DNA from: Hyphomicrobiales bacterium
GTDB lineage: Bacteria > Pseudomonadota > Alphaproteobacteria > Rhizobiales > Beijerinckiaceae
Reading direction: 5' to 3'
DNA length: 36,851 nt
NCBI GenBank assembly: GCA_019246665.1
Contig: JAFAQA010000134.1
Coordinates: 1-36,851 of the forward strand
In this document: piece after piece, positions 1 through 36,851 of the stretch
Layout of the letters: every line of letters starts with the position of its first letter
Numbering within the stretch: the first letter of the stretch is position 1
Notes under the pieces: generated by a model
Seen by the model: only the letters and a program-made list of their open reading frames with translations
What the model was told of the DNA's origin: nothing
Databases searched by the model: none
Position numbers and translations under genes: made by a program

Positions 1-801
1 CATTTCGAAGACCAGCTGGCCTCCGAGAAGAAATGCGGTCATCTCGGCGGCAAGGTGCTGGTGCCGACGCAGGCTTTCATTCGCACGCTCAACGCGGCGC
101 GTCTGGCAGCCGACATATGCGGCGTGCCGACGCTTCTGCTTGCCCGCACCGATGCACATTCGGCGACCCTGATAACGAGCGACGTCGACCCACGCGATCA
201 CCAATGGATCGATCGCGCCGAACGCACGCCCGAAGGCTTCTTTCGTCTGAAGCAGGGCAACTCTCATTCGGTGGCGCACGCCATTGCGCGCGGCGTGAGC
301 TACGCTCCCTATGCGGACCTTCTCTGGTGGGAGACCTCGGAGCCCGATCTCGGGGAGGCCCGCGAATTCGCCGCCGAGGTGCATCGCAGTCACCCGGGCA
401 AGCTCCTTGCCTATAATTGCTCGCCCTCCTTCAATTGGCGCGCCAAGCTCGAGGCGAGCACTATCGCGCAATTCCAGGAACAGCTCGCCGAGATGGGCTA
501 CCGCTTTCAATTCGTCACGCTCGCGGGCTTTCACTCGCTCAATCTTTCGATGTTCGAGCTCGCCAATGATTACTCGCGGCGCGGCATGGCGGCTTATTCG
601 CAAATGCAGGAACGGGAATTCGAGGCGCAGTCCGCGGGCTTTACGGCGGTGCGCCATCAGCGCGAGGTCGGCACCGGCTATTTCGACGCGGTCGCCATGG
701 CGGTGTCCGGAGGGAAATCCTCGACGACCGCGATGTCCGGTTCGACGGAAGCCGCGCAATTCGTCGAGGGCAAGGATCGGCTCGCGGTCGCGGCGGAATG
801 A
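1..801 (+). CDS. aceA: isocitrate lyase, C-terminal part (5' end outside window)
   Basis: This enzyme cleaves isocitrate to glyoxylate and succinate in the cytoplasmic glyoxylate bypass. The reading frame is open from base 1, so the N-terminal half lies outside the window; the ORF track's start at base 55 is an internal GTG. The first visible residues, [20 protein letters not shown], contain the family's KKCGH active-site signature with the catalytic cysteine. Next come the [19 protein letters not shown] and LLARTDA blocks and a typical C-terminal half with YNCSPSFNW and [13 protein letters not shown]. The gene ends at TGA 799-801. A DUF4170 gene follows after 36 bases on the same strand and may be co-transcribed. 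Identity is secure; only the missing 5' part limits the entry. Confidence 0.96.
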
Positions 802-837
802 ATGGGGAAGCAGGCTCGGCCAGGGTAGGAGACGCGG

Positions 838-1050
838 ATGCAAAAGCAATTCTGGGTCATCGGCGGGGAGTATCGCGACCCCGAATTTCAGGACTTGGAC
901 CTCTCCACCTCGACAGTGCACGGCCCCTTTCGCGATTATGACGAGGCCAATCACGTCTGGCGCGAGCGCTCGATAGAGACGCGGGCGCAAGCCGCGATGC
1001 GCTTCGCGATCGTGGTCTCCGCGCAAAACCCGCGAGCTTCGCAAAGCTGA
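838..1050 (+). CDS. DUF4170-family small protein
   Basis: This is a 70-residue protein of unknown function. Its N-terminal sequence FWVIGGEYRDPEF and the central GPFRDYDEANHVWRERS match what I remember of the alphaproteobacterial DUF4170 family, small soluble proteins of about 70-80 residues. No membrane segment or catalytic motif is visible. The ATG at 838 follows an AGGAG-like ribosome binding site about 7 bases upstream, which supports this start. It lies 36 bases after aceA on the same strand, so co-transcription is likely. The family assignment is by eye and the biochemical role is unknown. Confidence 0.8.
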   Translation: MQKQFWVIGGEYRDPEFQDLDLSTSTVHGPFRDYDEANHVWRERSIETRAQAAMRFAIVVSAQNPRASQS

Positions 1051-1059
1051 GTGCCCGAG

Positions 1060-1086
1060 AAAAAATTCGAAGCGCAAGCCGCTTCA
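1060..1086 (-). terminator. probable intrinsic terminator of the RND operon
   Basis: Read on the minus strand, GAAGCG and CGCTTC form a 6-bp stem around a 5-base loop. GAA and six T residues follow immediately. It lies about 85 bases past the RND permease stop. The stem is short, but the hairpin plus T-tract arrangement is right for the minus strand. A competing 8-bp inverted repeat (GCCGCTTC/GAAGCGGC, 1078-1103) shares one arm and could serve the plus-strand aceA transcript. Confidence 0.5.
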
Positions 1087-1130
1087 CCTATGCCGGAAGC
1101 GGCGCTCGTGATCCGTGATCGGCCGCCGGA

Positions 1131-1150
1131 CCAGACGAGCCCAGACGAGC
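1131..1150. repeat. tandem 10-bp direct repeat
   Basis: The decamer CCAGACGAGC occurs twice in perfect tandem in the short gap between the convergent DUF4170 and RND permease genes. No function is evident. It may be a slippage product. Confidence 0.6.
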
Positions 1151-1170
1151 CGCCCTGACCGGACCGCCTT

Positions 1171-4100
1171 CTATTCCGCCGCAAGCGGCTGCGGCACCAG
1201 GCCCTCTTTCTCGCGCGGTTCCTTCGCTTCCTCCGGTACGGTGCCCGTCAGCCAATTCGACAGCCTGTCGAGGTAGAGATAGATCACCGGCGTCGTGAAT
1301 AAGGTGAGGGCCTGGCTGACTAAAAGCCCGCCCACCATCGCATATCCCAGGGGTTGCCTGATCTCCGCTCCCGTGCCCTGACCCAACATCAAGGGCACGC
1401 CGCCGAGCATCGCCGCCATGGTGGTCATCATGATCGGACGGAAGCGCAGGATCGCGGCGCGACGGATCGCCTCCACGGTCGAGAGATGATCGTCACGCTC
1501 GGCCACGATGGCGAAGTCGACCATCATGATCCCGTTCTTCTTCACGATGCCGATGAGCAAGATCATGCCGATGAGCGCGATGAGGCTGAACTCGATATGG
1601 AAAAGCATGAGCATGGCCAGCGCGCCGACGCCCGCCGAGGGAAGCGTCGAGAGAATGGTGATCGGGTGGATATAGCTTTCGTAGAGGATGCCGAGAATGA
1701 GATAGACGACCACCAGCGCCGCGAGGATCAGGAGCGGCACCGTCGAGAGCGAATCCTGGAAGGCCTGCGCATTGCCCTGGAAACTCGTGACGATTGTTCC
1801 GGGCAAGTTCAATTCAGCCTTGGCGTGCTCGATGACGGCGGTCGCTTGGCCGAGAGCCGTCCCTTGGGCCAAGTTGAAGCTGATGGTGATCGCCGGAAAT
1901 TGACCCTGGTGGCTGATCGACAAGGGCTGGATCGGCGTCGTCGTCCATTTGGCGAAAGCCGATAAAGGCACTTCTCCGCCCGTCGTGGGGGAATGCAAGA
2001 AAATCTTGTCGAGCGTCTGCGGATCCCCTTGCAGCGAGGGCAGAACCTCCATGATCACATAATAGCTCGAGAGCTGCGTGAAATATTGACCGATCTGGCG
2101 TTGACCAAAGGCATCGTAGAGCGTGTCGTCGATGAGCTGCGGCGTGAACCCGTAGCGTGAGGCCTGATCGCGGTCGATGGTGAGAGTGAGCGTCGTGCCC
2201 TGCGTCTGCTGGTCGGTGGCGACGTCGCGAAGCTGCGGCAAGCTTTTGAGCTTGTCGAGCATCTTCGGCGCCCATTCGTTGAGCTGGGCGACGTCGGGGC
2301 CTTGCAGCGTGTATTGATATTGGGTTCGCGATGCGCGCCCGCCCACGCGCACATCTTGCGCGGCCTGCAGGAAGAGCTTCGCGCCCTCGATCTTGTCCGC
2401 CTCTTTTCTCAGCCTTGCGATGATCTGATCGGCGTTCGCCTTGCGCTGATCGCGAGGCTTCAAGGTGATGAACAGACGCCCGTTATTGGTGGGATTGCCC
2501 GATCCGCCAACGAACATCGCCAGATGATCGACGTCGGGATCCTTCAGAACCACCTCGCCAACCGCCGCGAGATGGCGCTGCATGTCCGTGGGAGAGATGT
2601 CTTGCGCGCCTTCAGCGATGCCGGTGATCAGACCGATATCCTGCTGCGGGAAGAAGCCCTTCGGGATCACCATGAAAAGATAGACGGAGAGGCCGAGCGT
2701 CGCGAAGAAGACGCAAAGCGTGATGAAGCGGTGTCTCAGCACGACGTCGAGCGCGTGCTCATACCCCCTGAGCAACGCGTCGAATGCGCGCTCGCTCCAA
2801 GCATAAAGTCGCCCGTGATGCGCCTCCTTCGGCGGCTTGAGGAAGCGCGACGCCATCATCGGGGTCAAGGTGAGCGAGACGAGGGCCGAGACGAGGATCG
2901 TCATCGACAAGGTGACGGAGAACTCCCGGAACAGTCGACCCATGATGCCGCCCATCAATAAGAGCGGAATCAGGACCGCGACGAGCGAGACGCTGATCGA
3001 GATGATGGTGAAGGCGATCTCGCGCGACCCTTTGAGCGCCGCCGAGAAAGGGTCCTCGCCCTCCTCGACATAGCGCGTGATGTTCTCGAGCATCACGATG
3101 GCATCGTCGACAACGAAACCGACCGCGATGGTGAGGGCCATGAGCGAGAGATTGTCGAGGCTGTAGCCGGCAGCCCACATCAGAGCGCAGGCGCCCAGCA
3201 GCGCGAGCGGCACGGTGATGCTCGGGATCACGGTCGCCCAGAGGCTGCGCAGGAAAATGAAGATGACCATCACCACGAGCGCGACGGTGATGAGCAGCGT
3301 TAGCTGCACGTCCTTCACGGCCGCGCGGATGGTCTGCGTGCGGTCGCTCAAGGTGAAGATCTTGATGGCCGGCGGCATGGTGGCGCGCAGCCGAGGAAGC
3401 TGCGCCATGATGTGATCGACGGTGTCGATCACATTGGCGCCCGGCTGCTTGAAGATGACGAGCACCATGCCGCGCTTGCCGTCGGCCCAGCCGGCTTGCG
3501 TCGTATCCTGTGGCCCGGTCACCGCCTGGCCAATGTCGCGCACCCGCAACGGCGCCCCGTTGCGATAGGCGACAATGACGTCGTTCCAATCCTTCGATTG
3601 GGTGAGCTGGTCGTTGGTGTAGATTGTGAAGGATCGCGTCGGGCCCATGATGGTGCCCTTCGGATCATTGACGGTGGTGATGGAAAGCGGCGCGCGCACG
3701 TCCTCGAGCGACAGACCCTTGGCGACGAGCTTCGCCGGATCGAGCTGAATGCGGATCGCGGGCTTCTGCTGGCCCCCGATCAGCACTTGGGCGACACCGG
3801 AGATTTGGCTGACCTGCTGGGCGAGCTTGGTCTCGATATTGTCATCGACCTCGGTGAGCGGCAGCGTGTCGGACCTGACGCCGAGAAGGAGGATGGGTGA
3901 GTCCGCGGGGTTGACCTTGCGATAGGTCGGCGGATTGGGAAGATTTTTGGGCAACTGGCCGCCCGCGGCATTGATCGCGGCCTGAACGTCGTTCGCGGCA
4001 GCGTCGATGTTGCGCTCGAGGTCGAACTGGATGGTGATCGAGGTCGACCCGAGGACGCTCGTCGAGGTCATCTGCGCAACGCCCGGAATTTGGGCGAATT

Positions 4101-4314
4101 GCGTCTCGAGCGGCTGCGCCACCGAAGATGCCATCGTGTCCGGGCTCGCTCCCGGCAAGGTCGCCGAGACCTGGATGGTGGGGAAGTCCACCTGCGGCAG
4201 CGGCGCCACCGGCAAGCGCGGATAGGCGACAAGCCCCACGAAAAGGACCCCGATCATCAAGAGCGAGGTCGCGATCGGATGCCGAATGAACGGCGCGGAA
4301 ATGCCACCACCCAT
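1171..4314 (-). CDS. RND efflux transporter, permease subunit (MdtB/MdtC-like)
   Basis: This is a 1047-residue inner-membrane proton-driven drug/solute pump of the hydrophobe/amphiphile efflux (HAE1, AcrB-type) RND family. The N-terminus (FIRHPIATSLLMIGVLFVG) is the first membrane segment, followed by the family's PLPQVDFPTIQVSATLPGAS start of the porter domain. The TM4 proton-relay motif AVGFVVDDAIVMLENI has the paired aspartates. A second TM bundle follows the RDP-like tail (IRRAAILRFRPIMMTT). Length matches the family, and the sequence resembles MdtB/MdtC more than AcrB. The ATG lies 2 bases after the adaptor stop, so the two genes form an operon. Only one permease is encoded here, whereas enterobacterial Mdt has two, and there is no outer-membrane channel gene in the window. 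The substrate cannot be predicted. Confidence 0.93.
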   Translation of the reverse strand: MGGGISAPFIRHPIATSLLMIGVLFVGLVAYPRLPVAPLPQVDFPTIQVSATLPGASPDTMASSVAQPLETQFAQIPGVAQMTSTSVLGSTSITIQFDLERNIDAAANDVQAAINAAGGQLPKNLPNPPTYRKVNPADSPILLLGVRSDTLPLTEVDDNIETKLAQQVSQISGVAQVLIGGQQKPAIRIQLDPAKLVAKGLSLEDVRAPLSITTVNDPKGTIMGPTRSFTIYTNDQLTQSKDWNDVIVAYRNGAPLRVRDIGQAVTGPQDTTQAGWADGKRGMVLVIFKQPGANVIDTVDHIMAQLPRLRATMPPAIKIFTLSDRTQTIRAAVKDVQLTLLITVALVVMVIFIFLRSLWATVIPSITVPLALLGACALMWAAGYSLDNLSLMALTIAVGFVVDDAIVMLENITRYVEEGEDPFSAALKGSREIAFTIISISVSLVAVLIPLLLMGGIMGRLFREFSVTLSMTILVSALVSLTLTPMMASRFLKPPKEAHHGRLYAWSERAFDALLRGYEHALDVVLRHRFITLCVFFATLGLSVYLFMVIPKGFFPQQDIGLITGIAEGAQDISPTDMQRHLAAVGEVVLKDPDVDHLAMFVGGSGNPTNNGRLFITLKPRDQRKANADQIIARLRKEADKIEGAKLFLQAAQDVRVGGRASRTQYQYTLQGPDVAQLNEWAPKMLDKLKSLPQLRDVATDQQTQGTTLTLTIDRDQASRYGFTPQLIDDTLYDAFGQRQIGQYFTQLSSYYVIMEVLPSLQGDPQTLDKIFLHSPTTGGEVPLSAFAKWTTTPIQPLSISHQGQFPAITISFNLAQGTALGQATAVIEHAKAELNLPGTIVTSFQGNAQAFQDSLSTVPLLILAALVVVYLILGILYESYIHPITILSTLPSAGVGALAMLMLFHIEFSLIALIGMILLIGIVKKNGIMMVDFAIVAERDDHLSTVEAIRRAAILRFRPIMMTTMAAMLGGVPLMLGQGTGAEIRQPLGYAMVGGLLVSQALTLFTTPVIYLYLDRLSNWLTGTVPEEAKEPREKEGLVPQPLAAE

Positions 4315-4316
4315 GC

Positions 4317-5531
4317 TCAGGGTGCCTTTTCAGGGGTGTTCTGCGCCTCCTTGGCGGGCGCGTCCGATGTCGCGGCCTCATGTGGATCGACCGCCGAACC
4401 CTCCTGCAGCCGATACTGCCCTCCGACCACGACTCGCTGTCCAGGAGCGAGCCCCTGCGTCACGACCGACTGATCGGCACCTTCCTGGCTCACCTTGATG
4501 TCGCGCGTTTCGACCTTGTTCGCATCGTTGATGACGAAGGCATAAAGGCCGTTTGGTCCCCGTTCCACGGCGTCATTCGGAACCACGCTCACCTGCTTGA
4601 GCGTCTCGACGAGGAGCCGCGTCGAAACCGAAAGCCCCGGCCACAGCACATTATCCTTGTTCTCGAAAGTCGCCTTCATGCGGATCGTGCCGCTCGCCTG
4701 GTCGACCGTGTTGTCGACGAGCTCGAGCTTGCCTTCCGAAAGCGTCCGCGAGCCATCGCTGCTGAGTGCAATCACCGGCAGCGGACCGGCCGCCAGCGCC
4801 TTGTTGATCTGCGGCACATCCTCTTCGGGCGCCGTGAACACTACCGATATCGGTTGCAGCTGAACGATCGAGAGCATCCCGTTGGTGTCCGAGGCATGCA
4901 CGATGTTGCCCTGGTCCACGAGCCGGAACCCGACGCGTCCGCTGAGCGGTGCGTTGATGGTCGCGTAGCTGAGCTGCGTCTTGGCGTTGTCGATCGCGGC
5001 TTGATCTCCCTTGATTTGGGCCGTGAACTGATCGACCTGCGCCTGTTGCGTATCGACCTGCTGATGCGACGCGAAATCTTGGCGCGCGAGGTCGGTGAAG
5101 CGCTTCAAATCGAGCTGGGCATTTTTCAGGCTCGCCTCATCCTGAGTTTTCTTGGCCACCGCCTGATCGAGCGCTGCCTGAAAGGGACGAGGATCGATCT
5201 GCGCGAGGAGATCCCCTTCTTTCACGAGCTGGCCTTCCTTGAAGGCGATCTTGGTGATCTCACCGTCGACCCGACTGCGCACTGTCACCGTGTTGTAGGC
5301 CTGCACCGTACCGAGACCGTTAAGGTAAACGGGAAAATCCGCGAGCTGGACTCGCGAGAATGTGACCGGAATCGGCGGCGGCCCGGATTGCGCCGTGCTC
5401 TTCGGATCGACGGCAGCATCGGCGGTTCTCGTCGATGCGTAGCGCCAGCCGATGAAACCACAAACGGCAAGCAAGGCCACGAGGGTGATAACCCCCCAGG
5501 GCCCGCGCCGCTTTGAAGAAGGAGAGGCCAC
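4317..5531 (-). CDS. RND efflux periplasmic adaptor subunit (MdtA/HlyD-like)
   Basis: This membrane-fusion protein would link the adjacent RND permease to an outer-membrane channel. It has 404 residues. After a short basic N-terminus there is one membrane anchor (VITLVALLAVCGFIGWRYA). The lipoyl/HlyD half-motif NTVTVRSRVDGEITKI...EGQLVKEGDLLAQIDPRPFQ follows, then a helical hairpin rich in Gln/Ala (about 120-190) and the beta-barrel and membrane-proximal domains with APLSGRVGFRLVDQGN. The C-terminal tail is acidic and low-complexity. The only good start near the anchor is GTG at 5529-5531; no ATG is available in frame just upstream. It is the first gene of the operon. Confidence 0.92.
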   Translation of the reverse strand: MASPSSKRRGPWGVITLVALLAVCGFIGWRYASTRTADAAVDPKSTAQSGPPPIPVTFSRVQLADFPVYLNGLGTVQAYNTVTVRSRVDGEITKIAFKEGQLVKEGDLLAQIDPRPFQAALDQAVAKKTQDEASLKNAQLDLKRFTDLARQDFASHQQVDTQQAQVDQFTAQIKGDQAAIDNAKTQLSYATINAPLSGRVGFRLVDQGNIVHASDTNGMLSIVQLQPISVVFTAPEEDVPQINKALAAGPLPVIALSSDGSRTLSEGKLELVDNTVDQASGTIRMKATFENKDNVLWPGLSVSTRLLVETLKQVSVVPNDAVERGPNGLYAFVINDANKVETRDIKVSQEGADQSVVTQGLAPGQRVVVGGQYRLQEGSAVDPHEAATSDAPAKEAQNTPEKAP

Positions 5532-5918
5532 CGACTCGCTCCGATCCTGTGATTGTGTCTTGTATCCAAGAATATAGTGAGAGGTTGCGGCGCAATATAG
5601 GGTGCGCGCACGACCGAACCATTACGGGAAGATTAAATCCGGCACGGGGATTTCGGTTCGAGCGATGCACGCTCAGCGCTTGGCTCCTCCCCACGGCTTA
5701 TATATCGGGGTACAGGATGAACGACAACGCTGCCCGCAAGGCCTGCGTTCCGCCAGAGCCGTCCCCTGCCTTGCGCGACGGGCCCCGCACAAGGGCCCTC
5801 TTCGGAGCGAGATCGGAAATTGGTGGTAACCGGTTTTCCGAAAAGCACGTGCTCGACCTGAAAACGAGGTCATGATGGCTACTCACCATGGGGCCATCGC
5901 AGGCTGAGGGAGAGGCGC
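5532..5918. other. divergent intergenic region between the RND operon and glgP
   Basis: This is 387 bases without a credible gene; the short ORFs on both strands lack family features. It must hold the promoters of the leftward RND operon and the rightward glycogen block. It contains a 10-bp palindrome, GTGCGCGCAC (5602-5611), and a degenerate palindromic repeat element at about 5811-5853. It ends in a GGGAGAGG-type ribosome binding site before the glgP ATG. I do not see a convincing -35/-10 pair on either strand. Confidence 0.6.
5811..5853 (-). repeat. degenerate palindromic intergenic repeat (element D)
   Basis: On the minus strand this reads GAGCACGTGCTTTTCGGAAA and continues with ACCGGTTACCACC, then a CCGATC end. 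From memory this resembles the abundant Rhizobiales intergenic element of the form GATCATGC...CGGAAAACCGGTTTCCAC...GGATC. It seems to be a different subtype from copies A-C in this window, which carry CGCAAAAG arms. Assignment is by pattern only. Confidence 0.45.
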
Positions 5919-8441
5919 ATGATTGAGAGCGGCGGGTCTGCAACGGCAATCGACCCTCGTCCGAGCGAGGAAAAAGACGCGCCGCCTGCCGGGAAGCCGC
6001 GCCGCGACGATGCGGAGGCGTTGCGCCAGGAAATCATGGCAAAGCTCGCCTATTCGATCGGCAAGGACCCGATCGTGGCGCAGAACCATGATTGGCTCGT
6101 GGCGACCATTTTGGCGGTGCGGGATCGGATCATCGACCGCTGGATGGCCTCGACCCGGGAGGCATTCCGGACCGGACGCAAACGCGTCTATTATCTCTCG
6201 CTTGAATTTTTGATCGGCCGGCTCTTCAAGGAAGCGCTGAGCAATCTCGGACTCACCGAGACGGTCCGCCTCGCGCTGCGTGAGCTCGGCGTCGATCTCG
6301 ACACGATCGCGGACCTCGAACCCGACGCCGCGCTCGGCAATGGCGGGCTCGGTCGCCTTGCGGCATGCTTCATGGAAAGCATGGCGACAGTCGGCATTCC
6401 GGCGCTCGGTTACGGCATCCGCTACGATTTCGGCCTGTTCCGACAGACGCTGGCGGATGGTTGGCAGATCGAGACACCCGAGGATTGGCTCTCCTTCCGC
6501 AATCCCTGGGAGTTCGAGCGGCGCGAGGCCAATTACCAGATCGGATTCGGCGGCACGGTCGCGATGCGGGAAGGCTGGGACGGCGCGCCGCGGCACGAAT
6601 GGGTACCGAGCGAGATCGTGCTCGCCGTCGCTTACGACACGCCGATTCCCGGATGGCGAGGCGAGAAGGTCAACACGCTTCGCCTTTGGCGCGCCCGCGC
6701 GCTTGACCCGATCCATCTCGAGGCCTTCAACAAAGGCGACCATGTGGGCGCGCTCGCGGAGCGCACACGCGCCGAAAGCATTTCGCGCGTGCTCTATCCT
6801 TCGGATGCGACGCCCGCGGGACAGGAATTGCGGCTGCGTCAGGAATTCTTCTTCACCTCGGCTTCGCTGCAGGATCTGCTTCGGCGCCATCTCCTGCAAT
6901 TCAGCGATGTCCGCAGCTTGCCCGAGAAGGCGGCCATCCAGCTCAACGACACCCATCCCGCGCTCGCGGTCGCCGAGCTCATGCGGCTCCTTGTCGACGG
7001 CCATAATCTTGGCTGGGAAGAAGCCTGGGAGATCACGCAGCGCACGATCGGCTATACCAACCACACCTTGTTGCCGGAGGCTCTCGAGAGCTGGCCGGTG
7101 ACGCTGATGGAAGGCCTGCTGCCGCGCCATATGCAGATCATCTTCGCGCTCAATGCGCGCCTGCTCGCCGACACCGAACGCAAGCGCGAGGAAGACGGAA
7201 TTGCCCCGGCTGATATTTCGCTCATCGACGAGAGCCATGGTCGCGCCGTCCGCATGGGATTTCTCGCTTTTGTCGGCGCCCATAAGGTCAACGGCGTGTC
7301 GGAGCTGCACACCCAATTGATGAAGCGCACCGTGTTCCGCAATCTGCACCGCATCTATCCCGATCGCATCGTGAACAAGACGAACGGGGTCACGCCGCGG
7401 CGCTGGCTTTTCGAAGCCAATCCGGGCTTGACCGAGCTCCTCGTCGAGGTGCTCGGCAAGGGTCTTCTCGACGATATCGAGAAGCTGTCGGGGCTTGCAC
7501 CTTTCGCTGAGGATGGCGCCTTCCAGGAGCATTTCTTTGCCGTGAAGCTCGCCAGCAAGGAACGGCTCGCGACCGTAATCGCGGAGCTCACGGGATTGAA
7601 GGTCGATCCGCGGGCCATGTTCGACGTGCAGGTCAAGCGCATTCACGAATACAAGCGTCAGCTCCTGAACATCCTGCAAACGATCGCGCTCTACGACGCG
7701 ATGCGCACCCAGCCGCACAAGAATTGGGTGCCGCGCGTCAAGATCTTTGCCGGCAAGGCGGCCGCAAATTATGTGCAGGCGAAGCTCATCATCAAGCTGA
7801 TCAATGATGTGGCGCGCATCGTGAATTCGGATCCTTCGACGCGCGGCCTTTTGAAAGTGGTGTTTCTGCCGAACTACAATGTCAGCCTCGCCGAGGCGAT
7901 TATCCCGGCGGCCGATCTGTCCGAGCAGATCTCGACCGCCGGCATGGAAGCGTCGGGCACGGGCAACATGAAGCTCGCCCTCAACGGTGCGATCACCATC
8001 GGCACTCTAGACGGCGCCAATGTCGAGATTCGCGAGAAGGTCGGGCCCGAGAACATCGTGATCTTCGGCCTTACCGCCGCCGAGGTCGAGGAGCGGCGGC
8101 GCTCCGGGCCTTCGTCACGTCAGACGATCGACAAGACGCCGGCCTTGAAGGAAGTTCTGGATGCGGTGGCGGGCGGCGTCTTCTCGCCCGATGAGCGCAA
8201 TCGATATCACCGCATCGTGCGCGACCTCGAGGACCATGACTGGTTCATGGTGGCGGCCGATTTCGCCGATTATGTGCGCGCGCAAGAACAGGTGGCGGCG
8301 CTTTGGCGGCAAACGCCGGCTTGGCGGCGCAGTGCGGTGCTCAACACCGCCCATTCCGGCTGGTTCAGCTCCGATCGCGCCGTCCAACAATATGCCGAGG
8401 AGATTTGGGGCGTTCCCGTGCATCACAAGCGCAGGCCATGA
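5919..8441 (+). CDS. glgP: glycogen/starch/alpha-glucan phosphorylase
   Basis: This cytoplasmic GT35 enzyme releases glucose-1-phosphate from non-reducing ends of glycogen using pyridoxal phosphate. The 840-residue length fits the family. The YYLSLEFLIGR and DAALGNGGLGRLAACFMESMA motifs lie in the N-terminal half, with QLNDTHPALAVAELMRLL in the middle. The PLP signature EASGTGNMKLALNGA has its Schiff-base lysine near residue 685, followed by GTLDGANVEI. The ATG at 5919 follows a GGGAGAGG ribosome binding site. The first 35 or so residues are a low-complexity, charged extension before the conserved core. It is first in the glgP-glgX-glgA-glgB-malQ run and has 54 bases to glgX, which suggests a shared transcript. 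Confidence 0.97.
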   Translation: MIESGGSATAIDPRPSEEKDAPPAGKPRRDDAEALRQEIMAKLAYSIGKDPIVAQNHDWLVATILAVRDRIIDRWMASTREAFRTGRKRVYYLSLEFLIGRLFKEALSNLGLTETVRLALRELGVDLDTIADLEPDAALGNGGLGRLAACFMESMATVGIPALGYGIRYDFGLFRQTLADGWQIETPEDWLSFRNPWEFERREANYQIGFGGTVAMREGWDGAPRHEWVPSEIVLAVAYDTPIPGWRGEKVNTLRLWRARALDPIHLEAFNKGDHVGALAERTRAESISRVLYPSDATPAGQELRLRQEFFFTSASLQDLLRRHLLQFSDVRSLPEKAAIQLNDTHPALAVAELMRLLVDGHNLGWEEAWEITQRTIGYTNHTLLPEALESWPVTLMEGLLPRHMQIIFALNARLLADTERKREEDGIAPADISLIDESHGRAVRMGFLAFVGAHKVNGVSELHTQLMKRTVFRNLHRIYPDRIVNKTNGVTPRRWLFEANPGLTELLVEVLGKGLLDDIEKLSGLAPFAEDGAFQEHFFAVKLASKERLATVIAELTGLKVDPRAMFDVQVKRIHEYKRQLLNILQTIALYDAMRTQPHKNWVPRVKIFAGKAAANYVQAKLIIKLINDVARIVNSDPSTRGLLKVVFLPNYNVSLAEAIIPAADLSEQISTAGMEASGTGNMKLALNGAITIGTLDGANVEIREKVGPENIVIFGLTAAEVEERRRSGPSSRQTIDKTPALKEVLDAVAGGVFSPDERNRYHRIVRDLEDHDWFMVAADFADYVRAQEQVAALWRQTPAWRRSAVLNTAHSGWFSSDRAVQQYAEEIWGVPVHHKRRP

Positions 8442-8495
8442 GGGCGCGTCTGAAATGATCCTCCGCAGCAAAGGCTCAGCTCGCGTGACGGCCAG

Positions 8496-10535
8496 ATGAT
8501 CAAAGCCGCAGGCGTCGGCGCCGGTGCCCCCGAGCCTTTGGGCGTAACCGTCGTCGAGGGCGGCATCAACGTCGCGGTTTTCGGGCGCCATGCCGCGCGG
8601 ATCGTCTTCTGCCTCTTCGACGAAACGGGCGAAAAGGAGGTTGCGCGCTTGCCGCTGCCCTCCCGCACCGGCGATGTGCACCACGGCTACGTGTCGGGCA
8701 TCGGGTGCGGCGCGCGCTACGGGCTTCGCGCCGACGGGCCTTTCGAGCCCGCGCGAGGTCACCGTTACGATCCGGCAAAGCTCCTCGTCGACCCTTACGC
8801 CAAGCGCCTCGATCGCCCTTTCCGCTACGTGCCGGAACTTTCGGCCCCGCGCGCCGCGGCGATCGACACCGCGCCTTTCGTGCCGCGTGCGACCGTGGTC
8901 GCGGACTCTCCGGCCCCGAGCCGTCGCCTTCAGCGCGCAGCGCCGCCCGGCTTGATTTATGAGATCGCCGTGAAGGCTTTCACGCATCGTCACCCGGCCG
9001 TGCCGGCGAATTTGCGAGGCACGCTCGCTGGATTGGCGGAGGCGCCCGTCATCGAGCATTTTCTCAAGCTCGGCGTGACTCATATCGAGCTCATGCCGAT
9101 CGCCGCCTGGATGGACGAACGTCATCTCGCGCCGCTCGGCCTCACCAATGCCTGGGGATATAATCCGATCGTCTTCATGGCGCTTGACCCGCGGCTCGCG
9201 CCCAATGGAGAAACCGATCTTGCCCGAGCCGTGACGCGGCTGCATGAGGCTGGTATCGCGGTCATTCTCGACGTGGTCTTCAATCACACGGCGGAGAGCG
9301 ATGAAGCTGGGCCGACAGTGAGCCTGCGCGGTCTCGACAATGCCGTCTATTACCGGCATTTCCCGGACGATCCTGGCCGGCTCGTGAACGACACCGGTTG
9401 CGGCAATACACTCGCTTGCGACAGCGCGCCGGTGCTGCGGCTCATCACCGATGCGATGCGCCATTTCGTGACGACCGCCGCGATCGACGGCTTCCGCTTC
9501 GACCTTGCGACCGTGCTCGGCCGAACTCAATCCGGGTTTTCGCCGGAAGCACCACTGCTTGCGGCCATCGCACAAGACCCGATCTTGCGGGAGACCCTGT
9601 TCATCGCCGAGCCTTGGGATATCGGCCCAGCCGGCTATCGCCTGGGCGAATTCCCGGCACCTTTCCTCGAGTGGAACGACAAATACCGCGACGATGTGCG
9701 CCGCTTCTGGAGGGGTGATGCCGGGGCGGCCGGGCCGCTCGCGACCCGTCTTGCCGGTTCTTCCGATATCTTCCAGCCGCGCTTCCGACGACCTTCGGCT
9801 TCCGTGAACTTTCTCGCGAGCCATGACGGTTTCACGCTCGCGGACCTCGTGAGCTTCGCGCAAAAGCATAATGAAGCGAATGGCGAAGCGAACCGCGACG
9901 GCCTCACCGAAAATCACTCCTGGAACGACGGCATCGAGGGCGGGACAGATGATCGCAACATCTTGGAACGTCGCAAGCGCGATGTGCGCGCGCTGCTCGC
10001 GACGCTCTTCCTCTCCCGCGGCAGTTTGATGCTCACCGCGGGCGACGAGCTCGGCCGGACGCAAAAGGGCAACAACAACGCCTATTGCCAGGACAACGAC
10101 ATCACCTTCATCGATTGGACCGCCACCGATGCGGGGCTTGCCGATTTCGTCGCGGGAGTCTCGGCCCTACGAAGGCGGTTCGCGCTTGTCCGGCAGGATG
10201 ATTTCCTCACGGGGAGAAGTCCCGAGGACGGCACACCGCCCGATGTGCGATGGCTCCATGCCTCCGGCCGTCAAATGCGCGCCGAGGATTGGGCCGGAGC
10301 GGATGCCTTCGGCATGATGCTGTCCTCTCCGCGCGGGGACGGAACGCGCGACAACCTCTGCGTGATCGTGAATCGCTCGACGGCGCCGGTTCGGTTCATG
10401 CTCGCAGATGACAAGTCGAGCGAATGGGCCTGCGTGCTCGACAGCTCCATTGATCGCGTCGAAACCCGCAAGAAGAACGACGGAGCCTTCCTTCTTATCG
10501 CTCCAAGATCGATTGCCGCGTTCACCTCTGACTGA
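8496..10535 (+). CDS. glgX: glycogen debranching enzyme GlgX
   Basis: This GH13 isoamylase-type enzyme hydrolyses alpha-1,6 branches on the limit dextrin left by GlgP. It has 679 residues, the usual length. An N-terminal CBM48-like region (PLGVTVVEGGINVAVFGRHA) precedes the TIM barrel. Catalytic residues are visible: the nucleophile in DGFRFDLATVLGR (about Asp336), the acid/base in FIAEPWDIG (about Glu372), and the transition-state Asp in ASHDGFTLADLVS (about Asp444). These positions are close to those of the E. coli enzyme. The ATG at 8496 has only a weak ribosome binding site, so translational coupling to glgP is possible. A 577-bp gap separates it from glgA. Confidence 0.95.
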   Translation: MIKAAGVGAGAPEPLGVTVVEGGINVAVFGRHAARIVFCLFDETGEKEVARLPLPSRTGDVHHGYVSGIGCGARYGLRADGPFEPARGHRYDPAKLLVDPYAKRLDRPFRYVPELSAPRAAAIDTAPFVPRATVVADSPAPSRRLQRAAPPGLIYEIAVKAFTHRHPAVPANLRGTLAGLAEAPVIEHFLKLGVTHIELMPIAAWMDERHLAPLGLTNAWGYNPIVFMALDPRLAPNGETDLARAVTRLHEAGIAVILDVVFNHTAESDEAGPTVSLRGLDNAVYYRHFPDDPGRLVNDTGCGNTLACDSAPVLRLITDAMRHFVTTAAIDGFRFDLATVLGRTQSGFSPEAPLLAAIAQDPILRETLFIAEPWDIGPAGYRLGEFPAPFLEWNDKYRDDVRRFWRGDAGAAGPLATRLAGSSDIFQPRFRRPSASVNFLASHDGFTLADLVSFAQKHNEANGEANRDGLTENHSWNDGIEGGTDDRNILERRKRDVRALLATLFLSRGSLMLTAGDELGRTQKGNNNAYCQDNDITFIDWTATDAGLADFVAGVSALRRRFALVRQDDFLTGRSPEDGTPPDVRWLHASGRQMRAEDWAGADAFGMMLSSPRGDGTRDNLCVIVNRSTAPVRFMLADDKSSEWACVLDSSIDRVETRKKNDGAFLLIAPRSIAAFTSD

Positions 10536-11112
10536 GGGCAAGCCACAAATCGGAGGTCACTCCTCTTCGTATCAGCTTTTTCGAAGCCGATAAAAATTGA
10601 GCGCTGCGCGAAACGAAATCCGCAAACGAGCGATTTAGGCTGGGCCGATCGATCGCGCCGGGAAGCCGAAGTCGCGGGCTCGGTGCTGGGGCTGCGGAAT
10701 CCTTTTCAAATGGCCAAAACGCATGCGCGCGAGCGAGCTCATGATCAGGCCCGCGGTCAGAAATTGCGGCCGCACGCGAGACGAGAGACGCCAGAACAAT
10801 TGCCCTTTCGCCTTTCTTTTCGAATGCTTTGGTTTTCGCGAGATCGACTTCATTTCCGCCATGTTTTCGGTCGAGAACTCGTCCAGGCAGGGGCGCGGCA
10901 AGTTATCTTCCACCTCACATCCTCTCGGCTTCGCGTGAAGACGCGGTCCGATTGCTGTTGGCATTGGCATGAAATCTGACACTCCTCCGGCCGGCGTGCA
11001 TGAAATCTCCGCAAGCGAGATTTTGCCGCGCTCCGAATCGAGCCCGTCGCGTGGCCGTGACTTCGACGCGCCCGTTCAGCCCAACTATCGACACTCGGCG
11101 CGCGAGAGCCAA
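10536..11112. other. long non-coding gap between glgX and glgA
   Basis: This is 577 bases without a recognisable gene. Two overlapping ORFs on opposite strands (10635-10982 minus, 115 aa; 10683-10979 plus, 98 aa) are basic, low in conserved pattern and resemble nothing I know. The last 144 bases could encode an N-terminal extension of GlgA from an ATG at 10969, but that peptide looks non-homologous. The gap may carry a separate glgA promoter. It also sits where glgC occurs in many glycogen operons, but I cannot see a glgC remnant. Confidence 0.55.
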
Positions 11113-12537
11113 ATGGCGTCACGACGCAGGGTCCTTTTCGTCACGCCCGAAATGGCCGATTTCGTGAAGGTCGGTGGTCTCGGCGAAGTTTCGGCGGCAT
11201 TGCCGCGAAGCCTCCTCGGGAATTGCGATGTCCGCGTCCTCGTGCCGGGATATCGGGCCGTGCTTGTGCGTCGCGATGAAATCGAGCTCGTCGGCACCTT
11301 GCCGGCGCTCGCTGGCATCCCGCCCTGTGGGCTTGGTCGCATGGCCACGAGCGATGGGCTCATCGTCTACATCGTCCTGTGCGACGAACTCTATGACCGG
11401 GATGGCACGCCCTATGTCGATGCGCAGGGCGGCGACTTCTCCGATAACGACATTCGTTTCGCGAGGCTTTCGCTCGCCGCGGCTCAGATGGCCGAAGGCC
11501 GCGCCGATCCGGATTGGGCGCCAGACCTCATCCATGCCAATGATTGGCCATCGGCGCTCGCGCCGGCCTATGCGAGTTGGCGGGGCGTGAAGACAGCCTC
11601 GCTGCTCACCGTGCACAACCTCGCCTATCAAGGAGTGTTCGATGCGAACCGCCTCTCCGCGCTTGGGATTCCACGATCGGCATTCACGGTGGACGGCGCG
11701 GAATTCTACGGGAAGCTGTCCTTCCTGAAAGCAGGCATCTTCTATGCCGCTCATGTCACCACGGTCAGCGCGACCTATGCGCAGGAAATCACACGGCCGG
11801 AATACGGTTGCGGCTTACACGGCCTCCTCGCCGATCGCGCCCGACAGGGCCGGCTTTCCGGCATTCTCAACGGCATCGACGAGAGCTGGGATCCGCGCAA
11901 GAGTGACCCCTGGCCGCAAAACAGATTCGACATGAGCGCCTGGAAGGGCCGCAACGCCGATCATATCCGCACCGCCTTTTCGCTCGCCTTGGCGCGTGGC
12001 CCGCTCTTCGCGATCGTGTCGCGGCTCGTGCATCAAAAAGGGCTCGATCTTGCGATCGAGGCGGCGGAAACCATTCTTGCCCATGGCGGGCAATTGGTGG
12101 CGACCGGGAAGGGCGAGCGCCGTTTCGAGGAGGGCATGCGCGATCTCGCGCGACGTCATCCGGGCGCAGTCGGCGTGCGCATCGGCTTCGATGACCGGGA
12201 AGCGCGGCGCCTGTACGCGGGGAGCGATTTTCTTCTCATGCCGTCGCGATTCGAGCCTTGCGGCTTGAGCCAGATGTACGCGCAGAAATATGGGTCACTG
12301 CCGATCGCCTATCGGACCGGCGGCCTCGCCGACACGATCGAAGATGGCGTGACGGGCTTCCTTTTCAACAAATTCAGCCGAGACGGATTGACGAACGCCA
12401 TCGGCCGTGCGTTCGAGGCGCACAAGTCGAAGCGCGAAATGCGCCGCATGCGGTTGAGCGCCATGGCGCGGAAATTCGATTGGAAGCGCTCCGCCGCCGA
12501 TTATTTAAGACTTTACCATCGCGTGGCGGCCGCTTGA
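11113..12537 (+). CDS. glgA: glycogen synthase (ADP-glucose type)
   Basis: This GT5 enzyme transfers glucose from ADP-glucose to the growing alpha-1,4-glucan. I place the start at ATG 11113 (MASRRRVLFVTPEMADFVKV), because family members begin directly with this Rossmann strand and the resulting 474 residues match the usual ~477. The track's start at 10969 adds 48 residues without family resemblance. Visible motifs are KVGGLGEV (ADP-glucose-binding lysine), LLTVHNLAYQG, SFLKAGIFYAAHVTTVSATYA, LNGID, SRLVHQKGLDL and the catalytic EPCGLSQMYAQKYGSLPIAYRTGGLADT. Neither start has a strong ribosome binding site. A 158-base gap precedes glgB. Confidence 0.92.
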   Translation: MASRRRVLFVTPEMADFVKVGGLGEVSAALPRSLLGNCDVRVLVPGYRAVLVRRDEIELVGTLPALAGIPPCGLGRMATSDGLIVYIVLCDELYDRDGTPYVDAQGGDFSDNDIRFARLSLAAAQMAEGRADPDWAPDLIHANDWPSALAPAYASWRGVKTASLLTVHNLAYQGVFDANRLSALGIPRSAFTVDGAEFYGKLSFLKAGIFYAAHVTTVSATYAQEITRPEYGCGLHGLLADRARQGRLSGILNGIDESWDPRKSDPWPQNRFDMSAWKGRNADHIRTAFSLALARGPLFAIVSRLVHQKGLDLAIEAAETILAHGGQLVATGKGERRFEEGMRDLARRHPGAVGVRIGFDDREARRLYAGSDFLLMPSRFEPCGLSQMYAQKYGSLPIAYRTGGLADTIEDGVTGFLFNKFSRDGLTNAIGRAFEAHKSKREMRRMRLSAMARKFDWKRSAADYLRLYHRVAAA

Positions 12538-12695
12538 GGCAACCGCTTTCCCACAAGAGCATGACATTGCTGCAAGCGGGCTTCGGGCAATTGAGCCGCG
12601 AGGTCCGGAACTTCCCCGCATGCTGGCCGGTTGCTCGCGAAGCCTGGGGCAAAGCTTGGCGCAAAGGCGTATGATCGCGACGGGAAACCTGTTCG

Positions 12696-14897
12696 ATGAA
12701 TGATGCCAGCATGGTCCCGGCGCTCGACAAGGCAACGCTCGCGGCCCTTGCGGAAGCAAGGCACCCCGATCCATTTTCCGTGCTGGGGCCGCATGCCGCA
12801 CCGGGCGGGCGAGTGCTGCGAGCCTTCCTGCCCGGAGCGCTCGCCGTTGATGTCCTTGCCCGGCATGGTGAGAGCCATCTCGGCCGACTTGAGCAGGCAA
12901 GCCCCGCGGGACTGTTTCAAGGCCTGATCGCGTCCCCGGAGCCTTATGTGCTGCGCATCCAATGGCCCGGCGCAGTCGAGATCACGGAAGACCCTTACGC
13001 TTTCGGAACTCTCCTCGGCGACGTGGATCTTCATCTCCTCGGGGAGGGGCAGCACTACGAGCTCGCCTCCTGTCTCGGCGCCATGCCGATCGAGGTCGAC
13101 GCCATAAGGGGCGTGCGTTTCGCTGTCTGGGCACCCAATGCGCGACGCGTCGCTGTCGTCGGTGATTTCAACGCATGGGATGAGCGCCGTCATCCGATGC
13201 GGCTTCGCCATGGCGCGGGCGTCTGGGAGCTTTTTGTGCCGCGCATCGGGCCGGGGCAACGTTACAAATACGCCCTCCTCGGTCCGCACGGCGAAAAACT
13301 GCCCCACAAGGCCGACCCCGTCGCAAGACTCACCGAGGCAGCGCCGGCGACCGCCTCGATCGTCGCGGAGGCTGAGAATTTCACCTTTACGGATGATGAT
13401 TGGATGGCCGGCCGGAGCGGCCGCCACAACAAGCACGCGCCGATCTCCATTTATGAAGTCCACCTCGCCTCATGGCTGAAGAGGCCGGGCGACGATACGC
13501 CCCCCTCTTGGGACAGCGCCATCCAACGTCTGATCCCCTACGTGGCCGAGCTCGGCTTCACGCATATCGAGCTCATGCCGATCGCGGAGCACCCTTTTGG
13601 CGGCTCCTGGGGCTATCAACCGCTCAGCCTTTTTGCGCCCACCGCGCGCTACGGCGCGCCGTCGGATTTCGCGCGCTTCGTGGATGCCTGCCATGAGCGC
13701 GAGATCGGCGTCATCCTCGATTGGGTGCCGGCTCATTTTCCCTCGGACCCCCATGGGCTTGCCCGCTTCGACGGGACCGCGCTCTACGAGCATCAGGACC
13801 CGCGCGAGGGTGTCCATGAGGATTGGAACACGCTGATCTACAATTTCGGACGCGGCGAGGTTCGGGGCTTTCTCACCGCCAGCGCTCTTCACTGGTTAAA
13901 AGGCTTTCACGTCGACGGGTTGCGCGTCGACGCCGTGGCCTCGATGCTCTACCGCAATTATAGCCGCAAGCCAGGCCAATGGATTCCCAACATCCATGGC
14001 GGCGTCGAGAACCTCGAAGCCGTAGCTTTCATTCGGCATGTGAATGGCGTGGCGCATGAGCGCTGTCCAGGCACCATGATGATCGCCGAGGAATCGACAG
14101 CGTGGCCCGGCGTCACCCGGCCCGTGTCGGAAGGCGGCCTCGGCTTCGATTACAAATGGAATATGGGCTGGATGCACGACACGCTCCGCTTCATGGAGCG
14201 CGCCCCGATCCATCGCCGCTGGCATCATGAGGACCTCACCTTCGGCCTCATTTACGCTTTTTCCGAAAACTACGTGCTGCCGCTCTCGCATGACGAGGTG
14301 GTGCATGGAAAAGCTTCGTTGATCGGAAAGATGCACGGCGATGATTGGCAGAAATTCGCGTCGCTGCGCGCTTATTTCGGCTTCATGTGGACGCATCCGG
14401 GCAAGAAGCTTCTCTTCATGGGCGGCGAGTTCGCGCAATGGCGCGAGTGGGATCACGACGCGGGCCTCGAATGGCATCTTCTCGCCTATGATCGCCACCT
14501 CGGCATTCGGCATCTCGTTCGCGACCTCAACCACGTCTATCGCCAGGAAGGCGCGCTGCACGCGCTCGATGCGGACCCTTCCGGCTTTCGCTGGCTGATC
14601 CGCGAGGATTACGCCAATTCCGTCTTCGCCTATTTGCGAAGCGGGATGGGTGGCGCGCCGCCTGTGGTCGTCTTGTGCAATATGACGCCGTCGCCGCGGC
14701 TCTTCTATCGTGTCGGCGTCCCCCACCCGGGCGGTTGGCGCGAGCTCCTCAACACCGATTCAGCGCTTTATGGGGGCAGCAATCTCGGCAATAGCGGCTT
14801 CCTGCGAAGCGAGCCCGTCCCTAGCCATGGAGAGGCGCAGTCGCTCGAGCTCCTCGTCCCGCCCCTCGCGACCTTGATCTTGCGCCACGAGGGCTGA
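12696..14897 (+). CDS. glgB: 1,4-alpha-glucan branching enzyme
   Basis: This GH13_9 enzyme introduces alpha-1,6 branches into glycogen. At 733 residues it is close to E. coli GlgB (728). It has the extra N-terminal beta domain, then CBM48 ([24 protein letters not shown], about 130-155) and the barrel. The nucleophile Asp is near residue 412 in [19 protein letters not shown], the acid/base Glu near 465 in [12 protein letters not shown], and [19 protein letters not shown] carries the third carboxylate. The ATG at 12696 is the only sensible start. It is followed after 15 bases by malQ, so the two are almost certainly co-transcribed. No disruption is seen. Confidence 0.97.
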
Positions 14898-14912
14898 AAT
14901 GAGGGCCGAGCG

Positions 14913-17045
14913 ATGAGCGAAGCCGAGCTGCGCGAGCTCGCCATCCAGGCGGGTGTTGCTCCCGAATGGAAGGATCTCACCGGGGTCACCCACGCCGTCG
15001 CGCCGCGGACGCTTCGTGCCCTTCTGACGATGCTCGGCTTTCCGTGCGGCAATGCGGGCGAGCTCCATGACAGCCTGAGGCGTATCGAGAGCAGCACGGG
15101 AGATGCCGCGACGCCGAGCCTCGTCACGACACGCGCCCGCGAATCGCTCGTCCTGCCGGCTTTCGCGACGAAGGCGCGGCGCGCCAGGCTCACCTTTGAA
15201 GACGGCGCCCGACAGGACCTTGAGCTCGAGGAAGGGCCTGGACGAGGGGGGCGCATCCTTCCGGGGGTCGAGCGACCCGGATATCATCGCCTGGAGATTG
15301 GCGGGGCGGAAGTGACGCTTGCGGTCGCGCCGCCGCGCTGCTTCACGATCGAGGATGTTGCGCCAAGGGAGCGCATCTTCGGCCTCGCGGCGCAGGTCTA
15401 TGGATTGCGCCGCTCGGGCGATGGCGGAACGGGCGATATGGGCGGCGTTCGCGCGCTCGCAATGGCGGCCGCCCAGCATGGCGCGGATGCGCTGGCGCTG
15501 AGCCCCTTGCATGCGCTTTTCTCGGCGGATCCGAAACGCTTCGGGCCTTATTCCCCCTCGAGCCGACTTTTCTTGAATCCGCTGCACGCCGATCCTTCCA
15601 TGGTCTTCGGGCCTGAGCGGGTGCGCGCGGCGGCGCAGGACACCCAACTGAAAAACGAGATGGCCGAACTCGAAAAGCTCGAGCTCGTCGATTGGCCGCG
15701 CGCCGCGCATGCCAAGATGGCGCTTTATCGCGCCCTCTTCGAGAGTTTCGAACGCCTCGAGCTCGCCAGTCGCCCTCCGGCGCGGCTCGCGGCCGATTTC
15801 CTGGATTTCGTGAAGGAAGGCGGTGAGCTTCTCGCCGGGCATGCGCATTTCGAGACCTTGCACTCAGCTCGCCTCGCGGCGGATCGCAAGGCTTGGAATT
15901 GGCGCGATTGGGAAAGCTCCTGGCGCGATCCCGAAAGCGCCGAGGTCGCGCATTTCGCCAAGCTCCATTCGCGCGAGGTCGAGTTCCATTTCTTCCTGCA
16001 ATGGCTCGCGGACCGATCGCTCGCAGTCACCCAGGCCGCCTGCAAGGATGCGGGAATGCGTATCGGCCTCATTTCCGACCTCGCGATCGGCATGGACGCA
16101 GCGGGGAGCCATGCCTGGAGCCGGCAGCGCGACATCCTGGTCGGCGCGAGTGTCGGCGCGCCGCCCGACTACTACAACGCCAATGGCCAGAATTGGGGCC
16201 TCACCGCCTTCTCGCCCCATGCGCTCGTCGCAGAAGGCTTCGCGCCCTTTCTCGCGACCTTGCGTGCCGTGCTGCGGCATGCGGGTGGCGTGCGCATCGA
16301 CCATGCGATGGGGCTGATGCGGCTCTGGCTCATTCCGGAAGGCGCGGCACCGACGCAAGGAGCCTATGTGTCCTACCCGGTCGAGGACCTCTTCACATTG
16401 GCCGCGCTCGAATCCTGGCGGCATCGCGCCATTGTCATCGGCGAGGATCTCGGCACGCTGCCGCATGGATTTCGCGAACGGCTCGGCGGCCAGGGCATCG
16501 CCGGCATGCAGGTCCTGCGTTTCGAGCGAGACGAGCATGGTTATTTTCGACCCCCCGAAAGCTGGCGATCATCGGCCATCGCGATGACCGTCACGCATGA
16601 TCTTGCGCCGACAGCGGGCTGGTGGTGTGGCCATGACATCGACATGCGCGCTTCGCTCGCCGCGTCCTCGCCTGCCTTTGCCGACGCCGAGGCGCTCGAG
16701 GCCGAGCGGCGGGCGCGCGATACGGATCGCCGGTTTCTCTGGGGCGCGCTGTGCCATGCGGGGACTGGGACCGGCGAGCAGCCGGCACCGGAAGAACCGC
16801 AAGGGGTGGTCGATGCCGCGGTCCGCTTCACCGCCTCGACTCCGTGCGGCCTCGCGCTCCTGCCGCTCGAGGATGCGCTCGGCATGATCGAACAGCCGAA
16901 CTTGCCGGGGACGATCGATGAGCATCCGAATTGGCGGCGTCGGCTTCCTGGCGACGCCGCGGCGCTTCTCGACATCCCCGCGGCCGCGTCGCGGCTGGAG
17001 ATGATGCGGGATCGATGCACCAAGAAGCCTGCGGAAGGTCAATGA
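14913..17045 (+). CDS. malQ: 4-alpha-glucanotransferase (amylomaltase)
   Basis: This GH77 disproportionating enzyme transfers glucan segments between maltodextrins, recycling the short chains left by GlgP and GlgX. It has 710 residues, the long bacterial form, with an N-terminal extension containing beta-rich segments (about 80-150). The core shows YGLRRSGDGGTGDMGGVRAL, ISDLAIGMDAAGSHAW, GAPPDYYNANGQNWGL, the nucleophile in GGVRIDHAMGL (about Asp463) and the acid/base in VIGEDLGTLPHG (about Glu511). The ATG at 14913 follows a GAGGGCCGAG purine stretch. It ends the glycogen block; about 165 bases separate it from the TA pair. In this genus-free context malQ takes the place usually held by glgX or pgm at the end of the block. 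Confidence 0.95.
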   Translation: MSEAELRELAIQAGVAPEWKDLTGVTHAVAPRTLRALLTMLGFPCGNAGELHDSLRRIESSTGDAATPSLVTTRARESLVLPAFATKARRARLTFEDGARQDLELEEGPGRGGRILPGVERPGYHRLEIGGAEVTLAVAPPRCFTIEDVAPRERIFGLAAQVYGLRRSGDGGTGDMGGVRALAMAAAQHGADALALSPLHALFSADPKRFGPYSPSSRLFLNPLHADPSMVFGPERVRAAAQDTQLKNEMAELEKLELVDWPRAAHAKMALYRALFESFERLELASRPPARLAADFLDFVKEGGELLAGHAHFETLHSARLAADRKAWNWRDWESSWRDPESAEVAHFAKLHSREVEFHFFLQWLADRSLAVTQAACKDAGMRIGLISDLAIGMDAAGSHAWSRQRDILVGASVGAPPDYYNANGQNWGLTAFSPHALVAEGFAPFLATLRAVLRHAGGVRIDHAMGLMRLWLIPEGAAPTQGAYVSYPVEDLFTLAALESWRHRAIVIGEDLGTLPHGFRERLGGQGIAGMQVLRFERDEHGYFRPPESWRSSAIAMTVTHDLAPTAGWWCGHDIDMRASLAASSPAFADAEALEAERRARDTDRRFLWGALCHAGTGTGEQPAPEEPQGVVDAAVRFTASTPCGLALLPLEDALGMIEQPNLPGTIDEHPNWRRRLPGDAAALLDIPAAASRLEMMRDRCTKKPAEGQ

Positions 17046-17121
17046 AGATCATCCAAAGAATCGGCTGAGCGCGCGCTCCTGGATTGCTTTGCGCCCCGGA
17101 CGTCCGCTTGTCGCCCTCATC

Positions 17122-17172
17122 GTCACAATTGATTTCGATGTCAGTGGCAATTGGAGAGTCGGTGGCAACTGG
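17122..17172 (+). promoter_or_regulatory. direct repeats upstream of the addiction-module genes (putative operator)
   Basis: GTGGCAATTGG (17144-17154) and GTGGCAACTGG (17162-17172) are direct repeats at an 18-bp spacing. A weaker third match, GTCACAATTGA, starts at 17122. They end 38 bases before the antitoxin ATG. TA antitoxins usually autorepress, so these are candidate binding sites. An AT-rich stretch follows, with TATATC at 17199-17204 as a possible -10. Confidence 0.45.
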
Positions 17173-17210
17173 CCGATGCATTTTTCTTTTAGGCTTGCTA
17201 TATCGTTATC

Positions 17211-17423
17211 ATGGCTGAAACGCTCGACATTGCTCGGCTGACGACGAAAGAACGCCTCGATCTCATCGGGAAGCTTTGGGACAGTTTGGCGCCCGAGGAC
17301 GTGTCCTTGACGCCCGCGCAGGACGCGGAGCTCGCATGTCGCATGATGACCTTCGACATCGACGCGAAAGCCGCCGTCCCGTGGGAGGATATCGAGACCG
17401 AGCCTCGCGGGCGGTCCCGATGA
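17211..17423 (+). CDS. addiction module antitoxin (PF09720-like)
   Basis: This 70-residue antitoxin would neutralise the adjacent ParE/RelE-like toxin and probably autorepress the operon. The sequence ARLTTKERLDLIGKLWDSLAPEDVSLTPAQDAEL and the short C-terminal tail with PWEDI match the small 'putative addiction module component' family (Unstab_antitox, TIGR02574-like). The stop TGA directly abuts the toxin ATG (TGAATG), the usual antitoxin-first order with translational coupling. There is no Shine-Dalgarno sequence before the ATG; the preceding bases are GCTATATCGTTATC, so a leaderless transcript is possible. Confidence 0.85.
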   Translation: MAETLDIARLTTKERLDLIGKLWDSLAPEDVSLTPAQDAELACRMMTFDIDAKAAVPWEDIETEPRGRSR

Positions 17424-17720
17424 ATGCCGCGCGTTCTATTCACGGCCGCCGCGCGGGCCGATCTTGACGACGCGCTGAGCTGGTACGAAGCGCACGCCCC
17501 GGAGGTCGTGCCGCGATTTCGTGAAGCATTGCGGGCCGCGGTGGAGCGGATCGCCGCGAACCCAAAGCAGTTCCTTACCTCTTCGCACGAAACGCGCCGG
17601 GCGCTTCTTCGGCATTTCCCATATTTCGTCATCTTCCGCGAGACACCTCGAGCCGCGTATGTTGTCGCGGTATTTCACACGAGCCGCAATCCCAGGATTT
17701 GGCAGCGTCGGACCTTGTGA
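17424..17720 (+). CDS. type II toxin, RelE/ParE family
   Basis: This 98-residue basic protein belongs to the RelE/ParE superfamily, whose members either cleave mRNA on the ribosome or inhibit gyrase. The pattern is typical: FTAAARADLDDALSWYEAHAPEV, then RFREALRAAVERIAANPKQF, then the beta-hairpin core RRALLRHFPYFVIFRE and C-terminal VVAVFHTSRNPRIWQRR. Sequence alone does not separate a ParE from a RelE activity; the YEAHAP and FRE patterns lean to ParE. Its ATG immediately follows the antitoxin stop. It looks intact. The pair sits between malQ and the GDH gene, both unrelated housekeeping genes, which suggests insertion as a small module. Confidence 0.88.
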   Translation: MPRVLFTAAARADLDDALSWYEAHAPEVVPRFREALRAAVERIAANPKQFLTSSHETRRALLRHFPYFVIFRETPRAAYVVAVFHTSRNPRIWQRRTL

Positions 17721-17905
17721 TGGGCCACACGGCGGGATGCCTCATTTAGAAGTGTCTTGCCGCAGCATTTCGGGTAGAAAGGTGTGTCGGGCGGATTGCA
17801 TGACCTGCGCTCGGGTGCGCCCAGGAGGCACGAAAGGGCGCAGCTCAAGGGAACGCAAAAGACGGTCCGGACGTGCGATCCTGCCATGCCTTGGAGGACA
17901 GCGTC

Positions 17906-20900
17906 ATGGCGGAAATGCTGAAACGTAAGCAGGAGCGCCCGGTGGCGCATATCGTGGCGCCGGAAGCTGCCCGCGTCCATCTTGCGAGCGGCTTCGAGAC
18001 CACGCTCTTTTCACGCACCGATCCTGAGGACCTCGCCCGCCTCGATGGGCAAAGCCGCGCCGCCATCGCGGCCTCCGCTCTGGCGGTTCTCGCGGAGCCC
18101 CGGCCGCGGGGCAAGGCTCGCATCGCCTTGCGCGATGTCGTCGTCGACGACAGCGGCATGGACAAGGTGACGATCGTCGAGGCGATCAACGACAACATGC
18201 CGTTTTTGCTCGATTCGACGCTCGCCGAGATCGCCGAGCACGGGCTGACCCTGCGGCTGGTCGCTCATCCGATCCTTAGCGTCGACCGCGATGCAGCGGG
18301 CGCGCTCGTGGAGCTGAAAGGGGAAGCGCAGGCGCAGCTTCAGCCAGGTGAACGCCGCGAAAGCTTCATCCACCTGCATCTCGATCCCGTCGAGGACAGC
18401 GCCTTGCGCGGCGAGCTCATCGCGGGGCTCGAGCGCGTGCACGCCGAGGTGAGGCGGGCGGTCTCCGATTTTCCTTCGATGCGCGCGCGTGTGTTCGAGG
18501 CGGTGCAGGCCGCCAAGATCTCGCCCCCGCCGCTTGCCGCCCAAGATGTCGCCGAAGCGATCGCAATCGTGGAATGGATGCTCGCCGACAACTTCACCTT
18601 CCTCGGCGTGCGCGAATATCGCTTCGTGGACGACGACCAGAATGGCGATCTCGTCGGCACGAATGGGCTTGGCCTCTTGCGCGATCCCGACCTCAAAGTA
18701 CTTCGGCAAGGCAAGGAATTCGTCAACGTGACGCCCGAAGTGCGGACCTTCCTCGCGGAGCCGACACCGGTCATTGTCACCAAGGCGAACATCAAGTCAC
18801 GCGTGCATCGTCGCGTGCATATGGATTATGTCGGCCTCAAGCTCTACTCGCCCGAAGGGGTTTGCCAGGGCGAATTGCGCATCGTCGGTTTGTTCACGGC
18901 CAACGCCTATGACAGCCCGGTCGCCGCGGTGCCGTATCTGCGTCGCAAGGCCGAGGCCGTGCTGGCCCGCGCCGCGCTTGATCCGTCGAGCTATGCGGGA
19001 CGCGCGCTCAAGAACGTGCTCGAAATCTATCCTCGCGACGAGCTCTTCCAGATCGATGTCGAGACGCTCTACCACTTCGTTTCCGAAATCCTGACGCTCT
19101 CGGAGCGGCCTCGCATCCGGGCGCTCGCACGGCTCGACCGCTTCAACCGATTCGTCTCGATCCTCGTGTTTATTCCGAAGGACCGCTACGACTCCGCCAT
19201 TCGCCAGAAGGTCGGCGCTTTTCTGGCCCATCTCTATGCGGGTCGGCTTTCCGCCGCCTATCCGGCATATCCGGATGGCCCCCTCGCCCGCACGCATTTC
19301 ATCGTCGGCCGAGATGGCGGGGAAACGCCGGACGTGCCACGCGCTTCGCTCGAGGCCGGCATTGCCGCGATCGTGCGCAATTGGGTCGACGAGTTGCGCA
19401 GCGCCACGATCGGCCTCACGCCGGACCATCCCGGTGCCGGAGCACTCGAACGCTATCTCGAGGCCTTCGGACCCGCGTATCGGGCCGCTTATGGCGCCGA
19501 GGCGGCGCTCAACGACATCGCCATCGTCGAGGGCTTGGGCGAGGAAGGCGCACGTGCCGTGCGGCTCATCCCGCATGTCGGGGATGATTATCTTGCTTCC
19601 TTGAAGCTCTACACGCGAGGTCGATCGGTCTCGCTGTCGCAACGCGTGCCGATTCTCGAAAATTTCGGCTTCGAGGTGATCGACGAATCGAGCTACACCA
19701 TCGCGCCCGCAGGTGGCAGGCCGGTCTTCCTGCATGACATGACGGTGCGCCGCGCCGACGGGGCGGAGATCGAGGCGCGTGCGCTCGCTCCGCGCCTCGA
19801 GGAGGCCTTGATCGCCCTTGGCGAGGGCAACACCGAGAGCGATTCCTTCGACGCGCTGGTCCCCTCGGCCGGGCTCGCTTGGCGGGACGTCGCCTTGGTG
19901 CGCGCCTTGTCGCGCTATCTGCAACAGGCGACGATCCGCTACACCCAGGGCTATATGGCACAAGCCTTGGTGCGTCACGCGGAAATTGCCGCCGCGCTCG
20001 TCACCTTGTTCTACGCGCGCTTCAATCCTGAACTCGAGGAGGAGCGACGCGCGCAGGCCGAAGCCGCGACACGCGACGTGATCACCGAGAAGCTCAAGGA
20101 GGTCACGAGCCTCGATGATGATCGCATCCTTTCGCGCTACCTCAATCTGATCGACGCGATGGTTCGGACCAATTTCTTCCAGCGCGACGCCGGCGGGCAC
20201 CGACGTGAAGCGATGGCCTTCAAATTCGAGAGCGACAAAATCGAAGGGCTGCCCCTGCCGCACCCCTTGTTCGAGGTGTTTGTCTATTCGCCGCGCGTCG
20301 AGGCCGTGCATTTGCGCTTCGGGCGCGTGGCGCGCGGCGGCATTCGATGGTCGGACCGCCCTCAGGATTTCCGCACCGAAGTGCTCGGTCTCGTCAAGGC
20401 ACAACAAGTGAAGAACGCGGTGATCGTCCCGGTGGGCGCGAAGGGGGGGTTCTTCCCCAAGCGCCTGCCGCCGCAAACGCAGCGGGACGCCTGGCTCGCC
20501 GAAGGCACGCAGAGCTACAAGCTGTTCATCTCCACGCTTCTCGACATCACGGACAATATCGACGCAAGCGGCATCGTGCATCCGCCGGCGACGCTCTTCT
20601 TCGACGGCGACGACCCCTATCTCGTCGTTGCGGCCGACAAAGGCACAGCGACCTTCTCGGATACGGCGAATGCGATTTCCGAAGCAAAGCACCACTGGCT
20701 CGGCGACGCCTTCGCGTCCGGCGGCAGCCAAGGCTACGACCACAAGAAAATGGGGATCACGGCGCGCGGCGCCTGGGAAGCCGTGAAGCGCCATTTCCGT
20801 GAGATCGACATCGACATTCAGACCACGCCCTTCACGGTGTGTGGCGTCGGCGACATGTCGGGTGACGTGTTCGGCAACGGCATGTTGCTATCCCCGCACA

Positions 20901-22723
20901 TCCGGCTCGTCGCGGCCTTCGACCACCGCGACATCTTTCTCGATCCGACGCCGGAAACGGAGCGCGCTTTCGCGGAGCGTAAACGGCTCTTCGATTTGCC
21001 GCGCTCGAGCTGGAAGGACTACGACACCTCGATCATTTCGGCGGGCGGAGGCGTCTACTCGCGCTCGCTGAAGGCGATCCCGCTCTCGCCGCAGATGCGT
21101 GAAGTGCTCGACCTCGATAAACGCGAGGCCACTCCCTTCGAGGTGATCACCGCGATCTTGAAGGCGCGCGTCGATCTCCTCTGGTTCGGCGGCATCGGCA
21201 CTTATGTGCGTTCGGCCCATGAGAGCGATGCCGAGGTCGGCGACCGCGCGAATGACGCCATTCGCATCATCGGCTCGCAAGTGCGCGCGAAGGTCATCGG
21301 CGAGGGCGCCAATCTCGGCGTCACGCAACGAGGCCGGATCGAAGCGGCGCGCGCGGGCGTGCGCCTCAACACCGACGCGATCGACAACTCCGCCGGCGTC
21401 AACACGTCGGACGTCGAGGTGAACTTCAAGATCGCGCTGGCGAGCGCGATCAGGGACGAGCGTCTGACCCTGGCGGGGCGCGACACCCTGTTGGCCGAGA
21501 TGACCGAGGATGTGGCGGCCCTCGTATTGCGCAACAATTACCTGCAGTCACTTGCGCTTTCGCTTGCCGAGCGGCGCGGCCTCGAGGATGTGACGTTCGC
21601 CGCGGGCCTGATGCGCATGCTCGAGGCCGAGGGGCGGCTCGATCGTTCGGTCGAGTTCCTGCCTGGCGACGAGGCGCTCGAAGAACGCGCAAAACGCGGC
21701 GAGGGCCTGACCCGCCCCGAGCTCTCGGTGCTTCTCGCTTATGCGAAGCTCTCGCTCGACGATCATCTCCGCGCGAGCGATGTGCCGGACGACCCGTATT
21801 TCGAGGGCGAGCTCACACGCTACTTCCCGAATGCGATGCGCGAGAGCTTTTCCGACGACATCAAAGGGCATCGACTGCGTCGCGAGATCATCGCAACGCA
21901 ATTGTCGAACGCCGTGATCAACCGTGCCGGCCCGACCGTGGCGGCGAGGCTTGCCGGTGAAACGGGCCTCGATCCCGCCTTGATGACGCGAGCTTACGCG
22001 GCGGTGCGAGACTCCTTCGGCCTCCTCGAGCTCAACACGGCAATCGACGCGCTCGATGGCAAGCTGCGAGGCGACGCGCAATTGGCGCTCTATCGCAATG
22101 TGCAGGACGTGGTGCTGTCGCAGCTCGCCTGGTTCATGCGCAATGCGAGATTGACGGCTGGCTCCCTCACCGAGACGGTCGCAACCTTCAGAGCCGGAAT
22201 CGGTGCGGTTTCGGCGGCCCTCGATCCGAGCTTGGGGCCGGCGGCCGCAGCGGCCCGCGCCGCGCGCCGGGCCGAGCTTGTGCAAATCGGCGCGCCCGAG
22301 CCTTTGGCGCACGCTCTTGCGGATCTCGCCTCGCTCTCGAGCGCTCCCGACATCGTCGTCATCGCGGGCACGAGCGGCAAGCCGATCGACGCCGTGGCCA
22401 TGGCCCATTTCGGCATCGACGACATGCTTGGGATCGGTGCCTTGGTTGCGGCCGCGGGCAGGATGCCGCTCGCCGACGCCTATGATCGGCTCGCGCGAGA
22501 CCGTGCGGTCGCCACCATCGGCGCGGCCCATCGCGGCATCACCGCCAAGATCGTGGCGCTGCACGCGAGCGAGGAGGCGCCCGGCAGCGCGCTTGATGCG
22601 TTTCTTGCCGCGGATGCGAACGTGGCGCGCGCCCGCGAGCGCCTCGTCCTGCTTGCCGCCTCGCCTCCTTCCATCGCACGGCTCACGGTCGCGGCGGGGC
22701 TTCTCGACGATCTTGCGCGCTGA
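17906..22723 (+). CDS. NAD-specific glutamate dehydrogenase, large (~180 kDa) type
   Basis: This cytoplasmic enzyme oxidatively deaminates glutamate to 2-oxoglutarate with NAD+, mainly in glutamate catabolism. At 1605 residues it is the large GDH-180 class (Bac_GDH). N-terminal regulatory regions with ACT-like folds (IVEAINDNMPFLLDSTLAEI) cover about the first half. The catalytic core begins near 800 with RVARGGIRWSDRPQDFRTEVLGL and VPVGAKGGFFPKRLP (lysine near 846), then VCGVGDMSGDVFGNGML and VIGEGANLGVTQRGRIE. I choose ATG 17906 because GGAGG lies 8 bases upstream; the track start at 17873 lacks one. The Caulobacter homologue is GdhZ, a moonlighting regulator of FtsZ. The gene is convergent with an aldo/keto reductase. 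Confidence 0.95.
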   Translation: MAEMLKRKQERPVAHIVAPEAARVHLASGFETTLFSRTDPEDLARLDGQSRAAIAASALAVLAEPRPRGKARIALRDVVVDDSGMDKVTIVEAINDNMPFLLDSTLAEIAEHGLTLRLVAHPILSVDRDAAGALVELKGEAQAQLQPGERRESFIHLHLDPVEDSALRGELIAGLERVHAEVRRAVSDFPSMRARVFEAVQAAKISPPPLAAQDVAEAIAIVEWMLADNFTFLGVREYRFVDDDQNGDLVGTNGLGLLRDPDLKVLRQGKEFVNVTPEVRTFLAEPTPVIVTKANIKSRVHRRVHMDYVGLKLYSPEGVCQGELRIVGLFTANAYDSPVAAVPYLRRKAEAVLARAALDPSSYAGRALKNVLEIYPRDELFQIDVETLYHFVSEILTLSERPRIRALARLDRFNRFVSILVFIPKDRYDSAIRQKVGAFLAHLYAGRLSAAYPAYPDGPLARTHFIVGRDGGETPDVPRASLEAGIAAIVRNWVDELRSATIGLTPDHPGAGALERYLEAFGPAYRAAYGAEAALNDIAIVEGLGEEGARAVRLIPHVGDDYLASLKLYTRGRSVSLSQRVPILENFGFEVIDESSYTIAPAGGRPVFLHDMTVRRADGAEIEARALAPRLEEALIALGEGNTESDSFDALVPSAGLAWRDVALVRALSRYLQQATIRYTQGYMAQALVRHAEIAAALVTLFYARFNPELEEERRAQAEAATRDVITEKLKEVTSLDDDRILSRYLNLIDAMVRTNFFQRDAGGHRREAMAFKFESDKIEGLPLPHPLFEVFVYSPRVEAVHLRFGRVARGGIRWSDRPQDFRTEVLGLVKAQQVKNAVIVPVGAKGGFFPKRLPPQTQRDAWLAEGTQSYKLFISTLLDITDNIDASGIVHPPATLFFDGDDPYLVVAADKGTATFSDTANAISEAKHHWLGDAFASGGSQGYDHKKMGITARGAWEAVKRHFREIDIDIQTTPFTVCGVGDMSGDVFGNGMLLSPHIRLVAAFDHRDIFLDPTPETERAFAERKRLFDLPRSSWKDYDTSIISAGGGVYSRSLKAIPLSPQMREVLDLDKREATPFEVITAILKARVDLLWFGGIGTYVRSAHESDAEVGDRANDAIRIIGSQVRAKVIGEGANLGVTQRGRIEAARAGVRLNTDAIDNSAGVNTSDVEVNFKIALASAIRDERLTLAGRDTLLAEMTEDVAALVLRNNYLQSLALSLAERRGLEDVTFAAGLMRMLEAEGRLDRSVEFLPGDEALEERAKRGEGLTRPELSVLLAYAKLSLDDHLRASDVPDDPYFEGELTRYFPNAMRESFSDDIKGHRLRREIIATQLSNAVINRAGPTVAARLAGETGLDPALMTRAYAAVRDSFGLLELNTAIDALDGKLRGDAQLALYRNVQDVVLSQLAWFMRNARLTAGSLTETVATFRAGIGAVSAALDPSLGPAAAAARAARRAELVQIGAPEPLAHALADLASLSSAPDIVVIAGTSGKPIDAVAMAHFGIDDMLGIGALVAAAGRMPLADAYDRLARDRAVATIGAAHRGITAKIVALHASEEAPGSALDAFLAADANVARARERLVLLAASPPSIARLTVAAGLLDDLAR

Positions 22724-22738
22724 GGGTTCAAGGAAGAG

Positions 22739-22768
22739 GTGAGCGGGACGACCAACGCCGCTGCTCAC
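22739..22768. terminator. possible bidirectional terminator hairpin
   Basis: GTGAGC and GCTCAC form a 6-bp inverted repeat in the 57-base gap between the convergent GDH and aldo/keto reductase stops. Pairing may extend with a bulge. There is no T-tract on either strand, so intrinsic termination is uncertain. Confidence 0.3.
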
Positions 22769-22780
22769 GCCTATTCGCGC

Positions 22781-23794
22781 TCAGCTCGCAGTGCGCGCCA
22801 GCCGTCCTTCGATCGGGTAGGCCGGATCGTTATAGCCGGGCGTCGAGGGATGGCCGGGTGTGACGAGGCGGTCGATGAAGGCCTCGTCCTCGGCCGTGAA
22901 GCGATAGGCTAGCGCCTTCGGATAATCCTCCCATTGGGCCTCGGTGCGCGGCCCGGCAATCACCGAGGTGACGAGCTTGTTGTTCAACAGCCACGCGACC
23001 GCGAACTCGCCCGCGCCGATGCCACGTGCTTGCGCATGCGCCTTGATCTCCTGCGCGAAGCGTAAGGATTCCGAGCGCCATTCGCTTTGCATCATGCGTT
23101 GATCGCGCCGCGCGGCGCGCGAGCCTTCGACGGGCTCCGCATCGGGCACGTATTTCCCGGTGAGCACACCGCGCGCCAACGGGCTATAGGGCACGACGCC
23201 GAGTCCGTAAAAGCCGCAAGCCGGAAGGTGTTCGGTTTCGGGCATGCGGTTCATCGCGTTGTAATAAGGTTGGCTCACGACCGGACGGTCGATGCCCATC
23301 TCGTCGCAAAGCCGGCAGATTTCCGCGATTCGCCAAGAGCGGAAGTTGGACACGCCGAAATGCCTCACTTTCCCTTGGCGAATGAGATCGGCGACGGCAT
23401 GCACCGATTCGGAAAGCGGCGTCTCGTAATCCTCCTTGTGGAAGTAGTAGATGTCGATGAATTCGATGCCGAGGCGCCGCAGGCTTGCTTCGGCCGCACG
23501 CATCATCCAATGACGCGAAAGGCCGCCATCTCCAAGACGCGTGCCGATCGGATTGCCGAGCTTGGTGGCAACGATCCAGTCGTCACGCCGGCCCTTGAGC
23601 GCACGCCCGACGATCTCCTCCGAGCGGCCTTCCGCATAGGCATCGGCGGTGTCGATGAAGTTGATGCCCTGATCGCCGGCACGCGCGATGATGCGCTGCG
23701 CCGTCGCCTCATCCGTCTGCGCTCCGAACATCATCGTGCCGAGGCACAGAGGAGACACTTTCAGGCCGCTGCGGCCAAGGCTGCGATATTCCAT
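22781..23794 (-). CDS. aldo/keto reductase
   Basis: This 337-residue NAD(P)H-dependent oxidoreductase has the AKR (beta/alpha)8 barrel. The start is ATG at 23794 (MEYRSLGRSGLKVSPLCLGT), with AAAGGACAGG just upstream; the track start adds 14 residues. The full catalytic tetrad is visible: Asp48 and Tyr53 in FIDTADAYAEG, Lys78 in VATKLG and His119 in YYFHKED. Other AKR marks are RQGKVRHFGVSNF and GVVPYSPLARGVLTGKY. It converges on the large NAD-GDH gene 57 bases away. In Caulobacter the AKR-like protein KidO works with the GDH homologue GdhZ to disassemble the FtsZ ring. Whether this protein is a KidO orthologue or a plain metabolic AKR cannot be told by eye. Confidence 0.93.
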   Translation of the reverse strand: MEYRSLGRSGLKVSPLCLGTMMFGAQTDEATAQRIIARAGDQGINFIDTADAYAEGRSEEIVGRALKGRRDDWIVATKLGNPIGTRLGDGGLSRHWMMRAAEASLRRLGIEFIDIYYFHKEDYETPLSESVHAVADLIRQGKVRHFGVSNFRSWRIAEICRLCDEMGIDRPVVSQPYYNAMNRMPETEHLPACGFYGLGVVPYSPLARGVLTGKYVPDAEPVEGSRAARRDQRMMQSEWRSESLRFAQEIKAHAQARGIGAGEFAVAWLLNNKLVTSVIAGPRTEAQWEDYPKALAYRFTAEDEAFIDRLVTPGHPSTPGYNDPAYPIEGRLARTAS

Positions 23795-23824
23795 ATCCTG
23801 TCCTTTAACGAGGAGAAGCGCTGA

Positions 23825-23841
23825 CCGTTTTTGCAAAACGG
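23825..23841. promoter_or_regulatory. inverted repeat upstream of the aldo/keto reductase (putative operator)
   Basis: CCGTTTT-TGC-AAAACGG is a perfect 7-bp inverted repeat with a 3-base spacer, 30 bases upstream of the aldo/keto reductase ATG (minus strand). The position suits a repressor or activator site. A related 14-bp palindrome, CCGTTTGCAAACGG, is found at 34267-34280. Confidence 0.45.
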
Positions 23842-23862
23842 CACGTCGTTGGCTGCTCTGTC

Positions 23863-23927
23863 GTTATATTTTTTTGTTTCCGCGTGATCTTATCGCAAAA
23901 GGGGGCCACTTTTGCGGAGCATGCTCT
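23863..23927 (+). repeat. palindromic intergenic repeat, copy A
   Basis: The copy starts with TTATATTTTTTTGTTTCCGC and carries GATCTTATCGCAAAAG facing CCACTTTTGCGG, then AGCATGCTCT. It shares this layout with copies at 31611-31677 and 28114-28176 (opposite strand). The inner stem is CGCAAAAG/CTTTTGCG around GGGGGCCA. Its right end supplies the CTA that is the stop codon (TAG on the minus strand) of the neighbouring membrane protein gene. Confidence 0.75.
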
Positions 23928-24321
23928 AGCCTCGTTTCAATATCGGTCGCAGAGGGCCGAAGAAAGGGCCTGGCTTCATCCCCAGCTCCGCGGCCTTCCG
24001 TGCGACGGTCGTCCCCATCGACATCATGAGGAGCACTGGCATTCGCATCATCATGGGGTCGCGCATGACACGGCCGACCTTTCGACCATCCGAAAAGATC
24101 TCGGCGATGACGAGTACGACCACCACTATCATTCCGAGGTCATCCGAGCTGAAACCGGCAAAGTGGAACCCGTAGGGGGTGATTTGCCGGACGATCCAGG
24201 CGAAGGCAATCGCCGCCACGATTCCGAGCGTGCTGATCGCAAAGACCCGCAACAGCAAGCGGCGCATGAGGCGAAGAGCCAGGTTGAGCTCGTCGATGGT
24301 GAAAGTGCCATTGTCCGTCAT
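23926..24321 (-). CDS. small Met-rich membrane protein of unknown function
   Basis: This is a 131-residue protein I do not recognise. After a short N-terminus (MTDNGTFTIDELNLALRLMRR) come two hydrophobic stretches likely to span the membrane, about 24-45 (LLRVFAISTLGIVAAIAFAWIV) and 63-77 (DLGMIVVVVLVIAEIF). The second half is basic and methionine-rich (RDPMMMRMPVLLMMSMG) and ends in GPFFGPLRPILKRG. The ATG at 24321 follows a GGAGATG ribosome binding site, so the start is credible. The TAG stop lies inside the edge of palindromic repeat copy A, so the C-terminus may have been trimmed or rewritten by the repeat. It is downstream of purH on the same strand, with about 100 bases between. Confidence 0.65.
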   Translation of the reverse strand: MTDNGTFTIDELNLALRLMRRLLLRVFAISTLGIVAAIAFAWIVRQITPYGFHFAGFSSDDLGMIVVVVLVIAEIFSDGRKVGRVMRDPMMMRMPVLLMMSMGTTVARKAAELGMKPGPFFGPLRPILKRG

Positions 24322-24424
24322 GCCGGCATCTCCGCTTTTTGCACAATGCGCTAATTAGCGAAGCTCGGGGGGTCTCACAAGCGTAGCGCCTAACTCTACT
24401 GATCTCATCTAAACGCAACGGGTT

Positions 24425-26014
24425 CTAATGACGGAAGTGACGCACGCCGGTGAAGACCATGGCGATGCCGGCCTCATCGGCCGCCGCGATCACATCTTGG
24501 TCGCGCACCGATCCTCCGGGCTGAATGACCGCCGTGGCGCCGGCCTCGATCGCGGCGAGAAGCCCATCCGGAAAGGGGAAGAACGCGTCGGAAGCGACGA
24601 CGGCGCCTTTGGCGAAGCTCTCGTCAACTCCCGCGGCCTTGGCGGCTTCGGCCGCCTTCCAGGCCGCGATCCGTGCCGCGTCGACCCGGCTCATCTGGCC
24701 CGCTCCGATGCCGACGCTTGCCCCATCCTTCGCATAGACGATGGCGTTCGACTTGACGTGCTTGCAGACGCGCCAGGCAAATTTGAGATCGTCGAGCTCG
24801 GCTTGCGTCGGGGCGCGTCGCGTGACCGTCTTCAACTCGCGTTCGCCGAGAACCGCCGCGTCACGCGATTGAACCAGGAAGCCGCCGCCGACGGTGCGAA
24901 CCGCAAGGCCAGGCGCCGCGGCGTCAGGCAAGCCTCCGGTGAGCAGAAGGCGCAAATTCTTCTTCGCCGCAAAGACGCCGAGCGCCTCCTCGTCCGCCTC
25001 CGGCGCCACCACGACTTCAGTGAAGATGCCGGCGATCGCAGTGGCGGACGCAATGTCGAGCTTGCGATTGACCGCGACGATACCGCCGAAAGCGGAGGTC
25101 GGGTCGCAGCGAAGCGCCTTGCGATAGGCATCGACAAGATCGTTTGCGATCGCGACGCCGCAGGGATTAGCGTGCTTGACGATGACGCAGGCCGGACGCT
25201 CGGGATTGAATTCGGCGACGCACTCGATTGCGGCGTCCATATCGTTGATGTTGTTGTAGGAGAGCTCCTTGCCCTGGACCTGGCGCGCCGTCGCGACACC
25301 GAAGCGCGGCTCGGCCAGGCGATAGAAGCCCGCCTTTTGGTGAGGGTTCTCGCCATAGCGCAGCGCTTGCGCCAAAAGGCCGCCGAGCGCGTAGGCACGC
25401 GGCGCCTCGACGCCGGTCTCGCGCAACAGCCAATTCGAGATCGCGGCGTCATAGGCCGCCGTCCTCGCATAGGCCTTGGCTGCGAGGCGCCGACGCAAGG
25501 TGAGCGTCGTTGCTCCCTCATGGGCATCGAGCTCGGCGGAAACTTCCGCATAGTCGCCAGGATCGACGACCACCGCCACATCGGCGTGGTTCTTCGCGGC
25601 GCCGCGAATCATGGCGGGCCCACCGATGTCGATGTTTTCGACGCAGGCTTCGAAAGGAGCCGACCGGCCGAGCATCTCTTCGAATGGATAAAGATTGACA
25701 ATGAGCAGATCGATGGCCGCGATCCCGTGGGCGAGCATCGCGGCCTCATGCTCCGGATTCTCTCTTATGGCGAGGAGCCCACCATGCACCTTGGGATGCA
25801 AAGTCTTGAGGCGACCGTCCATCATTTCGGGAAAGCCCGTGAGCTCCGCCACATCCATGACCTCGAAGCCGCTGTCCTTCAGCGCCTTGGCGGTGCCGCC
25901 TGTCGAGATCAGCGCCACTCCTCGAGCGGCAAGCGAGCGCGCAAGCGTGACGAGCCCTGTCTTGTCCGAAACCGAAAGAAGGGCGCGCGTCACGCGGCGG
26001 AGATCAGAAGCCAT
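24425..26014 (-). CDS. purH: bifunctional AICAR formyltransferase / IMP cyclohydrolase
   Basis: This enzyme carries out the last two steps of de novo IMP synthesis: formylation of AICAR with 10-formyl-THF, then ring closure. It has 529 residues, the standard length. The N-terminal MGS-like cyclohydrolase domain shows [39 protein letters not shown] and [16 protein letters not shown]. The C-terminal transformylase domain has [13 protein letters not shown] and the catalytic Lys-His pair in [12 protein letters not shown] (about 280-281). I use ATG 26014 rather than the track's 26059, because family members start within a few residues of [13 protein letters not shown]. The heparinase-like gene is 141 bases upstream on the same strand, an arrangement seen in many Rhizobiales. 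Confidence 0.96.
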
Positions 26015-26155
26015 GAGGCGGTCCTGAGCGATGAACTGCGCCGCGATATCACGAAGCAAGGAAAGACGACAAAAAAGCGACGACCCGTCCCGCGCGAAAA
26101 GGCCGAGGGCCTCTCGCGAGATGCCAGCCCCTCGACACAGGTTCTCGCTCAGAGA

Positions 26156-27943
26156 TCATGGCTGCCGAGGTCCGCTCGCTGGCATGTCGTGAGCGTTGGC
26201 GGCTGCGGATTTGTGCCCGTGACCTTCCCGGATGCGAGTGAAGCGCCAGGCGATCTCGCGCGTCACCGATGATTGAGCTTCGACGACGATTTGCAGGGTT
26301 CGTCCGGCGCCGTCGGCCGCGGCATAGAAGATGCTCTCTTCGAGCACCGGGTGCTGGCCGGCGACCTCGAATCGCCAGCACGCGCCGCTCGGCAGATCGA
26401 GCCTGACGGCGCCATCCCCGGGCTCCGGCGTCGCATGGACACCGGGATGGAGGTGAAAGCGGAGCGCGAAGGGCAGCGCGCCCGCGGGGCGCTTGGGATC
26501 GGCATCGAGGACGGCGTCGAGGCCGTGCACGGTCGAGCCGTCAGGGCTCAAGGCGATGCCGCGTTCGTGCAAGAGGCCGAAACGGCGCGCATAGCCCTGA
26601 TGCATCGCGGTCAACCGGGTTCCAGCCTCGCTTTCCTCGCGCAGGACCTTGGGCGCCCCCGGGGCATCGACGATGGCCGCCCCCAATTCGGTTCGCACAT
26701 TCCGCGTTTCGAACTGGCATGAAGAAGTATCGGCGAGCACGAGGCTCGAGTGAGCCGCCGTGTGGCGCGCTGCCTCGCGCGCGGCGCTCGAACCGGTGAG
26801 CGGCGCGCCACAATTCACGACGACGCGCCATGGCCCATCCGAGAACTCGAAGGCGAGCGCGCTCGCATGCGCCGCCCGAGAAAAATCGAAAGGGGGCGGG
26901 CCGCCGACATCCATGAGCAACGCGGTCGTGCCGGCCGCCAGCCGCTCGTAACCCGAAGCCGGGGCGCTGAGAAGCGGCTCGCCCGCAGCCTGCTCGTAGC
27001 GAAACACGATGGCCAATGAATCGGCCGGCATGTAGCCCGTGCCATGAAACAGGCCGAGAGTGCCATCCCCGAGGCGAAGCAGGCGCAAGAGCGCAAGGCT
27101 GCGACCGAGCGTCCGTTGCAGAAGCTCAGGCGGCGTCTCATTCTTGGCGAGGAAGAGGTGGCGGAGCGGCAAAAGGTCGAGGAGGAAATCGACGACCGCC
27201 CGCGGCGATCTGCTGATATGGCCGCCGTCCTCGAGGATGCATCGCCTGATCTCAGCCGTCAGGGCGCGGTTTGCCAGGCGCAGAAGTCTCGGTCTGGCAT
27301 CGGAGGAAAGCACCAAGGCACACAGCGCGATCGCGGGAAGGAATCGCTCCTCGACCGGAAAGCCGCCCCTTACCCCGACGATGAGGTGACGGGCATGTTG
27401 AGCGATGGCCCTCATGAAGCGCCGATAGAATGCCAGGTCGGCACCCTCGAGGAGGTAGGGCGAGGCGCTGATCCAGGACAAGAGGCGTCGCGCCGCCACG
27501 GGGGCGGCCCAGGCGGCATCTCCATTGTTCCTGCGTATCCGGAGAAAATCGGTGATGAGGGTGCGCGCCTGCGTCCGCGCCATCGGGCTTTCGGCCACGC
27601 GCAAATGGCGAAGCCAGCCGAAACCGTTCAGCAGGTTCTCCCACTGGGCAGACGGAGGCGCCATCTCGAAGGGGGATTGTCCCTGCGCATGCACGACCTT
27701 GCCGGCGAACACGAAGAAGCCGGCAAGGATATCCTCCGCGACCGTCGGATCATGGGTGCGCGGGTCAGGAGGCGCGATGATGAGCCGCTTCGGCATCCGA
27801 AGCGCCGAAACGGAAAGCGCCGCCGGCAAGGCACGCAAGGCCGCGCCGGTGCGAACCCAGGCGCGGCCCATTGCCGTCGTTCGCCACCGCGATCCAGCCA
27901 CCCTCGCTCCTTCGTCGATCGTTGTAAGAATTTCGCCCGACAA
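26156..27943 (-). CDS. heparinase II/III family protein
   Basis: This 595-residue protein resembles the alphaproteobacterial heparinase II/III-like family that is commonly found next to purH. The N-terminal two thirds is alpha-helical (FGWLRHLRVAESPMARTQARTLI...WISASPYLLEG), as in the alpha/alpha toroid. The C-terminal beta region starts near LLMDVGGPPPFDFSRAAHASALAFEFSDG, with VNCGAP and RHTAAHSSLVLADTSS, the conserved part of the Hepar_II_III domain. No signal peptide is evident. The likely start is TTG at 27943, preceded by an AAGAGG site 5 bases away; a GTG and an ATG follow in frame within 25 codons. The substrate is unknown, and most members of this subfamily have not been tested for lyase activity. 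Confidence 0.85.
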   Translation of the reverse strand: MSGEILTTIDEGARVAGSRWRTTAMGRAWVRTGAALRALPAALSVSALRMPKRLIIAPPDPRTHDPTVAEDILAGFFVFAGKVVHAQGQSPFEMAPPSAQWENLLNGFGWLRHLRVAESPMARTQARTLITDFLRIRRNNGDAAWAAPVAARRLLSWISASPYLLEGADLAFYRRFMRAIAQHARHLIVGVRGGFPVEERFLPAIALCALVLSSDARPRLLRLANRALTAEIRRCILEDGGHISRSPRAVVDFLLDLLPLRHLFLAKNETPPELLQRTLGRSLALLRLLRLGDGTLGLFHGTGYMPADSLAIVFRYEQAAGEPLLSAPASGYERLAAGTTALLMDVGGPPPFDFSRAAHASALAFEFSDGPWRVVVNCGAPLTGSSAAREAARHTAAHSSLVLADTSSCQFETRNVRTELGAAIVDAPGAPKVLREESEAGTRLTAMHQGYARRFGLLHERGIALSPDGSTVHGLDAVLDADPKRPAGALPFALRFHLHPGVHATPEPGDGAVRLDLPSGACWRFEVAGQHPVLEESIFYAAADGAGRTLQIVVEAQSSVTREIAWRFTRIREGHGHKSAAANAHDMPASGPRQP

Positions 27944-28545
27944 AATGCCTCTTCTTCAGAAAAGGCGTCCCCCCCGCCCCTTCGACTATGTGGCAGATTT
28001 CACCAGGGGATGGGAATCATACTTCGGAGACGTTCTATCGACGCCGGATCCGTCCCGGGCGAAGCCACCCGGATCCCGATATCCCGCTCCGATCCGTTAT
28101 GCGCGCGATCCTTAAGGCACGATCCGCAAAACTGACCCCTTTGCGATAAGATCCTGCAAAAAACCAAAAGATATGCTGGAAACTGCTGACTTGATTTGAA
28201 GGCAACACATTTTAATGGACATAGAGTTCTGCTTCGGTCCTTTCTGACGAGTGGGGAACGTTTGCCGGAGGGAGAACCATCACCCACACTTCCCGTCCTC
28301 CAGAATCACGCCTTGACTGTCGTATCGCCTGGCATAGCACAAGCCAAGGACGGCCTTTCCACGGTCCTGCCCAAGGTTTCGAGGCGAGCGCATGTCCGAC
28401 CGGGGGGTGGTGATGAAAAACACCTTCGCGAAACGCCTTTGCGCGGTCTCGCCTTCCCAAGCCGGAAAGGCCAAAGGCCGGCCCGGCTACCGAGAGGCTT
28501 GCGTTTGATGGGCAAAAAACACATCTGGTGGGAGGGGCCGAGAAC
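27944..28545. other. 602-bp divergent gap without a recognised gene
   Basis: This region lies between the heparinase-family gene (leftward) and the DUF1674 gene (rightward). It holds palindromic repeat copy C (28114-28176) and overlapping ORFs on both strands (28196-28558 plus; 28212-28649 and 28000-28287 minus) with no family resemblance. In many related genomes an RsmB-type rRNA methyltransferase gene stands between DUF1674 and the heparinase gene. It is absent here, and I see no remnant. Confidence 0.5.
28114..28176 (-). repeat. palindromic intergenic repeat, copy C
   Basis: Read on the minus strand it starts with ATATCTTTTGGTTTTTTGCA and has GATCTTATCGCAAAGG facing TCAGTTTTGCGGATCGTGC. 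This is the same order of blocks as copies A and B, with a few changes in the central loop. It lies in the divergent gap upstream of the heparinase-family gene. Confidence 0.7.
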
Positions 28546-28848
28546 ATGTGCAACATGACTGTTGCGACAAAATCCACGCCGAAGGAGGCTCGAGCGCTTC
28601 TCGGGGATACCGCCTCGGCCGGAGTGCCCGAACCGCAGAATGAAGCCAAAACCGCCGAGTCGGTGCGCGAACGCCGGCGCGAGGCCGCAAGGCGCGCCTT
28701 GGCGGAAGCTCAGGAGCGCATTCTCGAAAGGCGAAGCTCACCATTGCAAGTAGACGAGGCAGGCAAACATGAGCGCTTCGGGCGCGGGGGGTTGGATCCT
28801 GTTCGCTATGGGGACTGGGAGGTGAAGGGGATCGCGACGGATTTTTGA
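28546..28848 (+). CDS. DUF1674 / SDHAF4-like succinate dehydrogenase assembly factor
   Basis: This small protein (100 residues) ends with GRGGLDPVRYGDWEVKGIATDF, the diagnostic C-terminal motif of DUF1674, the family of the eukaryotic succinate dehydrogenase assembly factor SDHAF4. In mitochondria that factor protects and matures the flavinylated SdhA subunit; a similar bacterial role is inference. The middle (SVRERRREAARRALAEAQERI) is a charged helix. I choose ATG 28546 (MCNMTVATK) because GGAGGGG lies 8 bases upstream; the track's GTG at 28528 overlaps that site, and ATG 28555 is also possible. It is divergent from the heparinase-family gene and is followed after 173 bases by the Tim44-like gene. 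Confidence 0.85.
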   Translation: MCNMTVATKSTPKEARALLGDTASAGVPEPQNEAKTAESVRERRREAARRALAEAQERILERRSSPLQVDEAGKHERFGRGGLDPVRYGDWEVKGIATDF

Positions 28849-29021
28849 CGAAAACCGAGGGGTGCCGAAAAGGAAAGGGCGCGCTTTTAGGACTTGCAGT
28901 TCGCGGCGAAAACGATGTTTCGTCAGAAATTTGAAGGCCAAAGCGCGTCGGGGCTTCATTCCTCTTGTTTCTGCCCCAAATTCGTGGGCATGAGCTTGGG
29001 GCGGAAGAAGGCTGAAGACCC

Positions 29022-29738
29022 ATGTTCGATTCATTCGACGCCACCACGGTGTTTTTTCTTGCGGTCGCGGTTTTCATCGTGCTGCGGCTTCGATCTGTTC
29101 TTGGCCAGCGTCCACAGCGGGACGCTCCGCCGCGCAATCAAGCTGCCCCCGCACCTTTCCGCCGTGACACGGTCGGCCAGCCCGGTAATGTGATTCCGAT
29201 GTCGACGGTCGCAAATGACCGCGGATCACGCCCCGAGCCAAATCAGAATCCGGATCGCTGGAAGGGTTATGCCGAAGCGGACACGCCACTTGCGCTCAGC
29301 CTCGATGCAGTGGATGCCGCTTCCCGCGGGTTTGATCCTGGCGCCTTCTTGGCGGGAGCCCGCGGGGCTTACGAGCTCACGGTGACCTCATTCGCAAAGG
29401 GGGATCGCAAAAGGCTGCGGGATCTCCTCTCGCCCGAGGTGCTGGAAGGATTCTCCAAGGCCATCTCCGATCGCGAAGCCCGCGGCGAAAAGGTCGACAT
29501 GACACTCGTCTCGATCGATGATGCCAAGATTGTCGATGCGCAGGTGAAGGACATGGTTGCGCAAGTGACGGTGCGCTTCCTTTCCAAGCTGATCACCGCC
29601 ACCCGAGATCGTGACGGAAAAGTGGTCGATGGCAGCCCCGACAAGGTCGTCGACGTCACCGATGTCTGGACGTTCTCCCGCGATACGCGCTCCTCCGATC
29701 CGAATTGGCAGCTCGTCGCGACCGAAACGACGCATTGA
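29022..29738 (+). CDS. Tim44/TimA family protein
   Basis: This 238-residue membrane-anchored protein carries a C-terminal Tim44-like domain. One N-terminal transmembrane helix (ATTVFFLAVAVFIVLRLRSVLG) is followed by a disordered, Pro/Arg/Asn-rich linker to about residue 85. The domain then has FDPGAFLAGARGAYELTVTSFAKGDRKRLRDLLSPEVLEGF, VSIDDAKIVDAQ and DVWTFSRDTRSSDPNWQLVATE, as in the alphaproteobacterial TimA-like proteins related to mitochondrial Tim44. The function is not settled; an envelope adaptor role is inferred. The ATG at 29022 has a weak purine-rich site. It is followed by mltA and Smr genes, a block conserved in Rhizobiales. Confidence 0.9.
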   Translation: MFDSFDATTVFFLAVAVFIVLRLRSVLGQRPQRDAPPRNQAAPAPFRRDTVGQPGNVIPMSTVANDRGSRPEPNQNPDRWKGYAEADTPLALSLDAVDAASRGFDPGAFLAGARGAYELTVTSFAKGDRKRLRDLLSPEVLEGFSKAISDREARGEKVDMTLVSIDDAKIVDAQVKDMVAQVTVRFLSKLITATRDRDGKVVDGSPDKVVDVTDVWTFSRDTRSSDPNWQLVATETTH

Positions 29739-29833
29739 GCCCGCGCCGAGACCTGCATTCTTCGACACCCGCTGAGCTCGAGTCGATTTCGGCATCGGCG
29801 AAACGTGGCCGTGAAGAAATCGGCGTTTTGGCG

Positions 29834-30955
29834 ATGACGCAGTCGCGGGATTTTCGGCCTGCGGCTTTCCATGAGCTTCGCAATTGGGCGGCGGACGACG
29901 CTCTCGCCGCCTTCGCTGTTTTCAAGGCCGGTGCGGCCGCGATCGTCGAGGGGCGGGCGCCGTTGCGCTCCGCCCGGGCGCCAAGCGCATCGCTCGTCGC
30001 GATCGGCAGAGCCGCGCTTTCCGAAAACCCACGCAGCGCCGTCGAGGCTCGCGCTTTCTTCGAGAGGCAGTTCGCGCCTTTCGAGATTTTTCCGGACGCC
30101 GAACCAAGCGGGCCGGAAGGGGCGTTCTTCACCGGCTATTTCGAGCCCGTGACCGAGGGTTCGAGCGAGCAAAGCGCCAGCTTCCAGGCTCCCATTCTGG
30201 CGCGCCCCGTCGATCTTGTGACGCTCGCTCGCGGCGAACACCTCAAAGGTTGCGATGTGCCTCTCACGAGCGCGCGCCGCGTGGGAGGACGACTCCAGCC
30301 CTTTCCCGACCGCGCCGCGATCGACGCCGGTGCACTCGCTGGGCAAGGGCTCGAGCTCGTCTGGCTCAAGGATCACGTCGAGGTCTTCATTATTCAGGTG
30401 CAAGGCTCGGCTCAGGTGAAGCTTAAGGATGGGCGTCGGATTCGGCTCCGATATGACGGCCGCAATGGCTGGCCTTACACATCGATCGGCAGGCTGCTGA
30501 TCGAAGAGCGCGCGATCGCCTCTCACGAAATGTCGCTTGAAGCGCTGACGAACTGGCTGCGCGCCCATCCGCGGAAGGCCGAATCCGTCATGCGTCGCAA
30601 CCGCTCTTACGTATTCTTCGCCATCGCGGACGGCCTCGGGGAAAGCAGCGGTCCCGTCGGGGGCGCCGATATTCCTTTGACGCCCGGCCGCTCCCTCGCG
30701 GTCGATCGCGGCATGTGGTCTTATGGCCTGCCCTTTTGGGTCGATGTCGAACGACCTCTGCCGGATGATGGCGGACGGGATCGGTGGCAAAGGCTCATGA
30801 TCGCTCAGGACACGGGAACGGCGATCGTCGGGGCCGGCCGCATCGACATTTTCGTCGGAAGCGGCGCGGGGGCCGGGAGCCTCGCGGGCCGCCAGCGGCA
30901 TCATGGCCGCCTCTTCGTGCTGTTGCCACGCGGCGAGGCGCCGGTCCGATCATGA
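29834..30955 (+). CDS. mltA: membrane-bound lytic murein transglycosylase A family (MltA with 3D domain)
   Basis: This murein hydrolase cleaves the MurNAc-GlcNAc bond of peptidoglycan with formation of 1,6-anhydroMurNAc. It has 373 residues from ATG 29834. The MltA domain runs from about 90 (EGAFFTGYFEPVTEGS) through LVWLKDHVEVFIIQVQGSAQVKLKDG to about 250. The 3D domain at the C-terminus has LMIAQDTGTAIVGAGRIDIFVGSG with its conserved aspartates. The track's start at 29705 would overlap the Tim44-like gene and adds 43 residues without resemblance. I see no signal peptide or lipobox at this start, which is odd for an envelope enzyme, although Rhizobiales members often look like this. The stop overlaps the Smr start (ATGA). 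Confidence 0.9.
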   Translation: MTQSRDFRPAAFHELRNWAADDALAAFAVFKAGAAAIVEGRAPLRSARAPSASLVAIGRAALSENPRSAVEARAFFERQFAPFEIFPDAEPSGPEGAFFTGYFEPVTEGSSEQSASFQAPILARPVDLVTLARGEHLKGCDVPLTSARRVGGRLQPFPDRAAIDAGALAGQGLELVWLKDHVEVFIIQVQGSAQVKLKDGRRIRLRYDGRNGWPYTSIGRLLIEERAIASHEMSLEALTNWLRAHPRKAESVMRRNRSYVFFAIADGLGESSGPVGGADIPLTPGRSLAVDRGMWSYGLPFWVDVERPLPDDGGRDRWQRLMIAQDTGTAIVGAGRIDIFVGSGAGAGSLAGRQRHHGRLFVLLPRGEAPVRS

Positions 30956-31554
30956 CGGCGCGCAGTCGCAACTCGCGTCGTCGCGTGCGAGGCCAACTCA
31001 CCGAAGAAGATCTGCGCCTTTGGGCCGAAGTCGCACGCAGCGCCAAGCCGCTGCGAGGCAGAGCCATGCCCAAAGTGACAGCGGAGCCCTCGCTGCCGCC
31101 GAGCGACGGCGCGGCAAGCGCTTCCGAACCGGAGCGCGAGACGCCTCGGGGCCGGCGAGTTCCGGAGCGCCCTGCCGCCAGCGAAGCTCCGCAAGCGCCG
31201 CTCGTGACGCTCGAGCGCCGGCTTCTGCAGCGCCTGCGCCGCGGCAGGACGGCGCCAGGCGCCGTGATCGATCTGCACGGATTGCGCCAAGAGGAGGCGC
31301 GACGGCGACTTTCCGCCTTTCTGCACGATTGCCAAGCGAGGGGTAAGAAAACCGCGATCGTCATCACGGGAAAGGGCGGCATGACATTCTCGTTTGCCGG
31401 CGAACGTGGTGTGCTGCGTCGTGCCGTGCCGCTTTGGCTCGCCATGCCGGATTTGCGACCGCTCGTCATCGGCTTTACGGAAGCAGGCGCAGGACTTGGC
31501 GGGGCGGGCGCGCTCATCTTGCGCATTCGCGCCACGCGAGCCACTCGATCATGA
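30952..31554 (+). CDS. Smr/MutS2-C domain protein
   Basis: This 200-residue cytoplasmic protein carries a C-terminal Smr domain, a nuclease-like fold found in MutS2 and in stand-alone proteins that can nick or cleave nucleic acids. The basic, Pro/Ala-rich N-terminal half (1-95) precedes the domain with AVIDLHGLRQEEARRRLSAFL (about 104-124) and IVITGKG (about 136-142), then WLAMPDLRPLVIGFTEAGAGLGGAGALILRIR. The start ATG at 30952 overlaps the mltA stop in ATGA; the track start at 30784 is internal to mltA. Its TGA stop lies inside the edge of a palindromic repeat (GATCATGAACCGCAAAAG), so the last residues may derive from the repeat. Confidence 0.9.
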   Translation: MTARSRNSRRRVRGQLTEEDLRLWAEVARSAKPLRGRAMPKVTAEPSLPPSDGAASASEPERETPRGRRVPERPAASEAPQAPLVTLERRLLQRLRRGRTAPGAVIDLHGLRQEEARRRLSAFLHDCQARGKKTAIVITGKGGMTFSFAGERGVLRRAVPLWLAMPDLRPLVIGFTEAGAGLGGAGALILRIRATRATRS

Positions 31555-31677
31555 ACCGCAAAAGTGGTCCCTGGGAAGGCGTGGCGCTTCGATGAGATCA
31601 GTAGCGTCGGGTTATCTTTTTGTTTTTCCGCATGATCTTATCGCAAAAGTGGGGCCACTTTTGCGGATCATGCTCTG
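31548..31677. repeat. palindromic repeat copy B with an inverted partial partner
   Basis: Copy B (31611-31677, plus strand) reads TTATCTTTTTGTTTTTCCGC, then CATGATCTTAT, CGCAAAAGTGG, GG, CCACTTTTGCG and GATCATGCTCT. Its 11-bp inner stem is perfect around GG, and CATGATC/GATCATG form a 7-bp outer stem. A partial inverted partner, GATCATGAACCGCAAAAGTGG, begins at 31548 at the Smr stop. The two can pair over about 80 bases. The stretch fills the gap between the Smr gene and the adenosine kinase gene. Confidence 0.75.
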
Positions 31678-31780
31678 GACTCATGCGTTCGGCCGCCTCG
31701 ACTTGACCCCTTAGAGCCCGAATGCGAGAGGCTGCGTCGCGCGGGCCCCTCGTCCGTGATCTTCCTCGAGCCGGAAATGG

Positions 31781-32785
31781 ATGATGACCGAAACGCGCTA
31801 CGATGTCCTGGGCCTCGGCAATGCCATCGTCGATGTGATTGCCCGCACCGAGGATGATTTTCTGGCGAAGCACAAACTCAACAAAGGCGCGATGACCCTC
31901 ATCGAGGAGGCGCGCGCCGAAGCGCTTTTTCAGTCAATGGGGCCTGCCGAGATCATCTCGGGCGGCTGCGCCGCGAACACCGCATCCGGCGTCGCATCCC
32001 TGGGAGGCCGCGCCGCTTTCATCGGGAAGGTTCGCCAAGACACGCTCGGCGAGCTCTTCGCCCAGAATATCCGCGCTTTCGGCGTCGATTTCGAGACGTT
32101 GCCGGCGACATCAGGACCGGCGACCGCAAGGTCCTTCATCATGGTCACGCCGGACGGCGAGCGGACCATGAACACCTACCTTGGCGCCTGCCAAGGCCTT
32201 GGCCCCGACGATGTGGCCGAGAGGGCCGTCACAATGAGCGCCTTCATCTACCTCGAAGGATATCTTTGGGATCCCCCGCTCGCCAAGGAGGCCTTCCGCA
32301 AAGCCGCGGAGATTGCTCATGGGGCGGGTCGAAAAGTGGCTCTGACGCTTTCCGATGCGTTTTGCGTCGATCGCTATCGCGACGAATTCATGGAGCTCCT
32401 TCGTTCACGCGTCGTGGACATTCTATTTGCCAACGAACATGAATTGAAAAGCCTATTTACGACCGAGGATTTTGAGACGGCCGTGGCGGCTTTGCGCGAT
32501 ATGGGCGCGCTCGGCGTCGTCACGCGCGGCGCTAACGGCGCGATGACCGTCACGCGTGAGGATACGGTCGCCGTGCCGGCCTTTCCGATCGAGCGGCTCG
32601 TCGACACCACGGGAGCCGGCGATCTCTTCGCGGGCGGCTTTCTGTTCGGGTTGGCGCGTGGCTTTCCTGAAAAGGAGTGCCTGCGGCTAGGCACGCTTGC
32701 AGCCGCGGAGGTGATCCAGCATATCGGCGCGCGTCCGCAACGGAGCTTGAAGGAGCTTGCCGAGCAGGAAGGACTTGCGGGGTGA
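31781..32785 (+). CDS. adenosine kinase, PfkB family
   Basis: This 334-residue ribokinase/PfkB-fold sugar kinase is the type annotated as adenosine kinase in Alphaproteobacteria; it would convert adenosine to AMP. The N-terminal YDVLGLGNAIVDVIARTEDDFL, the SGGCAANTASGVASLGGRAAFIGKV block (PfkB signature 1 region) and VDTTGAGDLFAGGFLFGLARG (signature 2, anion hole and catalytic Asp) are all intact. Two adjacent ATGs (31781, 31784) could be used; the preceding GGAAATGG is a weak ribosome binding site. Substrate specificity is by family resemblance, not proven. Its stop abuts the stop of the convergent RES toxin gene with no bases between (TGA|TCA). Confidence 0.9.
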   Translation: MMTETRYDVLGLGNAIVDVIARTEDDFLAKHKLNKGAMTLIEEARAEALFQSMGPAEIISGGCAANTASGVASLGGRAAFIGKVRQDTLGELFAQNIRAFGVDFETLPATSGPATARSFIMVTPDGERTMNTYLGACQGLGPDDVAERAVTMSAFIYLEGYLWDPPLAKEAFRKAAEIAHGAGRKVALTLSDAFCVDRYRDEFMELLRSRVVDILFANEHELKSLFTTEDFETAVAALRDMGALGVVTRGANGAMTVTREDTVAVPAFPIERLVDTTGAGDLFAGGFLFGLARGFPEKECLRLGTLAAAEVIQHIGARPQRSLKELAEQEGLAG

Positions 32786-33460
32786 TCAAGTGGCCGTCAG
32801 CTTGCGGACCTCGATGGTCCGGATCGCGACCGAGACCGTTATTTCGAAATGATCCGTCTGGACGATCTCCGTGATGTTGAGCGGACGGTGAGCGGCGACG
32901 TTTTGCCCATGGCGCCGCCTCAGGCTGTCGTAGAGGATGCCGGCGCCTCCAGAGGCTCGCATCTTTTCCCCAAGCATCTGAGAGGCGTCGTATCGGTCCG
33001 AGGCGTAGATGTCGGCGCGGGCGAGCTGCTGGCCTCGGATGTCGAGATATTCTCCCAATAGAGTGGCGGAATAGGCGCGATACCGGCGACTCATGGAAGG
33101 GAGGGCGCGCGCCAGGGTTTCGCGCCTGAGATGATGACCGACCTCGGCCGCCGAGGTGCGCAGATCATCGGCCGCATACCATGCCCCAAGCTCGGCACCA
33201 TTGAAGCGCATGCCTCCCGGCGGAACATGCAAAAACGCCCCCATCACGATGCTGGAGTTTGGCCTGCCATAGGCCCATTCCGATCGCGGTAAGCGCGCGA
33301 TCCGATCGGCGACAAAGCGGTCGTTCGTCCACCCGACGAGTTCCATGACGGCTGCCAAATCAGCCGCCATGGAGACTGAGTCGAAAAGTCCGATCGGAGG
33401 AAATTGCGAAGGTATCAGTCGGAAAGCCGGCAGCGGCGCCGCCGCGTATGCATCCGTCAC
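32786..33460 (-). CDS. RES domain toxin (type II TA)
   Basis: This 224-residue protein is a RES-domain toxin, a family related to ADP-ribosyltransferases whose members degrade NAD+ or ADP-ribosylate a metabolic enzyme. The conserved residues are visible: Arg85 in MRFNGAELGAWYAA with Tyr95, Glu106 in TSAAEVGHH and Ser179 in GAGILYDSLR. The GTG start at 33460 overlaps the antitoxin stop by 4 bases (GTGA), so translation is coupled. It lacks any truncation. Convergence with adenosine kinase without a spacer means readthrough or antisense transcription is possible. Confidence 0.92.
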   Translation of the reverse strand: MTDAYAAAPLPAFRLIPSQFPPIGLFDSVSMAADLAAVMELVGWTNDRFVADRIARLPRSEWAYGRPNSSIVMGAFLHVPPGGMRFNGAELGAWYAADDLRTSAAEVGHHLRRETLARALPSMSRRYRAYSATLLGEYLDIRGQQLARADIYASDRYDASQMLGEKMRASGGAGILYDSLRRRHGQNVAAHRPLNITEIVQTDHFEITVSVAIRTIEVRKLTAT

Positions 33461-33975
33461 CGAAACACCAGCTCATTGTCCTCGTAAGGCAGGAAGTCGA
33501 TGTCCAGCGAATTCGGCGGCATGTATTGGCCGCCCCGCGCGCCATCGAGGAAACGGCGCACGGTCAACAGAGCGTCCTGCGAGCCGCTCGTCACGAGATC
33601 GAGCGGAGATCGCCCGCCAAAGACGGGCGCGTTATGCGGACCTCTTAGCCAAGCGACGCCAAGCCGCTCATTTGGATACAATATGCCGAGCGCCTGGTGA
33701 ATTCCGAACACCGCTGAAATGCGCGTCAATGTATCGACGCTCAAGGTGAATGACCCGTGTTCCCGGGCGAGACGGCACCAATTGTAATAAGTTGAGCGCG
33801 AGGGAAGGCCCAAAACTAAAAGCCGCTGCTCTTCGCTCAAGCCCCACAGATCCGCGATGGCGAGGAAGGTCCGCAGCGCGGGCGCGCTGAGGCGCCGACG
33901 ATTGGCTGATGCGAAAGAGGCCCCGCTCGCTCGTTGGGCGGCATCATGGGAAGATAAGGCTCGGCGGGTTTTCAT
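33457..33975 (-). CDS. Xre/MbcA/ParS-type antitoxin (DUF2384 C-terminus)
   Basis: This 172-residue antitoxin pairs with the RES toxin and should bind DNA to repress the operon. An N-terminal Xre-like helix-turn-helix (LRTFLAIADLWGLSEEQRLLVLGLPSRSTYYNWCR, about 34-68) is followed by the ParS/MbcA toxin-binding region (AVFGIHQALGILYPNERLGVAWLRGPHNAPVFGGRSPLDLVTSG). The C-terminal tail QYMPPNSLDIDFLPYEDNELVFR extends past the usual end of DUF2384. It may fill the toxin's active-site cleft, as a C-terminal antitoxin tail does in MbcA-type pairs; that is inference. The ATG at 33975 has a weak site (TGGACC). An operator with three half-sites lies 8-31 bases upstream. Confidence 0.9.
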   Translation of the reverse strand: MKTRRALSSHDAAQRASGASFASANRRRLSAPALRTFLAIADLWGLSEEQRLLVLGLPSRSTYYNWCRLAREHGSFTLSVDTLTRISAVFGIHQALGILYPNERLGVAWLRGPHNAPVFGGRSPLDLVTSGSQDALLTVRRFLDGARGGQYMPPNSLDIDFLPYEDNELVFR

Positions 33976-33982
33976 GTGATGG

Positions 33983-34021
33983 TCCAGATCTGGATATAGT
34001 CCAGATTGGGCCTCAAGGCAA
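33983..34021 (-). promoter_or_regulatory. RES/Xre promoter with overlapping three-half-site operator
   Basis: On the minus strand a -35-like TTGCCT (34021-34016) is followed after 17 bases by TATATC (33998-33993), about 18 bases before the antitoxin ATG. On the plus strand TCCAGATCTGGA (33983-33994) is a perfect 12-bp palindrome. ATCTGGA-TATAG-TCCAGAT (33988-34006) is a second inverted repeat sharing the middle half-site. The sites cover the -10 and start point, as expected for antitoxin autorepression. Confidence 0.65.
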
Positions 34022-34042
34022 TGCGTCCCTCAGCAGGCAGAT

Positions 34043-34062
34043 CTGCATTCACCTGCATTCAC
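34043..34062. repeat. tandem 10-bp direct repeat
   Basis: CTGCATTCAC occurs twice in perfect tandem in the AT-rich gap upstream of the RES/Xre operon. No function is evident. It sits outside the predicted core promoter (about 20 bases upstream of the -35). Confidence 0.55.
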
Positions 34063-34266
34063 TGATCTTTGGTTGGGGCACGCCACGATCGAGCACCTGG
34101 TCGCAAGGGTCAGAGCAAATCACTCTTCGCGGATATTTTATGTGGCTGGCTATTTAATTTGATTAACCGGATAATGTGATTTCGCATTTGCGCCTGAGCG
34201 GATTTACTATGTAAGCCTCGAACCTGGGATGTAATTGTAAAAACGCCCTTTAAATCGCGTTGCGGA

Positions 34267-34280
34267 CCGTTTGCAAACGG
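34267..34280. promoter_or_regulatory. 14-bp perfect palindrome downstream of coaA
   Basis: CCGTTTGCAAACGG is a perfect palindrome 23 bases past the coaA stop. No T-tract follows, so a terminator is unlikely. Its half-site CCGTTT matches that of the inverted repeat upstream of the aldo/keto reductase (23825-23841). It could be a regulator site or coincidence. Confidence 0.35.
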
Positions 34281-34303
34281 CTTGCGCTCAATAGGCAGCT
34301 AAT

Positions 34304-35269
34304 CTATAGCCGGCGCAACGCGACTTCCACGATCTCGTGCGCCGCCCCCTTGCGCAAGATGAGATCGGCGCGCTGGCGGGTCGGCAGGATGTTCTCACGA
34401 AGGTTCAGGAGATTGATGCTGCGCCAGATGTCCTCGGCGGTCTCGCGCGCCTGCTCTTCGGAAAGCTCGGCAAACCGCCGGAAAAAGGAGCGCGGATCGC
34501 GGAAAGCCGTCTCCCGGAGCCGCATGAAGCGCTCGACATACCAGGTGTAGAGATCGTCCTCATCGGCATCGAGATAGATCGAGAAGTCGAAGAAATCCGA
34601 GACGAACGGGATGGCCGATCCTTCCTTCGGCAGCCGCACCGGCTCGAGCACGTTGAGCCCTTCGAGAATGAGAATATCGGGCCGGTCGACAATCGTTTCC
34701 TCGCCCGGCACGACATCGTAGACGAGGTGCGAGTAAACGGGCGCGCGCACCTTGCGCTTGCCGGCCTTGACGTCGCTCAAAAACCGCAACAGCGCCGGCG
34801 TGTCGTAGCTCTCGGGAAAGCCCTTCTTGTTCATGATGCCGCGCGCATTGAGCTCGGCATTCGGCAAGAGGAAGCCGTCGGTGGTGACAAGCTGGACTTT
34901 CGGCGTGTTCGGCCAGCGCGACAAGAGCGTGGTGAGGACCCTGGCCATCGTCGATTTGCCGACCGAAACCGAGCCCGCGAGCCCGATGACGTAGGGCATC
35001 TTGCCATCCTCGGCCATGAGGAAGCGCTGCGTCGCCTTGAAGAGACCCTGCGTCGCGGCAACATACAAGGAGAGAAGGCGTGACAGGGGCAGATAGATCG
35101 CCGCCACCTCCTCGAGCGAGATCGGGTCGTTCAAGGATTGCAGCTTGACGAGATCCTCGAGGTTCAGCGTCAGTGGCGTATCGGCGCGCAGCTTCGCCCA
35201 TTCGCCACGGCTGAAGATGCGATAGGGCGAGACGCCCCCCACCGAAAACTGCCCTGCACGCTCGTCCAT
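34304..35269 (-). CDS. coaA: type I pantothenate kinase
   Basis: This cytoplasmic P-loop enzyme phosphorylates pantothenate, the first and usually feedback-inhibited step of coenzyme A synthesis. At 321 residues it matches bacterial CoaA (about 316). The N-terminal [22 protein letters not shown] is the family start. The Walker A motif [12 protein letters not shown] is at 96-107, followed by [24 protein letters not shown] and the ILEGLNVL block. The ATG at 35269 has an AGGATCT site just upstream. It is last in the hisA-hisF-hisE-coaA transcription order, a common Rhizobiales arrangement, with a 43-base gap after hisE. Confidence 0.96.
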
Positions 35270-35312
35270 TCAGAGATCCTGTCCTTCCGGCACTCTTCGT
35301 GCCGGGGCGCCG

Positions 35313-35639
35313 TCAAGCTTCGTCGCGCGCCGCCTTCTCCGCGAGGCCGGATTGGGCGCTGCGGCGCTCGAGCTCGTCGAGGACATCTTGCACCAAAACG
35401 CCACGCGCGCGAAGCAGGACGAGGAGATGATACAGTAGATCTGCGCTCTCGCCGATCAAGGCGCCCTTGTCGTTCTCGACCGCGGCAATCACCGCCTCGA
35501 TGGCCTCCTCGCCAAGCTTCTTCGCCACGCGAGCCGGTCCTTTGGCAAGAAGCTTCGCGGTCCAGGAGGCGTTCGGGCTGGCGGAGGAGCGCTCGGCGAT
35601 GATGCGTTCGAGATCCGCAAGCGTGAAGCGCGTCGTCAT
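35313..35639 (-). CDS. hisE: phosphoribosyl-ATP diphosphatase
   Basis: This enzyme hydrolyses phosphoribosyl-ATP to phosphoribosyl-AMP and diphosphate in histidine synthesis. It has 108 residues, the stand-alone HisE length, without a fused HisI domain. The MazG-like core [41 protein letters not shown] carries the metal-binding EExxE and ExxD motifs. The track shows it only as the C-terminal part of a longer ORF (35313-36044); the real start is ATG 35639, which overlaps the hisF stop in ATGA. The upstream part of that long ORF is a shadow of hisF. Confidence 0.95.
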
Positions 35640-36412
35640 CGATCCATCCTCACCGCGACGCCGGCATCGCGCAAATATTGCTTCGCCTCGGGGATGGTGA
35701 ATTCGCCAAAATGAAAGATCGAGGCCGCGAGCACCGCGCTCGCATGGCCGTCGCGCACGCCTTCCACAAGATGCTGGAGCGCGCCCACCCCGCCCGAAGC
35801 GATCACCGGCACCGAAACGCGGTCGGCGACGGCGCGGGTGAGCGCGATGTCGTAGCCGGATCTCGAGCCATCGCGATCCATGGAGGTGAGGAGGATCTCG
35901 CCTGCGCCAAGCGCCGCCACCTCTTCGGCAAAGGCGAGCGCGTCGAGGCCTGTGGGCTGGCGGCCTCCATGAGTGAAGATTTCCCAGTGGGGCAACTCGC
36001 CGGCCGTGCTGACGCGCTTCGCGTCGATCGCCACCGTGATGCACTGGTCGCCAAATCTTTGCGCCGCCGCCTGCACAAATTTGCGGTCCTTCACGGCAGC
36101 CGTGTTGATCGAGACCTTGTCGGCTCCGGCGAGAAGAAGCGCACGAATGTCGTCGAGCGTGCGCATGCCCCCGCCCACGGTGAGCGGCATGAAGCAGACC
36201 TCCGCGGTGCGCGCCACGACATCGAGCAGAATGCCGCGACCCTCATGGCTTGCCGTGATGTCGAGAAAGCACATTTCGTCGGCTCCGGCGGCGTCATAGG
36301 CCTGCGCGGCTTCGACCGGATCGCCCGCATCGGCGAGGTCGACGAAGCGCACGCCCTTCACGACACGCCCGTCTTTCACGTCGAGACAAGGAATGATGCG
36401 GGTTTTCAGCAT
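35636..36412 (-). CDS. hisF: imidazole glycerol phosphate synthase, cyclase subunit
   Basis: With HisH this enzyme makes imidazole glycerol phosphate and AICAR from PRFAR and ammonia. It has 258 residues and a (beta/alpha)8 barrel. The start [20 protein letters not shown] includes the catalytic Asp11, and VAIDAKR has the second catalytic aspartate (about 131). [27 protein letters not shown] and [17 protein letters not shown] are the phosphate-binding loops. The AICAR product links this pathway to PurH, encoded elsewhere in the window. I use ATG 36412; the track ORF extends upstream through non-coding DNA. The stop overlaps the hisE start by 4 bases. Confidence 0.96.
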
Positions 36413-36629
36413 GATGCCCGTTCGCATGCCCGGGAGCGCCCGTCTAGTGGTGCGGTGCCGACAAATGGCCCCGGTATGTCGGAATAGGCCTGACCGCAGC
36501 TTCAGAAACGAGACGGTCGATCGATTCGTCCGACGGATGGTGACGGTCCGCCGGGATCGATGCACCCGCGGGAATCGCGCATGCGTCCTACCCGCATCAT
36601 AGTCGGCTTGACCCGACCGCGCCGGCCGT

Positions 36630-36851
36630 TCAGGCGCCTGGGACGGGCGCCTCGTTGCCTCGCAACATGGCGAGCGCGCGTCGCGCATCGATGCGCCCGT
36701 CGTGAAGCGCCCGGCCCACGATGGCGCCTTCGAGCGACGAGGCGCGAGGCTCGGCGAGGCGCTCGATGTCCTGCATCGAAGAGAGGCCTCCCGAGGCGAT
36801 GACTGGAATATCGACGGCCTCGGCAAGCGCAAGCGTCGCCTCGAAATTGAG
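36630..36851 (-). CDS. hisA: HisA isomerase, C-terminal fragment (5' end outside window)
   Basis: This frame is open through the window edge and is absent from the ORF track. Translation gives [20 protein letters not shown] followed by [12 protein letters not shown], then [26 protein letters not shown] and a TGA at 36632-36630. This is the end of the HisA (ProFAR isomerase) barrel, with its last phosphate-binding loop SGGLSS and the typical [14 protein letters not shown] ending. The visible 73 residues are about the last 30 percent of the enzyme. It precedes hisF on the same strand with a 217-base gap, in the order hisA-hisF-hisE. Confidence 0.93.

Follow-up and report, generated by a model that had tools for sequence, protein, structure and literature searches.

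The 36,851-nucleotide stretch of DNA that we analysed (the window) carries an xre-res module on its minus strand, flanked by a PfkB-family kinase gene and coaA (32786-34300). The features of the module and its promoter are as follows.

32786..33460, minus strand: res toxin gene, 224 aa, with a RES domain (PF08808, 3.4e-22)
33457..33975, minus strand: xre antitoxin gene, 172 aa, with an Xre-like HTH and an Xre/MbcA/ParS domain
33983..33994, no strand: palindrome B, TCCAGATCTGGA, perfect, at family position B
33993..33998, minus strand: -10 box TATATC, its register kept among relatives
33995..33999, minus strand: spacer CTATA separating the two palindromes; most of the -10 falls in it
34000..34011, no strand: palindrome A, GCCCAATCTGGA on the minus strand, matching family position A
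34016..34021, minus strand: -35 box TTGCCT, 17 bp from the -10

The Xre protein has two domain matches above cut-off, PF20432 (9e-9) and PF09722 (4.5e-8). Its structure model has mean pLDDT values of 84 to 97 per ten-residue block over residues 31-140, and its top nine Foldseek matches were exclusively Xre antitoxins of Xre-RES complexes; matched proteins include NatR, VPA0769 and the P. putida Xre, the latter also in its DNA-bound form (9R35). In RES, the residues R14, E106 and S179 are invariant in 24 homologues; the RES structure model (mean pLDDT 61) gave no significant matches and is too poor to use. The res start overlaps the xre end by 4 bp, and a downstream open reading frame of fitting length directly follows xre at 60 of 65 homologous loci. 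By domain content and gene order the pair is assigned to the Xre-RES (COG5642-COG5654) type II toxin-antitoxin modules, as a predicted two-gene operon with the antitoxin first. PADLOC returned no match to anti-phage families. Three congeners lack the module and hold other sequence in the same slot (L175 has an unrelated open frame of 134 codons, L174 and L177 have others), and a search of the three turned up no homologue of this Xre. The kinase-coaA gap is thus a variable slot within the genus.

The predicted xre promoter, TTGCCT-N17-TATATC on the minus strand, lies 5' of the xre ATG (33975), with 17 bases between the end of the -10 and the start codon. The original prediction had noted here three alternating heptamers (TCCAGAT, ATCTGGA, TCCAGAT) over these two boxes with their 17-base gap, and all were found where it had placed them. 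The first TCCAGAT (33983-33989, plus strand) overlaps the reverse complement ATCTGGA (33988-33994) by 2 bp, and together they make palindrome B, a perfect 12-bp palindrome. It starts at the 3' edge of the -10, spans the expected transcription start, which we infer at about 33986, and stops 7 bases short of the ATG. The other TCCAGAT (34000-34006) covers the inner half of palindrome A (34000-34005), which is intact; the outer half (34006-34011) is decayed. Upstream of the -35, a direct repeat CTGCATTCAC occurs twice in tandem (34043-34062). Within 33976-33986, the TGGA of the far half of palindrome B, 7 bases from the xre ATG, could also act as a weak ribosome-binding site; in relatives a GGAG-like motif usually stands apart, beyond that far half.

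We note that the window alone does not make this cluster significant when all 7-mers are allowed. TCCAGAT is not rare in it (four copies observed, 4.3 expected), any 7-mer present three times within 24 bp gives five overlapping matches against a shuffle mean of 3.6, and 95% of window shuffles contain at least one such cluster. The case first made from the sequence was weak, although it was correct.

Much stronger evidence comes from relatives. For the comparison we took homologues of Xre from across many families of Alphaproteobacteria, 80 in number and 62-82% identical. Among them are sequences from Bradyrhizobium, Rhizobium, Afipia, Mesorhizobium, Caulobacter, Sphingobium, Novosphingobium and Acetobacteraceae; further relatives were added. 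Rhizobium dominates these homologues, so counts are also given on a non-redundant set of 48 promoters less than 75% identical. The sequence TCCARATYTGGA-CTATR-TCYARATYTGGA, that is, two tandem 12-bp palindromes around the -10 with their centres 17 bp apart, is present in the promoter of 74 of the 80 xre homologues, so that the half-sites do recur upstream of related Xre-RES operons; their absence from close homologues, which the original prediction had named as a refutation, is not what we see. At 79 of 94 loci, the window's included, the best match to the composite falls inside the xre promoter and above all background of the same locus. Across the 48 promoters the information content is high at the TTG of the -35, at G-TCCARATYTGGA-C (site A), at the TATR of the -10 and at TCYARATYTGGA (site B). 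On either side it is near zero, upstream of the palindromes between 30 and 13 bp and downstream from 7 bp on. TAT is found in the spacer between the palindromes in 42 of the 48 and TTG in the -35 register in 37. The conserved palindrome overlaps the promoter elements of its own operon.

A matrix built from the 48 promoters, with the window left out, scores 37.4 bits at 33982-34012 (minus strand) in a scan of the whole 36.9-kb window; the same site read backwards scores 25.3 bits, and the next best place 0.7 bits. We take the site to be real because of this score and its conservation among relatives. No second tandem site with up to two mismatches was found in the whole 4.9-Mb genome. The genome has five RES-domain genes (C14, C126, C426, C445, C517), and a TCCA palindrome lies near this one only; the exact palindrome TCCAGATCTGGA is absent from the other four RES loci.

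Other scans added little. As a sign of a genome-wide regulon, the single palindrome with at most one mismatch was found at 19 places, against 7 for the reversed sequence, a control that is unfair for this count because it contains CTAG, often rare in bacteria; we do not propose a regulon. A consensus promoter scan gave no match, because its thresholds were strict and the last base of the -10 is C. Scanning 385 class-level genomes with a strict pattern likewise gave no match; the exact pattern misses even the window itself, and few of those genomes probably carry this Xre family. Among viral contigs, the pattern scan found one sequence, in two copies; no xre open reading frame was found downstream of it, and we regard it as unrelated.

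The comparison also indicates what the unit of the operator is. In the family, four half-sites are seen: palindrome A lies between the -35 and the -10, and palindrome B runs from the -10 across the expected transcription start. Half-sites intact at five or more of six positions are found among the 48 relatives in 40 for A outer, 43 for A inner, 26 for B near and 26 for B far. The A outer half of the window is the lowest of all (-1.3 bits; next lowest 2.2; family mean 8.3), and its pattern, with A outer as the sole missing half, occurs in one of the 48. The unit is therefore a 12-bp palindrome, and the three half-sites of the window are a decayed form of four. Many relatives, chiefly Rhizobium, keep site A and have a weak site B (both B halves fall below five of six in 12 of the 48), so strength at both sites is not a requirement. 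Autorepression as such does not call for exactly the stacked sites that the original prediction had in mind. We found no correlation of half-site strengths by which A and B would compensate for each other.

The spacing was also examined without alignment, by searching for pairs of similar 12-mers (identity at least 9 of 12, at least one of them a palindrome) at distances of 13-45 bp; the other distances served as the control, since shuffles gave values too low to serve. Among close loci, pairs at 17 bp were found in 12 of 49 and at no other distance in this range. Among distant loci, pairs at 29 bp were found in 7 of 62, with at most one at any other distance. The half-sites of the distant operators differ, examples being TGCCAWWTGGCA, TATCATATGATA or, in Vibrio, TCTATATATGGA. 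One distant Xre subfamily (L007-L010, L131, L135, L138, L153, L154, L156) combines palindromes of the TGCCAWWTGGCA type with a second TGCCA site, which often follows at 29 bp, directly after a TATAT -10-like box; a different subfamily (L012, L144, L145) has one TATCATATGATA palindrome per promoter.

Evidence on which protein reads the site comes from homologues that lack it. The close homologues failing the operator test (Afipia L068, L073, L078 and L079, Bradyrhizobium L071, L092, and L111 on a Microvirga plasmid) all have a Lys or an Arg as residue 65 of Xre, a position that is Asn, Ser, His or Gly in the others; in L111 and L092, TCTA replaces TCCA in at least one half-site, and L094, with Arg, is intermediate. 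In the structure model this residue (N65 in the window's Xre) lies in the predicted recognition helix, residues 60-71, the third helix of the HTH. The operator accompanies N, S, H or G at residue 65 in 76 of 76 cases and K or R in one of 8. Fisher's exact test gives p 2e-9 if loci are treated as independent, which they are not; on the tree there are three residue-65 changes, at least two of them forced by well-supported branches, too few pairs for a tree-aware test. The association, resting on two to three independent changes, is supporting evidence pointing to Xre itself as the reader of the operator.

Known Xre-RES systems offer a guide to how such an operator may work. Among the closest is that of P. 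putida KT2440 (PXR, elements S3/S4; PDB 9R35, 6GW6), where, according to a 2025 structural study (PMC12204516), the Xre-RES complex sits on a palindrome in the xre promoter: the 4:2 complex binds it 1:1 and represses, the 2:2 complex loses DNA binding, and isolated Xre is a monomer that represses weakly. From crystal contacts and AlphaFold 3 the authors also proposed another site, some 20 bp upstream, with one complex gripping both promoter sites (PMC12204516). The order of sites in the window, the strong one near the gene and the weak one upstream, resembles this. The systems differ in that S4 is imperfect and site B of the window perfect, and in that the window's family has two TCCA-type sites at 17 bp rather than the roughly 20 bp proposed. 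The P. putida complex prefers the imperfect repeat, perfect versions binding far more weakly in vitro (PMC12204516), so being perfect does not by itself make B the best site. For NatR-NatT of P. aeruginosa (PDB 8QNL), whose NatR is the closest solved Xre fold and whose toxin differs in having a flap domain, PMC11535050 reports that the operon's own promoter is bound by the 4:2 complex but not by the smaller one; the text searched gives no operator sequence. M. tuberculosis MbcTA, Sphingobium ParST and Brucella mbcTA likewise pair a RES toxin with an Xre/MbcA/ParS antitoxin. In the open PMC papers that we consulted we found no description of operator architecture for these three; the Brucella mbcTA promoter was studied only as a reporter. 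Conditionally cooperative operators of other type II systems, such as Phd-Doc and CcdAB, also place several antitoxin sites over one promoter, and toxin bridging of antitoxin dimers has been shown there experimentally; for the window, bridging is inferred.

We conclude that the element is, with high probability, the autoregulatory operator of the xre-res operon, consisting of two tandem 12-bp palindromes that flank and overlap the -10. Autorepression is therefore very likely; an Xre dimer on either palindrome would exclude RNA polymerase, since both overlap or adjoin promoter elements. The original idea of an operator over the Xre-RES promoter, very probably an autoregulatory one, has in this way stood up; its geometry has not. 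By analogy with the known complexes, the repressor may be an Xre-RES heterohexamer of 4:2 composition, the two Xre dimers of which might hold A and B together, and the full complex would repress via B with help from A, which differs from repression by the antitoxin alone, given that isolated P. putida Xre is a weak repressor. Upon a shortage of Xre the complex would drop to a form unable to hold DNA, and the promoter would reopen. In this genome, with B perfect and only the inner half of A left, the operator would offer one strong and one weak site. Ratio sensing and cooperativity are plausible on the same analogy, from P. putida Xre-RES (PMC12204516) and NatRT (PMC11535050).

A possible objection is that the cluster is a chance grouping of a common heptamer, as most window shuffles yield something similar; the 37.4-bit match to a window-free matrix, in the expected place and register, refutes this, and we consider chance practically negligible. 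Another regulator might instead act on the xre promoter through this operator, given that the tie of Xre to the DNA is indirect, but the tandem site occurs in the genome only at this xre, is conserved with xre over many families and is lost once the Xre recognition helix changes, so that such a regulator is very improbable. The original prediction read the three half-sites as a stoichiometric switch, with TCCAGATCTGGA and ATCTGGA-N5-TCCAGAT forming overlapping inverted repeats that share the middle half-site. The window does have exactly three good half-sites, and a Cro-like dimer could accommodate either centre-to-centre distance, 8 or 9 bp. The relatives, however, have separate palindromes 17 bp apart; the outer half, superfluous to sharing, is kept in most of them and the window's pattern is a rarity; and in distant subfamilies intact palindromes 29 bp apart leave no half-site that could be shared. 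We regard a shared half-site as unlikely.

Separate Xre-RES complexes or Xre dimers might bind A and B side by side, with or without cooperativity and with no bridging; the operator itself would be kept. Side-by-side binding fits the 17-bp spacing, about 1.6 helical turns, its difference from 29 bp by a non-integer number of turns, and the 1:1 binding of the P. putida complex to a 30-bp probe. It is less easily squared with two fixed spacings and nothing between them, which suggest a rigid two-headed binder, with the two DNA-binding dimers of the 4:2 complex, or with the crystal contacts and structure prediction that put both dimers about 20 bp apart on one promoter. We give it a real chance, somewhat short of even. 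The two discrete spacings, 17 and 29 bp, favour bridging of A and B by a single complex. We offer, as a tentative proposal that could well be right but that we would not yet bet on, that Xre-RES promoters carry a two-headed operator, its palindromes 17 or 29 bp apart and flanking the -10, fitted to the pair of HTH dimers in a single 4:2 complex, with residue 65 reading half-site identity.

Paired palindromes at a fixed spacing in dozens of alphaproteobacterial xre-res promoters are independent evidence for two sites, to which the second fixed spacing (29 bp) in distant subfamilies adds. If the two-headed operator is true, comparative genomics would make the second DNA site proposed in P. putida both real and general, and the conserved operators are ready-made substrates for testing the two-site grip. 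The TCCA, TCTA and TGCCA half-site classes, together with the helix residues, provide a first basis for predicting the operon that each Xre controls in genomes with multiple RES genes, such as this one with its five.
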